Shown in pieces: positions 1 through 64,000 of a stretch of DNA of 64,000 nt. This DNA comes from Methylocella silvestris (GTDB taxonomy: Bacteria; Pseudomonadota; Alphaproteobacteria; Rhizobiales; Beijerinckiaceae), in NCBI RefSeq assembly GCF_002891535.1, contig NZ_PDZR01000001.1, positions 372,001 to 436,000 of the forward strand. The letters are read 5' to 3'. The number at the start of each line of letters is the position of its first letter. Positions within the stretch are counted from its first letter, which is position 1. A model generated the notes under the pieces. The model was given only the letters and a program-made list of their open reading frames with translations. It did no database searches and was not told the origin of the DNA. A program made the translations under genes and the position numbers.

Positions 1-432
1 GAGAATTGCGATGGAAAAAGTAACGAGCGCCGGCGAGCAGAAGATTGTTCCGTCTATCGAGTCAAGTTCATCCGCCATATCGTCGGTCGCGCCGATCCGG
101 AAGTACTTCACGTCACACATGGCATTTTCCCTGATCTCTACGGTGCGATCGACGAGGGAAATCTTCTATTCGGCACGTCCAATGAGGTGCGCGGCGCGGG
201 GGGATTTTGCGTTGTGAAGGGCGGTGCCGGGATTGTCGCTCATCGCTTTCGCACATATGAGGTCGAGCGCCATGGCGAAGGCCAAATATTACGTCGCGCC
301 CCATTCGTCACGACGGATGATGGCGACTTAGTCGCCGGAGAAGCGAAAGAGCTTCCGACGGTTGGCGCGCTGTGCGTAGGACGCGACGCTTGGCGATGCC
401 AGCGGCCGGTGCCGCCGCATTTTCCCGCATAA
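1..432 (+). CDS. 3' end of an unidentified gene (partial, enters from left)
   Basis: This frame is open from the first base to a TAA at 430-432, 143 codons, with no in-frame stop, while the other forward frames are interrupted. The tail contains HIVGRADPEV, HGIFPDLYGA and VAHRFRTYEVERHG-like stretches of ordinary, mixed composition. I do not recognise a family and no start codon can be assigned because the gene begins outside the window. It lies just upstream of the restriction-modification genes and may belong to the same island. It could also be a spurious open frame. Confidence 0.35.
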   Translation, partial: ENCDGKSNERRRAEDCSVYRVKFIRHIVGRADPEVLHVTHGIFPDLYGAIDEGNLLFGTSNEVRGAGGFCVVKGGAGIVAHRFRTYEVERHGEGQILRRAPFVTTDDGDLVAGEAKELPTVGALCVGRDAWRCQRPVPPHFPA

Positions 433-625
433 GTGACCCAGTATTAGGCGAGTTTGAGGGCGCGGTTGAGACGCTTCGCTTGGGGGCGTGCCGGACGTGG
501 ACACCTTCCTAAGAGGGCCGTGAGATAGAACCAATTCATTTACAGACTCATTCCGCGGTAGTGAGCGAACGTTTTGCACTCTATCCACCACATTTTTTGT
601 TCTGTACTTGTTTGCAGGGAACGAA

Positions 626-642
626 TCTGACAATCTGTCAGA
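626..642 (+). promoter_or_regulatory. Inverted repeat, probable operator of the methyltransferase gene
   Basis: TCTGACA-ATC-TGTCAGA is a perfect 7-3-7 inverted repeat ending 19 bases before the GTG start at 662 and just before its GGAGG ribosome site (653-657). A further half-site, TGACAGA, overlaps the start codon. The downstream protein begins with an HTH domain; methyltransferases of the EcoRII/SsoII group are known to repress their own genes through such a domain. That this repeat is the binding site is inference. Confidence 0.6.
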
Positions 643-661
643 AAGACTCCCCGGAGGTTTT

Positions 662-1924
662 GTGACAGAATTTTCATCTCTCCGGCAAAAGAGCGGACTT
701 TCCGTCCCGGAGGCAGCAGCCAAGCTAGGATACACTGAACGCGAGGCTTATCGCTGGGAGCGTGGCGAGGTTAAACCGCGTCGCGCAATCCTCGATCTTC
801 TACGCGCACTGAAACCTCATTGTGAGGACCGTAGCACGCCACCCGCCTTCAGCTTCATTGACCTTTTCGCGGGTATCGGTGGGTTGCGGCGCGGATTCGA
901 GGCCATCGGCGGCGAATGTGTCTTTACGTGTGAGTGGGACCGTTATTCGCGAGAAACCTATAGCGCAAATTTTCCTAACGACGGGCATTCGATAGCCGGC
1001 GACATTCGTGAGGTGAAGGAAGCGGATGTGCCAGAGCATGATGTTTTGCTTGCTGGCTTCCCGTGCCAGCCCTTCTCTATTGCCGGCGTATCGAAAAAGA
1101 ATGCTCTCAACCGACCACACGGCTTCGCATGCGAGGCACAGGGCACTCTGTTTTTTGAGGCCGCACGCATTATTCGCCATCATAGACCGAAGGCGTTTGT
1201 GCTGGAGAACGTTAAGAATCTTGTAAATCACGATCGCGGACGCACGTTCAGAGTGATTCACGATGTTTTGACCGAGGAACTAGGATATCACGTTGACTAT
1301 CGCGTCATCGACGCAAAAGCTTTCTTGCCACAGCATCGAGAACGTATTTTTATCGTTGGCTTCGCTGATGAACCGGATTTCAGCTTCGAAACGCTCACGC
1401 TCCCAGACCCCTTAAAGGGGCCGAGGTTGCAGACGATTCTTCACCCCGGCGACGGCACCGAAAAGCCGGACAAACACTACACAACCGGCAAAGACTGCAA
1501 GGTATCCGACAAATACACGCTGTCAGTTCATCTCTGGACCTATCTTCAAAATTACGCGGAGAAACACCGTCTTGCTGGCAATGGATTCGGCTTTGGCCTC
1601 TTCGGTCCTGACGACGTAGCCCGAACGCTTTCAGCGCGTTATTACAAGGACGGATCGGAAATCCTCATTCGGCAGGCCCACAAGCCACCGCGCCGGCTTA
1701 CGCCGCGCGAATGCGCTCGCCTCATGGGATTTGATGCGCCGGGTCAAAACGACTTTCTTATCCCCGTTTCGGATACACAAGCCTACAAGCAGTTCGGCAA
1801 CTCTGTGGCCGTTCCGGCCGTTACTGCAGTAGCGCGTCACATGGAGCCTTATATCCGCAAGGCCGTTGAGCAACACGTTCAGAGAAACGAGCAAGCGCCG
1901 AAAAGGCAGAGAGCCCGTGGTTGA
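662..1924 (+). CDS. DNA (cytosine-5) methyltransferase with N-terminal HTH domain (type II R-M)
   Basis: The enzyme transfers a methyl group from SAM to C5 of cytosine and protects host DNA from the partner nuclease. Residues 1-50 form an Xre-like HTH ([20 protein letters not shown]). The catalytic domain then shows motif I ([13 protein letters not shown]), motif IV (GFPCQPFS, catalytic Cys about 135), motif VI (LENVKNL), motif VIII (QHRERIF) and motif X (QFGNSVAVP). A TTG start 54 bases upstream is possible, but the GTG at 662 has GGAGG four bases away and places the HTH at the N-terminus. The 3' end overlaps vsr by 8 bases and the nuclease gene follows, a compact M-V-R operon. Given the EcoRII-like partner, the target is probably CCWGG or CCNGG (inferred). 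Confidence 0.93.
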
Positions 1925-2384
1925 CACCGTCGACAGCATCACCCGAAGCAGGATGATGGCGGGTATCCGTAGCACTAATACCCGGCCGGAACTTGCGATC
2001 CGCAAGGCGCTGCACGCAAACGGGTTTCGCTATCGGCTTCATCCATCCAACGTGCCGGGCAAGCCGGATCTTGCGTTTCCTCGATACAAGGTAGCCGTGT
2101 TCGTAAACGGCTGCTTCTGGCACGGTCATGACTGTCATCTTTTTCGTCTGCCCGCGACCCGCGCCGATTTCTGGTCAGCCAAGATTACCCGCAACCGACA
2201 GCGGGACGAAGATGTGAGAAAGCAGCTTCGGAAAACGGATTGGCGCGTGCTCACGATTTGGGAATGCGCGATTAGGGGGCGCGAATCGATCGGGCTTTCC
2301 AACGTCATCACCGACGTGTCGTCATGGTTGCAAACCGGTGCCGAGAACCGCGAGATACGGGGCATCGCTCATGGCGCTTGCTGA
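1917..2384 (+). CDS. vsr: Very short patch repair (Vsr) DNA mismatch endonuclease
   Basis: Vsr nicks DNA 5' of the T in T:G mismatches made when 5-methylcytosine deaminates at the methylation site, so it limits the mutational cost of the adjacent methyltransferase. Family hallmarks are visible: [32 protein letters not shown], then [27 protein letters not shown] (active-site Asp and Zn-binding Cys/His region), and [13 protein letters not shown] near the C-terminus. From GTG 1917 the product is 155 aa, the usual length. A TTG at 1866 would add 17 residues lying inside the methyltransferase gene and looks less likely. It overlaps the genes on both sides, so translation is probably coupled. Confidence 0.93.
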
Positions 2385-3615
2385 CGTGACCGACTGGATG
2401 GACGAATACGGCCGTCCGGGAGTCATTTGGTACGCTAAACGTCTCTCTGCCAACGATACGCTTGCAACGAATGCGCATCAAGCTGGTCCTTATTTTCCAA
2501 AGGACCTTCTATTCCGCATCTTTCCAGCACTCAACAGACCTGAGGCCGAAAATCCAGACATTCGGTTTGATCTCTACATCGACTCCCATCCCGATCATCG
2601 CAAAGTGCGAGCAGTTTGGTACAACAATGCTTTTCGGGGAGGGACCCGCAACGAGACCAGACTGACCGGCTTCGGAGGCGCCAGCTCCGCGCTGCTTGAT
2701 CCCGACAGCACAGGGTCGCTTGCTATCTTTGCTTTCGTTTCAAATGCAGATAGCGAGACGATGGAATGCCACGTCTGGGTGTGCGGCGGCGAGGGAACCG
2801 AAGCGGACCTGTTTGAAGAAAGGCTTGGTCCGGTAGAACCGAAGCAGTTTGTAGTTTGGACGCCGGGCGAACTTGCACCGCGTTTCGATCTCTTTGCAAC
2901 GATGGTTGCGACACCGACGACGTGCCACCTGCAAACATCAGAAATACCAGTCCAATGGTTTAAAAAATTTCCGTCCGGCGAAGAGATCATTCGGCGCACA
3001 ATCGCGAAGCGCCCTCCCGTCGGCATGAATCCTGATGTGCGTATCCTGCGCCGCCGCCAGTGCGAGTATGAAATGTTCCTCAGCATAGAACAGGCTGTTT
3101 TCTTGCCAAGGATCACTAGCGGCTTCACATCAGTGGATGGCTTTCTCAGTCTTGCGCAAACGATCCTGCAAAGTCGCAAGTCACGCTCTGGGAACTCGCT
3201 TGAACTTCATGTTCGTGAGATTATGAGTGAGGAAGGACTCGTCTCAGGCATCTCTTTTACTCATCGCCCGGTAGTCGAGGGAGGTAAGCGGCCGGACTTT
3301 CTGTTCCCGTCACAAGCCGACTATGACAATTTTGAGTTTCCCGCCAGCAAACTACGCATGCTCGCGGCGAAAACAACATGCAAGGACCGCTGGCGGCAGG
3401 TCATCAATGAGGCGGATCGAATTCGCATCAAGCATCTTCTGACGCTTCAGGAGGGCGTTTCCGAAGGTCAGTTTCGTGAAATGACCGACGCCGGAGTTCG
3501 CCTCGTTGTGCCAGCCGGACTTCATCGAGCCTTCCCCAATAGCGTAAGGCCGCATCTCATAACATTTGAAAGCTTCATCGGTGAGATCCGAATGCTTGCA
3601 TCGCCCCATCAGTAG
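2371..3615 (+). CDS. EcoRII-family type IIE restriction endonuclease
   Basis: This is a 414-aa homodimeric nuclease; EcoRII itself is about 404 aa. The N-terminal effector-DNA domain shows KRLSANDTLATNAHQAGPY and YYN-like/TRNETR segments followed by LLDPDSTGSLAIFAF, as in EcoRII-N. The C-terminal PD-(D/E)xK domain shows RPDFLFPS (Asp about 309) and AAKTTCKDRWRQ (Lys about 334), the EcoRII/PspGI/SsoII catalytic signature. EcoRII enzymes cut before the first C of CCWGG and need a second site as effector. The start at ATG 2371 gives a 14-base overlap with vsr; GTG 2338 would overlap more. The 3' end runs 41 bases into the convergent minus-strand gene. Confidence 0.9.
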   Translation: MALADVTDWMDEYGRPGVIWYAKRLSANDTLATNAHQAGPYFPKDLLFRIFPALNRPEAENPDIRFDLYIDSHPDHRKVRAVWYNNAFRGGTRNETRLTGFGGASSALLDPDSTGSLAIFAFVSNADSETMECHVWVCGGEGTEADLFEERLGPVEPKQFVVWTPGELAPRFDLFATMVATPTTCHLQTSEIPVQWFKKFPSGEEIIRRTIAKRPPVGMNPDVRILRRRQCEYEMFLSIEQAVFLPRITSGFTSVDGFLSLAQTILQSRKSRSGNSLELHVREIMSEEGLVSGISFTHRPVVEGGKRPDFLFPSQADYDNFEFPASKLRMLAAKTTCKDRWRQVINEADRIRIKHLLTLQEGVSEGQFREMTDAGVRLVVPAGLHRAFPNSVRPHLITFESFIGEIRMLASPHQ

Positions 3616-4906
3616 AACTGCCGCCGATGGACTGCGATTCAATCGCAAGATCGTCACCCGCCACGGTCCGGCGCCAGAGCCGCAATATCGAAGCGCCTCG
3701 CAGACGCTTTTTGTCCATCTTGCTTGGAGTCATCCTCAACCGCGATAGGAAGGATGACACGACGCGATGATTGCGGCTGCAGATGACTCGCGGCTCTTGT
3801 CGAAATTCGCGGACGTTGCGACAGGACGCGCTTCGCGATGGGACAGTAGGCTTTCGGCCAAACGACGCAAATCTGATCGCGTCTATTCTCCGTGCATCTG
3901 CCGGCCGAAGTTCAGCCGCCTCACGTGGCGGAGACGACATGTTTGCACAGTCCGAAGTTGGCTCTTCATTCACAGCGTCGGCCGCGACCGGCGCGCCCGA
4001 GGGCGCCGGATCGCCGTCACAAGCTTTTTTTGAAGTCTGACGCTTGGAACAGGTGCGTCCAGCGGTAATATTCTCTTTCTTTATAGAGGGGTGGGACGGA
4101 CCTGTTTCGCCTTTCCAGACGCCGGCCCGGATCGCCTCTTTCTCTTCCTCGGGCAGCTTATAGTAGCGGCCTCGCGAGATTCCTGCCCGCCGGCAAGCCT
4201 CGCTAACTGAACTCGCGATATACTCATCACGATTTTTTCCGCCTACAGCTGCTCGCGCTGCTTTCTTTCGGTTCGCGTCCTTTGCCTTTCGCGACAATTC
4301 CTTCGCCGACTCATGTTCAGCATATTCTTTTGAATCGCGATCATTGGCAGTAATGAACCAAAACTTTCCAAGTTCGCGCTCCCTGAATCCGAGTTTAAAG
4401 CTGTCGCCCCAATCCCATGATTTGAAATGAAGAAATTGCTCTCCATTTTCATTTATGGCGTCGTTGTTGCGGAGTTGGCGCACTTCGGTAATGATTTCTT
4501 GCAACTCACGATCAGAGAGATTGTGCAGGATCGCGGCCCGACCAAGCTCATTGCGTAGGTTAACAACGGTAAGCCTCGGCCACTGATACGATTCCCCCTT
4601 GAATCGGTCGACGCGACCATTGGCGCAGTCAAGGATATCGGCAAAATACGCGGCCGAAAGTTGATATGAAGGCAAAAAGCCTGAGTCTTCAAATCTGCGC
4701 TTGATGCAAAATTCTCGCGCCTGCGATCGGAATAAAAGTAGATTCTTCGGACGCGGATCGCTATCTTTTCTTGTCTTTTTTGCGCTATTTTCTCTTGACT
4801 TTTCAGAGACTTCGTCTATATTGATGGTATTGATTGATTGGTAGCCTGTTGAGTTGGCGCCTTCCCCGTTCGCAGCGGGGAGGGCGCTTTCATTTTCAGA
4901 AAGCAC
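3575..4906 (-). CDS. Unidentified island protein (replication/regulation-like)
   Basis: The 443-aa product begins at GTG 4906, preceded by AGGAGG at a good distance. Residues about 60-210 look folded (RSQAREFCIKRRFEDSGFLPSYQ, WPRLTVVNLRNELGRAAILHNLSDRELQEII, FLHFKSWDWGDSFKLGF). A basic, possibly coiled segment follows (KELSRKAKDANRKKAARAAV), then an HTH-like SVSEACRRAGISRGRYYKL. The last 150 residues are Ser/Arg/Ala-rich and may be a degenerate tail; the true gene could have been shorter. I do not recognise the family. It lies just downstream of an AlpA/Xis-type gene and an integrase, the position often held by replication or regulatory genes in integrative elements. Confidence 0.6.
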   Translation of the reverse strand: MLSENESALPAANGEGANSTGYQSINTINIDEVSEKSRENSAKKTRKDSDPRPKNLLLFRSQAREFCIKRRFEDSGFLPSYQLSAAYFADILDCANGRVDRFKGESYQWPRLTVVNLRNELGRAAILHNLSDRELQEIITEVRQLRNNDAINENGEQFLHFKSWDWGDSFKLGFRERELGKFWFITANDRDSKEYAEHESAKELSRKAKDANRKKAARAAVGGKNRDEYIASSVSEACRRAGISRGRYYKLPEEEKEAIRAGVWKGETGPSHPSIKKENITAGRTCSKRQTSKKACDGDPAPSGAPVAADAVNEEPTSDCANMSSPPREAAELRPADARRIDAIRFASFGRKPTVPSRSASCRNVREFRQEPRVICSRNHRVVSSFLSRLRMTPSKMDKKRLRGASILRLWRRTVAGDDLAIESQSIGGSSTDGAMQAFGSHR

Positions 4907-4969
4907 GTTGGGCCTCCTATTGTCTGACTCCGAAGATGGGTATCGGTTAGTTGGTCCGCGACGGCATTT

Positions 4970-5227
4970 TCATGCCCTCCTTTTGGCTCGCCCGACGCCG
5001 TTGACCGAGCTGGCGTAATCGCTCGACGCGGAAGTGATAAATTTTTCAAGATCGACGCAAAGGATCAGGCGTCGGCCGGCGACGAATCGAGACAGCAAAT
5101 TGCCTGATTTAAGAAGCTGGTAAATTTTCGCTCGCGATAGGCCTGAGGCGATAATGGCTTCGCCAATCGTGTAGGAAATTTTTTTTACTTGATCTTTGTT
5201 TTCATGGATCAGTCGAATTTCGGTCAT
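4970..5227 (-). CDS. AlpA/excisionase-type HTH DNA-binding protein
   Basis: The 85-aa protein carries a MerR/Xis-like winged HTH: YTIGEAIIASGLSRAKIYQLLKSGNLLSRFVAGRRLILCVDLEKFI. This arrangement is typical of helix-turn-helix domain proteins (AlpA, Xis) that direct excision or control integrase expression in P4-like elements and genomic islands. It starts at ATG 5227, with two related palindromes (5290-5346) in the space between it and the integrase. It reads in the same direction as the integrase and the unidentified gene downstream, so it is probably part of the island's control module. Confidence 0.75.
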   Translation of the reverse strand: MTEIRLIHENKDQVKKISYTIGEAIIASGLSRAKIYQLLKSGNLLSRFVAGRRLILCVDLEKFITSASSDYASSVNGVGRAKRRA

Positions 5228-5289
5228 TTGTCACCGTTAACGTTCGGCAATGCGCAGGTGCGTTGACGCCTAAAGACGAATATAGACGA

Positions 5290-5346
5290 TATACAGTATA
5301 ATGTAAAGTAGAAAAAAAGTCCAGTAAGAATAGCATACTGTATGCT
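5290..5346. promoter_or_regulatory. Pair of ATACWGTAT palindromes in the island control region
   Basis: TATAC-A-GTATA (5290-5300) and AGCATAC-T-GTATGCT (5332-5346) are perfect palindromes sharing the core ATACWGTAT. Their centres are 44 bases apart, about four helical turns. They lie between the Xis-like gene and the integrase, in an AT-rich stretch that should hold the minus-strand promoter of the Xis-like gene. A role as paired operators for an element-encoded repressor or for the Xis protein is inferred. Confidence 0.5.
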
Positions 5347-5373
5347 TGTGACATATCAAACAATACTTGCGCA

Positions 5374-6549
5374 TCATGGTCGGCTGCAAAAATCAGCCCA
5401 TTTCTCCATGAGGACGCGCCGTTTCTTTAGCGCGTCGCCGCGACGATAGGCGCGCTCCACCTCGCTTCCAACAATATGCGCGAGCGCGGCTTCGGCGATT
5501 TCGCGGGGAGTTTCCGTCTCTTCAAACGCCCAATCGCGAAACGAGCTGCGAAAGCCGTGTACCGTGGCGTTTTCGATCTTCAATCGCCTGAGCAACATAG
5601 AGAGCGCCATATTTGACAATGGCTCTCCAAATTGTTGGCCGGGAAAGACGAAATTGCCGCGTCGCGCTTTTTGCGCTTTCGCCAAGATCTCAAGGGCGGC
5701 GTCAGATAGCGGGACGCGATGCTCCCGACCGGCTTTCATCCGATCGGCTGGGACTGTCCAAATCGCGACATCGAGATCGACTTCTGACCACTTTGCACCC
5801 AGCGTTTCGTTCGTCCGCGCAGCGGTGAGGATCGCGAATTCGAGCGCAAGCGCAGCCATGGCTTCGCGCTCGCGTAGGCGTGTCATGAATGCCGGAACGT
5901 CGGCATATGGCATCGCGGCGAGGTGGCCAGTCGAAAGCTTCTGGCGGGCCGGCAACAGCGCGTCGAGATGACCGCGCCAGCGCGCGGGGTTCTCGCCTGA
6001 GCGGAGGCCGCGAGCTTTTGCCGCGTCAAGCACCCGTTCGATGCGACCCCGTAGCCGGGACGCTGTTTCGTTTTTCGTAGTCCATATAGGGGTTAGGACC
6101 GAAAGAACGTCGTCGGTCTGAATCGAATCGATCGCTTTAGATCGTATCGGCGCCGCATAAACTTCGAGAGTCCGAGACCATTGATATTTATGTTTTTCGT
6201 TTCGAAAGCTGGGAGTCAGACTCTCAACCAATTCGTCGGCGAACGCCCCAAAAGTGACGAGAGCTTTTTCTTCGGCGCGCTCAGTGCGACGGGCTTCTAT
6301 CGGATTTAGGCCATCGGCGACCATGGCGCGGGCTTCAGCCGCAAGCTCGCGTGCGCGGCTGAGGCCGACGCTCGCCAATCCTCCAAGGCCCATTTCTTTC
6401 GGCTTGGTACGATACCGAAACAAGAAGATCCAGCGCCGCGCGCCAGACTGATCGACCTGAAGATAGAGCCCGTTCCCATCCGCGTGGCGCCCCGGTTTCG
6501 CGATCGTTTGGATCGACCGCGAATTGAGCCTTTTGATATTAGTTGCCAT
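5374..6549 (-). CDS. Tyrosine-type site-specific integrase (P4-like, DUF4102 N-terminus)
   Basis: This 391-aa recombinase would insert and excise the island. The N-terminal arm-binding domain has the P4-type signature HADGNGLYLQVDQSGARRWIFLFRYR and MGLGGLASVGLSRARELAAEAR. The catalytic domain supplies the Arg in TAARTNETLGAKW, the HxxR box in VHGFRSSFRDWA, a further His in LAHIVGSEVERAYRRGD and the nucleophile Tyr in the last motif. The gene looks intact. Its start lies next to three TACCCCAA repeats. No tRNA or tmRNA gene was recognised at its 5' side, so the attachment site is not identified. Confidence 0.92.
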   Translation of the reverse strand: MATNIKRLNSRSIQTIAKPGRHADGNGLYLQVDQSGARRWIFLFRYRTKPKEMGLGGLASVGLSRARELAAEARAMVADGLNPIEARRTERAEEKALVTFGAFADELVESLTPSFRNEKHKYQWSRTLEVYAAPIRSKAIDSIQTDDVLSVLTPIWTTKNETASRLRGRIERVLDAAKARGLRSGENPARWRGHLDALLPARQKLSTGHLAAMPYADVPAFMTRLREREAMAALALEFAILTAARTNETLGAKWSEVDLDVAIWTVPADRMKAGREHRVPLSDAALEILAKAQKARRGNFVFPGQQFGEPLSNMALSMLLRRLKIENATVHGFRSSFRDWAFEETETPREIAEAALAHIVGSEVERAYRRGDALKKRRVLMEKWADFCSRP

Positions 6550-6564
6550 TGTCCGTCGAACCCC

Positions 6565-6607
6565 GTTACCCCAACATTTACCCCAACGTTTTGCGTGGAT
6601 TGGGGTA
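6565..6607. repeat. Three TACCCCAA repeats in front of the integrase
   Basis: GTTACCCCAAC (6565-6575) and TTTACCCCAAC (6577-6587) are direct repeats, and TTGGGGTA (6600-6607) is the same octamer inverted. They lie 15-58 bases upstream of the integrase start. Such clusters often act as arm-type integrase sites or as an integrase autoregulatory operator; the role here is inferred. Confidence 0.45.
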
Positions 6608-6979
6608 GACGATGAAAGACACTAGAGAACACGATATCATAAAAATGACTGAAAATCAAGTACTTATGGAACAGCTATGGACACCTATGGACGATAGTTC
6701 GGTGGACCTCAGCTCCACCAGGAGATCAACCGCTTAGCTGCCGATCGGCTTCGCATCCTGGAGCTGTGTTCGACGCTTCTTGGGGGCTTTGCTTCATAAG
6801 GTAATCAATCACGTTCGCCATCGCTCGTTGAGGCGTGAAGCTGAAGAAGCTGGCGGCTACGTGAAAAAAACTTAAGCGCCCCTCAACGATGAAGATAGGC
6901 GTGGTGCTTTAAAGCAGGTCCAAGCGGCGCAGAATACAAGGTTCGAACATGGAAGCCGCTCGAGACTTCGTTTCGACAG
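6608..6979. other. Gene-free stretch at the presumed right edge of the island
   Basis: No convincing gene is seen. The stretch holds TATGGA repeats about ten bases apart (6665, 6676, 6686), a 6-7-6 hairpin GGTGGA/TCCACC (6701-6719), and a widely spaced inverted repeat TCGTTGAGG (6825-6833) / CCTCAACGA (6881-6889). The hairpin ends in CCACCA but does not fold as a tRNA or tmRNA end. The island boundary probably lies here or close by. Confidence 0.35.
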
Positions 6980-7201
6980 GTGGCTTGCGTGGACGAAATT
7001 GCTTCAAGGTATGAGCGGGCTTATCGACGCGGATCTACGGCGTTCGCCAATGGCGACACTTTGGGCGACAATCCGTATGATCGCCAGACTCGCGCTGAAG
7101 CTCACGAAGCATGGAGCGACGGCTGGCGCGACGCGCGCGATCGCCGTCAAGGCTCCTTGAGCTATTATCGCAAGCCCTCGGCGCACACGGCAAAAAAATA
7201 G
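6980..7201 (+). CDS. Ribosome modulation factor-like small protein
   Basis: The 73-aa product matches the RMF/CrpP fold pattern: RAYRRGSTAFANGDTLGDNPYDRQ followed by AWSDGWRDARDRR. E. coli RMF has the same RG-x-x-A-x-x-G, NPY/CPY and W-x-x-GWR elements. RMF dimerises 70S ribosomes into inactive 100S particles in stationary phase. Small RMF-like proteins are also carried by plasmids and islands with other roles. The start is GTG 6980 (a second GTG lies at 6989). It stands alone between the integrase and the esterase gene. Family assignment is from pattern alone. Confidence 0.6.
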   Translation: MACVDEIASRYERAYRRGSTAFANGDTLGDNPYDRQTRAEAHEAWSDGWRDARDRRQGSLSYYRKPSAHTAKK

Positions 7202-7528
7202 GCTCTGCCGCAGCTGTCAAATTGGAGCTGCGTCCTTCGTCGCCGCGATCGAGGCGCCGCTGTGGCGGCGCAGCATGAAGCATAAGCGGGACGGGGCGGC
7301 CACGCCTCCTGCCGCTGAAGCCATGCGCCGGCCTGGGGTGTTCTTTTCGAAAACGGTGGCCGGTTGTCTCCGAGCGCGCGCCCCGTCACGCAGACAAGCT
7401 TTCGCAGCGGAAATCTAGATTGTGATAAGAATCGGAACTTCATGGAAGATTGAGGTGAAACGAAGTCATAAAAACGCCCCCACTGCCGCTACGACCCTGG
7501 CAGAAAAAAGAAATACTTGGGGGGATTC
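7202..7528. other. Gene-free stretch upstream of the carboxylesterase gene
   Basis: No gene is supported here. The stretch ends with a GGGGGG-type ribosome site for the ATG at 7529 and probably contains the promoter of that gene, but no clear -35/-10 pair stands out. Confidence 0.3.
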
Positions 7529-9253
7529 ATGTATAAGCCATCCCGGCCCGCGCGGCTCAGCGCGGTCAGATCACGATCCTTGCTGAAACTCTCATGCGCA
7601 GTCGGCTTCGCGCTCGGCGCGGCGGCGGTCACGCCAGCGAGCGCGGCGGAGGTGACGCCAGCAAGCGCGGCGAACCGCCCGAAGGTTGCAACCCAGGACG
7701 GGACGGTCAAGGGAGTCATTCAGAACGGCGTATCGGTGTTTTATGGCATTCCTTACGCGGAACCGCCGGTTGGCGATCTCCGCTGGCAGCCGCCGAAGCG
7801 CAAAGCGCCGTGGACGACCGTCCTCGACGCCTCGAATTACGGTCCGATCTGCGCCCAGGTGACCACTCTTGGTCCCTTCGCCGGGCCTCCGAATGCAAAC
7901 GAAGACTGTCTGTATCTCAACGTCTTTTCGCCCAACCTCAATCCGTCGGGCAAAGGCAAGCTGCCCGTTATCTTCTGGATCCACGGCGGCGGAAATTTTG
8001 ACGGAGCGAGCACCGGCTACGATGGAACGAAGCTTGCCGCCGATGGCCACACTGTGGTGGTGACGATCAATTATCGCCTGAACCTGATGGGTTGGCTGTC
8101 GCACCCGGCCCTGAATAAGGGGGTCTTCGGCAACTACGGCATCATGGACCAGCAGCTTGCCCTTAAGTGGGTGCAGCGGAACATCGACCGGTTTGGCGGC
8201 GACAAAAATAACGTTACTGTCGGCGGTCAATCCGCGGGCGCGCAAGACACCGGCATGCATGTGATTTCGCCGCTGTCGCAGGGCTTGTTGCACCGAGCGA
8301 TTTACGAAAGCAGCGTGCCGAGCACGATACCCACGGCGGAGATCGCCCTGGCGCGCGGAATCGCGATGTCAGTCGCGGCGGGATGCGGTTCAGGGGCGGA
8401 CAAAGCCACTGCCCAATGCCTGCGCAATTTGACGCCCGAGCAAGTCGAGACGCTGGCCGGGACGCAAAGCGCGACGAGCGCCTACATCACCGGCCCATTC
8501 GTCGATGGGACGGTCATCACGCAGCAGCCGTGGCAGGCCTGGTCAAACGGGCAGTTCGCGCATATCCCGATGATGGACGGGCGCGTGCAAGACGAGGCGA
8601 ACTTCGGTCTCGCCAACACCGAATATTTCAAGGATCCGCAAGTTCCCTATACGGAAGCTGACTTTACCAGCTACGTCACGACGACCTACTCGGGCAACGC
8701 CGGCCCGGTCAATACGCCTCCGACCTATCCGGCGGGAACCGTCGACAAGGTCCTCGCCAAATATCCGCTCTACGCCTATGCGTCGCCACAATTGGCGTTG
8801 GATGCGGTGCAGACCGATCCGAGCGCATGCAGGGATCGCCACTACTCGAAGATCCTCGGCCCGCAGGTGCCTTACTACGCTTATGAGTTCGATGAGCGTA
8901 CGGCGCCGACCTACTATCCGAAGCTTCCAGGCTTCCAGTTCCTTGCCTACCATACCTCGGATATTCAGTACTTGTTCCCGCTTTGGCATGGCGGCCCCCA
9001 GGGCAAGATTCACGAACTGAACAAGAAGCAGGCGGCCCTTTCCGATCAACTTGTCGACGCCTGGACGAACTTCGCCTGGACGGGCAATCCCAACGGACAG
9101 GGAAACAACCCGTGGCCGGTCTACAAAGCGACCGGAAGCAAGCCTGTCATCCTGTCGCAAAACATCCCGGTTCTGACCACGATGACGGATGCGCAATTCT
9201 CCGCGGCGCATAAATGCGACTTCTGGGAAAAGACCCTGATCATTCCGGATTGA
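7529..9253 (+). CDS. Secreted type-B carboxylesterase/lipase
   Basis: The 574-aa alpha/beta hydrolase probably cleaves carboxylic esters outside the cytoplasm. An Arg-rich N-region, a hydrophobic core (LSCAVGFALGAAAV) and an ASA-AE site make a Sec signal peptide. The family markers follow in order: FYGIPYAEPPVGDLRW, EDCLYLNVF, the oxyanion-hole HGGGNFDG, NYRLNLMGWL, and the nucleophile elbow GGQSAGAQD. The catalytic His is probably in LAYHTSDIQYLFP. Type-B esterases are usually 500-580 aa. The start is ATG 7529, behind a G-rich ribosome site; TTG 7517 would lie in that site. A terminator follows, so it is a single-gene unit. Confidence 0.9.
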   Translation: MYKPSRPARLSAVRSRSLLKLSCAVGFALGAAAVTPASAAEVTPASAANRPKVATQDGTVKGVIQNGVSVFYGIPYAEPPVGDLRWQPPKRKAPWTTVLDASNYGPICAQVTTLGPFAGPPNANEDCLYLNVFSPNLNPSGKGKLPVIFWIHGGGNFDGASTGYDGTKLAADGHTVVVTINYRLNLMGWLSHPALNKGVFGNYGIMDQQLALKWVQRNIDRFGGDKNNVTVGGQSAGAQDTGMHVISPLSQGLLHRAIYESSVPSTIPTAEIALARGIAMSVAAGCGSGADKATAQCLRNLTPEQVETLAGTQSATSAYITGPFVDGTVITQQPWQAWSNGQFAHIPMMDGRVQDEANFGLANTEYFKDPQVPYTEADFTSYVTTTYSGNAGPVNTPPTYPAGTVDKVLAKYPLYAYASPQLALDAVQTDPSACRDRHYSKILGPQVPYYAYEFDERTAPTYYPKLPGFQFLAYHTSDIQYLFPLWHGGPQGKIHELNKKQAALSDQLVDAWTNFAWTGNPNGQGNNPWPVYKATGSKPVILSQNIPVLTTMTDAQFSAAHKCDFWEKTLIIPD

Positions 9254-9287
9254 TCGAGGCCGATCCGCAAGCTCTGAGGTTAGGAAA

Positions 9288-9311
9288 GGGAGGCCGTCGG
9301 CCTCCCTTTTT
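9288..9311 (+). terminator. Rho-independent terminator after the carboxylesterase gene
   Basis: GGGAGGCC-GTC-GGCCTCCC forms a perfect 8-bp stem directly followed by TTTTT and then CTTT, 35 bases after the esterase stop codon. Confidence 0.9.
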
Positions 9312-9421
9312 CTTTGGCGCGATCTTCAGGGCTGGTCCCGTTTGGGGGCTTGTCACGGTCGGCTAAATTCGCGAGTTTCCTCAATAAGGTCGGTTAACCC
9401 GAATTTTTGCGGAGAATGATG

Positions 9422-11179
9422 ATGGCGTCCGCTTGGCGTAGCCTCGTCGCATCCTTGCTTATCGCCGGCGGGGCGAGTCCCGCCTCGGCCGACAACGCCG
9501 CGCTGATGACCCTCATCGCCCAGACCTTCGGCAAATCGGCGGTCGACAGCGGAGCGGCGGTCGGCGTTGGCCTCGCGCTCATCGCGCCGGGCCAGGCTCC
9601 GGCCTTCTTTTCCTATGGCTACGCCAACAAGTCGGCCAATGTGCTGTTTGGCTCCGATGTCTCGTTCGAAATCGGCTCCGTCACCAAGGTCTTCACCACG
9701 AATTTGCTTGGCCAGGCGATTTACGGCGGGCGGCTCGCCCTTAACCAGCCGATCTCGGCTTTTCCGCGTATGCTTGGCTCGTTCAAGCCCCTTACCGCAA
9801 AAGTCACGCTTGCCGAACTCGCTGATTTCACGGCGGGGTTTCCGAGCCTCGCGCCCAACTGCAACGAGAAAAATCAACCGCCTGGATGTCTGAAGACGGA
9901 TCGTCCTTCGACGAGCGAGTATACCGCACAGGACTTTCTGCGTTATTTCCAGAATGCGACGCCGCAAAACTTGCAGCCGCCGCCGCCCTCGCTGAAGGCG
10001 CTCCCAGCGCCTTATTTCTATTCTGATTTCACCGTCGGGCTGCTCGGCCTCATCCTTGGCGCCAATCCCAACGGGCTGCTCAGCAATGCGGCGCTTAAAG
10101 GATGGGAGGCCTTGCTGCAAAAGCAGATTCTTGGTCCGCTGAACATGCGCGACACCGCTTTGTATCCTTCGACGAGCTCCAGTTCCACCGCGCTTGGATA
10201 CCAACAGGCGATTGGCGCGCCGGTCGTCGTCAACGGCGCGCTGAGCGCGATCAATGTGGTCGTGGCCGGGGCGGGGTACCGCTCTCCGGCAGATCCGCCA
10301 AAGGTCGCCATTTCCGGCGGCGCCGGCGTTGGGGCGCAGGCGACAGCGCAGGTCGGCGGAAATGGCTCCGTGACCGGATTTACTGTTGTGCAGGCCGGAC
10401 AAGGGTATGTCTCGCCGCCAAAGGTCGCATTCGTCCCTGCTCCCGGATTCCCCGCCCCCTCCTCGCCAGCGAAGGGGGAGGCGGTCGTCTCCGGCGGAAA
10501 AATCATCGGCGTAAATATCGTCGAGCACGGCGCCGGCTACGCCGCGGCGCCTACGGTGGTTTTTTCGGGCGGCTTTGGCGGCGGCGTCGGGCGCAATGCC
10601 ACCGGCACGGTTCAGATCGCGAACGGAGAAGTCGCCTTTGTGGGCATCGCCGATGGCGGCGATGGATATGCGCTGCCGCTGAGCGTCGTCGTGGATCCGG
10701 GCGACGGCTTCACCAACGTCGTTCCAATCTGGGCGCCGGCCGGGGCGCTGCATTCGACGGTGCAGAACATGGCGACCTTTGCGCAGGCCGCGCTCGGATC
10801 GCCCGGAGTCCTCGTCCCGCCGGCTATGGCGGCCGGATTCAAAATCGCGCAGACCCCGCGGGCGTGCACCGGCCAAAAGCCCTCTTTGTCAAAGTGTCCC
10901 GCGAACATTTTGCTGTCAGACCTCGCCTGGGCGACGATCCCGGAGGATAAAGTCAATCATGTTCCCGCGATCGTTCTGAAAAACGGCGGCCTAACGGGCT
11001 TTTCGACCCAAATCATGTTGATGCCGGCCCGCGGCCTCGGCGTCGTGGTTTTTGCGAACTCGAACGGCAATCAGGTTTCGGATAATAAGTCGACTGGGGA
11101 AGCGCCCCTGATCGCGCGCGGCGCGCTCTATGCGCTGTTTTACCAATTGGGCGGGGGCGGCGCCTCCGCGCCGAGGTGA
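9422..11179 (+). CDS. Secreted serine beta-lactamase-fold hydrolase with repeat insertion
   Basis: The protein is of the class C beta-lactamase/DD-peptidase/esterase family (PF00144 type), likely periplasmic or secreted (signal peptide ending SPASA). The SxxK nucleophile motif is SVTK in FEIGSVTKVFTTNLLGQ; the second motif is YFYSDFT, with Asp in place of the usual Asn of YxN; the third lies in KNGGLTGFS. Between motifs two and three, residues about 260-440 are inserted: three tandem units of the pattern V-x3-G-x-GY-x-PP-x-V, Gly/Ala-rich and beta-structured. Three ATGs stand in a row (9416, 9419, 9422); the last is best spaced from GGAG. The substrate is unknown. Confidence 0.82.
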   Translation: MASAWRSLVASLLIAGGASPASADNAALMTLIAQTFGKSAVDSGAAVGVGLALIAPGQAPAFFSYGYANKSANVLFGSDVSFEIGSVTKVFTTNLLGQAIYGGRLALNQPISAFPRMLGSFKPLTAKVTLAELADFTAGFPSLAPNCNEKNQPPGCLKTDRPSTSEYTAQDFLRYFQNATPQNLQPPPPSLKALPAPYFYSDFTVGLLGLILGANPNGLLSNAALKGWEALLQKQILGPLNMRDTALYPSTSSSSTALGYQQAIGAPVVVNGALSAINVVVAGAGYRSPADPPKVAISGGAGVGAQATAQVGGNGSVTGFTVVQAGQGYVSPPKVAFVPAPGFPAPSSPAKGEAVVSGGKIIGVNIVEHGAGYAAAPTVVFSGGFGGGVGRNATGTVQIANGEVAFVGIADGGDGYALPLSVVVDPGDGFTNVVPIWAPAGALHSTVQNMATFAQAALGSPGVLVPPAMAAGFKIAQTPRACTGQKPSLSKCPANILLSDLAWATIPEDKVNHVPAIVLKNGGLTGFSTQIMLMPARGLGVVVFANSNGNQVSDNKSTGEAPLIARGALYALFYQLGGGGASAPR

Positions 11180-11586
11180 TCCGAGGCGCGGTCCGCGCCG
11201 GCAGGCCGCGCTCCGGAAAATGATTCTGACGATCCCGATTGGGCGCGTCCTCGAAGCATTCCGGAAGAACGTAGGAGCAACCCAGAGCGGCTCCCTTTCC
11301 CCTGGCGCCCGGCGCTTGCCGCGATGGCGATCGCATCCCGATTTCTGAGCGTTTATCGCTCGACGAATCAGTTGATCGCCGATTGCCAAATGAGGCCGCG
11401 GTTCACATCCGTCGAACCGAACCTTCGCCTTAGCAACGCCGCCGTTTAGATTGCGCGGGGGGTCGCTCAGGCGGGTCTGCCGCGTCATTGTTCTGGCGCT
11501 GCCTCGATACGATGCGAAGCGCCTCGACGGGGGCGCCGCCATCGCGTGCAGATGGCCTCCAAGGGCCTTGCCGAAGCGCGGCGTGA
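11180..11586. other. Gene-free stretch
   Basis: No gene, RNA or clear repeat can be supported in this GC-rich stretch between two convergent genes. Short open frames on both strands have arginine-rich, unlikely products. Confidence 0.3.
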
Positions 11587-11907
11587 TCAGTTGCAGTGCG
11601 TCAGGCCAGCAACGATCAGGGCGGGGGGAAAGCCGCTTATGACGCCGCCGGGGTCGCTGCAAATCCGCTGCGGCAGCCCTCTGTCCGTCTTAGGGTTGTA
11701 ATCAGAAATCGAGCAATCGAGATTGAGCGTGCCGGTCGCGCTCCGGAAATAGTCTTTGTCTGGATCGCCGGGGACCGGAATCCAGCGCGCAACAAAGGCT
11801 TCGTCGCGGCAATCCACGCGAAAGAGGTATGTCGTCCCGCTCTCCGCTGCATTGGCGGCGGTCACTATGCTGAAAAAGAAAACACTGATTTTGATGAAAC
11901 GGAGCAT
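11587..11907 (-). CDS. Small secreted protein, unidentified
   Basis: The 106-aa product starts at ATG 11907 behind GAGGAG and opens with a clear Sec signal peptide (MLRFIKISVFFFSIVTAANA). The mature part is about 85 residues with four cysteines (VDCRDEAF, NLDCSISDY, RICSDPG, THCN at the end), which could form two disulfides in the periplasm. I do not recognise the family. A longer reading from 11967 would put an Arg-rich extension before the signal peptide and is unlikely. Confidence 0.6.
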   Translation of the reverse strand: MLRFIKISVFFFSIVTAANAAESGTTYLFRVDCRDEAFVARWIPVPGDPDKDYFRSATGTLNLDCSISDYNPKTDRGLPQRICSDPGGVISGFPPALIVAGLTHCN

Positions 11908-12228
11908 TCTTCTCTCCTCGGAAGGCGCGGTTCCGACGATTGAACGCCGGCGGATAGCAAACGCCAAAGCCGGAATCTAAACTGTCATATCCTTAGGTTA
12001 GGGCGCTTTCCGCGCGATTGGAATCATTTGCTCGAGAGGAACTCGCTCGGGATTCAGGGGAGAGCATTTTCTTGTCGCTTGGATTCATTCAATCCGATGG
12101 TTGAGCGTTTCACGCCGCTTGAAAGCCGGCCCGCGACGTTCCGGCCGGAGGCCTCGTGCTTGCCTTCGGGGCGCTCTGCTGCGCGTAGCCGCCTCCGCGC
12201 CAGGGCCATAAATCGGCTCGTATGGGCG
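11908..12228. other. Gene-free stretch
   Basis: No convincing gene is present between the small secreted protein and the terminator of the TorF-type gene. The part next to 11907 should hold the promoter of the small secreted protein. Confidence 0.3.
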
Positions 12229-12267
12229 CAAAAAAAGAGGATGATGATCGTTAGATCAACATCCTCT
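12229..12267 (-). terminator. Rho-independent terminator of the TorF-type gene
   Basis: Arms AGAGGATGATGATC (12236-12249) and GATCAACATCCTCT (12254-12267) pair over 14 bases with one mismatch around a GTTA loop. On the minus strand the hairpin is followed by a run of T (the A-run at 12229-12236). It lies about 90 bases past the stop of the outer membrane protein gene. Confidence 0.85.
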
Positions 12268-12354
12268 CAGGTCCGAAACAGGAACTATGTCGCGAGGACC
12301 GCCGCGCCGGTTGATTTTTTGGCCGCGGCGGTCGGGGAGATCTCGCGAGCTAGA

Positions 12355-13185
12355 TCATTTCATGAGCGACAGGATCGACGTATCGACCGCGAGGCTGGCG
12401 ATGAAGCGATTGCCGCACCAGTTGCGAACGCCCGACAGGAGCGCGCAGCTGTTCTGCGACAGGCTCGAACCTGAGTAACGCAGGTCAAGCGTCCAGATGT
12501 CGTAGGTGGCGCCGAGCCCGACGTTCCAGGTCGCATAAGTCGGCAGCTGGACGCCAAACCGGTTGTTGTCGAGGAACTGCCCGCCGAATTCGCCGGAAGC
12601 GTAGGTGGCGACTCCCTTCCAGGGAAGGAAGGTTGGGAAGTTAACCTTCAACGTGCCGCTGGCGTAGATGCCGGACGAGCCGGAGTTGGCGAAGTTCGTC
12701 GTGCCGTAGACATTGCCGCCGATCGTGAACATGTCGTTGATCACATAGGTCGGCTTAAAATACAGCTCGTAGTAGTTCATCGTGAAGCCGCCAGCCGGAA
12801 TCGTCTGGCTGGGGTATTCATAGTAGAGGCCGCCGAGGTCGAGGGTCAGGGCGCCCCAGGTATGGCGAAGGCCGCCGTAGAGATCGATTTCAGCCGACGG
12901 ATTGTTGAGGCCATAGGCGGTCGGGAAACTGACGTTCGACGTCCAGACGCCAGCGTAGATCCAGTCAATCGCGCGCAGTTCGAGATAGCCTTGCGCGGCG
13001 AAGTGGCCGTTGGAATTGTCGATGCCGCGGAAGACGTAATCATTGGCCAGCTTCATGCCGAAGCCGAGATCGATCGGCGGCGGCGGCGGGGCCGCAGGCG
13101 CAACGGCGAGGTCGGCGGCGGAGGCGGCGCTCGCGAGCAGAACGCCAGCGGCCGCGGTCATCACAGATTTAATCATATTCGTCAT
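12355..13185 (-). CDS. TorF-family outer membrane protein
   Basis: The 276-aa protein has a signal peptide (MTNMIKSVMTAAAGVLLASAASA), a proline-rich linker (PPPPPID) and a beta-strand-rich body opening with MKLANDYVFRGIDNSNG, the signature of the TorF / TIGR02001 (Gcw_chp) family. Alternating Tyr/Trp/Gly-rich strands (WIYAGVWTSNV, LTLDLGGLYYEYP) fit an outer membrane barrel. Family members are found next to transporters and methylotrophy genes in Proteobacteria; a pore role for small solutes is plausible, not shown. It is the last minus-strand gene after tdm, 66 bases downstream of it, and could be cotranscribed with it. Confidence 0.8.
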   Translation of the reverse strand: MTNMIKSVMTAAAGVLLASAASAADLAVAPAAPPPPPIDLGFGMKLANDYVFRGIDNSNGHFAAQGYLELRAIDWIYAGVWTSNVSFPTAYGLNNPSAEIDLYGGLRHTWGALTLDLGGLYYEYPSQTIPAGGFTMNYYELYFKPTYVINDMFTIGGNVYGTTNFANSGSSGIYASGTLKVNFPTFLPWKGVATYASGEFGGQFLDNNRFGVQLPTYATWNVGLGATYDIWTLDLRYSGSSLSQNSCALLSGVRNWCGNRFIASLAVDTSILSLMK

Positions 13186-13251
13186 AGTCGAGACTCCCCT
13201 TTCGAAGAAATCTAAAGCGAAGTCCGCGCCATGCCTACAGTCAAACCGTGT

Positions 13252-15537
13252 CTAAGCCCTGACTCGGGTCTTTTCTGGATCGTAGTGTGGGAATCGCGCC
13301 ACAGTCGCGCTGATGCGTTTTTGCCGCCCGTCCAGCTTGCCAATCTCGAGGCTCGCGCCGATCGAGGCGCAGGCCGCGTCGAGGCGGGCGAGGGCGATCG
13401 TGCGGCCGAGGATGGGTGAGCGCGTCGCGCTGGTAACGACTCCGACCCGCGCGCGGCCGGCAAAGACCGGATCGCCATGACCAACCGCTTCATTGCCGGC
13501 GAGGTCGAGCCCGACGAGCTGGCGAATCGGATGGGCGCGGCGGCGCGCCAGCGCCTCCGATCCGACATAAGGGTCGGCCTTTTCGGCAGGGACGGCAAAG
13601 CCGATGCCGGCCTCGAAGGGATCGGTCTCGTCGCAGAACTCGTGAAGGGCGAAGATGAGGCCGGCCTCGATCCGCACCATGTCGAGCGCGGCGAAACCGA
13701 AGGGAGCGATCCCATAGGGCTTCCCCGCCGCCATAAGGGCGTCCCAGACCGCCGCGGCGGAGCCGGGGTGCAGCCAGATCTCATAACCAAGCTCGCCCGT
13801 GTAGCCGGTGCGGGACACGAGCACAGGCAGGCCTGCGATCTTGCCGACGGTAAAGCGGAACCATTTCAATTCGTCGGCCGAGGCGCGATGCGGCGGCGTG
13901 ACCAATATTTCGCGCAGGATGTCGCGCGATTTCGGGCCTTGCAGGGCGACATTGTGCAGCTGGTCGGTCGAGGATCTGACAAAGGCTCTCAAGCCCTGAC
14001 GCGCCGCGAGCTCGCGCAGAAAGACGCCGCAATAATCATCGCCGCAGACAAGCCTGAAATTATTGTCGCCGAGCCGGAACACTGTTCCGTCATCCAGCAT
14101 GCCGCCATGTTCGTGGCAGATCGCTGTGTAGACGATCTGGCCGACCGCAAGCTTGCGGATGTTGCGCGTGACGGCGCCCTGCAACAGAATTTCAGCGTCC
14201 GGCCCGGTGATTTCAAACTTTCGCAGCGCCGACAGATCGATGAGAACGGCCCGCTCGCGGCAGGCCCAATATTCGGCGATGGGGCCCTCGGATGCGTAGC
14301 ATTGCGGCGTCCAGAAGCCGCGATAGTCGATGAAGGAGCGCGTCAACGCGGAAGTCCTTGAATGGAAACTGGATTCGCGCGTAAGTCTGGGGGCGGCGTC
14401 AGCGGTCATGCGATGAGCGATCCCTTTGGAGAAGCTGGCTGAAGCGTCATAGACGCGCACATGTATGTCGGTCGGCATCCAGCCATTGGCCGGATCGATG
14501 TCGTCGGTGCAGGATGAGGACGCGCAGACGAGATCGGTCAGGGCGCGCAGCAACACATAGTCGCCCGGCCGCGACCAAGGCTCGTCAAGGCCGATCGTGT
14601 TGTCTTCAGCGACGAAGGTGTTGTAGAAAAAATTGATGGCGGGCCAGCCGCGCCGCGGCGCGACGCTGAAGGGCGCAAGCGCGGCGTTGAAATTATCGGT
14701 GCAATTGGCGTGGCCGGGATAGCCCATGTCCTCGTAATATTTTGCGTTGCAGGCGAGCATGAATGTGTCGTGCCGCCCGACGGTGTCGCGCACGATCTCA
14801 AAGAGCGGGTTCATGTCCTCGTCGAAATATTTCGCGTGGAGGCCGGGGCCTGGCGTCGCCGAACCCATCAGCGTGCGCGTCACGGTCGGATCGACGCCGA
14901 GTTCGCGGCCTTCAGCCAGGGCCCTGGCGTCGAAGGCGAGGAGGTCGGAACATTGGCGCCCATCGACGTCGATGATCTGGATATAATCGCCGGCGCTGAC
15001 GCGATAGGCGCGCGCGGTCGCGGCGTCGATCCTGAGATCGAGCTTTACCGGCGCGAGAGGAGGCGGCGCCGCGCCGCCCGTCGGCCGGCTTGAGAAAATA
15101 TCGAGGCGCAGCTCCGTCGGCGGGTTCTGCGCGTCAGGGGCCATCGGCTCGCCGGGCGCCATCAGAAGGCAGCGCATATCGGCCTCGGCCTTGAAGCGGA
15201 AGGTTTCGCCCGGCTCCGCGGTGGCATGAAAAAGCGGGGTCGCCTGAAATCGTTCGGCTCCCTGCCGCGCGGCGAGGAAGGCGCCGGCGAGATCGCCAGC
15301 GACGGCGCGGACGCCAGCCTCGTCGAGCGTCGCCGAGGCCGGCGTGAGCTGGAGGGGATCGCTGCAGGCGGTCAGCAATTCGCCGGCCTGGCCCCCCTCG
15401 AGATTTGTAATGATCGCTTCGTCGCCGGAGGAAAGGTCGAACTGAACCCCGCTGCCGCCCGCCGCCGAAAGGGTCTGGACGCGCCGGGGCGGGTCCAGGT
15501 CGAACGACCCTTTCGGGCCCGCCGCGTTAACATTCAT
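13252..15537 (-). CDS. tdm: Trimethylamine N-oxide demethylase (Tdm)
   Basis: Tdm, described from Methylocella silvestris, converts TMAO to dimethylamine and formaldehyde. The 761-aa two-domain layout matches. Residues 1-370 are a DUF1989 domain with the metal-binding Cys segments (FMLACNAKYYEDMGYPGHANCTDNFN, VCASSSCTDDIDP). Residues about 395-761 are a GcvT/tetrahydrofolate-binding domain (REAALID-like WACRERAVLIDLSALRKFEITGPDA, LQGPKSRDIL, GELGYEIW). The fusion is diagnostic because GcvT proteins alone are about 370 aa. It is directly downstream of tmm, whose product makes its substrate. ATG 15537 lies behind AAGGCG. It acts in the cytoplasm. Confidence 0.9.
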   Translation of the reverse strand: MNVNAAGPKGSFDLDPPRRVQTLSAAGGSGVQFDLSSGDEAIITNLEGGQAGELLTACSDPLQLTPASATLDEAGVRAVAGDLAGAFLAARQGAERFQATPLFHATAEPGETFRFKAEADMRCLLMAPGEPMAPDAQNPPTELRLDIFSSRPTGGAAPPPLAPVKLDLRIDAATARAYRVSAGDYIQIIDVDGRQCSDLLAFDARALAEGRELGVDPTVTRTLMGSATPGPGLHAKYFDEDMNPLFEIVRDTVGRHDTFMLACNAKYYEDMGYPGHANCTDNFNAALAPFSVAPRRGWPAINFFYNTFVAEDNTIGLDEPWSRPGDYVLLRALTDLVCASSSCTDDIDPANGWMPTDIHVRVYDASASFSKGIAHRMTADAAPRLTRESSFHSRTSALTRSFIDYRGFWTPQCYASEGPIAEYWACRERAVLIDLSALRKFEITGPDAEILLQGAVTRNIRKLAVGQIVYTAICHEHGGMLDDGTVFRLGDNNFRLVCGDDYCGVFLRELAARQGLRAFVRSSTDQLHNVALQGPKSRDILREILVTPPHRASADELKWFRFTVGKIAGLPVLVSRTGYTGELGYEIWLHPGSAAAVWDALMAAGKPYGIAPFGFAALDMVRIEAGLIFALHEFCDETDPFEAGIGFAVPAEKADPYVGSEALARRRAHPIRQLVGLDLAGNEAVGHGDPVFAGRARVGVVTSATRSPILGRTIALARLDAACASIGASLEIGKLDGRQKRISATVARFPHYDPEKTRVRA

Positions 15538-15588
15538 GGCCGCGCCTTTTCAATGCCTGTCGGACTACATCCTCGCCTGAGACGACGC

Positions 15589-16944
15589 CTATTCCGCGGC
15601 GGCTTCCGGACGGTTCTGGAAGGCGTCGAAGGAATCGTCGAGCGCCTCCATCCATTTTGTGTGATGCGGCGGGGCCTTGTTGCCGGTCATGATCGAGACG
15701 TAGGAATTATCGCGATATCCCATGATGCTCTTGACCTTGTCCTCCTCCCACTCCTTGAACAGAGCGGCGACTTTATCGAGATCGAACATCGGGTAATCGG
15801 TGGCGGGAATGAGGTCGCGCATATATTCCGTCTGGAAATCGATGCCGTCGAACGCTGTTTCGAGCTTTTCCTCAATCGCGCGCCAATGGTCGATATCCGC
15901 CTGCCGCTCCGCTGCGGGGGGCAGTTTGATGCGTCCGAGGATCACGTCGCGGGCGTACCAGGCCTGCGCGTCGAACATGTTGAAAGTAAAATACTGGTCC
16001 TGCATGCCAAGATAGATGAGCTTCGGATTGTCCTGCCAGAAAATGCCCTTGTAGAGCCCGGCCGGATAGAGCCGGTTGTTTGTCCTGAGGCGCAGATTGT
16101 CGGCGAGGAAGGGGAAGTGATGCAGGTAGCCGGTGCACAGAAGAACGGCGTCGACCACGGCTTCGCTGCCGTCCTTGAAATGGGCGGTCTTGCCGGTGAG
16201 TTTCGTCAGCAGCGGCTTTACCGTAAAACACTCCGGCCAGTCGAAATTCAGCGGCTTTGACCGGTAGCTGAAGGTGATCGATTTCGCGCCATATTTATAG
16301 CACTGGCTGGCGATGTCCTCGGCGGAATAGCTGCTGCCGACGACAAGAAGGTTCTTGCCGACGAATTCATTGGCGTCGCGAAAATCATGCGCGTGCAGCA
16401 CGCGGCCGGGAAAGACTTCAATGCCCGGAAAATGCGGCACGTTCGGGGTCGAGAAATGACCGCTGGCGACGACGACATAATCGAAGGTTTCCGAGTAGAG
16501 CTCGTCCTTCTTCAGATCCTTGACCGTCACCGTGAACAGTTGGGTCTTTTCATCGAAATCGATCCAGCGAACAACCGTGCTGAAGCGCACGAATTTGCGC
16601 ACGTCGCTTTTTTCAACGCGGCCCATGATGTAGTCATGCAGCACCGCGCGCGGGGGATAGGAAGGGATCGGGCGCCCGAAATGCTCCTCGAAGGAATAGT
16701 CGGCGAATTCGAGACATTCCTTCGGGCCGTTCGACCACAAATAACGATACATGCTGCCGTGGACGGGCTCGCCAAATTCGTCGACCCCGGTGCGCCATGT
16801 GTAGTTCCACAGGCCGCCCCAGTCCGACTGCTTTTCGAAGCAGACCAGTTCGGGAATTGCGGCGCCTTTTTTGCCGGCGGATTGGAAAGCGCGCAGCTGC
16901 GCGAGGCCGCTCGGCCCTGCGCCGATAATTGCAACACGAGTCAT
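15589..16944 (-). CDS. tmm: Trimethylamine monooxygenase (flavin-containing)
   Basis: Tmm oxidises trimethylamine to TMAO with NADPH, FAD and O2, the first step of aerobic TMA use; it was first identified in Methylocella silvestris. The 451-aa protein has the FAD motif [14 protein letters not shown] at the N-terminus, the FMO fingerprint region [13 protein letters not shown] near residue 175, and the NADPH-binding [12 protein letters not shown] near 205. The length and the [27 protein letters not shown] segment fit bacterial FMO/Tmm rather than Baeyer-Villiger enzymes. It sits between a GcvT-like gene and tdm on the same strand with short gaps (41 and 51 bases), so they are probably cotranscribed. 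Confidence 0.93.
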
Positions 16945-16985
16945 GAGAAAACCTCGTCAGTCAAATAGGATGTCAATTGCAGGGG

Positions 16986-18122
16986 TCAGCGCGGAGCGCG
17001 CTCTTCGAGCGGGTGCGTGCGCAGACGCAGCGGATCGTAGAACGGCGTCTTGACGACGCGAGCCTTGAAGCTGCCAGCTTCGCCGCGAACTTCAACCTCC
17101 GTTCCAAACGCCTTGAATTCGGGCTTTATATGGACCAGCGCCAGCGAGCGCATCAGATGGCGGCTGTAGGTTGTCGAATTGACGATGCCAATTTCATGGC
17201 CGTCCTTGAAGATCCTGGCGCCGGGCTCGATCGCCTCGTGATGGTCGATCTCAATGCCGGCCTGCGCGGTCCGCACTTCGCTGCGGCGGCGCTCTAGCGC
17301 CTGCTTGCCGCGAAACGCGGGTTTGGAAAGGTCGACAGACCAGTCGACGCCCGCTTCCCATGGCGTGGTGTCGCCTTCCGGCATGTCGAAGGGGAAGAAC
17401 AAGAGCGCCCCTTCGACGCGGACGATGTCGAGGCAGGACCAGGAGACGGCGGTTGCGCCGAACGGCTTGCCGGCTTCGAGGATCTGATCCCACAGGAACA
17501 CGGCGTCGGCGGCTTTGCAGAAGACCTCATAGCCGCGCTCTGCCGAATAGCCGCCGCGGGCGATCGATACCTCGCGGCCAAACAGGCTCGTGCGCTGATG
17601 TTCGAAGTAGCGCAGATCGGCAAGGTTCATTGGCGTATGCGGCGCCAGGATTTCAAGCGCCTTCGGCCCCTGCAGCGAGAGAATATGTGTGTCATTATCC
17701 TTGCGGAATTGCACGTTGCGGCCTTCCGCGAAGGCGGGCAGCACGTCTTCGAGAGCGCCGCCGCCATGCGAGATGCGGTAGGCGTTCGGGCCGTCGCAAT
17801 AGATCAGCACGTCGTCGATCAGCGAGCCTTCGTCGTCGACGATGTTGCTGATCGAGGATTGGCCGGGCTTGATCCTGGCGATGTCGGAGGTCAGCATCGC
17901 GTTCAGCGCGGCGAGCGCGTCCGCGCCCGAAACGTCAATGAGGCGCAGCGCGCTGACGTCGAACAGGCCGGCGCTGTTGCGCACGGTTTGCGTCTCGACA
18001 TAGGGATCGGCCGCATAGTTCTGCGGGATCGGCATGTCGTTCCATGAGGCTTCGAACTGCGTTCCAAGCGCTCGGTGGCGATCGTTCAAGATGGATTGGC
18101 GGGAGTAGACGTGAGTGTTCAT
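16986..18122 (-). CDS. GcvT/DmdA-family aminomethyltransferase-like protein
   Basis: This stand-alone tetrahydrofolate-binding protein (378 aa) has the GcvT layout: YVETQTVRNSAGLFDVSALRLIDVSGADALAALNAML at the N-terminus, LQGPKALEIL in the middle, RGGYSAERGYEVFC, then CLDIVRVEGALLFFPFDMP. It probably moves a methyl or formaldehyde-level carbon to THF. Glycine cleavage T-protein itself is unlikely because no gcvH/gcvP are nearby. DMSP demethylase-like (DmdA) or methylamine-linked activity fits better. ATG 18122 has AAGG upstream. It precedes tmm by 41 bases. The exact substrate is not known. Confidence 0.8.
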   Translation of the reverse strand: MNTHVYSRQSILNDRHRALGTQFEASWNDMPIPQNYAADPYVETQTVRNSAGLFDVSALRLIDVSGADALAALNAMLTSDIARIKPGQSSISNIVDDEGSLIDDVLIYCDGPNAYRISHGGGALEDVLPAFAEGRNVQFRKDNDTHILSLQGPKALEILAPHTPMNLADLRYFEHQRTSLFGREVSIARGGYSAERGYEVFCKAADAVFLWDQILEAGKPFGATAVSWSCLDIVRVEGALLFFPFDMPEGDTTPWEAGVDWSVDLSKPAFRGKQALERRRSEVRTAQAGIEIDHHEAIEPGARIFKDGHEIGIVNSTTYSRHLMRSLALVHIKPEFKAFGTEVEVRGEAGSFKARVVKTPFYDPLRLRTHPLEERAPR

Positions 18123-18227
18123 TGCAGTGCCTTCTTCGTGGCGTTCCGTCCGCGTCCGGAGAGATCGTTGCGTCCGCTCTCCATTTGTGCAGGACAATGG
18201 CGCCTAGCATAGTAAGCGTCAAGAAAC

Positions 18228-18241
18228 TTTCTTCTAAAGAA
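18228..18241. promoter_or_regulatory. Inverted repeat TTCTT-N3-AAGAA, copy 1 (before the GcvT-like gene)
   Basis: TTTCTTCTAAAGAA holds a perfect TTCTT/AAGAA inverted repeat with spacer CTA, 107 bases upstream of the GcvT-like start. Related copies lie at 20128 and 20218. Shared control of the methylated-amine genes is inferred. Confidence 0.6.
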
Positions 18242-18260
18242 TATTTTGTGGCATTCAGAG

Positions 18261-18285
18261 GCCCCGGGAGGGAGCCTCCCGGGGC
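18261..18285 (-). terminator. Strong hairpin after the permease gene
   Basis: GCCCCGGGAGG-GAG-CCTCCCGGGGC is a perfect 11-bp stem seven bases past the permease stop. On the minus strand no T-run follows directly, so it may reduce rather than abolish read-through, or stabilise the permease mRNA end. Confidence 0.65.
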
Positions 18286-18291
18286 TTAAAT

Positions 18292-20007
18292 TCAGAGCTG
18301 GAAGAACCAGTTTGACAGCAACAAAACGATCAGGCCGCCGGCCAGCGTGAGATAAGGCAGCGCTCCGGCCCTTTTCACGGTGGCGGTTCCATCGCCGATC
18401 TGAAGATCCTCAAAGGTCTCATGCGGGAACTTGCCGCCGTCCTGAATGTAATGCCGATAGCAGAACACCGGAACGATCATGGCGGCGGTGATCAGGCCGG
18501 CCCAGAGCGCGATCGGATTCCACACCTTGGCGCCCGCCCCCATGAAGACGACGTTGACGAAGGCGAGGATCGCGGCCAGCCCGATGATCCAGTTCGGAGC
18601 CTTGTAGGGACGCGGCACATGGCCCGAATCGATGCGGTGGAGCCAGCCGGAGTTGAGGTTGAGGAAGTTGAAGATGATGTAGCCGCAATTCGACACCGCG
18701 AGGATGAAGAAGAAGCTGGTGGCGTCGGCGCAGGCGATGGCGAGAAGGATGAGGTTGAAGGTGAGATCGGTCCACATGGCGCGGGTCGGCGCGCCATGTT
18801 CGTTGACATGGCTGAGGTAGCGCGGCAGCCAGCCGTCGACCGAGCCCTGATAGAGCGTGCGTGACGATCCCGCCATGGCGGTCATGATGGAGAGGATGAG
18901 CGCCAGAATCATCAGCATCACAAGGATGCTTTCGACGAATTTCCCGCCGCCGACCATATGCGCCATGGCCTGCGCGACGCCGGAGCCGTCAACGATTGAG
19001 GGATCGAGCATGCCGGTCAGGCCAAGCACGCCCTGGAAGGTGAACGGGACCAGGATGAACAGGCCCATGCAGAGCAGCCCGGAGTAGAAAATGGCCTTGA
19101 ACGTATCCGTGCCGGGATTACGGAATTCGCTGGTGTAGCAGACGGCGGTCTCAAAACCGTAGGTCGACCATGCCGCGATGAACATGCCGCCAAGGACGAG
19201 CGTCCAGCCGGCGATGTTCCAGCTGCCGGGGTCTGGCGCAGACGCTGCGGCGAGAGGAACGAGAGGCGAGAAATTGCTCCAGTCCACCTTGCCGGTCAGC
19301 AGGGGAACAAGGCCGACGATGACCATCGGAATGATGACCGTGAGGCCGATCCATTTCTGGACATTCGCGGTGCCGAGAATGCCGCGATGCTGGATCGCGA
19401 AGACCAGAAGCATCAGGACGGCGCCGACGAAGAAGGAAGCGTTGAAGGAGAAGCTGACCGGGCCGATGCTATGCGTGAAGGCGGTCCACTCCCGGATTGC
19501 CGGGGTCAGCGCCGCGACGGCCGCCGCTGTCTTGTCCGCGTCGGAACCCGCAATGCTTGCGCCATGGGCGGCGATCCATTGCGCCACTTCAGGGCCTGCG
19601 GCGAGCGGAACGGGGGCGAGCGCATTCAGGATATACGCCGCCGCGATCGAACAGCCGAGCGAGAGGACCGGGCTCCAGGCGAACCAGTTGCACCACACCG
19701 AAAGCGGGGCGACGAGCTTGGCGTAGCGCACCCAGGCCGCTGCGCCATAGATCGAGGCGCCGCCCGATTTGTTCGGGAACAAACCCGCGATCTCGGCATA
19801 AGTAAAGGACTGCAGAAACCCAAGAATGATCGAAACGGTCCAGATCAGAAAGGCCAGCTTTCCGGTCGTTCCCGCGATGCCGCCAATAGAAAACAGAACA
19901 AGCGCCGGAACGCCGCTCGCGACCCAAAAGGCGCCGCGCCAATCGATCGTTCGATGAAGCGTTCCTTCCGTCTCAATTCCTGCCTTTGCCTCGGCTATGC
20001 TTGTCAT
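18292..20007 (-). CDS. APC-superfamily permease, candidate amine transporter
   Basis: The 571-aa protein has about 12 hydrophobic helices and the APC N-terminal pattern TLHRTIDWRGAFWVASGVPALVLFSIGGIAGTTGK, followed by FTYAEIAGLFPNKSGGASIYG. It is longer than typical amino-acid permeases (450-500 aa), with an extra loop around IAAHGASIAGSDADKTAAAVAAL. Family members import amino acids, polyamines and amines by proton symport. The setting, first on the minus strand and divergent from the dimethylamine monooxygenase operon, suggests uptake of TMA, TMAO, DMA or a related amine (inference). ATG 20007 has GGAGGG upstream. Confidence 0.82.
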   Translation of the reverse strand: MTSIAEAKAGIETEGTLHRTIDWRGAFWVASGVPALVLFSIGGIAGTTGKLAFLIWTVSIILGFLQSFTYAEIAGLFPNKSGGASIYGAAAWVRYAKLVAPLSVWCNWFAWSPVLSLGCSIAAAYILNALAPVPLAAGPEVAQWIAAHGASIAGSDADKTAAAVAALTPAIREWTAFTHSIGPVSFSFNASFFVGAVLMLLVFAIQHRGILGTANVQKWIGLTVIIPMVIVGLVPLLTGKVDWSNFSPLVPLAAASAPDPGSWNIAGWTLVLGGMFIAAWSTYGFETAVCYTSEFRNPGTDTFKAIFYSGLLCMGLFILVPFTFQGVLGLTGMLDPSIVDGSGVAQAMAHMVGGGKFVESILVMLMILALILSIMTAMAGSSRTLYQGSVDGWLPRYLSHVNEHGAPTRAMWTDLTFNLILLAIACADATSFFFILAVSNCGYIIFNFLNLNSGWLHRIDSGHVPRPYKAPNWIIGLAAILAFVNVVFMGAGAKVWNPIALWAGLITAAMIVPVFCYRHYIQDGGKFPHETFEDLQIGDGTATVKRAGALPYLTLAGGLIVLLLSNWFFQL

Positions 20008-20127
20008 GGCGCTTTCCCTCCTTGCGGAATTCACGGGAACGTTGTGTGAAATAAGAAATCGCGGCCCATGGGATGAGCGCGGCGAATGTCCAGACGAAAC
20101 ATCGACGCGAATTAAAAGTCAAAAGAT

Positions 20128-20141
20128 TTTCTTTTAAAGAA
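20128..20141. promoter_or_regulatory. Inverted repeat TTCTT-N3-AAGAA, copy 2 (before the permease)
   Basis: TTTCTTTTAAAGAA contains the perfect arms TTCTT and AAGAA with spacer TTA, 121 bases upstream of the permease ATG and in the gap shared with the divergent dmm operon. Confidence 0.6.
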
Positions 20142-20217
20142 ACTCCTTTCGGCAAAATGCCTGTGAGATAGGCGGAAAAGGCGGATTTAGGGCAGCCGAA
20201 GCCCCAACATTGATATG

Positions 20218-20231
20218 TTTCTTCTTACGAA
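20218..20231. promoter_or_regulatory. Inverted repeat TTCTT-N3-AAGAA, copy 3 (before dmm)
   Basis: TTTCTTCTTACGAA matches copies 1 and 2 with one arm mismatch (ACGAA). It ends six bases before the -35 box of the dmm promoter, the usual place for an activator. Confidence 0.55.
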
Positions 20232-20237
20232 ATAATA

Positions 20238-20265
20238 TTGACAAGCATCGTCGGGCGCATAGGAT
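20238..20265 (+). promoter_or_regulatory. Probable sigma-70-type promoter of the dmm operon
   Basis: TTGACA (20238-20243) and TAGGAT (20260-20265) are 16 bases apart. The leader to the ATG at 20406 is about 135 bases. Confidence 0.5.
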
Positions 20266-20405
20266 GACCACGCTCGACTCCAGAGACTGGCGGCGCGGGC
20301 GATCGCGACGCCATGGTCTTGCCGGCGGGCGTCAAACCATCCGATCTTGCGTCGCGGCGCAAAATTCAGTTCCCGGCGACCGCGACGGCGGTCAAGGAGT
20401 TCGAT

Positions 20406-20993
20406 ATGCCCGTTTCCGGAATTGTCAGCCGGCCGACCTATGAGGCTCTGGCGATCGATCCCGCCGGCCGGCGTCATCTTTTTGTCGCCGATCATGCCTT
20501 CGAGCCGGACCCGGGCGTCTTCGCGGCGTTGCCCTCCGAGGCGCCTGTCGAGCTTTGGCGCGCGCTGGCCGAGGCTCGCGTCGGCTCCGGCGCCGGTCCC
20601 CGGGCCAACGCCCTCGCGCGAGATTTTCGTTCGACGACGCAACTTCTTGACGCGCTTGCCTATCGTCTGGAACGCGAGCGCGTCGGTCTGAGGCTTTATG
20701 CCGTCGGCCTCGAATCCTTCGTCTGGGACGTCGCCCGGCTCGCGCGTGGACTTGGCATGGACAGCAGCGAATATCGGCTGTCGCATGTCGGCTCAAACCG
20801 CCGCCGCGTCTATTGCGTTCACTGCCGCGCCATCACCGAGAATGTTGCGACCAATGTCGTCGCCTGCAGCGGCTGCGGCGCAAATCTGTTTGTTCGCGAT
20901 CATTTCTCGCGCCGGCTCGCCGCTTTCATGGGATTCCAGATCGATGCGGAAGCCCCCGGCGAGGTTCCCCCGATCGAAGAGGCCTTTCCATGA
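20406..20993 (+). CDS. dmmA: Dimethylamine monooxygenase subunit, DmmA family
   Basis: The 195-aa protein resembles the small DmmA-type subunit of haem-dependent dimethylamine monooxygenase. The middle has long helices (RSTTQLLDALAYRLERERVGLRLYAVGLESFVWDVARLAR). The C-terminus is a four-Cys knuckle, YCVHCRAI and ACSGCGANL, followed by VRDHFSRRLAAFMGFQ, as in this family. The start at ATG 20406 is chosen for its AAGGAG six bases upstream; ATG 20313 lacks a ribosome site. It overlaps the reductase gene by four bases (ATGA), indicating coupled translation. Naming of Dmm subunits differs between papers, so the letter is less certain than the family. Confidence 0.75.
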   Translation: MPVSGIVSRPTYEALAIDPAGRRHLFVADHAFEPDPGVFAALPSEAPVELWRALAEARVGSGAGPRANALARDFRSTTQLLDALAYRLERERVGLRLYAVGLESFVWDVARLARGLGMDSSEYRLSHVGSNRRRVYCVHCRAITENVATNVVACSGCGANLFVRDHFSRRLAAFMGFQIDAEAPGEVPPIEEAFP

Positions 20994-21943
20994 GCGGCGC
21001 CGACCATCTTCCCCTGCGCGTGCGCGAAACCGAGATGATTTCGCCGCTGCTGAAGCGCTTCGTCTTCGAGGCGGCTGATGGCGGCGAGCTGCCGCCGGCC
21101 GGCGCCGGCGCCCATCTGCGCCTGACCCTTGAGGGGGAGGGACGGCGCTGGAAGAACGCCTATTCGATTGTTTCCGCTCCCGCCGACCGCAGCCATCTTT
21201 CGATCATCGTGCGCCGGGTCTCGCCCTCGCGCGGCGGCTCAGCCTTTCTGCACGAGGCTGTCCACCCCGGCGCGGTCGTCGCCGCCCATGAGCCGGGGAA
21301 TCTCTTTCCGATGTCGCACATCGCCCGCAAGCATCTGATGGTCAGCGGCGGCATCGGGCTGACGCCCTTCCTGTCCTATCTCGAAGCCATTGAAGCGACG
21401 GGCGCCGACTTCGAATTGCGGCATTTCTGCCGCGACGAGGAAATTCCGATCTTCGAGAGGATCCTTTCGGGGTTCGACGCAGGCAGGATCACGATCCATC
21501 CGGCCTCCGCGCCCTTCGATCTGTCGCAGGCGCTCGCCTCGCAGCCGCTCGGAACGCATCTTTATACATGCGGGCCGGAAGCGCTGATGGGGCTGGTGCT
21601 CGCGGCTGCGCGCGATCATGGCTGGCCGGCCTCAAAGCTGCATTCGGAATCCTTCGGCGGCGCTCACGCCGGCGGCCTCCCCTTCACCGCCATCTTGAAG
21701 AAATCGGGGCTGAAGGTCGCCGTGCGCGACGACCAGACGCTTCTGGAGGCGATCGAGGAAGCGGGACTCGAACCCGACTGCCTCTGCCGCGGCGGCGCCT
21801 GCGGCGTCTGCCTGACGAGCGTGCTCGAGGGCGAGCCGGATCACCGCGATCATTTTCTGGAGGGCGCTGAAAGCGCGTCCAATCGCTCGATCATGATCTG
21901 CGTGTCGCGGGCGAAGACGCAAAACATCGTGCTCGACTTGTAG
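20990..21943 (+). CDS. Dimethylamine monooxygenase reductase subunit (flavin, NAD(P)H, 2Fe-2S)
   Basis: The 317-aa phthalate-dioxygenase-reductase/VanB-type protein passes electrons from NAD(P)H to the haem subunit. The flavin domain has KNAYSIVSAPADRSHLSI, the nucleotide domain has MVSGGIGLTPFLSYLEA and HLYTCGPEALM, and the C-terminal ferredoxin domain binds [2Fe-2S] with Cys in LCRGGACGVCLTSVLEG and a later Cys in MICVSRAKT. It starts at ATG 20990, overlapping dmmA; an open frame further upstream is only the dmmA gene read in another frame. It is the middle gene of the operon. Confidence 0.85.
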   Translation: MSGADHLPLRVRETEMISPLLKRFVFEAADGGELPPAGAGAHLRLTLEGEGRRWKNAYSIVSAPADRSHLSIIVRRVSPSRGGSAFLHEAVHPGAVVAAHEPGNLFPMSHIARKHLMVSGGIGLTPFLSYLEAIEATGADFELRHFCRDEEIPIFERILSGFDAGRITIHPASAPFDLSQALASQPLGTHLYTCGPEALMGLVLAAARDHGWPASKLHSESFGGAHAGGLPFTAILKKSGLKVAVRDDQTLLEAIEEAGLEPDCLCRGGACGVCLTSVLEGEPDHRDHFLEGAESASNRSIMICVSRAKTQNIVLDL

Positions 21944-22029
21944 GACTGGACTAAGGACCGGACCTTACGCTTCGCTGGCGTCGCGGGACGCTCGAAGGAC
22001 CTGAGGCCGGATTCAATCGGAGGATTCGG

Positions 22030-23085
22030 ATGAACCAGCGATTCAAGCCGGCGGAAACGTTCCGGCGCGACTTCACCTTCCGCAACAGCGACGAGGCGGT
22101 GTTGCGTTTCCCGTTTCCGTTCCCGGAAGATTCCTACATGTATTCGGTCAACATCGAGCCGCATACGCCGGGCGGCCCGACCGCGGCTTTTCAGGCCGCT
22201 TTCGACGTCGATGAGCATTATGTCGCCGAATGCGCGGAGCGGGCGATTGTGCTCGAGGAAGACCCCGGCCGCTGCAAGGTGCTGCCGCATATGATGGCGG
22301 CGCAGTGGGACACGCTTGAATTGATCATGGAGAGTTTTGCGCGCGACTATCCGCAGGATTTTTCCCTCACAAAAGAGGGAACGAACTGGGTCTGGGAGAA
22401 TCGTCCGCTGGGGATCAAACAGTCCTTTGTGTTTGGCGACGCCAAAACCCTGCCATGTGAGCCGTTCGAATATATCACGCGTCAGGCGCAGGGCGATTTT
22501 ACCTTGCAGGATCAGCGCGAAGACAATCTCTTTGTCGATGGCGGCATGGTCACGACGCAGGCCGACTGGTCGCTCGAATTCAACATTGGCATGACCTTCC
22601 ATGAATGGCATGGGCCGGTGCCGCTCGCCCATCAGCTTGGCGTGTTCGATCGCGCGCTGAAGTTTCTGATGAGACTGCAATATGGGCAGCCGGTGCGGCG
22701 GCTCAACTGGACGATGACGATCAATCCGCGGCTCGATACGAGCCCTGAGAACTATCCGCTGTGGGGAACGGACCGCACCACCGTCACCCCGGAGAATGTC
22801 GCCGAAAAGGTGTTTTTGCGCGTTGAATTGCAGACGCTGTTCCGCCTGCCGCGCTCCAATGCGATTTTGTTCGGCATCCGCTGCTATCTGCTCAGCGTCG
22901 CCGATATTGCGCGCGTTGAGAAATGGGGCAAGCGGCTTCACCGCGTGTTGCTCGATCTGCCGACTGAACTGCAAGACTATAAGGGATTGACCCGCTACCG
23001 GCAGACGGTTGTCGATTATCTGGCGCCCCTTGACGATGGCGCGCCGCTGCCGAGCGGGATCGCGCCCGGCCAGACAGCGTTATGA
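22030..23085 (+). CDS. Haem-dependent oxidative N-demethylase, PAS-fold catalytic subunit (DUF3445)
   Basis: The 351-aa protein belongs to the DUF3445/HODM alpha family, in which a PAS-like domain holds haem and oxidatively removes a methyl group from dimethylamine, giving methylamine and formaldehyde. Segments seen include LRFPFPFPEDSYMYSVNIEPH, DWSLEFNIGMTFHEWHGPVP, LNWTMTINPRLDTSPENYPLWG, VFLRVELQTLFRLPRSNAILFGIRCYLL and a C-terminal YKGL. ATG 22030 is preceded by GGAGG. It follows the reductase gene by 86 bases and completes the three-subunit enzyme. Some publications name this subunit differently, so no letter is given. Confidence 0.85.
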   Translation: MNQRFKPAETFRRDFTFRNSDEAVLRFPFPFPEDSYMYSVNIEPHTPGGPTAAFQAAFDVDEHYVAECAERAIVLEEDPGRCKVLPHMMAAQWDTLELIMESFARDYPQDFSLTKEGTNWVWENRPLGIKQSFVFGDAKTLPCEPFEYITRQAQGDFTLQDQREDNLFVDGGMVTTQADWSLEFNIGMTFHEWHGPVPLAHQLGVFDRALKFLMRLQYGQPVRRLNWTMTINPRLDTSPENYPLWGTDRTTVTPENVAEKVFLRVELQTLFRLPRSNAILFGIRCYLLSVADIARVEKWGKRLHRVLLDLPTELQDYKGLTRYRQTVVDYLAPLDDGAPLPSGIAPGQTAL

Positions 23086-23228
23086 CGAGGGCCGCGCTGC
23101 AACGCAATAAGCAAGCGAAAGCAGGATAATAGCCGAGCGCCGATGGCCGCTGTACGACGGCGCACATCGAAGCAAAGAATTCCAGGGCAGAAAGGACGGA
23201 GGTAACTGGGAGGGCGCCGGAGGGGCAG

Positions 23229-24077
23229 ATGGTTGACAAAACGATGTTTGGCCTGCCGGTCGAGCCAATCACGCGGCCGGTGCACACAACTTCCTATGCG
23301 ACCGCTGCCGGCGTTTTGATCGGTTATCCCGTCTTCCGCGATTGGCGCCGCCTGTACGATCCGTACAAAATGAAGAGCGAGCCGGCCAACCGGGAAAAAT
23401 TCGCCGAAGTGAAAGACGCTCACGAGCGCTCCGTGACGCGGCAGCTGGATCTCATACATCACCACGCCACGGGCAGGGCCGTCCTCGGCCAGATGAAAGC
23501 GAAGTCGCCTTCGGTGACAATTCTCCCCTATGTCTTTCAGGACATGCCTTGGGATTTTGACGAAATCGCGGTGGAGGATTTTAAGAGCGAGCGCAAGGCG
23601 ACCATGAAGGGGCTCGCCTATGCAACGGACGATGACGGCGACCTCTTGATCGGCGAGGGGATCGGCAGCAATGCGCTGATTTACTACGCCACGACCCGCG
23701 TCACGTCGAAGGAAACCGCCGACCAGATCCTGCTGCACGAACTTCTTCACGCCTCGCGCGATATCCAGGGGGTGAACAGCCTCGTTCGCCTCGACGGAGG
23801 CTACAAGAATTTTGAAGAATTTTACGCGCAGGTTGTCGAAAATATCTACCGATCCGAAGACCATAAGAGGCCGGTTGATTACCACGGACATTATATCGAC
23901 TCGGCGACGTTCCTGGATATGAAACTCAGCACGTCGCCTCGGCTCCTGCTTGGCCTCCTGCGGAAGACGCAACCGACGCTTTTTGCCGCGCTCGCCCATG
24001 TGAAGGCGAGTTTCAACCCGATTGCGCAGGTGGACGCGGAAGAGAAGGCGTTAATCGCGAAAATCGAACGCGGGTAG
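23229..24077 (+). CDS. HExxH-motif protein, putative zinc metallopeptidase
   Basis: The 282-aa product carries [14 protein letters not shown] near residue 178, a classic zincin HExxH helix; a downstream acidic ligand may lie in [19 protein letters not shown]. There is no signal peptide. The pattern recalls the M91-like/effector-type peptidase families, but I cannot place it further. It starts at ATG 23229 behind GGAGGGG. It follows the dmm operon by 143 bases on the same strand, with no terminator seen, but a functional link is doubtful. Confidence 0.6.
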
Positions 24078-24126
24078 GCGTCGATTCCTGTGGGGCGATG
24101 CCCTCGCGCGGGGCGAACATAAGGCT

Positions 24127-24918
24127 CTAAACGGCGGTCGGCGTAATGCCGCCGTCGGCGCGCAGGATAGCTCCATTCGTCGCAGCCGAAAGCGGGCTTG
24201 CCACAAAGGCGACAAGGCTTGCGATCTCTTCCGGCTCGATCATGCGCTGGATCAGCGAGGTCGCGCGATGGTCGCGGAAAAACTGCGCTTCGAGGCCAGC
24301 CGGCGGCGCGCTCGGGTCGGCGGCGACGCTTTTCAGGAAATCGAGAATGCCCTCGGAGCGGGTCGGGCCCGGCAGGACGGAATTGACCGTCACCCGGGTG
24401 CCCTTTGTGAGCTGCGCGAGACCGCGCGAGACGGCGAGCTGCGCCGTCTTTGTCATCCCGTAATGAATCATCTCCGCGGGAGTCATCAGCGCGGATTCAC
24501 TCGAGATGAAGATGATCCGCCCAGAATTCTGCCGCAGCATGGCCGGAAAATACTGGCGCGCCAGCCTGACGCCGCTGAGCACATTTATTTCGAACAATCT
24601 GAGCCAGTCTTCGTCGGAAATATCGGCGAAGGGTTTCGATTCATAGATCCCGAGATTGTTGACCAGAATATCCACGGCGGGGACGACCGCCGCGAGCGTT
24701 GCGGCGCCCTCGGCCGTCGCCGGATCCGCCAGGACAGCGCGAATCTTGCCGCCGGCCAAGGCAAGATCGGCAAGCGCTGTGTCGAGCTTGGCCTGCGTCC
24801 GGCCGCAGATGATCGTGTCCGCCCCCTCGGCTGCCAGCTTTCGCGCGATTTCGAGCCCGATGCCGGCCGTCGACCCGGTGATGAGGGCTGTTTTTCCGTC
24901 CAATTGCAGATCCACCAC
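24127..24918 (-). CDS. Short-chain dehydrogenase/reductase (SDR)
   Basis: The 263-aa classical SDR has the NAD(P)-binding TGSTAGIGLEIA, the structural NNLG, catalytic Ser in IIFISSESA and the YGMTK catalytic Tyr/Lys motif, followed by VNSVLPGPT. It is an NAD(P)H oxidoreductase of unknown substrate. GTG 24918 lies behind AGGAGG. It is divergent from a LysR regulator gene with a long palindrome between them, so it is the probable target of that regulator. Confidence 0.88.
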   Translation of the reverse strand: MVDLQLDGKTALITGSTAGIGLEIARKLAAEGADTIICGRTQAKLDTALADLALAGGKIRAVLADPATAEGAATLAAVVPAVDILVNNLGIYESKPFADISDEDWLRLFEINVLSGVRLARQYFPAMLRQNSGRIIFISSESALMTPAEMIHYGMTKTAQLAVSRGLAQLTKGTRVTVNSVLPGPTRSEGILDFLKSVAADPSAPPAGLEAQFFRDHRATSLIQRMIEPEEIASLVAFVASPLSAATNGAILRADGGITPTAV

Positions 24919-24994
24919 GATCCTCCTTTTTAATTTGACGTCGTGGCGTAGAATAAGCCTTCATCGATGATGGTTGAATGGCGCAGATATTCCT

Positions 24995-25023
24995 ATCATC
25001 TTGTCATTGAATGACAGGATGAT
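24995..25023. promoter_or_regulatory. 29-bp near-perfect palindrome between the SDR and LysR genes
   Basis: The half-sites are ATCATCTTGTCATT and AATGACAGGATGAT, mirrored about a central G with one mismatch. The site ends three bases before the LysR ATG and covers its ribosome site. Binding there would block LysR translation or transcription; an autoregulatory role is inferred. Confidence 0.6.
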
Positions 25024-25026
25024 GCG

Positions 25027-25971
25027 ATGAGCGATCAACGTGCGTGGGAGATGCGGGTCTTTCTTCAGGTCGTCGCCGCCGGCAGTTTCAGCGCCGCCGC
25101 GCGAATCGTCGGCATGACGCCCTCATCGACAGCCAAGCTGATCAGTCGGATCGAGACTCGGCTCGCCGCGCGGCTGATCGAACGCTCGACTCGTTCGTTG
25201 CGGCTGACCTCCGAAGGGGAGCTTTATCGCGAACGCGCGGAGGCGATCCTTGGCGATCTCGATGCGCTCGACGCGGAGGTTGTCGGCGAGGCGCGCGCGC
25301 CGACCGGGGTAATCCGGATCAATGTCTCGGTTCCCTTCGGCCAGCACTGCCTGATGCCGCAACTGCCGGCGTTCGCGCGCGAATTTCCGAAGATTCGCCT
25401 CGACCTTACGCTGACGGACGACGTCGTCGATCTCTATGCGACCGGCGCCGACATAGCGTTCCGCATCGGACAATTGGCGGATTCAGAGCTATTGGCGATT
25501 CGGCTGGGGGAGGCGCGCCGCCGGGTCGTCGCCTCAAAAACCTATCTTGAGGAATATGGAATCCCGCGCACCGTTGCCGATCTCGATCGCCATAAATGTC
25601 TCGGTTTCAATTTTCGCCGGGCCGCGGCGGTCTGGCCGCTGCAAGCCGGCGGCCGGTTAACCGAGCGCGAGGCGCAGGGCGCAATCACCGCCAATAATGG
25701 CGAGACTCTGCGTTGCCTGGCGACCCTCGGGCTCGGCCTTGCGCGGCTCGCCGAATTCCACATCAAGGAGGATCTCGAGGCCGGACGTCTCGTCACGGTC
25801 CTCGATGACACGCTCGTCGATAGCGAGGCGGTCCACGCCCTCTACATGGGCCGCGAGCGCGCCCCCCGCCGCGTGCGCGCGTTCCTTGATTTCATCACGC
25901 CGCGCCTGCGCGAGTTGTTGCGCGAGCCCTTAACCGCCGGGACGGAGCGCGACTCGATCAGCCGAACTTGA
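25027..25971 (+). CDS. LysR-family transcriptional regulator
   Basis: The 314-aa protein has the winged HTH of the family at residues 5-65 ([53 protein letters not shown]) and a type-2 periplasmic-binding-like effector domain ([38 protein letters not shown]). Such regulators control a divergent gene in response to a small molecule; the divergent SDR is the likely target. Its 3' end overlaps fixX by 14 bases in convergent orientation. Confidence 0.92.
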
Positions 25972-26251
25972 ACAGGACGCCAAAGCCGCCGCGCGGATAG
26001 CTCCAGGTGATCTCGCCGGTCGGCTCCAGAAGAACGCGGCAGGTGCCGCATTCGAGGCATCCGTCCGAAACGATTTCGACCTGTCCCGTGTCGGTTTCCG
26101 CGTAGCAGCCCGCGGGGCAGACTTTCGTCATCGCCAGCAGATTGCGCGACGGAATGGTATGCGGCTCAATCGCAATATGCGGCTTGCCGGCGTCTACGAT
26201 GTAGCGGTTCTGGTAGAGTTTTTCCTCTACCCGTCCGAGTTCCTTTGCCAT
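25958..26251 (-). CDS. fixX: Ferredoxin-like protein FixX
   Basis: The 97-aa FixX carries iron-sulfur cysteines in [10 protein letters not shown] and [12 protein letters not shown], the arrangement seen in electron-transfer-flavoprotein:quinone oxidoreductase ferredoxin domains, and ends with the typical [14 protein letters not shown]. With FixC and the FixAB flavoprotein it takes part in electron bifurcation from NADH to quinone and to ferredoxin/flavodoxin for nitrogenase. ATG 26251 has AGGAGG. It is the last gene of the fixABCX string. Confidence 0.95.
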
Positions 26252-26273
26252 GTCATCCTCCTAAAACTTGACG

Positions 26274-27581
26274 TCAACGCCACGCGCGGGCGAATTTGAA
26301 GGCGTCTCCAAAGAGCCCCATCAGCGAGCGCTGCTTCACGAAGGAGCGGATTGAGGCATTTTCCTTCTCGAGCTTCGGCTTCCCGTCGACGCGCAGGAAA
26401 TTATCCATCGCGGTCGAAATGAGCTCGGGATAGGTCAGGAAGAAATTCTTCGAGTTGGTATGCAGCAGATGCGGCATATCCTTGTATTTCTTGAGATCTT
26501 TCATGACGAAGCTGTCGTCGATATAGGTCTTGTAGAGCGACAGGTTTTGCTTCGTCATCGGGTCGCGGCGCGATTTGATCTGGAAGATCGCCTCGCCGGC
26601 GAGGCGCCCGGAGGTCATCGCCAGGTTCGAGCCTTCGCGGTGAATGGCGTTGTTGAGCTGCGCGGCGTCGCCGACGACGACCCAGCCCTCGCCGAAGAGA
26701 TCCGGAATCGCCTTATACCCGCCTTCCGGGATGAGGTGCGCGGCATATTCCTTGACTTCCGATCCTTGAATCAGTGGGGCGACGGAAGGATGCTTCTTGA
26801 AGGCTTCGAGCAGGCCGTAGGGGGTCTGCTGCTTTTCGGCGAAATCGGATACGAGGCAGCCGATGCCGAGCGAGAGGCACTCCTTGTTGGTGTAGATGAA
26901 GCCCATGCCGGTCATACCCTTGGAGATCGTGCCGACGGCTTCGATCACGACGCCCTCGTCGCCGCGCAGATTGAAGCGGGCGTCGATGGTCTCCTGGGGC
27001 AGGAAGTGCATTTCCTTGACGGCCAGCGCGACATTCTCGGGCTTCGGCGCCGGGCGCAGGCCGGCTCGCGTCCCGAGCAAGGCGTTGACGCCTTCGGCGA
27101 GCACGACGACGTCGGCGAAGATCGTGTCCGCATCACGGTCGGTGCGCACGCCAATCACCTTGCCATAGGCGTCGCTGACGAGTTCCGTGACCGTCGTCTC
27201 ACAGATGACGAGCGCGCCCTTGGCCTGAACCTCTTTCGAGAACCAGCGATCGAACTGCGATCTTATGATCGTGTAGCGATTGGCTTTCTCTTCGTTGAAT
27301 TCATCCGAGCGATAATGCATGCCGGTATGCGACTTGTCGGTCATCATCCACATGCGCTGCTCGATCAGGCGGCGCTCGAGCGGCGCCTCCTCGCGGAATT
27401 CAGGCACAATCTTCTCGAGCATGTCAGCATAGAGAATCGCGCCCTGCACATTCTTCGAGCCGGGATATTCGCCGCGCTCCAGCTGGAGCACCTTGAGGCC
27501 GCGCGAGGCCATGGTGTGAGCGGCCGCATTGCCGGCCATGCCGGCGCCAATCACGATCGCGTCGAATCTTTCCTCGATCAT
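26274..27581 (-). CDS. fixC: Flavoprotein FixC (ETF:quinone oxidoreductase-like)
   Basis: The 435-aa FAD protein starts with [33 protein letters not shown], a Rossmann FAD motif, and has the family segments KNVQGAILY and [24 protein letters not shown]. FixC receives one electron branch from FixAB and reduces quinone. The ATG at 27581 is chosen because the flavin motif begins eight residues later and AAGGGG lies upstream; an earlier ATG at 27608 overlaps the end of fixB. It lies 22 bases from fixX and 16 from fixB. Confidence 0.96.
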
Positions 27582-27597
27582 TTCAATCCCCTTGAGC

Positions 27598-28704
27598 TTA
27601 GCCTGCAAGCCGGTCGCGGCTATGGGGCGAAAGACGTTTTCTGAAGGCTTCGGTCAGAGCCGGCAGAAGACGGATGGCGTCGGTGACGATGCCGATGTGA
27701 GCGAAATCGAAGATCGGCGCGTCCTTGTCGGTGTTGATCGCGACAATGCAATCAGCGCCTTCGACGCCGACGCGATGCTGGATCGCTCCCGAGATGCCAG
27801 CCGCGATGTAGAGCTTTGGGCGAATCGTCTTGCCGGTCTGGCCGATCTGCCGGTCCGAGGTGATCCAGCCCTTCTGCACCAGCGGACGCGAGCCGCCGAA
27901 TTCAGCGCCGAGCACGCTGGCAAGATTGCGCACGAGCTGGAAATTCTCGAGGCTCTGCAGCCCGAGGCCGCCGGAGACGACCACGTCCGCATAGGCGAGA
28001 TTCGATTTGGCGCTGTCGCGATCGGGCACATATTTCAGGATCTTGGTGAGGATCTGGTCCTCGTCGAGATCGGGCTTGAAGGAAATGATGCGGCCTTCGC
28101 GTCCCTCGACGCGCGGCGGCATCGGCATCACGCGCGGGCGCACCGTCGCCATTTGCGGCCGGTAGTTCAGCGTGTAGATCGTGCAAAGCAGCGACCCGCC
28201 GAAGGTCGGCCGCGTCGCGGCGAGCGAGCCGTCGGCGTCGACGGCAAGTTCGGTGCAGTCCGCCGTGAGCCCGGTCAAAAGGGTGGTCGCGACAGAGCCG
28301 GCGAGATCGCGTCCGAGCGTCGTCGCGCCAAGCAACAGGATCTCGGGCTTGTGTGCGTTGACGAGCTGCGTCATCGCCTTGGAATAGGGCTCGTTGCGAT
28401 AGTCGGCGAGCGTCTCGTCCTCGACGAGATAGGCGAGATCCGCGCCATAGGCGAAGGCTTCCTTCGCCGCCTCGCGCATGGTCTCGCCCGGCGCGCCGAG
28501 AATGGCGGCGGCGAGTTCGACGCCAAGCGAGTCGGCGAGCTTGCGTCCCGCGCCGAGCAGCTCGAAGGAGACCGGATGGATAGTTCCCCGTTCGATCTCG
28601 ATCAAAACCCAGACGTGCTTATAGCCGCGGAAATGTTCGGGCAGCTCTTTCTTCATTGAGGCCCGGCTGGGAGCCGATGCGGGGGCGGCGGGCTTGTCCG
28701 ACAT
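27598..28704 (-). CDS. fixB: Electron transfer flavoprotein alpha subunit FixB
   Basis: The 368-aa ETF alpha subunit has the FAD-binding C-terminal domain with [55 protein letters not shown] and the closing [24 protein letters not shown]. The N-terminal extension of about 40 residues ([32 protein letters not shown]) is usual for nif-linked FixB. ATG 28704 has GAGGAG upstream. With FixA it forms the bifurcating flavoprotein that oxidises NADH. Confidence 0.96.
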
Positions 28705-28714
28705 ATCGATCTCC

Positions 28715-29566
28715 TCAGAATCCGGCGGCGGTTGTGGTGAGGTCCTGCTCCAGGGCGGGCTGACGCTCGAACAGCGTCGTGATGAGATTCTCCGCTTCCT
28801 GCGAAGCCACATCCGCGGTCGGTACAAAGAAAGCGCGCTCGGAACGCGGCGGCGGCGCAAAGACCTTTTTCACAACCGTCGGCGACCCCTTGAGGCCGCA
28901 TTTGGTCATGTCCGCGATGCCGGCGTCCTTGGCGCTCCAGGTGACGATCTCAGCGCGGGCCGCGCGCAGCGCATCCTTCATGGCGCCGCGACGCACCTCG
29001 TTCGAGCCTTCGAGCATGGTGATGAGGCAGGGCAATTTGGTCTTGAGCACATGCACGCCGCCTTCGGACCGGCGCTCGACGATGATTTCTCTTTTGTCCG
29101 GATCGCATTCGACGATCTTCGCGACATAGGTCAGCTGCAGCAGATCGAGCCGCTTGGCGATCCCCGGCCCGACCTGGGCGGTGTCGCCGTCAATCGTCTG
29201 CTTGCCGGTGAACACGATGTCCGGCGCGCCGAATGTCTCGCTGATTTTCACGATCGCCTGCGTCAGGGCGAAGCTTGTTGCAAGAGTGTCGGAGCCCGCG
29301 AAGAACCGGTCGGTCAGAAGCACGGCCCGGTCCGCGCCGATGGCGAGCGCCTTGCGCAGTGAATCCGAGGCCATGGGCGGGCCCATGGTGAGCACCGTCA
29401 CCTCCCCGCCAAACTGATCGCGCAGGCGCAGAGCTTCTTCGAGCGAGAACAGATCATATGGGTTGATGATCGTCGGCACGCCCTGACGCATGATCGTCTG
29501 AGTGACCGGATTGATCCGGATCTGCGCGCTATCTGGCACCTGCTTGATGCAGACGAGGATATGCAT
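28715..29566 (-). CDS. fixA: Electron transfer flavoprotein beta subunit FixA
   Basis: The 283-aa ETF beta subunit begins [22 protein letters not shown] and shows [41 protein letters not shown] and the [20 protein letters not shown] segment typical of FixA/EtfB. It pairs with FixB, ten bases downstream. It follows nifW by 22 bases, with no promoter visible between them, so it is probably transcribed from the promoter before nif-iscA. Confidence 0.96.
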
Positions 29567-29588
29567 GATGAATGTCCCTTAAAATCGT

Positions 29589-29945
29589 TCAGGCCGAGTT
29601 CTGCCGCTCCATGTCGCGCGAGCTCACGACAACCGGGCTCAGCGAGACGAACGATGGTTTCGGCTCTTCCTTCGGCTTCACCGCGTCTTTCAGCACTTTG
29701 AACACACGTTGTTCGATCGGCGAGGATTCGACGAAATCATTATAGGCGTTTTCCAGAAAGGCGCGGCAGGCGAGCCAGATGTCGTCGTCGCTGCCGACGG
29801 CCTCGTTGGTGTAGAGATATTCGCCCATGCGGCGCAGAATGTGCAGCCGCGCCACCCGCAGAACGGTTGGGTCATAGGCGACGCCGAGTGTGTCGAAGAA
29901 ATCTTCGGCGGACGAGAGCGAGCGAAGTTGGTCGATTGCGCTCAT
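29589..29945 (-). CDS. nifW: Nitrogenase-stabilising/protective protein NifW
   Basis: The 118-aa NifW shows the family pattern [38 protein letters not shown] and [31 protein letters not shown]. NifW binds the MoFe protein or an assembly intermediate and supports its maturation or O2 tolerance. It overlaps cysE by four bases and precedes fixA. Confidence 0.95.
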
Positions 29946-30697
29946 GACGTTTGATCCTCCGTTTGGATATGCGGGCGCCCCTTGTCGGCGCGACCTGCGC
30001 CGACCTTTTGTTGCAAATGCGAGAGGCGTGTTTCGAGAAAGTCGATGCGGTCGATCATGATCGACATCGCGTCGGCGACCGGATTGGGAATGAGATGATG
30101 CTCGAGATCGATGCGCCCGCCGGGTCCCGAGCGCGGCCGCGCCTTGCGCACGATCTGGCCGGGGATTCCGACGACGGTGGCTTCCGGCGCGACATCCTCG
30201 ATGATGACCGAATTCGCGCCGACCCTGGCGTTGCGGCCCACCGTGATGTCGCCGAGGATCTTCGCGCCGGCGCCGACCAGCACGCCGTCTTCGAGGGTTG
30301 GGTGGCGCTTGCCGGGCGACCAGGACGAACCGCCAAGCGTCACCCCGTGATAGAGCGTCACGTCATCGCCGACGATCGCCGTCTCGCCGATCACGACGCC
30401 GGCCCCATGATCGATGAAGAAGCGCTCGCCGATGCGGGCGCCCGGATGGATGTCGACGTTGGTCAGGAACCGCGCCGCGAACGACAGCAGGCGGGCGAGA
30501 AACTTATGCTTTGCGGTCCACAGCCCGTGCGAGATGCGGTGAAGGACGATCGCATGCACGCCCGGATAAAGGAGCGCGATCTCGACCGTGTTGCGCGCCG
30601 CCGGATCGCGCTGATGAACGCAGGCGACGTCGTCCCGGATCATGCGCCACAGCGATTTTGGCGCGAGTGTTTCGCTTTCGATGGCTACGACGCTCAT
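29942..30697 (-). CDS. cysE: Serine O-acetyltransferase (nif-linked CysE)
   Basis: CysE makes O-acetylserine, the precursor of cysteine. The 251-aa protein has the left-handed beta-helix hexapeptide repeats ([44 protein letters not shown]) and the active-site region with conserved His and Asp. Nif-cluster copies (cysE2/nifP type) are thought to feed cysteine to NifS for Fe-S assembly. ATG 30697 overlaps the nifV stop (ATGA), so translation is coupled. An open frame extending further upstream is Arg-rich and is nifV read out of frame. Confidence 0.93.
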
Positions 30698-31869
30698 GAG
30701 GCTGCTCCCGTGGGAACAGTCGTCACAGGCTGGCGTGCTTCGCTGCGAACCTGCGCGACAAGTTCGGCGACGTCGCCGCGGCCGAGCGGACGATGGTTCG
30801 CGAGCGCGCGGCGCTTGGCGAGCAGCAGCACCTGAGCCGCTTCGTCGCGATCGATATCCATGCTGAGTTCGGCGCAAAGGCCGGTGATCGCCGAAAGGCC
30901 GGAATGCTTGCCGATGACCACTTTGTTGCGCCGTCCGAGGATTGCCGGATCGAGGCCTTGATAGGTCCGCGGATCCTTCATCAAAGCGGCGACATGGATG
31001 CCGGATTCATGCGTGAAGATGTCGGGTCCGACGATCGCTTTCGCGCGTCCGATCGGCCGGTTCGCCGCTTGCGCGACAAGACGCGCCAGCGCGCGCAGCC
31101 GCAGCGGATCGACGTTGGAGCGGCCGGCGACGGCGTGGCCAAGCCCCACCGCCACTTCCTCGAGCGCGGCGTTGCCGGCGCGTTCGCCAAGGCCGAGAAC
31201 CGTGACGCTCGCGTGCCTTGCTCCTGCGCGCAGCGCCGCGAGCGTGTTGGCGGTAGCCAGTCCGAGATCGTCATGACCGTGAAATTCGAGCGGGAGACCG
31301 GTCTCCTCGCGCACGCGGCGCACCGCCTCGAAGGTCGAGAAGGGGTCGAGCATGCCCATCGTGTCGGCGAAGCGAAGCCGGCTCGCGCCTTCGTCGGCGG
31401 CGGCGCGGGCTACCTCGCCGATGTCGCGCGGATCGGCGCGGGAGGAATCCTCGCCGCCAAGCGCGACGGTCAGGCCATGTTCGACCGCATAGGCCACGAC
31501 GCGGCGCACCCGCGAGGCGATCTCGGCGACATCGGCGTTCAGCTTTACCGTCATCTGAACGCGCGACATGGGCGCGGAAATATTGACGTGGCTGACCCCG
31601 GCGGCGAGCGCGGCGTCGACGTCGCCCTTGCTCAAGCGGCACCAGGCGACGACGCGGCAGGGCAGGCCTGCGGCGGCGATGGCGCCGATTGAATCGATTT
31701 CATCCGCGCCCATTGCCGGCGTGCCGGCCTCGATCTCGTCGACCCCGGCGGCGGCAAGCTCGCGGGCGATCGCGAGTTTCACCCGCGCGGAGAAGGCGAC
31801 GCCGGGCGCCTGTTCGCCATCCCGCAGCGTGGTGTCGTTGATCGAAATCAGGGGGTTCTCATCCGACAT
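30694..31869 (-). CDS. nifV: Homocitrate synthase NifV
   Basis: NifV condenses acetyl-CoA and 2-oxoglutarate to homocitrate, the organic ligand of FeMo-co. The 391-aa TIM barrel starts [47 protein letters not shown], has [22 protein letters not shown] (metal-binding His) and GHAVAGRSN... [10 protein letters not shown]. The ATG at 31869 has GAGG seven bases ahead; the ATG at 31881, overlapping the nifS stop, is possible. Operon order nifU-nifS-nifV-cysE-nifW. Confidence 0.95.
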
Positions 31870-31877
31870 CTGGCGCC

Positions 31878-33080
31878 TCATGCGTAAAGTGGCGTGGCGT
31901 CGCCGGAAGGCGACTTTCCATCGGACCAGAACGGCGACAGTGCGCGGAGCTTGTCGACGATCGGCGGCAGCGCTTCGATCACGCGATCGACGTCCGCCTC
32001 GCTGTTATCGCGCGAAAGGGAGAAGCGGATCGCCCCGTGCAGCGCGGCTTCGGGGACATGCATCGCCCGCAGAACATGGCTCGGCTCGGTCGATCCCGCC
32101 GTGCAGGCCGATCCCGTCGAGGCGGCGACGCCGGCCCGCGTCAGATGCAGCAGGATCGCCTCGCCTTCGATATAGTCGAAGGCGATATTCGAGGTGTTGG
32201 GCAGCCGGTCGTGCGGGTCGCCGTTGACGGCGCAATTCGCCACGCTGCTTAAAATCGCCTTCTCGAGTCGGTCGCGCAACGCCTTGACGCGTCCCAGCTC
32301 GTCGGGGAAATTCTGGATGGCGAGTTCGGCTGCCTTGCCGAGGCCGACGATGGCGGGAACGTTCTCCGTCCCGGCGCGCCGTCCGCGCTCCTGATGGCCG
32401 CCACGGATGAGCGGTTTGAACCGAACGCCGCGCTTTACATAAAGGGCGCCGATTCCCTTCGGCGCGTGCAGCTTGTGGCCGGACAGCGACAGCATGTCGA
32501 TCGCCGTATCTTTCAGCGCGACTGGAAGCTTGCCGATGGCCTGTACGGCGTCGGTGTGAAACAGGGCGCCGGCCGCCTTGGCGAGATCGGCGAGCGCGTC
32601 GACGGGGACGATCGTGCCCGTCTCATTGTTCGCCCACATAATGGAGACCAGGGCGACTCTGTCCGAGAGAGCGGAGCGGTAGGCGTCAAGATCGAGCCGG
32701 CCGTAGGAATCGACGCCGATGACATGAATTTTGGCGCGCCCGGTCTTCTCCAGATGCTCGCAAAGCTGCAGCACGGAAGGGTGCTCGACGGCGCTCGTAA
32801 TGATTTCATCGCGGCCCGGCATGGCTTCGAGCGCGGCCATGACCGCGGTCGTGTTGCTTTCGGTGCCACCCGAGGTGTAGATGATCTCGTGATCATGGGC
32901 AGCTCCGAGGAGCTCCTGCAACTGCTTGCGCGCAGTCTTGATCGCGCCGGCGACGGTCTCGCCGAAGGAATGCGTCGACGAGGCGTTGCCGAACTGCTCG
33001 GTAAAAAAGGGCAGCATCGACTCGAGGACGGCGGGATCGACCCGGGTCGTGGCGTTGTTGTCGAGATAGATCGGCTTCAT
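31878..33080 (-). CDS. nifS: Cysteine desulfurase NifS
   Basis: NifS is a PLP enzyme taking sulfur from cysteine for nitrogenase Fe-S clusters. The 400-aa protein has [23 protein letters not shown], the PLP lysine in [32 protein letters not shown] and the active-site Cys loop [19 protein letters not shown], as in group I desulfurases of the NifS type. It lies ten bases after nifU, its scaffold partner. Confidence 0.97.
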
Positions 33081-33090
33081 CTGCGCCTCC

Positions 33091-34098
33091 TCAATGTCCG
33101 CTGGCGGCTTTGCCGAAAGGGGTCTTGCCGACCGGGATGACGCGGAGCGGGACGCCGAGCTTTTCGACCAGTTTTTCCTGAATGCCGGAAATTGTCGCGC
33201 TGGCGAGCTTGCAAAGTACGCAGGCGCCCGACATTTTGACGAGGACGTTCGAGCCGTCGACGTCGATCAATTCGCAATCGCCGCCGTCTTTGCGCAGGAA
33301 CGGGCGCAGCTCCTCGATCGTCTCTTCGATCAGCTTAATCTTGCGCAAATTCGTCATCGCCGGTTCGCCTGCAGGCGCGGAGGGCGCGAGCGGCGAAATC
33401 TGGATTCTGGGGCGCGCGACCGGCTGCGCCGGCGTCTCCGGCGTCGCAGCGACTGTGGCCGGCGCCGGTTTTGGCGCGCGGGTTTGCAGCGAAAAGGCGG
33501 CCTCCCTGGCGATCAATCCTTCGGCGACCAGCTCCGCGTTGGTTTGTGCGAGGACGGCCTCAAGCTTGTCGTAGCAGGTGAAGCACCCGGCCCCGGCCTT
33601 TGTGAAGGCGGTGAGCTGGTCGACGCTCGTCAGCCTGTTCATCCTGATGGCGTGCTTCAGCGAGCCTTCACTGACGCCGGAGCATTTGCAGATCAGGGCG
33701 CCGGGCTCATCGCTGGCCGTCCAGGCCTCGCCGCGGAAATTGGCGATCGCTCCCTGCAGCGCGTCATGGCCGAGGACCGCGCAATGCATTTTTTCCGGCG
33801 GCAAGCCGCCGAGGGACGCGGCGATCTGCTGGGTGGTGAGGCCGGAGGCTTCAACGATCGTCTTGCCGATGATGAGTTCTGTCAGCGCCGAGGAGGAGGC
33901 GATCGCCGAGCCGCAGCCGAATGTCTGAAAGCGGGCGTCGAGAATGACCTCGGTCAGCGGATCGACTTTCAGCATCAGCTTCAAGGCGTCGCCGCAGGAG
34001 AGCGTCCCGGCCTCCCCGACAGCATTGGCTTCGGCGAGAGGACCGGCATTCTTCGGATTGAAGAAATGATCCTTGATTTTGTCGCTGTAGTCCAACAT
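33091..34098 (-). CDS. nifU: Fe-S cluster scaffold NifU
   Basis: NifU assembles [4Fe-4S] clusters for NifH and for NifB/EN maturation. Three modules are visible in 335 aa: an IscU-like N-terminus (LDYSDKIKDHFFNPKNAGPLAEANAVGEAGTLSCGDALKLML, FQTFGCGSAIASSSALTELI), a central [2Fe-2S] domain (LICKCSGVSEGSLKHAI, GAGCFTCYDKLEAVL), and a C-terminal Nfu domain with CVLCKLAS after a Pro/Ala linker. The start at ATG 34098 matches the family N-terminus; ATG 34125 overlaps the iscA stop and is an alternative. Confidence 0.96.
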   Translation of the reverse strand: MLDYSDKIKDHFFNPKNAGPLAEANAVGEAGTLSCGDALKLMLKVDPLTEVILDARFQTFGCGSAIASSSALTELIIGKTIVEASGLTTQQIAASLGGLPPEKMHCAVLGHDALQGAIANFRGEAWTASDEPGALICKCSGVSEGSLKHAIRMNRLTSVDQLTAFTKAGAGCFTCYDKLEAVLAQTNAELVAEGLIAREAAFSLQTRAPKPAPATVAATPETPAQPVARPRIQISPLAPSAPAGEPAMTNLRKIKLIEETIEELRPFLRKDGGDCELIDVDGSNVLVKMSGACVLCKLASATISGIQEKLVEKLGVPLRVIPVGKTPFGKAASGH

Positions 34099-34124
34099 GG
34101 CGGGAGCCCCGGCGCTTTCGGTCA

Positions 34125-34445
34125 TCAGCTGAAGGATTTGCCGCAGGAGCAGCTGTTTGTGGCCGTCGGATTGTTGAATGTGAACCCAGCGCCTTCGAGG
34201 CCCGACACAAAATCGACGGTGGTGCCGTAGAGATGCGGCAGGCTCGCCTCATCGACATAGACCTTGACGCCGTCGCGTTCGACGAGGATGTCGCTCGGGT
34301 TGATGTCGCTGACGAGGCCCATCATATATTTGAGCCCCGCGCATCCCCCGGCCTCAACCATGATGCGGAGCCCCTCGACCTGAGCGCCGGCTCCTTCGAT
34401 CGCCTGGCGCACCGCGTCCACTGCGCCGTCCGTTAGCTGGATCAT
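34125..34445 (-). CDS. A-type Fe-S carrier (nif-IscA / HesB-like)
   Basis: The 106-aa A-type scaffold has the three cluster-binding cysteines in VEAGGCAGLKYMMGL and NSCSCGKSF. NifIscA proteins carry Fe or Fe-S units for nitrogenase maturation. It is the first gene of the nifUSV-cysE-nifW-fixABCX string, with a clear sigma-54 promoter and a NifA site upstream. A second A-type gene lies at 50176-50532 in the nifB operon. Confidence 0.92.
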   Translation of the reverse strand: MIQLTDGAVDAVRQAIEGAGAQVEGLRIMVEAGGCAGLKYMMGLVSDINPSDILVERDGVKVYVDEASLPHLYGTTVDFVSGLEGAGFTFNNPTATNSCSCGKSFS

Positions 34446-34488
34446 GGTGAAATTCCTTAAATTTCTGGACCTGCCTCAGACCCTGTTT

Positions 34489-34504
34489 CGCAATAGCCGT
34501 GCCA
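34489..34504 (-). promoter_or_regulatory. Sigma-54 (-24/-12) promoter of the nif-iscA operon
   Basis: Read on the minus strand: TGGCAC-GGCTA-TTGC, an exact match to the -24 hexamer and -12 element with the required spacing, about 45 bases upstream of the ATG. Confidence 0.9.
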
Positions 34505-34569
34505 TCGGGTAAGATATTGAAATATAAAGAATTGCGTCGTGGCCGACCGCGTGTCTGAATTCCATCAAA

Positions 34570-34585
34570 TGTCCGGAAAACGACA
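34570..34585. promoter_or_regulatory. NifA upstream activator site for the nif-iscA promoter
   Basis: TGT-CCGGAAAACG-ACA fits the TGT-N10-ACA consensus, 65 bases upstream of the -24 element at 34504, a suitable distance for looping. Confidence 0.75.
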
Positions 34586-34643
34586 AATCGCAATGGTTCT
34601 AAAAAAGGCCGGGCGGGGCATTGCCCAAGACGCGGGAAAAGCT

Positions 34644-35339
34644 TCAGACCGTCCGCGTCGCGTCGCGTCTGATGCGGGCAAGGGCGCTTTCGCCGGTCTC
34701 CTCGCCGAAACAATTGTCGAAATCGGAGCATTCGCGGCAGCTTGGCGCCGTGCAGAGCGTGAAGCCTTCCATCTCGCAGAGCGATCGATAGAAAAACTTC
34801 TTCCATTTCATGTTGGCGACGTTGCGGCCGGCAAGATGCGGAAAGCGCTCGTCCATGAGCCGCGTAAGCTCGGCCCGTTCGATGAGACCGAGATCCTGCC
34901 AAAGATGATTGTCAGACATGGAGCGGCGCACGACCATTGCGGTCAACCAGCGCGCCGGCGCGGATTGATCCGCCTGATGGCTTTGCAGCAGCTGCAGCAG
35001 CTGTTCTTCTTCATCATCGAAGGCGGCTGTCAAAGGCTCGGCGGCAAGGTCGATTTGCGCAAGGCCTGCGGGCAGCCAGTCCCGCAACAGCTGCGCGAGT
35101 TGATCGCGATCAAGTCCGACGGCGCGGCAGAGCGAGGAGCCGTCCCGCGTCGCCTCGTGAAGACCGACCGCGAGAATGCAGGTCAGGACATGAGCGGTAA
35201 AGGGATCGGCCAACGCGGCCGCCGCCGGGGCGGCGCGCAGGGCGTTGTAAAGAGCGGTGGGATCCGGCGCCGGTTCGCCGCGCCCGACCGCGTTCAGGCG
35301 GGGCGCCGGCGACAATCCGTGGCCCGGATCGGTTATCAT
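34644..35339 (-). CDS. nifQ: NifQ, molybdenum donor for FeMo-co synthesis
   Basis: NifQ supplies a Mo-Fe-S precursor to the NifEN/NifH complex. The 231-aa protein ends with the diagnostic cysteine motif CTAPSCRECSDFDNCFGEE (C-x4-C-x2-C-x5-C) after NVANMKWKKFFYRSLCEMEGF. The N-terminal 60 residues are variable, as is common. Its ATG lies four bases from the fdxB stop with only a weak ribosome site, suggesting coupling to fdxB. Confidence 0.93.
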   Translation of the reverse strand: MITDPGHGLSPAPRLNAVGRGEPAPDPTALYNALRAAPAAAALADPFTAHVLTCILAVGLHEATRDGSSLCRAVGLDRDQLAQLLRDWLPAGLAQIDLAAEPLTAAFDDEEEQLLQLLQSHQADQSAPARWLTAMVVRRSMSDNHLWQDLGLIERAELTRLMDERFPHLAGRNVANMKWKKFFYRSLCEMEGFTLCTAPSCRECSDFDNCFGEETGESALARIRRDATRTV

Positions 35340-35343
35340 GACG

Positions 35344-35661
35344 CTAGGCCGACAACGTGTCGGCGCTCACATGCGTCTGGCAATTTTTCGGACAGACCTT
35401 GGAGCAAGCGTTGCAGCCAATGCAGGAATCGGGATGCTCCACCGCCATGATTTTGCGGTTGAGGTCGCCGTCGAAATCATCGTCGTCGTCCTGCGTCACG
35501 GCGCCAAGAATCTCGCCCTCATCATTGACGCCATAGAGGGTCATGACGTTTTGCGGACACACCTTGAAGCAGCGGCCGCAGCCGATGCAGGTGACGGGAT
35601 CGATCTCGGTCAGATATTGCGGCGTCCATGTGGCGCCGCCACGGGTCTTATGTTCACCCAT
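35344..35661 (-). CDS. fdxB: Nif-specific ferredoxin III (FdxB), 2x[4Fe-4S]
   Basis: The 105-aa ferredoxin has two Cys clusters, TCIGCGRCFKVCPQNVMTL and SCIGCNACSKVCPKNCQTH, separated by an acidic insert (DDDDDFDGDLN). FdxB-type ferredoxins are found in nifENX operons of Proteobacteria and give electrons for cofactor assembly or nitrogenase. The ATG at 35661 overlaps the stop of the preceding gene (ATGA); a GTG one codon earlier is possible. Confidence 0.94.
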   Translation of the reverse strand: MGEHKTRGGATWTPQYLTEIDPVTCIGCGRCFKVCPQNVMTLYGVNDEGEILGAVTQDDDDDFDGDLNRKIMAVEHPDSCIGCNACSKVCPKNCQTHVSADTLSA

Positions 35662-35861
35662 CACGCATCCTCCAGAGCCTTGAGCCGCGCGCGGGCGTCT
35701 TCGAGGGCCTTGTAAGCGGCATAAGTCTGCTGGGCGACGTCGTTGATCGTCATCCAGTTGACCGGCAGATCTTCGGAGAGATCGTGCAGGGCCAATTTCA
35801 TGTTGGTCGCCTTGGACGAGAGCTTCTTGATCTCGGCCTTGAGTTCATCGATGGAGCTCAA
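35661..35861 (-). CDS. CCE_0567-family small coiled-coil protein
   Basis: The 66-aa helical hairpin protein (SIDELKAEIKKLSSKATNMKLALHDLSEDLPVNWMTINDVAQQTYAAYKALEDARARLKAL) is the small protein regularly found between the NifX-associated gene and fdxB. Family members form dimeric helical bundles and may bind metal; the function in nitrogen fixation is not settled. It overlaps fdxB by one base of its stop and is separated from the gene upstream by a 73-base gap holding a hairpin. Confidence 0.88.
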   Translation of the reverse strand: MSSIDELKAEIKKLSSKATNMKLALHDLSEDLPVNWMTINDVAQQTYAAYKALEDARARLKALEDA

Positions 35862-35891
35862 ATCGTCCTCCTGAGGGTTGAGCGCGGGCTC

Positions 35892-35909
35892 CGGGGGCGC
35901 TCGCCCCCG
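35892..35909 (-). other. Intergenic hairpin before the CCE_0567-like gene
   Basis: CGGGGGCG-CT-CGCCCCCG is a perfect 8-bp stem in the 73-base gap after the NifX-associated gene. No T-run follows, so an mRNA-stability or processing role is more likely than termination. Confidence 0.5.
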
Positions 35910-35934
35910 AAGGCGCTGTTGCGAAAAGTCCGGT

Positions 35935-36402
35935 TCAGTATTTCGCTACTTCCGGGAATTTTTCGATCATCTCGACGCCCTGCTGCACATATTTCGTGCC
36001 TTCCTCGGCGAGCTTTTCGAGAGTAAGGAAGCCGAAGCGGTGCACGTCGCGCAGCTGCTTGTTGACGACGATGAGGCGTCCGGCCATGAGCACCTGGCGG
36101 CCGAAGCCTTCATGACTCATTTTCATCATCGGCGAGACCATGCAGCCGGTCGCACGCTCGATGGCGAGACCGACGGCGTTGAAGAAAAGCTCAACCCGCC
36201 ACAGGATCTCCGGATCGGGATCGCCAATAATCGGAAGCTGCTTGCGCGCCTCCTTGTCGACGATGTAGGGCGCAATGAGATCAAGATCACTCTTGTTGTC
36301 CCAGCTTCCATGCGTGTCCTGCGCGCGCCACTGCTTGATCAACTCCTTGACGAACGGAGAGTCGATCGCGGGAACTTCCGCGACGTCTACGGTCTCAACC
36401 AT
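35935..36402 (-). CDS. NifX-associated nitrogen fixation protein (DUF269)
   Basis: The 155-aa protein has the DUF269/PF03270 pattern [67 protein letters not shown]. It is conserved next to nifX in most diazotrophs and is thought to help FeMo-co biosynthesis, without a defined activity. It lies one base after nifX and is surely cotranscribed. Confidence 0.94.
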
Positions 36403-36403
36403 C

Positions 36404-36805
36404 TTACACCTCTTCCTCGAACTCGATTTTGCGTTCCTGGCCCTTCATCATGACCTTGCGCAGCCATGGCGGGGGCACGCCGTTCAGCACGGCCCTAAGC
36501 TTTTCGAGGAGATCGTCGATTTCCTCCGGCTGATTGACCTTCATCGGATGAATATTCGCCGCGACCACACGCGCCGCGCCCGAGCCGCCGATGGCGGCGA
36601 CGTAGAGGATCGCGCAATCCTTGATCGCATCGAGTTTCGGCCCGAGCTTGTCCTCATTGCCGTCTTCCTGCAGATCGCCCTGGAATTCAAAGGTCTCGAC
36701 CAGGGCGGCGCTCTCAGGCGTCAATTCATAGACCATGATGTTCTTGGCCCAGCCGAAGTGGGCGTCGACCCGCTTCAGATCCTGGGTTGCAAATGCAACT
36801 TTCAT
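36404..36805 (-). CDS. nifX: NifX, NifB-co/FeMo-co precursor carrier
   Basis: The 133-aa protein has the dinitrogenase iron-molybdenum cofactor-binding fold: [41 protein letters not shown] and an Asp/Gly-rich loop [23 protein letters not shown]. NifX passes NifB-co/VK-cluster between NifB and NifEN. The same domain is fused to the C-terminus of NifB in this window (50885-52444). It overlaps nifN by four bases. Confidence 0.95.
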
Positions 36806-38196
36806 AACGCCTCCATTCGTGCAGGTTCGCTTGACGTCTCTGGCCTCGTATGCGCGGCCGCGCCGTGATCTGTCCGCCAGCTGTCGGGATCCGGTTCATG
36901 CGCATTCACGATGAAGAGATTGCCGATTTCGAAAATCAGATTTCGCGACGCGCGATAGCCAATCGAGGTCTCGTGGCCGGCTCCGAGACGGTCGAACATC
37001 GGCACCCCAGCACGGAAGAAGGGAATGTGAAGCCGCTCGGCCGCCTGCCTTCCATGCGAATGGGTGATGAGCAGGTCGCAGTCCTTCGCGCGTTCCTCGA
37101 GATCCTCGAGGTCGCCGATCAGCACGGTCTCGACCGGCAGCTTTGCGAGCAGCGGCGATTCCGTCGTGGTCACAGCCGTCGCAATCACGGCGCCAAGATC
37201 GGTCAGCCAGCCGGCCATATTCCACAAGAGGTCCGGCTCGGCGCCGATCGCGATGCGCTTGCCGCCAAAGAAGAAATGTCCGTCGAGCATCGCGTCGACG
37301 AGTTGGCCGCGCTGCTTGCGATATTTCGCCGGAACCTCACGGCCGCTCGTCTTGGCGAGAAAGGAGATGAGATCGTCGTTCGGGGCGAGGCCGGTCAGCC
37401 GGTCAAACAGTACGAAGGGCGTCCCGGTCTTGCTCTCGAGCGTCTCCGCGGCGGCCCGCATCTGTTCGCCAATGACGAGCGTCACGCCCGCCTCGCCGAG
37501 CGTCGCGATTTCGGACAGCGATGTGCCGCCGAGGGTCGTCGGCGTGAAATCGTCGGGAATATGCCCGTCGAGCGAGCCCGAAAGATCGGGCAAAAACACC
37601 GGCGTCAGGCCGAAATCCTCGACGATGCCGCGCAGTTCGTCAATATCGCCCGGCGTCAGATGGCAGCCGACGAGGATATTGAGGCGGCTCATGTCGCGCG
37701 GCGCGCCCTTGGCTCGCTCTGGCGTCAGATCCTGAATGAGCTTGGCGACAGTCTTACCCCAGCCGTCCTGAAAGGCGTCCTTGAAATCGGGGGTCGAGAC
37801 ATAGACCATCTCGACTCCGGAGAGCTCGGGATGCCTGTCGCGGATGAGCCGGATAAAGCCCTCGACGTCGTCGCCCTTGGTTTCGGTGACGCCGGTGGAG
37901 CAGATGCCGATGATCGAGGGCTTGGCGCGCTTGACGATATTCAGCACCGCCTGTTCGACATTGTCGAGGCCGCCAAGGACGGTCGCGACTTCGCTCATCG
38001 CCGTTGTCTGCAGCGGAATGGCTTCACGAAAATGCCGGACCAGCAGGACGAGGCCGAAAGATGTGCAGCCCTGCGAGCCGTGCAGCATCGGCATACAGTT
38101 CTGCACGCCCATCATCGCCATGGCGCCGCCCATCGGCTGGCTCATCTTGAGCGGATTGACCGTGCAGGCCTTTTTGGGTTTCTGGACTGTCGCCAT
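36802..38196 (-). CDS. nifN: Nitrogenase FeMo-co scaffold subunit NifN
   Basis: The 464-aa NifK-like subunit of the NifEN scaffold opens with KKACTVNPLKMSQPMGGAMAMMGVQNCMPMLHGSQGCTSFGLVLLVRHFREAIPLQTTAM, the usual Cys-containing P-cluster-like site, and contains FKDAFQDGWGKTVAKLI and SHGRQAAERLHIPFFRAGVPMFDRLGAG. NifEN matures NifB-co to FeMo-co. ATG 38196 is chosen by homology; the upstream extension to 38313 is nifE read out of frame. It lies 11 bases after nifE. Confidence 0.96.
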   Translation of the reverse strand: MATVQKPKKACTVNPLKMSQPMGGAMAMMGVQNCMPMLHGSQGCTSFGLVLLVRHFREAIPLQTTAMSEVATVLGGLDNVEQAVLNIVKRAKPSIIGICSTGVTETKGDDVEGFIRLIRDRHPELSGVEMVYVSTPDFKDAFQDGWGKTVAKLIQDLTPERAKGAPRDMSRLNILVGCHLTPGDIDELRGIVEDFGLTPVFLPDLSGSLDGHIPDDFTPTTLGGTSLSEIATLGEAGVTLVIGEQMRAAAETLESKTGTPFVLFDRLTGLAPNDDLISFLAKTSGREVPAKYRKQRGQLVDAMLDGHFFFGGKRIAIGAEPDLLWNMAGWLTDLGAVIATAVTTTESPLLAKLPVETVLIGDLEDLEERAKDCDLLITHSHGRQAAERLHIPFFRAGVPMFDRLGAGHETSIGYRASRNLIFEIGNLFIVNAHEPDPDSWRTDHGAAAHTRPETSSEPARMEAL

Positions 38197-38207
38197 GGCG
38201 TTCGCCC

Positions 38208-39656
38208 TTATTCCGCTGCGAGCGCCGTCGGCGCGGCAAGTTCCGGCTCGGGCTCGGAAAACATTTCCGAAGGCTTTGTCTCCCACGGAGCCGCGCGGCG
38301 CGCCTGCTCCCACACGGGATTGTAGAGCGCCTTGTCAATCTCCTTGACGAGTTCGGCCATGCCGACATACCCCATATAGGCGTGGTGGCGCTCCTGGTTG
38401 ATATCGAGCCAGGGCATTTTCGCCTTCAGCGAGATGAACTGCGAACGGCCGCCGGAAAGCATGATGTCGGCCCGCGCGTCCTTCAGCATCTTGTACATTT
38501 CGCGCGGCGTCATGTCGTCGATCATGTGAGCGTCCTGGCCCATCAGCTCCTTGATCTTTTCCTTGTCCTCTTTGGTCGACTTCTTGACGCTGGTGCCGAC
38601 GATTTCGCATCCGGCTTCCTGCAGCGCAGCGACGACCGACCAGGATTTGACGCCCCCTGTGATGAGCAGCACGCGCTTGCCGGCGAGACGCGCGCGATAG
38701 GGTTCGATGCTCTTCCAGGCGAGCGCCTCCTCGCGGGCGATGACCGCCTCCGTGCGCTCCATGAGCTCGGCCGGGGCGCCTTTTTCGATCAGCAGCCGGG
38801 CGATCTCACGCAGCGAGTCGCTCGTGTCCTCGATGCCGTAGAAGGAGCCCTCGAAGAAGGGAATGTCGTAACGCTCCTCCATCTTGCGGGCGACGTTGAT
38901 CATCGCCTTGGAGCAGACCATCATCGAGGCCTTGGCGCGATGCGACCAGGCGACTTCCTTGTATTTGGCGTCGCCCGAGATGCAGGAAAGAATGCGAATC
39001 CCGAGCTCGTCGAACAGCGGCTTCACCTGCCACAATTCGCCGGACAGATTATATTCGCCGATGATGTTGACGTCGTAGGGCGTCGTGTACTCGGGCTCCA
39101 TCGTGCCGATCACATGATCGAGGATGGCCTCGCCAGCGAGCTTGTTGCCGAGATTTTTCGGGCCGACGAAACCCGGCGAAATGACGGGAATGACAGGCTT
39201 GTTGAATTTGGCGGCGGCAGCCTTGCAAACGGCGCCGATATCGTCGCCGATCATCGCGGGCACGCAGGTCTGATAGACGAACACGGCCGGCGGATCATAT
39301 TTGTCGATAATTTCCTTGATCGCTTTGAACAGGCGCTTCTCGCCGCCGAAGATGACGTCGGTCTCGTTGATGTCGGTCGTAAAGCCCGTGCGATAAAGTT
39401 GAGATCCGGAAGATTTGGCGCCTCGGTTGTCCCATGAATTGCCCTCGCAGGCAATCGGGCCGTGAACGAGGTGGGCGACGTCGGTGATCGGCTGCAGAGC
39501 GATCTTGGCGCCGTCAAAGGCGCAGCCGCCGGCGGCGGCTCCCGGCTGCAATTGCTTGGTGCAGCCTTTCTTGCGCTCCTTGTCGGATTTACCCTGATTT
39601 TTGTCGCAGCCCGGCTCGTTGAAAACGTCCTGGATCTTATTTGCAAGACTGGTCAT
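38208..39656 (-). CDS. nifE: Nitrogenase FeMo-co scaffold subunit NifE
   Basis: The 482-aa NifD-like subunit contains GAAAGGCAFDGAKIALQPITDVAHLVHGPIACEGNSWDNRGAKSSGSQLYRTGFTTDINETDVIFGGEKRL, typical of NifE, then FVYQTCVPAMIGDDIGAVC and INQERHHAYMGYVGM near the C-terminus. With NifN it forms the scaffold on which FeMo-co is completed. No sigma-54 promoter was found in the 167-base gap to nifK, so it is probably read from nifH, past two hairpins. Confidence 0.97.
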   Translation of the reverse strand: MTSLANKIQDVFNEPGCDKNQGKSDKERKKGCTKQLQPGAAAGGCAFDGAKIALQPITDVAHLVHGPIACEGNSWDNRGAKSSGSQLYRTGFTTDINETDVIFGGEKRLFKAIKEIIDKYDPPAVFVYQTCVPAMIGDDIGAVCKAAAAKFNKPVIPVISPGFVGPKNLGNKLAGEAILDHVIGTMEPEYTTPYDVNIIGEYNLSGELWQVKPLFDELGIRILSCISGDAKYKEVAWSHRAKASMMVCSKAMINVARKMEERYDIPFFEGSFYGIEDTSDSLREIARLLIEKGAPAELMERTEAVIAREEALAWKSIEPYRARLAGKRVLLITGGVKSWSVVAALQEAGCEIVGTSVKKSTKEDKEKIKELMGQDAHMIDDMTPREMYKMLKDARADIMLSGGRSQFISLKAKMPWLDINQERHHAYMGYVGMAELVKEIDKALYNPVWEQARRAAPWETKPSEMFSEPEPELAAPTALAAE

Positions 39657-39745
39657 GCCTACCTCTTCGACTACGAGCCATGGCGTTCTTTGGGTGGCCC
39701 CCGGGTTGCGCCAGTCGATCAGACAAGTTGCATGCGTATTTTCGT

Positions 39746-39817
39746 TTGACCGCGGTCCGCCGCAACCGCGGTCAAGGCGCGGCGCGGCGATTCCGGACGG
39801 CGCCCCGAAAGGCGCCG
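39746..39817 (-). other. Two hairpins in the nifK-nifE gap
   Basis: TTGACCGCGGT/ACCGCGGTCAA (39746-39775, 11-bp perfect stem) and CGGCGCC/GGCGCCG with loop CCGAAA (39798-39817). No T-run follows on the minus strand. They probably protect the 3' end of nifHDK mRNA or cause partial termination so that less nifEN is made. Confidence 0.65.
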
Positions 39818-39823
39818 GCGCTG

Positions 39824-41383
39824 TTAGCGGATGATGTCGAAGCTGTAGTCAGACTTCGCGACGACGTTGGTGTTGCGGTCGATCTCGTCGAAGATCTTGT
39901 CGAGGATCCACACAAGGACGTTCATCGCGCCCTGATAACCCCACACGGGATAGCGATGATAATGGTGGCGGTCGAAGATCGGGAAGCCGATGCGGATCAG
40001 CGGGGTGCCCGTATCGCGATCGAGATATTTGCCGTAGGTGTTGCCGATGAGGAAGTCGACCGGCTCGGTGAACAGCAGCGAGCGCATGTGCCACAGATCG
40101 CGGCCGCCGTAAGCGTGGCAGCCCTTGCCGAACGGCGAGGCGTCAAGAATTCCCTGCATCTTGGCTTCCCAGGCCTTGCCGCCATTGCTCGACAGAACAT
40201 GGGTCGGCTCGGCGCCAAGCTCGAGAAGGAAAGAGGCGAGGCCGATGCAGAGATCGGGATCGCCGTAGATGGCGAATTTCTTGCCGTGGATATGGGCGCT
40301 CGAATCGGCGATGGCGTCGACAAGGCGTCCGCGCTCGCGGGTCAACTCGGCCGAGATCGGCTTGCCGGTGATGCGGGAGATCGCCATCAGGAACTCGTCG
40401 GTGCCCTTGACGCCGAGCGGATGGTTGAACGCCACGACTTCGTGACCCTTGGTTTCGATGAACTTCAGGGTCTTTTCGGTGCAATATTCCTGCATCGAAA
40501 TCGTCGCTTTGGCGTGGACGGCGTCGGCGGCGTCCTCGAGCGTCGTGCCGCCGTCATACATGCGGAACTCGCCGTCGGTCGGCGTATCCCACACATCGCT
40601 GTTGTCGCCCATGATCGTGTACTCGACATTCATCGAGTTGAAGATCCGCTTGATCTCGCGCAGATTGCCGACCGTATAGCCGTCAAAACCGCCGAAGAAA
40701 TTGATCTTCTCGTTCGGAACACGCTCGAGCTTCGGCGCGGTGCCGGCCTTGCCGTCCCAGAAATGCTCAACGACGCCCTTCATCACATTGTCGTAGCCGG
40801 TGATGTGGCTGCCGACGAACGCAGGAGTGTGAGCGAACGGGACGTCATATTCTTGCGGGACCGAGCCCTTTTCCTTGGCCGTCTTGATGAAGGCGTTGAG
40901 GTCGTCGCCGATGACTTCCGCCATGCAGGTCGTCGACACCGAGATCATCTTCGGCTTGTACATGTTGTAGGTGTTGGCGAGGCCGTCGATCATGTTGTTG
41001 AGGCCGCCGAACACCGCCGCGTCTTCCGTCATCGAGGAGGAGACGCAAGAGGTCGGCTCCTTGAAATGACGCGAGAAGTGGCTGCGATAATAGGCGACGC
41101 AGCCCTGCGAGCCATGCACGAACGGGATTGTCTCCTGGAAGCCGACGGCGGCGAACACGGCGCCAAGCGGCTGGCAGGCTTTCGCCGGATTGACGGTCAG
41201 CGCTTCGCGGGCGAAATTCTGCTCGCGATATTCTTCGGTCTTGGTCCATTCGCGAACGCGTTCGAGTTCTTCGTCAGCGACGGGATTTTCGAAGTTCTTT
41301 TTCTTGTTTTCGAACATTTCCTTATATTCCGGCTGCCGGAACAGGTTGAAATGGTCGAGAACATTGTCAGGATTCTGTGGCAT
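39824..41383 (-). CDS. nifK: Nitrogenase MoFe protein beta subunit NifK
   Basis: The 519-aa beta subunit shares the P-cluster with NifD. It has the N-terminal [85 protein letters not shown] (P-cluster Cys residues and the Ser/Cys region) and [18 protein letters not shown]. The length is typical for the group with the long N-terminus. AAAGGG precedes the ATG. A hairpin lies between nifD and nifK. Confidence 0.98.
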
Positions 41384-41416
41384 AGTTAAACCCTTTTAGT
41401 TCCGAAGCCGGGAGGC

Positions 41417-41440
41417 GCACTCTCCCGAAGGAGAGTGCGT
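41417..41440 (-). other. Hairpin between nifD and nifK
   Basis: CGCACTCTCC-CGAA-GGAGAGTGCG is a perfect 10-bp stem capped by a CGAA tetraloop, 16 bases past the nifD stop and about 35 bases before nifK. No T-run follows; an mRNA-stabilising or processing role is likely. Confidence 0.7.
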
Positions 41441-41455
41441 TATTAATGAAGCCGA

Positions 41456-42922
41456 TCAGGCCGCCCAGGGGGTCTTGGCCAGCTTCCAGACCGGCGAGTT
41501 GATCGCCATGTCCATGTCGCGCGCGAAGATCGCGAAGCCATCGTAGCCGTGATAGGGGCCCGAGTAGTCCCACGAGTGCATCTGGCGGAAAGGCACGCCC
41601 ATTTTCTGGAAGACGTATTTTTCCTTGATGCCGGAGCCGACGAGATCGGGCTGAATCTTTTCGACGAATTTCTCGAACTCGTAGCCGGTCACGTCGTCAT
41701 AGATCAGCGTTCCGTCCTTCACATAGTGGGTGGTGCGCTGATAATCGTCGTTGTGGCCGAACTCGTAGCCGGTCCCGACGATCTCCATTCCGAGATCCTC
41801 GTAAGCGCCGATCACGTGGCGCGGACGCAGGCCGCCGACGAACAGCATAACGGTCTTGCCTTCGAGGCGCGGCCGGTATTTGGCGATGACGGCGTCGGTC
41901 AGCGCGCGATATTTGGCGATGACGCGCTCGGCGCCTTCCTTGATCTTGTCGTCGAAATGGCTGGCGATCTTGCGCAGCGATTCCTCGATCTTGGTCGGTC
42001 CGAAGAAGTTATACTCGACCCACGGTATACCGTATTTCTCTTCCATGTGGCGCGAGATGTAGTTCATCGAACGGTAGCAGTGGAGCACGTTCAGCTTCGC
42101 CTTCGGCGTCGCCTCGAGCTCGGCGATGGTGCCGTCGCCGGACCATTGCGCAATCACGCGAAGGCCCATTTCCTCGAGCAGGATGCGGGAGGACCAGGCG
42201 TCGCCGCCGATGTTGTAGTCGCCGATGATCGCGACGTCATAGTCGGTCTGCTCGAAGCGGGCGGGCTTGCCCTCCTGCTTGTCGAACACCCAGTCGCGAA
42301 CGGCGTCGTTGGCGATATGGTGGCCAAGCGACTGCGACACGCCGCGGAAGCCTTCGCAGCGGACGGGAACGATCGTCTTGCCTTCATATTCCTTCGACTT
42401 GGCCTTGGAGACCGCCTCGATGTCGTCGCCGATGAGGCCGATCGGGCACTCGGACTGGACGGTGATGCCCTTGTTCAGGGGGAATAGGACTTGAATCTCG
42501 TCCATGATCTTGGCGAGCTTCTTGTCGCCGCCGAACACGATGTCCTTCTCCTGGAAATCGGAGGTGAACTGCATCGTGCCGAAGGTGTCGACGCCAGTGG
42601 TGCCGATGTAATAGTTGCGGCGCGAGGCCCAGGAATACTGACCGCAGCCGACGGGGCCGTGGCTGATGTGGATCATGTCCTTGATCGGACCCCACACGAC
42701 GCCCTTCGAGCCGGCATAAGCGCAGCCGCGGATCGTCATGACGCCGGGGATCGACTTGATGTTCGACTTGACGCCGCAATCAGGCTTGCCCTCTTCGAAC
42801 GTGCCGAGATGCTTGGCGCGTCGCTTGGCTGTTTTCTCCGGGTAGACTTCGAGCACCTCTTTGATGAGGGCTTTGTTCCGGGCTTTGATGTCTTCGATGG
42901 ATTCAGCAGGCGCCAGGCTCAT
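41456..42922 (-). CDS. nifD: Nitrogenase MoFe protein alpha subunit NifD
   Basis: The 488-aa alpha subunit binds FeMo-co and half of the P-cluster. Visible are [43 protein letters not shown] (P-cluster Cys residues), [23 protein letters not shown] (P-cluster Cys), [29 protein letters not shown] (FeMo-co Cys region), and [25 protein letters not shown] with the FeMo-co His. ATG 42922 with AAGGTG is preferred; the extension to 42970 is unlikely. Confidence 0.98.
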
Positions 42923-42955
42923 GGTCGCACCTTTCAAAATCGGTTGATCGGAGGA

Positions 42956-42985
42956 GGACGCCGGCTCCATGCGGAACCGGCGTCC
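42956..42985 (-). other. Hairpin between nifH and nifD
   Basis: GGACGCCGGCTCC (42956-42968) and GGAACCGGCGTCC (42973-42985) pair over 13 bases with one G-U pair and loop ATGC, directly after the nifH stop. Stem-loops here are known in other diazotrophs to raise nifH over nifDK mRNA. Confidence 0.75.
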
Positions 42986-42994
42986 GGCCGGTGA

Positions 42995-44138
<1,144 letters not shown>

Positions 44139-44264
44139 TTGCTGTCGGCATTCGGCAGAATCGAACAGCGCTAAGCGGCACATTTGGAACGTTTTTTTTT
44201 GGCCCGCGCGGTAGGTCCGCCGCCGCCGGTGGCGCAAAGCGCACAACCGAGGCGCGGCGGTAGC

Positions 44265-44280
44265 CGGTACGTAAATTGCT
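44265..44280 (+). promoter_or_regulatory. Probable sigma-54 promoter of the receiver-like gene
   Basis: CGGTAC-GTAAA-TTGCT keeps the essential GG and GC at the right spacing (10 bases apart) with two changes in the -24 hexamer. It ends 35 bases before the ATG at 44316. Confidence 0.6.
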
Positions 44281-44315
44281 ATCCGCAAAGGAGCTCAACG
44301 CAAGGAGACAATATC

Positions 44316-44750
44316 ATGCAGATCGGCGTAGAGACGTCGCGAGCTGTCGAGAACAAACGCATTTTCGTCGTCGACGACGACGAAATCATCCGCGCCGCCC
44401 TGCAGTTCATGCTCCATGACGAGAACGAGACGCATGAAGTCGGATCGGTGCAGCGGGCGTTCGAGAAATTGCCGGATGGGAAGCCGGATCTGCTCCTGCT
44501 TGCGTCGTCGATCGTGCGCAGCGAGGGCGTCGGCGTTTTGTCGGATATCAAGCAGAAGATCCCGGGCGCCAAGATCCTGGTGATCGTCGAGTCGGCCGGC
44601 GATGAATTCGGCAAGCAATGTCTTGCCGCCGGCGCGCATAGTCTGCTCGCGAAGCCGCTAAAGCTCGAGGCGGTGCGCGAAAGGGTCGACGTTCTGCTCG
44701 GACGACGCGCCGGTTTCGCCCTGCCGCTCAGCGTTCTGAAGACGTCCTGA
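44316..44750 (+). CDS. Degenerate response-regulator receiver protein, divergent from nifH
   Basis: The 144-aa single-domain receiver has the acidic triad VVDDDE (residues 18-23), the conserved Lys in HSLLAKPL and the Ser in VIVESAG. At the phosphoacceptor place the pattern is PDLLLLASS: Ala63 instead of Asp. It therefore cannot be phosphorylated in the usual way and is probably a pseudo-receiver. No output domain is present. ATG 44316 has AAGGAG. Its probable sigma-54 promoter and the NifA site shared with nifH suggest expression during nitrogen fixation. The partner is unknown; a regulatory protein-interaction role is inferred. Confidence 0.8.
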   Translation: MQIGVETSRAVENKRIFVVDDDEIIRAALQFMLHDENETHEVGSVQRAFEKLPDGKPDLLLLASSIVRSEGVGVLSDIKQKIPGAKILVIVESAGDEFGKQCLAAGAHSLLAKPLKLEAVRERVDVLLGRRAGFALPLSVLKTS

Positions 44751-44931
44751 GGCCATCGCAGCTCTGGTCACAGGGAATGGGAGGCGGTAAGCGCTAGCGC
44801 ATCCGCCCGAAAAGACGACGGCTTTTTGACCAGGCGGATACGCCGAAACAATGGGTTAGGGCAAAAGCTGGTTCAGTTAGATCGGCTTTTGCTCTATCCG
44901 GTTCGAAACAACGATCCCCATCAAAGCATGC

Positions 44932-44960
44932 GTTCCCGGAAGGCGTCGCCTTCCGGGAAC
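44932..44960 (-). terminator. Strong hairpin at the end of the nifB-SIR2 gene string
   Basis: GTTCCCGGAAGGC-GTC-GCCTTCCGGGAAC is a perfect 13-bp stem just past the SIR2-like stop (minus strand) and also lies after the receiver gene (plus strand). There is no long T-run, but its place between convergent genes fits a bidirectional terminator. Confidence 0.65.
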
Positions 44961-44968
44961 TGTTCGCG

Positions 44969-45865
44969 TCAAGCGATCGAGGCCATTTGCGGGCGGCTCG
45001 CGGCGCCGTCGGTCAGTTTTGCGACAAAAGCGTCGAGCGGCTGGTCGATCCATTCGATGTTCTGTTCGCGCATGAAGCGTTCTTCGTTGCGCGTGAGCGG
45101 TCCTGGCATCACGGCCCAGTGACGATCGGAGGAGCGCTTCATGATCTGCCGCGCGAAACTGCGCTCGATCTGGCTCGAGAAGCGGCAGCCGACAAAAAGG
45201 AAGCTTTTGCCGCGGCGGATGGACTGCACCGCCTCGGGGATGGGCGTCTGGATGTCGATTTCTGTCAGAACCTCGACATAATCGGAATCCGAGATGATGT
45301 AGTTCGCTGCGGGCGAGACTGAGCCGATCGGTTGATAGATCAGCGTCGTCCATTTCAGCGTTTCATCCGGCGCGTCGGCCGGCGCTTTTGCGCCCGAACC
45401 ATCCTGGATGCGCGAGACGCCCGGGACCTGCGAGCCGTCGGCGCGGAAATAATGCACCCATTCGCCAAAATGCTCCGCCTGGCTAACGCCTTGCGCCATG
45501 CCCCAGTCGGCGCGCCCGGCGAAGGCCTTTTGCAGCAGATCATCATACCAGGCATTGACGATGATCGGCGCCTTTGCCCGGGTGGCAAGCCACGTATGCA
45601 GCGTCGTCGGAGGCGTCGCATTGGTGAACGCCTTCGTCATCGTCTGCGCGACTGTCTTGCGGTGCTTGAAATTTTCGATGAACTGCGCTGCCGCCGTCAG
45701 ATTGTTACGAATCTTGTGCGGCACCGTCGCCGCCGCGGTCAATTGGGTCACCAGCGTTTCGGGCGAATGCGGAGGGGCGGCCTCGCCGGCGAGGGCGAGC
45801 ACGCCCGGTCCGAGATAGGGAACAACCTCTCCGCGATTCATTGCCGCGAGAATTTGGTCAATCAT
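44969..45865 (-). CDS. SIR2-like fold protein of the nif cluster
   Basis: The 298-aa protein resembles the SIR2-like (SIR2_2) domain: VVPYLGPGVLALAG at the nucleotide-binding start, APIIVNAWYDDLLQKAF in place of the usual TTNYD motif, ANYIISDSDYVE and KSFLFVGCRFSSQIERSFARQIM near the end. The catalytic His expected before the Gly in YQPIGSV seems replaced by Ile, so NAD-dependent deacylation is doubtful; nucleotide binding or NAD hydrolysis is possible. It is the last gene of the nifB string, starts at ATG 45865 behind AGGAG, and lies tail-to-tail with the receiver gene. Its role in nitrogen fixation is unknown. Confidence 0.72.
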   Translation of the reverse strand: MIDQILAAMNRGEVVPYLGPGVLALAGEAAPPHSPETLVTQLTAAATVPHKIRNNLTAAAQFIENFKHRKTVAQTMTKAFTNATPPTTLHTWLATRAKAPIIVNAWYDDLLQKAFAGRADWGMAQGVSQAEHFGEWVHYFRADGSQVPGVSRIQDGSGAKAPADAPDETLKWTTLIYQPIGSVSPAANYIISDSDYVEVLTEIDIQTPIPEAVQSIRRGKSFLFVGCRFSSQIERSFARQIMKRSSDRHWAVMPGPLTRNEERFMREQNIEWIDQPLDAFVAKLTDGAASRPQMASIA

Positions 45866-45903
45866 ATTGTCTTCTCCTGCGGAGGGTCGCTGGCGACGTC
45901 GGC

Positions 45904-46128
45904 CTATTGAAGGGCGGCGGCCTTCAGCGCTTCGATTTCTGCCGCGGGATAGCGGAAGACGCCGCGGCCGCCGGAAAGCGCTTCAAAGCTCTCGCCGGTC
46001 TTGTTGATGTTGGTCAGGCGGTTGAACCATTCCTGCGGCGCAAGGCCCGCCGGGCGATCCTGGATTTCGCTGACGCTGCCATCGGGATAGAAGCGGACGT
46101 GAAGGATGACTTTTTTCTCTTCGCTCAT
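45904..46128 (-). CDS. Small nif-cluster protein, unidentified
   Basis: The 74-aa acidic/hydrophobic protein (VILHVRFYPDGSVSEIQDRPAGLAPQEWFNRLTNINKTGESFEALSGGRGVFRYPAAEIEALKAAALQ) reads like a compact beta-alpha fold. No family is recognised with confidence. It sits between the 2Fe-2S ferredoxin and the SIR2-like gene on the same strand, 38 bases from the latter, so it is probably part of the nifB string. Codon use is like its neighbours. Confidence 0.7.
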   Translation of the reverse strand: MSEEKKVILHVRFYPDGSVSEIQDRPAGLAPQEWFNRLTNINKTGESFEALSGGRGVFRYPAAEIEALKAAALQ

Positions 46129-46215
46129 TGTCTCGGCCTTTCGTTGAATGCAATCGGGCGTTGTCGCATCTGCAACGCGCCCGACCAGATCAGGGGAACT
46201 GCGCTTTGTCCGCTT

Positions 46216-46512
46216 TCAGACGAAGCTCAACACCTCGACGGTGACCGGCTCTGTCCCGAACATCGCCTGGCAGGCGAGGCGCGACTTCGAGCCGACGCCG
46301 ATGATGGTGTCGAGCATTTCGTTCTCGGCGCGGGTCATCTTCGAAATGGTCTTGCGGCCTTCCTGAACGAAGACGTGGCATTGGCCGCATTTCGCGTTGC
46401 CGCCGCATTTCGAGACGATCTTTTCGCCGGCGGCGAGAAGGGCGTCGAGCAGTGACGTGCCTTCGGCGGCCTCGATCGTCTTTCCGGAAGGCTGAATTGT
46501 TAAAAGCGGCAT
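46216..46512 (-). CDS. [2Fe-2S] plant-type ferredoxin of the nif cluster
   Basis: The 98-aa ferredoxin has the cluster motif SKCGGNAKCGQCHVFV (C-x5-C-x2-C) and a later Cys in RLACQAMFG, with TIQPSGKTIEAAEGTSLLDALLAAGEKI ahead of it. It resembles nif-linked [2Fe-2S] ferredoxins (Shethna/FdxD-like) that carry electrons or protect nitrogenase. ATG 46512 has GGAG upstream; the element CAGGAGAAGACAAT before it recurs before the SIR2-like gene. Confidence 0.88.
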   Translation of the reverse strand: MPLLTIQPSGKTIEAAEGTSLLDALLAAGEKIVSKCGGNAKCGQCHVFVQEGRKTISKMTRAENEMLDTIIGVGSKSRLACQAMFGTEPVTVEVLSFV

Positions 46513-46546
46513 TGTCTTCTCCTGTTGGTGAGTGGCCCGGAGCGCG

Positions 46547-47695
46547 TCAATAGATCGCTGCGCCGGCGCCGTTGTTGATGGATGCATCTTTCATCGTGCC
46601 GACAATGAATGCGATCTGCTCTTCGGTGAGGTGAGCGTGGAACGGCAGCGCGACCGCCCGGTCCGCGACTTTCTCGGTGACGAAGAAATCGCCGCGGCGA
46701 TAACCCATTTCGAAATAGCGGCGCTGCAGATGAAGCGGCTGAGAATAGGCGGCCGATTCGATCTTCTCGGTCTTCAGATCGTCGATAATCGAATCCCGGC
46801 TTGACCGCGAAAAGCGGGTGCCGAGGTGGACGACGAAAAGAAACCAGTGAATCTCATCCACTTCCGGCGCGATGTAGGGATCCTTGATTCCCTCGAACGA
46901 CCGGAAATAGTCGCAATAATAGGCCTCAATGGTCTTGCGTCGCGCCAGCAGCACGTCGAGGCGGCGCAATTGCGCAAGGCCAACTGCCGAAGCGAGGTCG
47001 CTCAGGGACGCCTGCAGCGGCGCGACGGCGCCGATCACGACCGAGGTGCGCTCTTCGAGCTTGCGCGAGCGCAGCCGCCGGATCGCCAGGGCGCGATCGT
47101 CGTCGTCGGTGACGACCATGCCGCCTTCGCCGCAGATCAGCGCGCCGGGCTGAGAAAAATCAAAGACCGAACAATCGCCGAAGGAGCCGACCCGCGCGCC
47201 CTTGTAGACCGAGCCGATCGCCTCGGTGGAATCCTCGATCAAGGCGACGCCCGCGCCTGTCGCGAGTTCGCGCAGCGGCGCCCATGGCGCCGGGTGCCCG
47301 GCGGGATTGCCCGCGACAATCATGCGCGTGCGCTCTGTGAGACAGGCCGCGGCCTTGTCGGGCGCCAAGGCTCCGGTCCAGTAATCAACGTCGGCGAATA
47401 CCGGCCGCGCGCCAGTCAGCGTGATGGCGTGGACGGTCTCGCGGAAGGAATGCGACGGGGCGACAATTTCATCGCCGGGCCCGACGCCGTAGGCTTGCAG
47501 CGTGAGATAAAGACCGACGATGCCGCTCGAGACGGCAATGGCGTGCTTGCGCCCGAGATATTGCGCAAACGCCTCCTCGAATTCCTCGGTGACCGGCCCG
47601 GACGACATCCTGGCCGAGACCAGCACGTCGCGCGCGGCCGCGGCTTCGATCTCCGACATGTCGGGGTCGGACAGGGTCAGCCAGGTCGTATCCAT
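46547..47695 (-). CDS. DegT/DnrJ/EryC1-fold protein lacking the PLP lysine
   Basis: The 382-aa protein follows the sugar-aminotransferase fold throughout: LGRKHAIAVSSGIVGLYLTLQAYGVGPGDEIVAPSHSFRETVHAI, GARPVFADVD, ALIEDSTEAIGSVYKG, and GEGGMVVTDDDD. Where active members have Lys, the sequence reads FDFSQPGALICGEGG, with Gly184. PLP aminotransferase chemistry is therefore unlikely; a dehydratase-like or purely structural role is possible. Asp155, which would contact PLP nitrogen, is kept. ATG 47695 overlaps the preceding stop (ATGA). It is one of the nif-string genes without a defined role. Confidence 0.82.
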   Translation of the reverse strand: MDTTWLTLSDPDMSEIEAAAARDVLVSARMSSGPVTEEFEEAFAQYLGRKHAIAVSSGIVGLYLTLQAYGVGPGDEIVAPSHSFRETVHAITLTGARPVFADVDYWTGALAPDKAAACLTERTRMIVAGNPAGHPAPWAPLRELATGAGVALIEDSTEAIGSVYKGARVGSFGDCSVFDFSQPGALICGEGGMVVTDDDDRALAIRRLRSRKLEERTSVVIGAVAPLQASLSDLASAVGLAQLRRLDVLLARRKTIEAYYCDYFRSFEGIKDPYIAPEVDEIHWFLFVVHLGTRFSRSSRDSIIDDLKTEKIESAAYSQPLHLQRRYFEMGYRRGDFFVTEKVADRAVALPFHAHLTEEQIAFIVGTMKDASINNGAGAAIY

Positions 47696-47964
47696 CACCT
47701 CGCTCCTTTCGACGCGAGCACCAGTCCGGTCGCGCAGCTCGGATCGGTCGTCAGCTTGACGCAATGATCGCGACCGTCGAGCAGATAGAGATTGCAGCGC
47801 TCGAACGATCGGTAAGGCGTCTCATCTGCGACATCCGAGGCGTCGCAGCGGCTGAGCGGGAGGCCGGGAAAGCGGCGCCGCAATTCGGCCAGCGCCGCCG
47901 GATCAAGCTCCGCCGTCGCCAGAAAAGCGCTGATCGCGCCAAGGCTTTGTTCGTCAAGCGTCAT
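47695..47964 (-). CDS. Small nif-cluster protein, unidentified
   Basis: The 89-aa protein starts with a helical, acidic part (LDEQSLGAISAFLATAELDPAALAELRRRFPGLPLSRCDASDV) and ends with YRSFERCNLYLLDGRDHCVKLTTDPSCATGLVLASKG. It holds four Cys, which could bind metal. Similar small ORFs occur beside nifT/nifZ in other diazotrophs, but I cannot name a function. It overlaps the DegT-like start (ATGA) and is one base from nifT. Confidence 0.75.
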   Translation of the reverse strand: MTLDEQSLGAISAFLATAELDPAALAELRRRFPGLPLSRCDASDVADETPYRSFERCNLYLLDGRDHCVKLTTDPSCATGLVLASKGAR

Positions 47965-47965
47965 C

Positions 47966-48178
47966 TTAATCGCCGCTCAATCGCCGCGCTTCCACCGTGA
48001 TGGGAAGCGTCGTTTCGGGACCCATTTCCGGCAGAGCCAACAGCCAGCCATTCTGCAGCGTGATCGTGCCGCCCCACATGTCCGGCTTTTCCATCTCGAC
48101 GATGGGCTCTTCGAGGTCCTTCTTCGGCACATAGGCGGAGAGGATGCCTTCCGAGCTCCTGCGGATCATGATTTTCAC
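47966..48178 (-). CDS. nifT: NifT/FixU protein
   Basis: The 70-aa product MKIMIRRSSEGILSAYVPKKDLEEPIVEMEKPDMWGGTITLQNGWLLALPEM fits the NifT/FixU family, including the WGG-x-x-TL-x-NGW segment. NifT has a minor, unclear role in nitrogenase maturation. It starts with GTG (48178). It lies between nifZ and a small unidentified gene. Confidence 0.93.
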   Translation of the reverse strand: MKIMIRRSSEGILSAYVPKKDLEEPIVEMEKPDMWGGTITLQNGWLLALPEMGPETTLPITVEARRLSGD

Positions 48179-48246
48179 GGGGCGCCTTTATGGGTTGTGT
48201 TCGTAAAAAGGGCGGCCGACGGCGACGCCGCCGGTCCGCCAGGCAA

Positions 48247-48486
48247 CTAGAGCGGCGTGATCTCGTCTTCAAGACAGCCGACCACCCGATGCTCGCCGAA
48301 TTCGACGAGATAGACGGGCGTTTCAGTTTCGACATGCGAGCCGACCTGGACGATTTCCCCGGCGTCGCCGGCGCGGACCAGCAGGGCGTTCTCGGGCTGC
48401 TCGGGATAGGAGCCGTCGTTGAACAGATCCGCTGTGGCGCGGACCCGCTGTCCCCACTCGAATTTTCCCGGCGAAGAAGCGCTCAT
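48247..48486 (-). CDS. nifZ: NifZ-domain protein (second copy)
   Basis: The 79-aa NifZ domain shows FEWGQRVRATADLFNDGSYPEQPENALLVRAGDAGEIVQVGSHVETETPVYLVEFGEHRVVGCLEDEI, the SH3-like fold of the family. NifZ aids formation of the second P-cluster in MoFe protein. It overlaps the other nifZ-like gene by four bases (ATGA). Some genomes have a single longer NifZ; here two short genes lie in tandem. Confidence 0.88.
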   Translation of the reverse strand: MSASSPGKFEWGQRVRATADLFNDGSYPEQPENALLVRAGDAGEIVQVGSHVETETPVYLVEFGEHRVVGCLEDEITPL

Positions 48487-48788
48487 GATGAAGTTCCGTT
48501 GGCGGTTGTGGCGATGGTTTCGACGGGATCGAGCTCCTTGCGCTTCATCCCGACGCGGTAGCCTGTAGCGACGAATTCGACGCCGTAGATGTAGAATTGC
48601 TGCAGAAAAGTGCCGATGCTGACGACATAGCCTTCGTCGCCCTTCTTGCAGAGCACCTCGCCGATCTCCTTGCCCATGAAGGTGCCGTCGTTGCGGACGG
48701 TTTTTTTCGCCCGCACTTTCTGACCGTAATTGTAAAGCGGCGGCTGATTGAGCTCGACGACTTCGCTGTCACGACTGATGTTTGTCAT
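48483..48788 (-). CDS. nifZ: NifZ-domain protein (first copy)
   Basis: The 101-aa protein has NYGQKVRAKKTVRNDGTFMGKEIGEVLCKKGDEGYVVSIGTFLQQFYIYGVEFVATGYRVGMKRKEL, matching the NifZ family core (RNDGT-x2-G, G-x-GYV, Y-x-VEF). It overlaps the LRV gene upstream and the second NifZ-domain gene downstream by four bases each, so the three are translationally coupled. The two copies differ clearly, so this is not a recent duplication. Confidence 0.92.
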   Translation of the reverse strand: MTNISRDSEVVELNQPPLYNYGQKVRAKKTVRNDGTFMGKEIGEVLCKKGDEGYVVSIGTFLQQFYIYGVEFVATGYRVGMKRKELDPVETIATTANGTSS

Positions 48789-49636
48789 CTCAAATCCTCA
48801 GCGGTTGGGCGCTCGAGCGCCTCGGGCGAGGCGCTGCTCGGCGCCGCAGGAACGGAAAAGTCGACGCGCTCGGCGGGCGTATCGCCGTCACGACGGCCGG
48901 CCGAAATCCGGTCTTGCGCGGCGGCGCGCACCAGCGGATCTTCATCCTCGGCGAGCCCGCGCACGATCTCGATGTCCGCGCGCAGCACGATTTCGTAGCG
49001 GACCCGCCAGTCAGGATCACCCGCCAGTTTTGTGAGACTTGCGGGTTCGAGCCGGCGCGCCGTCTCAAGCCGGACGCCGGCTTCGGGGTCGGCGGCAAGG
49101 CGCGAAAGATGCTCGACGCCGATGCGCACGGCGACGACGCGCCGAACCTCGACATCGGCGTCGCCGATCATCAGGACGAGCAGATCAGCCGGAATTTTTC
49201 GCGCAACCGTCTGGCGCACGTAATAGTCCGGGTCGGCGATCATTGTCATCAGATCGGCGCCTTCGAGGCGTTGTGCGACGCGGATGCGCACCTCGCGGTG
49301 CGGATCGTTGCGCAGCCGCAAAAGATAGCGGTTCGGCAGGCGGCGCGCGGCGCTCCAGCGGACGGCTTCCTCGGGATCGTCGAGCAAACGCGGCAGATGG
49401 AACACATCGGCCGCTTTGGCGCCGCAGGCGCGAACCTCGAAATAAGGGTGCTCAAGATAGCCGTTGGCGAGGGTGGGGTTCCAGTCGAAAAAGCGATCGA
49501 TGCGCCGCGCATAGCGGTCGTGCACGCAGGCCTTCAGCGGCTGGCAGCGGGAATTCAACAATTCGACATGGGCGCAATCTGCGCAAATGACCGCCTCGCC
49601 GCGCCAGTCGACGGCTTCGTCGATGTCAGTCTTCAT
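48785..49636 (-). CDS. Leucine-rich-repeat-variant (LRV) protein with Fe-S cluster
   Basis: The 283-aa protein starts with a cysteine cluster ICADCAHVELLNSRCQPLKACVHDRYARRIDRF, the [4Fe-4S] module of the Azotobacter LRV protein, followed by about seven 23-24-residue helical repeats of the form DPDYYVRQTVARKIPADLLVLM. The C-terminal 40 residues are Pro/Ser/Ala-rich. LRV proteins sit in nif clusters of several diazotrophs; their function is not known. It overlaps the TPR-like gene and nifZ at its ends. Confidence 0.87.
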   Translation of the reverse strand: MKTDIDEAVDWRGEAVICADCAHVELLNSRCQPLKACVHDRYARRIDRFFDWNPTLANGYLEHPYFEVRACGAKAADVFHLPRLLDDPEEAVRWSAARRLPNRYLLRLRNDPHREVRIRVAQRLEGADLMTMIADPDYYVRQTVARKIPADLLVLMIGDADVEVRRVVAVRIGVEHLSRLAADPEAGVRLETARRLEPASLTKLAGDPDWRVRYEIVLRADIEIVRGLAEDEDPLVRAAAQDRISAGRRDGDTPAERVDFSVPAAPSSASPEALERPTAEDLR

Positions 49637-50168
49637 CTTCCGCTCCCATCCTGTCGGCGATGTCGAGCAGCAGCCCTGCGTTGATCTTGTCGGACGGATC
49701 CAGCGCGAGGAGCTTGGTTACGGCGGCGCGTCCCTCTTCGATCGCGCCGGTCCGCATGTGCAAATAGGCGTAGCCCTTCAGCGTGAAGGTAAAGAAACGC
49801 GGCAATACCGCGGAATAGGAGCCGAAATCGGCGTCGCCCGGCTGGACGGCGCGCCAGTCGCCGGCAAGGCCAAGCTCGCTCAGCGCCTTGTCGAGACAGG
49901 CCCGGGCGACGCTGATCGCGTCGGCGAGGCGTCCCTTGTAGAAATAGAAACGGTAGAGTCCGATCAGCACCGCGGGATGATGCGGCGCCGCTTCGAGCGC
50001 TTCGAGCAACAGCGTCTCGGCGACGTCGTCGAGATGATAAGACGCCGCCGCTTCGCGGAGGCGGCGCTCCGCGACGGCCGGGAGCCCCTCGCCGAGAATC
50101 GACGCCGCGATGGCGTCGATCTCGAGCGCGGCGGGCGCCTTTGCGTCTATGTCGTCGCTCGCGAACAT
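49626..50168 (-). CDS. TPR-like nif-cluster protein
   Basis: The 180-aa protein has tandem helix pairs of TPR type (DDVAETLLLEALEAAPHHPAVLIGLYRFYFYKGRLADAISVARACLDKAL and FFTFTLKGYAYLHMRTGAIEEGRAAVTKLLALDPSDKINAGLLLDIADRM). No signal peptide is seen, so it is cytoplasmic. Its role is probably protein interaction in nitrogenase assembly; the gene is often found beside the LRV gene. It overlaps the LRV start by 11 bases. Confidence 0.75.
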   Translation of the reverse strand: MFASDDIDAKAPAALEIDAIAASILGEGLPAVAERRLREAAASYHLDDVAETLLLEALEAAPHHPAVLIGLYRFYFYKGRLADAISVARACLDKALSELGLAGDWRAVQPGDADFGSYSAVLPRFFTFTLKGYAYLHMRTGAIEEGRAAVTKLLALDPSDKINAGLLLDIADRMGAEDED

Positions 50169-50175
50169 TCTGGCC

Positions 50176-50532
50176 CTATTTCACCGACGTGAGGGTTGCT
50201 TCTTCCAAAGCCGCTGGCGCGCTGCTGCTGCAGCCGCAAGACGCCTTTTTCGGATCGATGAAGTCAAAGCCCGTCTTCGCTGGCGTATCGACGAAATTGA
50301 TCGTCACGCCATCGAGCAGGAGCCGGGCTTCGGCGCCAAGGAACAGGCTGACGCCGTCCTGGGTGAAGACCTGCTCATTGCCGACTGGCGCCGGCTGCAC
50401 GCTGAATTCAGCGCTGAGACCGGAGCAACCGCCCGGCGTCACTTGCAGCCGGAGGCCGCTGCCTGGCCCCCCGTCGAACATGACGAGGCGGCGCACGAAT
50501 TTATGAGCGGCGGGGGTCAGGGTGATGTTCAT
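50176..50532 (-). CDS. A-type Fe-S carrier (HesB/IscA-like), nifB operon copy
   Basis: The 118-aa A-type protein shows [39 protein letters not shown] and the closing [14 protein letters not shown], giving the three conserved Cys. The C-terminal 12 residues are an Ala/Ser tail. Such HesB-like proteins help load Fe-S clusters on NifB or ferredoxins. ATG 50532 overlaps the fdxN stop. It differs from the copy at 34125-34445. Confidence 0.92.
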
Positions 50533-50756
50533 GCCGCGTTCCCTTGGTAGCGCGGCAGCGCGTTGTCGATCACGCAGGTATTGTCCACCGGGCAGACCGC
50601 GACGCATTGCGGAATATCAAAATAGCCAATGCACTCGGTGCATTTCTTCGGGTTGATGACGAAGGTGCCGCCTTTCTCGGTGATCGCGACATTGGGGCAT
50701 TCGGCTTCGCACGCCGAACATGACGTGCATTGGGAGGCGACGATTTTGTAGGTCAT
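50529..50756 (-). CDS. fdxN: 2x[4Fe-4S] ferredoxin FdxN
   Basis: The 75-aa bacterial-type ferredoxin has [16 protein letters not shown] and [23 protein letters not shown], two [4Fe-4S] motifs with the longer second spacing seen in FdxN. Genes of this type directly follow nifB in rhizobia and Rhodobacter and give electrons for NifB or nitrogenase. It is separated from nifB by 128 bases with a 14-bp perfect hairpin. Confidence 0.94.
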
Positions 50757-50784
50757 GGCTCACTCCTTTCCTGACGAATTTTAT

Positions 50785-50818
50785 GACTGAGCGTTTTCGG
50801 GTGTGAAAACGCTCAGTC
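50785..50818 (-). other. 14-bp perfect hairpin between nifB and fdxN
   Basis: GACTGAGCGTTTTC (50785-50798) and GAAAACGCTCAGTC (50805-50818) pair without mismatch around a 6-base loop. No T-run follows on the minus strand. It may separate nifB mRNA from the fdxN string by processing, or act as a weak terminator. Confidence 0.7.
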
Positions 50819-50884
50819 GCTTTTGATGGGACGCATCGTCCTGGCGCGGAAGTCGGCGACGTCCGCGGAAGATGCACGTCCCGG

Positions 50885-52444
50885 TCAGACCGGGACGAAA
50901 GCGCCTTGGCGGATGTCGGCGTCGCCGCGGACAACATGTGCGACTTCGCCGCTATTCACCTTGGCGAGATAGTCCTTGAAGTAGGCGATCGCCGATTGCT
51001 CGATGAATTCGAAGGCGTATTGATCGACCGGATCGATGCCGGCCGCGCGCAGCGAATCTTTCGGGCAGCCGCCGATCTTGGCGACGAACACAGCCGCGCA
51101 ATCATTGATGGCGCGAATGACCGTCTCGAGCGCGTCTTCCTCGCCGTAGCCGCCCTGGCAATAAAGATCGACGCGGCGGTGGCCGACGAATTTCGCGCCC
51201 TTGGTGCTGAGTTCGTAGATCTGGAATTCCTTGGCGTGGCCAAAGTGCTCGTTGACGCGCCCGCTGCCCTTGGTCGCGACGGCGATCAGGATCTCGATGT
51301 CGCTTGACGCGCCGGCCAGGGTTTCGAGCTCGGCATTCTTGGCTTCGACCTTGGCGATGCGCTCTTCCTCGACCTTGTTCTGGTAGGCCTTGCGCGATTC
51401 AAGATCGTAGTTGACTTCCATTTCCATGATCTTGTCGGTGGTGAACTCGGCGCTGCGATCTTCGCCAAGCAGTCCGACGGCGTCGGCGCGGCACTGGCGG
51501 CAATGCCGCATCATGTTCATTTCGCCTTCGCAGCTGTCCTGCAGCGCCTTCAGCTCCTGCGCCGAGGGACCGCGCTGGCCGGTAAGGCCGAACACCGTGC
51601 CATGCTCCGGAGCGGAGATCAGCGGCATGATGTTGTGCAGGAAAGCGCCGCGCGATTTGACCGCACGGTTGACTTCGACGAGATGCTTGTCGTTCACGCC
51701 GGGGATCATCACCGAGTTGACCTTGCAGAGGATGCCGCGCTCCGTCAGCATTTCGAGGCCCTGCAATTGGCGGTCGGTCAGGATCTTGGCCGCCTCATAG
51801 CCGGTGATGCGCTTGTGTTTCCAGAAAATCCACGGATAGATCTTCGCGCCGATTTCCGGATCGACCATGTTGATCGTGATGGTCACATGGTCGACGTTGA
51901 ATTTGGCGATGGTGTCGACGTGATCAGGCAGTGCGAGGCCGTTGGTCGACAGGCAGAGCTTGATGTCGGGCGCAGTCCGGGAAATCAGTTCGAAGGTTTT
52001 GAACGTCTTTTCCGGATTGGCGAGCGGATCGCCGGGGCCTGCGACGCCGAGCACGGTCATCTGCGGGATGGTCGAGGCGACGGCGAGCACCTTTTTGGCG
52101 GCCTGTTCCGGCGTCAGCTTCTCGCTGACGACGCCGGGGCGCGATTCATTGGCGCAATCATATTTGCGGTTGCAATAGTTGCATTGAATGTTGCAGGCCG
52201 GCGCGACGGCGACGTGCATGCGCGCGTAGTGATGGTGAGCTTCTTCGCTGTAGCAGGGGTGGTTCTTGACTTTTTCCCAGATTTCGGGAGCAAGGTCATT
52301 GGCTCCGGCTCCCGTGCCGCAGCTTGATTTGCCGCTGCTGCCGGTCGTTTCACATCCCTTGTGTTCGGCGATCTTCTGCATGAGATCGTCGAGGGCGTCG
52401 GGTTCGCCGGCGTCATGTTCAATGTTTTGATAGGCTTCTTCCAT
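50885..52444 (-). CDS. nifB: FeMo-cofactor biosynthesis radical SAM protein NifB
   Basis: NifB makes NifB-co, the 8Fe-9S-C core of FeMo-co. In the 519-aa protein the radical SAM motif is [16 protein letters not shown] (CxxxCxxC), with [18 protein letters not shown] after it. The C-terminal 110 residues form a NifX-like carrier domain ([29 protein letters not shown]). The N-terminal Cys-containing stretch ([17 protein letters not shown]) is also usual. It is first in its string, with a sigma-54 promoter and two NifA sites upstream. Confidence 0.98.
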
Positions 52445-52542
52445 ATCAGTTCCTCGCGGGTAGGCTCTGCGCCAGAACTCTCGGATCGCGGCTCGACTTT
52501 GCTGTTTGACTGGTCGAGCAAAGCACCGTGCAAGGACAGTTC

Positions 52543-52558
52543 GGCAACAACCGTGCCA
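52543..52558 (-). promoter_or_regulatory. Sigma-54 (-24/-12) promoter of nifB
   Basis: Minus-strand TGGCAC-GGTTG-TTGC, an exact match, about 100 bases upstream of the nifB ATG. Confidence 0.92.
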
Positions 52559-52617
52559 TCGCGGTTGAACGTGGCAAGCAACTGATATTTAGAGAGATTT
52601 TAGATTAGATGTGGCGA

Positions 52618-52672
52618 TGTCGCGATGCTGACACTGTCGGAAAGCGAATGCCGCCATGTCAGTTAATCGACA
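52618..52672. promoter_or_regulatory. Two NifA upstream activator sites for nifB
   Basis: TGT-CGCGATGCTG-ACA (52618-52633) and TGT-CAGTTAATCG-ACA (52657-52672), centres 39 bases apart, 60-115 bases upstream of the -24 element. The remaining 282 bases to the next gene (52673-52954) hold nothing I can identify. Confidence 0.8.
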
Positions 52673-52954
52673 CTTCGGAAAACGGGGCCGCAGATTCCGA
52701 AAGATTGCCGCGGCCTTGCCAGCGGCGCGATAAACCCACAGAAACTATCGCGAGACAATGATCTCAATCAATCGCGGCGCGCCCGGTCGAGATGAACAAG
52801 GACGGGGGCTCCAAGCAGGCGAACGCGGCGAACTCTGGAAGCTTTGAGCACGACGCGGAAGGTCGCAGCGTTTTCGGGCCGACATCCTGCTCCCATCAAC
52901 TGAAAGCGGTCGCCCATGTGTTTGTGGATCGGCCGAATTGGCGATCAAAGCGAT

Positions 52955-53797
52955 CTAGCGGGCGTCCTGGGCGATGACGGCCGATCGCTTTAGAGTCGGA
53001 GTCGCATTTTTCTGAAGGGCGCGCATGACCGCTTTGGCGGTGAGGCGGCCGGCGGGGTCCATTCCGGTCCACGCCGCCTGTCGCGTGCGCGGATCGACTT
53101 CGGCGAGAACATCGCCTTCGACCACTTCGGTTCCGTCCCGCACGATGCCGATGAGAATGCCGTCCGCCGCTGCGGCCAGAGGCTCGCCGCCGACATGGCC
53201 GACGACGAAACCGCGAAAGGCGCGCGAGCCGAGATCGACGGCTGTCCGCCAGGAGCCGCGCCGATGCGCGAAGACGAAGTTTTTAGGATCTGCGGCGGTG
53301 GTCTCCGCTGCGCCGCCGGCAATCTTTACGGCGGCGGTCTGCGCCAGCGGCACTGCAACGTCGCAGTTGAGTTTGGCGTCGAACCCCGGCCCGACGCCGA
53401 TCGTCAATCTGGCGAGATTGCGCAGGTCCGGCCGCAACGCAAGGGGCTGCAGCCGCGCGTCGATGACGAGGTCGAGCTGGCGCAGCACGAGAAGATCGAG
53501 GAGGCCGAGCGTCGTTACGGCGACGCAATCTGGCCGCGCGACCGCCGCGAGCACTTCGAGGCCGGTTTCGGCGCGCGCGCCGGAAATCGCGGCGATCATC
53601 GCCCGGTCGCCGAACAAGGCGTCATGGAACGACATGCCGCGGCGGTAGACTGGCGGGTTGGAATCGCGGGAGAGAGCGGCGCTCCATCCGCTTCTGTGAA
53701 GATGGACGGCGATGGCCGAAGCGACCTCGTTCACTCCCAGAATGACGGCGAAGGGTCTGCTCGAACGACCCGGGGGAAAATGTGAATAATCGACCAT
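52955..53797 (-). CDS. YqeB/EF2563-like protein (molybdenum hydroxylase accessory family)
   Basis: The 280-aa protein starts FAVILGVNEVASAIAVHLHRSGWSAALSRDSNPPVYRRGMSFHDALF, a Rossmann-like motif with the RRGMSF segment seen in the EF2563 selenium-dependent molybdenum-hydroxylase accessory family (sometimes labelled xanthine dehydrogenase). It ends with a biotinyl-like barrel (VGGEPLAAAADGILIGIVRDGTEVVEGDVLAEVDP). It is divergent from nifA with a NifA site between. No selenium or Mo-hydroxylase genes are nearby, so a role in Mo handling for nitrogenase is a possible inference. ATG 53797 has GGAGGG. Confidence 0.68.
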   Translation of the reverse strand: MVDYSHFPPGRSSRPFAVILGVNEVASAIAVHLHRSGWSAALSRDSNPPVYRRGMSFHDALFGDRAMIAAISGARAETGLEVLAAVARPDCVAVTTLGLLDLLVLRQLDLVIDARLQPLALRPDLRNLARLTIGVGPGFDAKLNCDVAVPLAQTAAVKIAGGAAETTAADPKNFVFAHRRGSWRTAVDLGSRAFRGFVVGHVGGEPLAAAADGILIGIVRDGTEVVEGDVLAEVDPRTRQAAWTGMDPAGRLTAKAVMRALQKNATPTLKRSAVIAQDAR

Positions 53798-53929
53798 GCC
53801 AAGCCCTCCAGCGACCGGATAGCAAGCGGCGGGCCAGTAGCGCAAAGCTATGATTTTCCTCTTGAGCGAGCCGCAAACGGGTGGTTACAGCTATATTAAA
53901 CGAGGAATAGCTTACAGAAGTGTCGGGGT

Positions 53930-53945
53930 TGTCCGTTTCGCAACA
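53930..53945. promoter_or_regulatory. NifA upstream activator site before nifA
   Basis: TGT-CCGTTTCGCA-ACA fits TGT-N10-ACA. It lies 91 bases upstream of the probable -24/-12 promoter of nifA and 133 bases upstream of the divergent YqeB-like gene. Confidence 0.7.
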
Positions 53946-54035
53946 TTATAGCGGCGGAAACTGACAATTGTTTCGCAACGGGCTTTTTGGCGATTGTTCG
54001 ATTTGACCCGGCGGCTTTGTATGATTTCGAACAAT

Positions 54036-54051
54036 CGGCATGGGGCTTGCT
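54036..54051 (+). promoter_or_regulatory. Probable sigma-54 promoter of nifA
   Basis: CGGCAT-GGGGC-TTGCT keeps GG and GC ten bases apart but differs from TGGCAC in two bases. It would place the start of transcription about 15 bases before the nifA ATG. With the site at 53930 this suggests autoactivation. Confidence 0.5.
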
Positions 54052-54078
54052 TGAATTGTCGCTTAACGGTCCTCAAGA

Positions 54079-55824
54079 ATGTGGCTCTCAATGATTCATG
54101 GACAGACGTCTACGGCGCCGCAGCCGATCAGTCGCGCAGCCGATCCGGGGGAAACGACCCTCGTCGGCATTTATGAAATTTCGAAGCTTCTCGCGTCGGT
54201 GAACAGGCTCGAAGTGTCCCTGGCCGGCGTATTGACGTTGCTCTCCAGTTTTCTCGAGATGCGGCATGGGCTGATCGCCCTCCTCGACAAGAACGGCAAG
54301 CCGGAAATCGTCGTCGGCTCCGGATGGTCGGAACAGAATGCGAAGCTTTATTTCGACCGCCTGCCGGAACGGGCGATTGGCCAGATCGTCACCACCAAAA
54401 TGCCGCTGGTCGTCGAAAATGTTTACGCTTCGCCCCTGTTCGAAGGGTCGGATCTCACAGGCTGGGGGCGGGCGGATGGCGAGCCCTTCGCCCTCATCGG
54501 CGTTCCGATCAAGGATGGCGATGAAGTTATAGGCGCCTTGACCGTAGATCGTAACAATACCAATCGCGCCAGCGTCAGATTTGATCATGATGTGCGCTTT
54601 TTGACCATGATCGCCAATCTTGTTGGCCAGACTCTCCGTCTGCAAAAGCTCGTCGCGCGCGACCGCGAGCGGCTGATGCAGGAAAATGCGCGGCTCGAAA
54701 AAAGCGCGCGTCCCCGCTCGCCCGAGACGCGATTCAGCGGCATCGAGGGCATCGTCGGCGATAGCCCGGCCGTGCGCGCCGTGGTCAAGAAGATCCGGAT
54801 CGTCGCAAAGAGCCGTTCGACCGTGCTGTTGCGCGGCGAATCCGGCACCGGCAAGGAGCTTTTTGCGGCGGCGATCCATAATCTGTCGCCTCGCCACGGC
54901 AAGCCTTTCATCAAGCTCAACTGCGCGGCTCTGCCGGAGAGCGTGCTTGAGTCGGAACTGTTCGGCCACGAACGGGGCGCGTTCACGGGCGCCCTCGCGA
55001 CGCGCAAGGGCCGGTTCGAACTTGCTGACGGCGGCACATTGTTCCTCGACGAGATCGGCGATATTTCGCCAGCGTTCCAGGTCAAATTGCTACGCGTGCT
55101 GCAAGAGGGGGAATTCGAGCGGGTCGGCGGCTCGCGCCCGCTGAAGGTCGATGTGCGGCTGGTTTGCGCCACCAACAAAAACCTCGAGGACGCCGTCAAG
55201 CGCGGCGAATTCCGCGCCGACCTGTATTATCGCATTACGGTTGTGCCGATCTTTCTGCCGCCGCTGCGCGAGCGCGAAGGCGACATTCTGCCGCTCGCCA
55301 ATGAATTTCTGCGCCGCTTCAACAGCGAGCAGAAAACCGAACTGGTGCTGACGGCGTCCGCGATCGCCGTTCTCGCGGAATGCAAGTTCCCCGGCAATAT
55401 TCGCGAACTTGAAAATTGCGTGCGCCGCACGGCGACGATGGCCCCGGGCGACGAAATCGAGCAAAACGATTTCGCCTGCCACAATGATGGCTGCCTGTCA
55501 GCGATCTTGTGGAAAGGGTCCGACGCGCCGCAAGTCAGTCACAGGCATATCGAGGCCCCTGTCGGCCTTACGCGTCTGCCGCCGGTCGAGACGGCGCGCG
55601 ATGTCGCCGCGTCCGAGACCGCCGCCGCATCGCTTCCCCAGCTGGCGGAGGGCGCCTTGCCTCCGGCGGGCGAGGGCGCGTTCCGGTCGGACCGCGAACG
55701 CATCGTCGACGCCATGGAGCGCGCCGGTTGGGTCAAGGCCAAAGCCGCCCGAGTCCTCGGCATTACGCCAAGACAGATCGGCTATGCGCTGCGAAAGCAC
55801 AATATACGCGTCAAGAAATTCTAA
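54079..55824 (+). CDS. nifA: Nif-specific sigma-54 activator NifA
   Basis: NifA turns on the nif promoters of this region. The 581-aa protein has a GAF domain (residues about 30-185), the AAA+ domain with Walker A GESGTGKELFA, the GAFTGA sigma-54 contact loop, and Walker B GGTLFLDEIGD, a linker with Cys residues (LENCVRRTATM... NDFACHNDGC) as in O2-sensitive rhizobial NifA, and a C-terminal Fis-type HTH (AGWVKAKAARVLGITPRQIGYALRKHNI). The Cys linker suggests that activity is lost in oxygen. The start is ATG 54079, with an alternative ATG at 54091. It is divergent from the YqeB-like gene. Confidence 0.97.
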   Translation: MWLSMIHGQTSTAPQPISRAADPGETTLVGIYEISKLLASVNRLEVSLAGVLTLLSSFLEMRHGLIALLDKNGKPEIVVGSGWSEQNAKLYFDRLPERAIGQIVTTKMPLVVENVYASPLFEGSDLTGWGRADGEPFALIGVPIKDGDEVIGALTVDRNNTNRASVRFDHDVRFLTMIANLVGQTLRLQKLVARDRERLMQENARLEKSARPRSPETRFSGIEGIVGDSPAVRAVVKKIRIVAKSRSTVLLRGESGTGKELFAAAIHNLSPRHGKPFIKLNCAALPESVLESELFGHERGAFTGALATRKGRFELADGGTLFLDEIGDISPAFQVKLLRVLQEGEFERVGGSRPLKVDVRLVCATNKNLEDAVKRGEFRADLYYRITVVPIFLPPLREREGDILPLANEFLRRFNSEQKTELVLTASAIAVLAECKFPGNIRELENCVRRTATMAPGDEIEQNDFACHNDGCLSAILWKGSDAPQVSHRHIEAPVGLTRLPPVETARDVAASETAAASLPQLAEGALPPAGEGAFRSDRERIVDAMERAGWVKAKAARVLGITPRQIGYALRKHNIRVKKF

Positions 55825-55994
55825 AGGTCGCGCGAGGAGCAAGATGTGCGGGCGCGTGTCGCGGCCCGTGCATCTGGTTGAGCGGAGCGTGGCAAGGATC
55901 TGGCGACAAGAAAAAAGGCGCAGCCACAGATTTGCGGCGGCGCCTTTCCAAATCGTTCAGTCGTTCAAGATCGCGACTTGCGACCCCTTGCGGA

Positions 55995-56585
55995 TCAAAC
56001 CGGACGATGCTCGTAACGGTTCTTGACCGGCCCCATCCGCTCCAGCCCCTGCGCGAAACTGATGGCGTCGTAGGAATCGTCGAAAGCAAGGGCCGCCTCC
56101 GCCACAGCGTCGGTCTTGCCGCCGATCGTCAGTTTCTTGAGATCGGTTTTGTCGAGCCTCAGCAGCTCCAGCACTTCATTATAGACAGTCGATTCGTCGA
56201 GCGGCAGCACGAAGAAGGGAATGCCGTCGATCTCGACATGATATTTGGCGAGCAGATCGATGTTGTTGCAGAAGGCGAAATATTTTCCGGTCGGGCTGAG
56301 CTTGCCTTTGAGAACGTCGGCGAAGGTTTGCAGATGTTCGAACGACAGGAAATTGGCGGTCAGAAAGGGAATCGTCTCGGCGCCGGCGTCGGCGACCGCG
56401 ATGACCTGTTCGCAGGCAAGTTCCGGCGGGCGCTTCTCGTCGGCGAAGGACTGCTGGAATTTCAGCGCGATCCCGCCGCGATAGCCAAAGCGACCGGGCT
56501 TTTCCGTGGCGCCCTTGAAGACCGCGTTAATCAGTCGGCCTTCGGCTTCGAGAGAGGCGAAGGGCGTTTCAGTGATGCTTGTCAT
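55995..56585 (-). CDS. Unidentified protein next to truncated haemoglobin
   Basis: The 196-aa product (NAVFKGATEKPGRFGYRGGIALKFQQSFADEKRPPELACEQVIAVADAGAETIPFLTANFLSFEHLQTFADVLKGKLSPTGKYFAFCNNIDLLAKYHVEIDGIPFFVLPLDESTVYNEVLELLRL) looks like a folded, cytoplasmic protein. I do not recognise the family. Its start overlaps the truncated-haemoglobin gene by 17 bases, so the two are coupled and may act together. It lies past the end of nifA on the other strand. Confidence 0.7.
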   Translation of the reverse strand: MTSITETPFASLEAEGRLINAVFKGATEKPGRFGYRGGIALKFQQSFADEKRPPELACEQVIAVADAGAETIPFLTANFLSFEHLQTFADVLKGKLSPTGKYFAFCNNIDLLAKYHVEIDGIPFFVLPLDESTVYNEVLELLRLDKTDLKKLTIGGKTDAVAEAALAFDDSYDAISFAQGLERMGPVKNRYEHRPV

Positions 56586-56994
56586 GTGCGTTTTCCGGAT
56601 CGTTGCGAAGCCAGTCGGCCAGTTTAAGGAAAGCGCTCTTCAGCCGTTCGCGGAGCGGCTGCTCCGTGACGACCTCATCGAGCGCCGCGTTCATGCAGGC
56701 GAGCCAGGCGTCGCGCTCGCCGGGACCGATGGAGAAACGGACGTGCCGCATGCGCAGACGCGGGTGTCCCCGCTTCTGCGAATAAAGAGCCGGTCCCCCA
56801 AGCCACTCGCCGAGATAAAGTTTCAGGATCGCTTTCGTCGATCCGAGATCTTCTGCATGCATGGCGCGAATGGTTTGCGCCTCGGGGCGCTCATCCATGT
56901 TGCGGTAGAAGGATTCGACCAGGCGATCGACGGCGGCGGCGCCTCCGATGAGATCGAAGTCCCGGATCGCGGTTTGCAGCTCTTGGTCAACCAT
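56569..56994 (-). CDS. Group II truncated haemoglobin (TrHbO-like)
   Basis: The 141-aa protein has the truncated globin pattern: FDLIGGAAAVDRLVESFYRNMDERPEAQTIRAMH, KLYLGEWLGGPALYSQKRGHPRLRMRHVRFSIGPGERDAWLACMNAAL, where the proximal His lies in MRHVRF and the Tyr and Trp of group II are present. Such globins bind O2 or NO. A link to oxygen-protected nitrogen fixation is possible by context only. ATG 56994 is chosen by the family N-terminus. Confidence 0.9.
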   Translation of the reverse strand: MVDQELQTAIRDFDLIGGAAAVDRLVESFYRNMDERPEAQTIRAMHAEDLGSTKAILKLYLGEWLGGPALYSQKRGHPRLRMRHVRFSIGPGERDAWLACMNAALDEVVTEQPLRERLKSAFLKLADWLRNDPENAHDKHH

Positions 56995-57169
56995 GGCGAT
57001 AGTGAATTCCCAAGCCCCGCCGATCATCGGCGCGGGTAATGAAGCGGCGGTGGAAACGACCTGTGGCCGCTTCGTTCTTTCAAGCTTGTTATCGATTTAT
57101 GGCGCTCGCCCGGCGGTCTTGTTTTGCGTCGGAGCGATCGGGGGCCGTGAGGCTGACGAACAGTCCGGC

Positions 57170-57646
57170 TCAGCGGCGCGGATCGATCTTGCGAACCCTG
57201 ATGATAAGGTCGGCGCTGATGATCTCCATGCCTTCGGGCGGCTGCGGCAGGCCAAGCACGCCAACGGCTTCCGGAGGAATGTCGAGGAGATCCTCTTCGT
57301 TCTCGAGCAGGAAATGATAATGCGGCCCCGTATTGGTGTCGTACCAGGTTCGCGAGCCCTGGACGGCGATCTCGCGCAGCAGGCCGGCTTCGGTGAACTG
57401 GTTCAGCGCATTATAAACGGTGGCGAGCGAAATCGGCGGCCGCGCCTGCTTCGACCTGGCGTGCAATGTCTCGGCGGTCACGTGGCAGTCGCCATTCGCG
57501 AATAAAAGCGCGACCAGCGTCAGGCGCTGGCGGGTCGGCCGCAGTCCGGCCGCCCGCAGCTTGGCGCGCATGGCTGCCTGGAAATCGCGTCCCTTGGGAG
57601 CGAATTCCGATCCTCCATATGGCTGGGACGTGGCTTGCGATGTCAT
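57170..57646 (-). CDS. irr: Fur-family iron response regulator (Irr-like)
   Basis: The 158-aa protein has MRAKLRAAGLRPTRQRLTLVALLFANGDCHVTAETLHARSK, ISLATVYNALNQFTEAGLLREIAVQGSRTWYDTNTGPHYHFLLENEEDLLDIP, the Fur-type winged HTH and the GPHYHFLLE metal/haem site of Irr. Irr senses haem and iron in Rhizobiales and represses iron-rich pathways when iron is low, which suits a nitrogen fixer with high iron need. A truncated haemoglobin lies downstream on the same strand. Confidence 0.9.
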   Translation of the reverse strand: MTSQATSQPYGGSEFAPKGRDFQAAMRAKLRAAGLRPTRQRLTLVALLFANGDCHVTAETLHARSKQARPPISLATVYNALNQFTEAGLLREIAVQGSRTWYDTNTGPHYHFLLENEEDLLDIPPEAVGVLGLPQPPEGMEIISADLIIRVRKIDPRR

Positions 57647-57923
57647 TTCGGCCTATCTCAGGGTTTCACGCGAAGGGGGCCGCGCGCTCTTGGTCTCCCG
57701 TCACATTTCGATCAAAAATCGCATCGACGGGAGGCATTCCCGATAGAACAGCACGGGTCGTGCCAATCCCGCATTGATCGTCCGCAAGAGCGGGTCTCCC
57801 TCTGGGAGATTGGCGCGTCGCGCGGCGGCGAGGCGGCGGCGTCGTTTTCTCGACATGCGGCAGTGTCGGGAAACGGACACAAACCCGAACCCGCCATCGC
57901 CGCGGCCCGCGGAGCCCGCGCCG

Positions 57924-58328
57924 CTATTTTTTCGCCAGCAGGTCGCGAATTTGTTCCAGCAGAACTTCCTGCTTTGGCGGTTCGGTCGACGCCGGAGCTC
58001 GCTTCGGCGTCAGCTTGTTCACCGCCTTGACGATAAGGAAGAGGACGAAAGCGACGATCAGGAAATTGATCAGAAGCGTAATGAAATTCCCATAGGCGAT
58101 GGTTGCGCCGGCCTGGCGGGCCCGCGCCAAGGTTGGCTGCGGCGCGCCGGACAATTGCCAATAGAGATTGGAAAAATCGACGCCGCCGGTGACGCGGCCG
58201 ACGATCGGCATGATGATGTCATTGACAACCGACTGCACCAGCCCGCTGAAGGCGGCGCCGATGATGAAGCCAATGGCCAGGTCGATCAGATTGCCCCTGA
58301 GGGCGAATTCCTTGAATTCCTTGAACAT
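57924..58328 (-). CDS. mscL: Large-conductance mechanosensitive channel MscL
   Basis: The 134-aa channel begins [44 protein letters not shown], the first membrane helix of MscL, then has [24 protein letters not shown] as the second and a charged C-terminal helix. It opens under membrane tension and releases solutes in hypo-osmotic shock. GAGG precedes ATG 58328. It stands alone. Confidence 0.97.
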
Positions 58329-58664
58329 GCCGCCTCACTTACTGAATAGGATCGCTTGATCGCGCGCCCGCGCGGCGCGTCGCTTCAACACGGCGGGCGA
58401 CGCAGGGTTCAGTCGGCGGGACCGGCTCGCGTCAGTGCTGGCCGCTAAACACGGATGCATCGCGTCGCAAGGGCTGCTAAAGAGCCCGCGCTGTTGGATT
58501 CGTTCACCCAAATTCTCAGGGTGGTCGAACCCCGGCGCTCAGCGGGCGCGGGAGGACGGGCGCCGGCGAGCGAACGCGTGGCCTTGGCCTCTAGCCCGAA
58601 GCGAACTCAAAATGGGACGGGCCAGGCGCGCGCTTATCCTGATCCCGCTCCAGGGGAACGCCGC
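58329..58664. other. Gene-free stretch before the DUF2721 gene
   Basis: No gene is supported; open frames here are Arg/Ser-rich and short. It contains the divergent promoter region of mscL and the DUF2721-type gene, but no consensus promoter stands out. Confidence 0.3.
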
Positions 58665-59099
58665 ATGATTTCCGACATGCAGAATGTCGAGCACCTGTCG
58701 CGCGTCATCTCGCAGGCGACCGCTCCCGCCTTTCTTCTGGGGGCCGTCGCCGCCTTCGCTTCCATCCTCAGCGTCCGCATGGACAAGATCACGGATCGCA
58801 GCCGCGCTCTCAACGCCATATCGGACGACGACCCGGCTCGCGCCCGTCTCAAGGCCGACATTCCGCGGCTGGTGCGACGCGCGGTCTTGATCAGGCGCGC
58901 GATCTTCCTTGCCGTCTGCAGCGCCATCGCCAGTTCGGGCCTGCTTCTCTTCGCCTTCGCCAGCGCATTTTTTCAAATCGCGCACGAGCCGGGTCTCGCG
59001 CTTCTGTTTTCTGTGGCGCTGCTTTTGTTGATCGGATCCTTGGTCTCCTTCGCCATGGAGCTGAGAATATCACTCAACGCTCTTGACCATCACGCATGA
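58665..59099 (+). CDS. DUF2721-family membrane protein
   Basis: The 144-aa protein has three hydrophobic segments (PAFLLGAVAAFASILSV, RAIFLAVCSAIASSGLLLFAFASAFF, LALLFSVALLLLIGSLVSFAMEL) separated by the polar loop MDKITDRSRALNAISDDDP, the arrangement of the DUF2721 family in the inner membrane. The function is unknown. ATG 58665 has CAGGGG upstream; the longer frame from 58455 has an unlikely Arg-rich start. Confidence 0.85.
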   Translation: MISDMQNVEHLSRVISQATAPAFLLGAVAAFASILSVRMDKITDRSRALNAISDDDPARARLKADIPRLVRRAVLIRRAIFLAVCSAIASSGLLLFAFASAFFQIAHEPGLALLFSVALLLLIGSLVSFAMELRISLNALDHHA

Positions 59100-59236
59100 G
59101 CTCGCAGGCGGCCTCGCCGTGACGATCGGAAAAGGTCTATAGCTGTGTCTCTCCGAAAGTCGCCGCTTGCAAGGCGAGGCCGGAGTTCAGGAAACGCGGC
59201 GGTCCATCCGGACGGCCGTTCTCAAGGGGACTGTCA

Positions 59237-59458
59237 ATGAAAACATTCATTCTCGCGGCGTCGACCGCTTTGGTCATGATGGGCGCCATGGCGGTGTCGG
59301 TGGAAGAGGCCGGCGCCGTCGTCTGCGCGCGCGGCGTCTATCGCGCAGGCTGCGCCGGGCCCAATGGAGCGGTCGTCGCGCGCCGCGGCGTCTATGCGCG
59401 GCCGGTCTATGGCGCGCGCAGGGTCTACGCGCCGCGCGGCGTCTACCGCCGCTATTGA
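59237..59458 (+). CDS. Very small secreted protein with RGVY repeats
   Basis: The 73-aa product has a signal peptide (MKTFILAASTALVMMGAMAVSV) and a mature part with repeats of the type (R/A)(R/P)GVY-R/A (CARGVYRAGC, RRGVYARPVYGARRVY, PRGVYRRY). It is Arg/Tyr-rich with two Cys. AAGGGG lies before the ATG. Similar small Arg/Tyr-rich proteins are widespread in Rhizobiales, without a known role. Confidence 0.65.
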   Translation: MKTFILAASTALVMMGAMAVSVEEAGAVVCARGVYRAGCAGPNGAVVARRGVYARPVYGARRVYAPRGVYRRY

Positions 59459-59680
59459 TTGGCGGGTCGCCGTAGTGCGGCTAACTTGACCTTTGCCGCC
59501 GGCGTCACAGCGCCGCCGGCGCGTCTGCGCCCTCGGCCGTCGCCGTGGGGCCATTAACTGCCGACGGGACATCGCAAAGCTGCCCTTTATAGAAGGCTTC
59601 TATCAACCGATGAAACAAGCCCATTGATCTTTGACGTTCGGCGGGCCACGTTTTCCAGACAACAAGCAAAAGCAGGCGTC

Positions 59681-60166
59681 ATGGGTGGAACAATGTCTGG
59701 GGCGTCCAATTGGAACGCAGAGCGGGCCGCACAAATCATCAATGAACATCTTGGCCTTGAGGGGCCGATGCTGCCGATTCTTCACGCGTTGCAGGACGAA
59801 TTCGGCTATGTCAGCGCCGACGCCGTTCCGATGATCGCCAAAGCGCTCAATCTGAGCCGGGCCGAAGTTCATGGCGTCACAAGTTTTTATCATGATTTCC
59901 GCCATGAACCCGCCGGGCGGCATGTGCTGAAGCTCTGTCGCGGCGAATCCTGCCAGAGCATGGGCAGCGAGGAGCTTGCGCGTAAATTCCTCGCCGGCCG
60001 CGGCCTCGAATGGGGCGGGACGACGGCGGACGGGGATTTGACGGTCGAAGCCATCTATTGCCTTGGTCTTTGCGCCTGCTCGCCCGCGGCCATGCTGGAT
60101 GATGAACTGATTGGCCGGCTCGACGCGGAGACGCTGGCCGAGGCGGTTGACACGGTGAGCATATGA
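59681..60166 (+). CDS. fdsG: NAD-dependent formate dehydrogenase gamma subunit FdsG
   Basis: The 161-aa NuoE-like subunit binds a [2Fe-2S] cluster: CRGESCQSMGSEEL and IYCLGLCACSPAAM hold the four Cys. It links the flavin subunit to the Mo subunit in soluble Fds, oxidising formate to CO2 with NAD+. ATG 59681 is preferred; ATG 59693 is an alternative start. It overlaps fdsB by four bases. Confidence 0.93.
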   Translation: MGGTMSGASNWNAERAAQIINEHLGLEGPMLPILHALQDEFGYVSADAVPMIAKALNLSRAEVHGVTSFYHDFRHEPAGRHVLKLCRGESCQSMGSEELARKFLAGRGLEWGGTTADGDLTVEAIYCLGLCACSPAAMLDDELIGRLDAETLAEAVDTVSI

Positions 60167-61713
60167 CCCGGCTTTTCATCCCGAAAGACGCCGCCGCGCT
60201 GGCGCTGGGGGCCGAAAAGGTCGCCGCGAAAGTCCTCGCCGAGGCGCAGGCGCGCGGAGTTGACGTCGAGATCGTCCGCACCGGCTCGCGCGGCATGCTG
60301 TTCCTTGAACCGCTGATCGAGGTCGAAACCGCCGAAGGGCGTGTCGGCTATGGGCCGGTCAAGGCGTCCGATGTCTCCTCTCTGTTCGACGCGGGCCTGC
60401 TCAACGGCGGCGCGCATGCGCTCGGCATCGGCCGGGTCGAGGATCATCCCTATCTCAAGCGCCAGACGCGGCTGACCTTCGCTCGCTGCGGCATTGTCGA
60501 TCCGGTCTCGCTGGCCGATTACGCCGCGCTCGACGGCTGGAAGGGCCTTGCCCGCGCCATCGAGATCGGCCCGGCGGCGACGATCGCCGAAGTGACCGCA
60601 TCTGGTTTGCGCGGACGCGGCGGGGCAGGGTTCCCGACCGGAATCAAATGGAAGACGGTCTCCGAGGCGCCCGCAGACCGGCGCTATATCGTCTGCAACG
60701 CGGATGAGGGCGACAGCGGCACCTTCGCCGACCGCATGATCATAGAGGGCGATCCCTTCGCCCTCATCGAGGGCATGGCCATCGCCGGCGTCGCCGTCGG
60801 CGCGACCAGGGGCTATGTCTATTGCCGGTCCGAATATCCGCACGCGATCAAAACCTTCAACGAGGCGATCGCGGTCGCCCGCGCGGCCGGCTATCTCGGG
60901 CCGAATATCCTTGGCTCGGGCCTTGCCTTCGATCTCGAGATGCGGACCGGCGCCGGCGCTTATGTTTGTGGCGAGGAAACGGCGCTGCTCGACAGCCTCG
61001 AGGGCAAGCGCGGCATTGTCCGCGCCAAGCCGCCGCTGCCGGCGCATAAGGGCCTGTTCGGACGCCCGACAGTCATCAATAACGTGCTCTCCCTCGTCGC
61101 CGTGCCGCATATTCTCGCCAAGGGCGGCGAATTTTACGCGAGCTTCGGCATGGGACGTTCGCGCGGGACGATGCCGATCCAGATCGCCGGCAATGTCCGC
61201 TTCGGCGGCCTGTTCGAGACGGCCTTCGGCCTGAGCCTTGGCGAGATCGTCGAGGATATCGGCGGCGGAACGCGCTCAGGCCGCCCGATCCGGGCGGTGC
61301 AGTGCGGCGGCCCGCTCGGCGCCTATCTGCCCGTCTCGCAATTCGACACGCCGTTCGACTATGAGGCTTTTTCCAAGAAGGACGCGCTCATCGGCCATGG
61401 CGGGGTCGTCGTCTTCGACGACACGGTCGATATGGCGCAGATGGCGCGCTTCGCGATGGAGTTCTGCGCGATCGAGAGCTGCGGCAAGTGCACGCCCTGC
61501 CGTATCGGCTCGACGCGCGGCGTCGAAACGGTCGACCGCATCCGCGCCGGAGTCAAAGTCGAGGAGAACATCGCGCTGCTGGAAGACCTCTGCAACACGA
61601 TGAAATTCGGTTCGCTCTGCGCTCTCGGCGGCTTTGCTCCCTATCCGGTGACGAGCGCTCTGCGTCATTTCCCGGAAGATTTTGCCCCGCGCCACGCAAT
61701 CGCGGCTGAGTGA
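60163..61713 (+). CDS. fdsB: NAD-dependent formate dehydrogenase beta subunit FdsB
   Basis: The 516-aa NuoF-like subunit has NAD and FMN sites (LRGRGGAGFPTGIKWKTVSE, CNADEGDSGTFADRMIIEGDPFALIEGMAIA, GAGAYVCGEETALLDSLEG) and the [4Fe-4S] motif ESCGKCTPCRIG. It also has an N-terminal thioredoxin-like extension of about 120 residues, as in Fds enzymes. It passes electrons from the Mo subunit to NAD+. It follows fdsG with coupled translation. Confidence 0.97.
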   Translation: MTRLFIPKDAAALALGAEKVAAKVLAEAQARGVDVEIVRTGSRGMLFLEPLIEVETAEGRVGYGPVKASDVSSLFDAGLLNGGAHALGIGRVEDHPYLKRQTRLTFARCGIVDPVSLADYAALDGWKGLARAIEIGPAATIAEVTASGLRGRGGAGFPTGIKWKTVSEAPADRRYIVCNADEGDSGTFADRMIIEGDPFALIEGMAIAGVAVGATRGYVYCRSEYPHAIKTFNEAIAVARAAGYLGPNILGSGLAFDLEMRTGAGAYVCGEETALLDSLEGKRGIVRAKPPLPAHKGLFGRPTVINNVLSLVAVPHILAKGGEFYASFGMGRSRGTMPIQIAGNVRFGGLFETAFGLSLGEIVEDIGGGTRSGRPIRAVQCGGPLGAYLPVSQFDTPFDYEAFSKKDALIGHGGVVVFDDTVDMAQMARFAMEFCAIESCGKCTPCRIGSTRGVETVDRIRAGVKVEENIALLEDLCNTMKFGSLCALGGFAPYPVTSALRHFPEDFAPRHAIAAE

Positions 61714-61725
61714 AGGAAGATAGCG

Positions 61726-64000
61726 ATGGCTCTGATCACCGAGATCGATTTCGGCACTCCCGCCCAAAAATCCGAAAAAATGGTGACGCTGACGATCGAC
61801 GGAGTCGAAGTCAGCGCGCCCGAAGGCACCTCCATCATGCGCGCCGCGATGGAGATGGGCACGGAAATCCCAAAACTTTGCGCGACGGATTCGATCGAGG
61901 CGTTCGGCTCCTGCCGGCTTTGCCTCGTCGAAATCGAGGGGCGCAACGGCACGCCGGCCTCCTGCACAACTCCGGTCGCGCCCGGCATCTCCGTCAAAAC
62001 GCAGACGCCGCGGCTGAAGGCGCTGCGCAAGGGCGTGATGGAGCTTTATATCTCCGACCATCCGCTCGATTGCCTGACCTGTTCGGCCAATGGCGACTGC
62101 GAATTGCAGACGCAGGCGGGCGCGGTCGGCCTGCGCGACGTCCGCTACGGCTATGAGGGCGCCAACCATTTCGACAACGTCAAGGACCTGTCCAATCCCT
62201 ATTTTGCCTATGACCCGGCCAAATGCATCGTCTGCAACCGCTGCGTGCGCGCCTGCGAGGAAGTGCAAGGCACTTTCGCCCTGACAATCGACGGGCGCGG
62301 CTTTGGCAGCCGGGTCGCCGCCGGCCAGGACGAGCCGTTCCTCGAATCGGAATGCGTCTCCTGCGGCGCCTGCGTCCAGGCCTGCCCGACGGCCACGCTG
62401 ATGGAAAAATCGGTGATCGAGATCGGTCTGCCCGAGCATTCGGCGGTGACAACCTGCGCCTATTGCGGCGTCGGCTGCACTTTCAAGGCCGAAATGCGCG
62501 GCGAGGAGCTCGTCCGCATGGTTCCGCACAAGGACGGCAAGGCCAATCATGGCCATTCCTGCGTCAAGGGCCGCTTCGCCTATGGCTATGCGACGCATCG
62601 CGACCGCATCCTGAAGCCGATGATCCGCGCCTCGATCGAGGATCCGTGGCGCGAAGTGTCCTGGGAGGAGGCGATCAATTACGCCGCCTCGCAGTTCCGG
62701 CGTATCCAGGCGGAGCATGGCAAGCATGCGATCGGCGGCATCACCTCCTCGCGCTGCACCAATGAAGAGACCTATCTCGTCCAGAAGCTGATCCGCGCCG
62801 GTTTCGGCAATAATAATGTCGACACCTGCGCGCGCGTCTGCCACTCGCCGACCGGCTACGGCCTCAAGACCGCCTTCGGCACCTCGGCCGGCACGCAGGA
62901 TTTCGACTCCGTCGAAGAAACCGATGTGATGCTGGTGATCGGCGCCAATCCGACCGATGGTCATCCGGTCTTCGGCTCGCGCATGAAGAAGCGGCTGCGC
63001 GCCGGAGCGAAGCTGATCGTCATCGATCCGCGCCGCATCGATCTTGTCGAGACGCCGCACGTCAAGGCGGATTTCCATCTGCCGCTTCAGCCGGGCTGCA
63101 ATGTTTCGGTGGTGACGTCGCTCGCCCATGTCATCGTGACAGAAGGACTCGTCAATGAGGCGTTCGTGCGCGAACGCTGTGACTGGTCGGAGTTTCAGGA
63201 CTGGGCGGCTTTTGTCTCCGAGCCGCGCCATAGCCCCGAAGAAGTCGAGAAGATTTCAGGCGTTCGCGCCGACCTCATCCGCAGCGCCGCGAGGCTTTAC
63301 GCGACCGGCGGCAACGCGGCGATCTTCTATGGCCTTGGCGTGACGGAGCACAGCCAGGGATCGACGACCGTGCTCGCGATCGCAAACCTTGCCATGGCCA
63401 CCGGAAATCTCGGCCGGCCGGGCGTCGGCGTTAATCCGCTGCGCGGTCAGAACAATGTCCAGGGGGCCTGTGACATGGGCTCTTTCCCGCATGAATTCGC
63501 GGGCTACCGCCATGTGTCGGACACGGCCGCCCGCGACGTCTATGAAAGTCTGTGGGGCGTCGCGCTCGAGCACGAGCCGGGGCTGCGCATTCCAAACATG
63601 CTAGACGCCGCCGTCGAGGGAACGTTCCGCGGCATTTATATCCAGGGCGAGGACATTCTGCAGTCGGACCCCGACACGCATCACGTCGCTTCCGGCCTCA
63701 AGGCGATGGAATGCGTCGTCGTCCAGGATCTGTTCCTGAATGAAACGGCCAATTACGCCCATGTCTTCCTGCCGGGCTCGAGCTTCCTTGAGAAGGATGG
63801 CACCTTCACCAACGCCGAGCGCCGCATTCAGCGCGTGCGCAAGGTGATGAGTCCGAAGAACGGTTACGGCGATTGGGAGATCACCATGCTGCTCTCCAAC
63901 GCCATGGGCTTCAAGATGTCCTACAAACATCCAAGCGAGATCATGGACGAGATCGCGCTGACGACGCCGAGCTTTGCCGGCGTCTCCTACGCCAAGCTTG
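61726..64000 (+). CDS. fdsA: NAD-dependent formate dehydrogenase alpha (Mo) subunit FdsA (partial, runs off right edge)
   Basis: 758 codons are visible with no stop. The N-terminus carries NuoG-like Fe-S modules: the [2Fe-2S] site FGSCRLCLVEIEGRNGTPASCTTPV, the His-ligand type HPLDCLTCSANGDCELQ, two ferredoxin-like CIVCNRCVRACEEVQG and CVSCGACVQACPTATL, then CAYCGVGCTF. The molybdopterin domain has the Mo-ligating Cys near residue 372 (ARVCHSPTGYGL) and the MGD-binding MLVIGANPTDGHPVFGS. GAAGGAAG precedes the ATG. fdsC/fdsD would be expected further right. Confidence 0.96.
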   Translation, partial: MALITEIDFGTPAQKSEKMVTLTIDGVEVSAPEGTSIMRAAMEMGTEIPKLCATDSIEAFGSCRLCLVEIEGRNGTPASCTTPVAPGISVKTQTPRLKALRKGVMELYISDHPLDCLTCSANGDCELQTQAGAVGLRDVRYGYEGANHFDNVKDLSNPYFAYDPAKCIVCNRCVRACEEVQGTFALTIDGRGFGSRVAAGQDEPFLESECVSCGACVQACPTATLMEKSVIEIGLPEHSAVTTCAYCGVGCTFKAEMRGEELVRMVPHKDGKANHGHSCVKGRFAYGYATHRDRILKPMIRASIEDPWREVSWEEAINYAASQFRRIQAEHGKHAIGGITSSRCTNEETYLVQKLIRAGFGNNNVDTCARVCHSPTGYGLKTAFGTSAGTQDFDSVEETDVMLVIGANPTDGHPVFGSRMKKRLRAGAKLIVIDPRRIDLVETPHVKADFHLPLQPGCNVSVVTSLAHVIVTEGLVNEAFVRERCDWSEFQDWAAFVSEPRHSPEEVEKISGVRADLIRSAARLYATGGNAAIFYGLGVTEHSQGSTTVLAIANLAMATGNLGRPGVGVNPLRGQNNVQGACDMGSFPHEFAGYRHVSDTAARDVYESLWGVALEHEPGLRIPNMLDAAVEGTFRGIYIQGEDILQSDPDTHHVASGLKAMECVVVQDLFLNETANYAHVFLPGSSFLEKDGTFTNAERRIQRVRKVMSPKNGYGDWEITMLLSNAMGFKMSYKHPSEIMDEIALTTPSFAGVSYAKL

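Follow-up and report, generated by a model that had tools for sequence, protein, structure and literature searches.

Sites and genes in the window

In the 64,000-nt stretch of the Methylocella silvestris genome analysed here (the window), there are three transcription units for the use of methylated amines (Table 1). The first starts with a GcvT-like aminomethyltransferase gene, which is followed by tmm and by a gene that we take to be tdm from knowledge of its family. The second encodes a TMAO permease, and the third is the dmm operon. An inverted repeat had been predicted before all three units and was found there; the coordinates given earlier include the preceding T. A motif scan confirmed that two copies are perfect and one has a single mismatch. 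TTCTT-N3-AAGAA is intact at 18229-18241 and 20129-20141 and has one mismatch at 20219-20231, the dmm site being the weakest of the three window copies. At the TMAO permease, the palindrome has a 6-3-6 form without mismatch (20128-20142).

When oriented along transcription, the three sites share the form TTCTT-N3-A(A/C)GAAA-N5-TTGAC, and in each of them TTGAC begins exactly 19 nt past the first T of the palindrome. The original prediction had placed a -35 box just behind the dmm site. This box is present, yet the same 19-nt arrangement is found at all three promoters. The dmm promoter also has a -10-like TAGGAT at 20260-20265.

Table 1. Positions of the sites, of the genes behind them and of two regulator genes. 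Positions refer to the window, except in the last line.
Feature	Position	Strand	Remarks
Site 1 and -35 box, TTCTTTAGAAGAAAGTTTCTTGA(CG)	18219..18241	-	TTGACG 18217-18222; upstream of gcvT-like/tmm/tdm
Site 2 and -35 box, TTCTTTAAAAGAAAATCTTTTGA(CT)	20119..20141	-	TTGACT 20117-20122; upstream of TMAO permease
Site 3 and -35 box, TTCTTCTTACGAAATAATATTGA(CA)	20219..20241	+	TTGACA 20238-20243; upstream of dmm operon
tdm (presumed), TMAO demethylase (DUF1989 + GCV_T)	13255..15537	-	Pfam PF09347 + PF01571
tmm, trimethylamine monooxygenase	15592..16944	-	NCBIfam NF058570, above cut-off
GcvT-like aminomethyltransferase	16989..18122	-	Pfam PF01571/PF08669; first gene behind site 1
TMAO permease	18295..20007	-	NCBIfam NF053774, above cut-off; behind site 2
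dmmA-like subunit	20313..20990	+	Pfam PF22289/PF22290; first gene behind site 3
dmm reductase subunit (FAD, 2Fe-2S)	20990..21940	+	Pfam PF00111
dmm haem-dependent N-demethylase alpha-like subunit	22030..23082	+	Pfam PF11927
LysR-type regulator	25027-25971		About 1 kb beyond the gene after dmm
XRE-cupin protein	G000:C12:20632-21276		On another contig than the window

The bare motif gave only weak evidence within the window. At one mismatch or fewer it had four matches against 1.24 expected, and at least four were reached in five of 100 shuffles. Because these statistics were weak, the spacing to the -35 box and other genomes were used as evidence. Dinucleotide-preserving shuffling of the three promoter regions, repeated 20,000 times, gave one promoter with the site and TTGAC at 19 nt in a single shuffle, and two or three such promoters in none. 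The 19-nt spacing thus turns weak motif evidence into strong evidence.

The original prediction had found no regulator gene adjacent to the sites, and this held. The sole regulator among ten window proteins scanned is of the LysR type. As the nearest regulator gene found in the window, it might be thought to control the cluster. A LysR box has the form T-N11-A, which the 13-bp dyad fits, and 46% identical proteins are encoded beside tmm in three genomes (loci L250, L253 and L256). However, the 22-kb M. tundrae locus that bears the site has no homologue of it, and the gene is divergent from a short-chain dehydrogenase gene, its likelier target. We therefore consider control by the LysR protein scarcely probable.

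Sites elsewhere in the M. silvestris genome

The 14-mer of the original prediction, TTTCTTYTWAMGAA, matches the 4.28-Mb genome exactly at three places, which are the three window sites. At one mismatch or fewer it has eight matches against six for the reversed pattern, so the loosely matched 14-mer is no better than the control. With the -35 spacing included (TTCTTNNNARGAAANNNNNTTGA), the motif was not scattered through the genome; there were 12 matches at two mismatches or fewer and one for the reversed pattern. Six of these matches remained at one mismatch or fewer, comprising the three window sites, two sites on contig C14 and one on C1. The last (C1:3172) is unexplained and adjoins what look like polysaccharide genes.

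We also searched for the palindrome alone. TTTCTTNNNAAGAAA occurs at 13 places at one mismatch or fewer, compared with four for the control. Three of these copies are perfect; one precedes the permease, another precedes mgsA in the methylamine (N-methylglutamate) operon on C4, and the third lies ahead of an ABC-transporter/dimethylformamidase-like operon on C14. The ten one-mismatch places include the two other window sites, the second C14 site and seven places without an evident link to the regulon. Among these seven, five are inside ORF calls, one is between convergent gene ends, and one is 34 nt before a gene that we read as molybdenum-storage-like.

The two C14 operons encode urea/amide-type binding proteins and DMFA2_C proteins (PF20254, 1.6e-85 and 2.3e-87). 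Dimethylformamide, the substrate that names this family, would give dimethylamine. A scope of TMA, TMAO and DMA had been proposed for the regulon; it seems to be wider, adding mgs and the amide/dimethylformamidase-like operons.

Next to the second amide operon is the gene of a NarL-type response regulator (C14:34330), accompanied by a hybrid kinase. This gene is divergent from one of the sites, and a LuxR-family protein is reported to activate dimethylformamidase genes in Paracoccus (PMC4543880). It was our first candidate for the regulator and was dropped, as a close homologue was found only in M. tundrae among eight other genomes. The M. tundrae orthologue is 73% identical, whereas in the seven other genomes with a site the best matches reach 35-37% and have other neighbours. 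Control by this protein is very unlikely.

Conservation of the site in relatives

Fifty-seven loci of Tdm relatives were compared, and the spaced site was scored at two mismatches or fewer. Eight of the loci have it (Methylocella tundrae, six Ancylobacter and Chthonobacter) and 49 do not. Together they gave 18 spaced matches, compared with two for the reversed pattern. TTGAC was at 19 nt in 14 of the 18, and of the remaining four, three were the same palindromes read in reverse and one was a Chthonobacter site with TTTAC. The original prediction had looked to conservation before orthologous genes, and this was seen for the permease, tmm and gcvT. The site faces the permease in M. tundrae, and both tmm-tdm and gcvT in all six Ancylobacter. 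The Chthonobacter site faces gcvT and is located inside the 5' end of the ORF called for gcvT. One Ancylobacter match inside an ORF (locus L092) was taken as chance. In M. tundrae, permease-gcvT-tmm-tdm-dmm is one co-directional string with a single site in front. The conservation seen does not bear on the dmm site, because dmm lies downstream in this string.

A second comparison covered the 400 nt upstream of tmm in 29 loci, our own excluded. Eight of the 29 regions have a site with TTGAC at 19 nt (shuffle mean 0), and no other site-TTGAC distance was seen in these regions. In several of the 21 regions without such a site, tmm follows another gene. Several of the eight sites have a degenerate left arm, and they are not independent, because they come from two families and seven are from one.

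In the whole genomes of the eight relatives, the loosened spaced pattern gave 22 matches against seven for its control, and the bare palindrome was found at 25 places against 11. Therefore, single matches outside these loci mean little. The motif might still be suspected of being an A/T-rich promoter element or a product of chance, since the bare form is only slightly above expectation in the window and, matched loosely, in the genome. The spaced motif with its controls and the conservation in relatives speak against this, and we judge that it is almost certainly not the case.

An XRE-cupin protein as the candidate regulator

Further sites were followed to their neighbouring genes, and an XRE-cupin gene was found beside them. 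In A. gelatini, the site is located between this gene and mgsA. In M. tundrae, it is beside the XRE-cupin gene at a contig end. A 127-nt overlap joins this contig to the one with mgsA, so that regulator, site and mgsA again lie side by side. A homologue was present in all nine genomes examined. The M. silvestris protein is 87% identical to that of M. tundrae. The window was searched for a homologue and has none. The original prediction of a shared regulator is supported, and the regulator that it left unidentified is likely to be an XRE-cupin encoded elsewhere.

The M. silvestris gene adjoins a gene that we read as acetate-permease-like, which is not a target, and no palindrome was found at the XRE-cupin gene itself on C12. 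By comparison, the palindrome is next to the regulator gene in M. tundrae, in A. gelatini and in 19 of the 21 mgsA loci fetched as regulator loci (see below). Among the eight site-bearing Tdm loci, seven encode the XRE-cupin within the locus at 61-74% identity. The other 49 Tdm loci have no homologue above 60% identity at E <= 1e-15; 11 of them, all Actinobacterial by title, have a homologue at 35-45% identity. Ten of these eleven Actinobacterial loci were searched outside ORFs, and no common perfect 6-3-6 palindrome was found.

The M. silvestris protein has an N-terminal HTH_3 domain (PF01381, 1.1e-12) and a C-terminal Cupin_2 domain (PF07883, 4.3e-10). H154, E158 and H192 (H-x3-E ... H) are invariant among 17 aligned homologues, and this cupin set would be compatible with a metal or ligand site. 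A structural model made for the Chthonobacter homologue (mean pLDDT 80.6, pTM 0.53) has an HTH domain (helices 28-91) and, after it, a beta barrel. Ranked by E-value, the best matches of the model in the PDB were the HTH_3-cupin regulator 1y9q (TM 0.39-0.46) and, with a TM of ~0.6, the HTH-cupin epoxidase HppE. In the tree, the M. silvestris regulator groups with that of M. tundrae (100/99), and at 94/91 with the tmm-linked copies of Ancylobacter and Chthonobacter.

In the parts of the literature covered by our search, no description was found of an XRE-cupin regulator of methylated-amine genes or of its operator. An unnamed XRE gene is marked in such clusters in PMC7574528. Neither arm sequence is present in the main text of PMC12565409, whose 223 XRE motif clusters are tabulated in its supplement.

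Co-occurrence with mgsA and tmm across the order

We surveyed 297 genomes of the order (regulator E <= 1e-60, mgsA E <= 1e-75, tmm E <= 1e-120), scoring at most 8-10 candidates per genome. The regulator was found in 104 and mgsA in 98. Both were present in 96 genomes, the regulator only in eight and mgsA only in two (Fisher p 1.6e-65, kinship ignored). Within the 96, the two genes are on the same contig in 87, within 12 kb in 83 and within 500 bp in 52; M. silvestris is among the genomes where they are unlinked. The close co-occurrence with the N-methylglutamate pathway makes the regulator a marker of methylamine use. Of the 297 genomes, 57 have tmm, and the regulator accompanies it in 52. In six genomes, tmm has the regulator gene facing it at a distance of no more than 400 bp; at one such locus (L255), no clear site was seen.

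Besides our own, 29 regulator loci, the best matches, were inspected, and an mgsA gene was seen in 21. The palindrome (two mismatches or fewer) is present in 19 of the 21 mgsA upstream regions, with a shuffle mean of 0.19. In 18 of the 21, TTGAC is 29-31 nt from the first base of the palindrome, in 15 of them at 30 nt (shuffle mean 0). Shuffles were used here because the reversed-arm control was not clean. It gave matches in nine of the 21 regions, probably owing to another TTTC element close to the -35 box.

Promoter geometry and mode of regulation

The distance from site to TTGAC differs among promoters. It is 19 nt at the window promoters and at tmm, gcvT and the permease of the relatives, and 29-31 nt at mgs in three Ancylobacter and in the 18 loci across the order. 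At the second amide operon it is 40 nt in M. silvestris and 42 nt in M. tundrae, where one arm is degenerate. At both amide sites, the 19-nt position reads TTTA rather than TTGAC, the TTGAC boxes being at 40 and -20; in M. tundrae, they are at 42 and -19, and the arms are degenerate. Steps of 10-11 bp hold a protein on one face of the helix, as expected for contact with RNA polymerase. The spacings of 19, 30 and 40 nt look like such helical steps and therefore suggest activation, which this geometry makes plausible at all three window promoters and not just at dmm, where the original prediction had placed it.

Other sites are placed differently. In M. silvestris, M. tundrae and Chthonobacter, the mgs site overlaps the -10 box of a TTGCTG/TTGTGT-N17-TAATTT/TAGTTT promoter. 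At the first amide operon, the site covers the -10 box of TTGACA-N17-TTATAA, and M. tundrae has a similar promoter. The position of these sites suggests repression at mgs and at this one amide operon. A dual regulator would be the simplest account of the mixed geometry.

Alternatively, the XRE-cupin might bind the sites and only repress, sitting 5 bp from the -35 box and blocking the polymerase until an inducer releases it. It stays the main rival because, for those P. aeruginosa XRE-cupins whose regulons have been determined, only inhibition is reported (PMC7901475). The sites over the -10 box fit this reading, both at mgs and the first amide operon of M. silvestris and M. tundrae and at mgs of Chthonobacter, and a footprint at the 19-nt spacing could reach the -35 box. 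However, the sites in 18 of the 21 mgsA upstream regions, at 29-31 nt, and the site at the second amide operon, at 40 nt, are clear of the core promoter, and these distances stand in helical steps from 19 nt. We regard repression alone as possible but doubtful.

From the observed sites, their spacing, their conservation and the linkage between regulator and targets, we predict the following. The XRE-cupin encoded on C12 is, with good probability, the regulator that has the palindrome as its operator and ties together the genes for TMA/TMAO, DMA, methylamine and amides. As a dimer, it would bind TTTCYT-N3-ARGAAA. The predicted regulon would follow the descent of TMA, from the permease and gcvT-tmm-tdm through dmm (dimethylamine) to mgs/gmaS/mgd (methylamine), and would also take in the two amide/dimethylformamidase-like operons for uptake and hydrolysis. 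At most promoters, the regulator would sit upstream of the -35 box (first base 19, ~30 or ~40 nt before TTGAC), on one face of the helix, where it most likely contacts RNA polymerase and activates. Activation might follow the sensing, by the cupin, of a methylated amine or its glutamyl derivative; this effector is a guess from the linked genes. Over the -10 box, at the mgs promoter and one amide operon of M. silvestris, the bound protein would most likely repress.

The broader proposal is that an XRE-cupin that activates from these 19/30/40-nt promoters, and represses over the -10 box, is a conserved master regulator of methylated-amine use, from TMA to formamide-type amides, in much of the order. 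In our judgement, this proposal might equally prove right or wrong. Its operator, promoter geometry and regulon are open to direct testing.

Comparison with known systems

The best NCBIfam model for the regulators of M. tundrae and A. gelatini was PuuR of E. coli (NF007408), at 51 and 43 bits. These scores are far below its cut-off of 211 bits, and an identity with PuuR was rejected. PuuR controls a gamma-glutamyl amine pathway, to which gmaS is the likeness here.

The first report of a master regulator for aerobic TMA use dates from 2026 and concerns a marine bacterium and another protein family (PMC13390433). In R. pomeroyi, TmaR/TmoR likewise put tmm, tdm, dmm, gmaS-mgs and mgd under one master regulator, and TmaR is of the AraC type with a C-terminal DNA-binding domain and TmoR of the GntR type, compared with HTH_3 plus cupin here (PMC13390433). 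The main text of that paper gives no operator motif (it has no 'motif', 'binding site' or 'palindrom'). Since TmaR controls tdm, dmm, gmaS-mgs and mgd in Ruegeria pomeroyi (PMC13390433), a TmaR-like AraC/GlxA activator might also act in M. silvestris. To represent TmaR we took the GlxA gene next to mgd on plasmid pAMI6 of Paracoccus, presumably equivalent by its position. The best matches to it were 31% in M. silvestris, 30% in M. tundrae and up to 41% in Ancylobacter, and no GlxA-type gene was seen in the stretch around the mgs/mgd operon of M. silvestris. A TmaR-like activator is thus highly improbable here. The XRE-cupin itself is not TmaR, being of a different fold family. It appears that another lineage uses an unrelated regulator for TMA use.

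Paracoccus aminophilus offers a further comparison. Its LuxR-family activator DmfR acts on dimethylformamidase genes, whose control is shared by both systems, and the transcripts of its two tmm genes rise ~27-fold under methylotrophic conditions (PMC4543880). Unlike the DmfR system, the dimethylformamidase-like operons of M. silvestris carry the palindrome assigned to the XRE-cupin. Plasmid pAMI6 encodes two XRE-cupin homologues (56% and 53%), annotated as XRE or helix-turn-helix. There, mgdA, mgsA and a permease gene are preceded by palindromes, all of which lack TTGAC at the usual distance, and its second tmm has a site with three mismatches and TTGAC at 19 nt. As pAMI6 also has the GlxA-type gene beside mgd, XRE-cupin and GlxA-type regulators may act together in the Paracoccus group.

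Along with TmaR and TmoR, the closest named systems are the XRE-cupins of P. aeruginosa, such as PauR, PsdR and ErfA (PMC7901475). They have the same domain order as the protein described here, bind as dimers and recognise palindromic operators. Their metabolic targets are near the regulator gene, and PauR has many scattered targets, as does the regulator proposed here. Their targets differ from the methylated-amine and amide genes of M. silvestris, and they are reported to inhibit mostly from within the core promoter, whereas most of the sites here are upstream of the -35 box, at 19, 30 or 40 nt. This geometry questions the view of XRE-cupins as repressors only. If our reading is true, an activating or dual XRE-cupin would be new, because the characterised Pseudomonas proteins are reported as inhibitors (PMC7901475).

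Palindromes at mgsA and amide genes

A one-mismatch copy of the palindromic site (TTTCYT-N3-ARGAAA, a putative operator) was found upstream of an mgsA start at one end of contig C68 in M. tundrae (L174). As this is the second contig end that bears such a start and an upstream palindrome, it suggests that M. tundrae has a second mgs copy, which was collapsed in the assembly. In the mgsA upstream regions (L205-L233), a second TTTC-like element recurred between the palindrome and the -35 box. This could be another half-site, or else part of the promoter that is simply A/T-rich.

In two Ancylobacter genomes, a gene for an amide/urea-type binding protein follows a weaker copy of the site that has its TTGAC 19 nt from the first base (L124:9325 in Ancylobacter sp. 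Lp-2 and L101 in A. sonchi). The locus of Lp-2 also had an acetamidase/formamidase gene further downstream of the binding-protein gene, hinting that the amide link of the site is present there too. In M. silvestris (G000), two dimethylformamidase-like/ABC-transporter operons lie outside the window on contig C14 (L066-L068), in a cluster that encodes a response regulator together with a hybrid kinase, as well as an additional binding protein. This cluster also holds two sets of urease genes, among which one alpha subunit was confirmed and all other genes were assigned by reading. Much of the cluster is shared by M. tundrae (L126).

Candidate regulators

Three genomes from a single family (L250, L253, L256) encode, next to tmm, proteins 46% identical to the LysR protein of the window.

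Window genes beyond the dmm genes
Feature	Position	Strand	Remark
Gene after dmm genes	23229-24074	+	Weak sub-threshold Peptidase_M91 match only
LysR gene	25027-25971	+	Divergent from short-chain dehydrogenase gene

Homologues of the XRE-cupin protein, the favoured candidate regulator, were encoded with 35-45% identity in Actinobacterial loci of the TMAO demethylase Tdm (L036, L037, L039, L042-L046, L054, L055 and L058). A search of 10 of these 11 loci revealed no perfect palindrome common to them. Each of the Ancylobacter genomes (G002-G006, G008) had two XRE-cupin copies, one inside the tmm locus and the other elsewhere, and the two kinds fell into separate clades in the tree. In all but one of these six genomes, no more than about 12 kb separated the copy outside the tmm locus from mgs or mgd genes.
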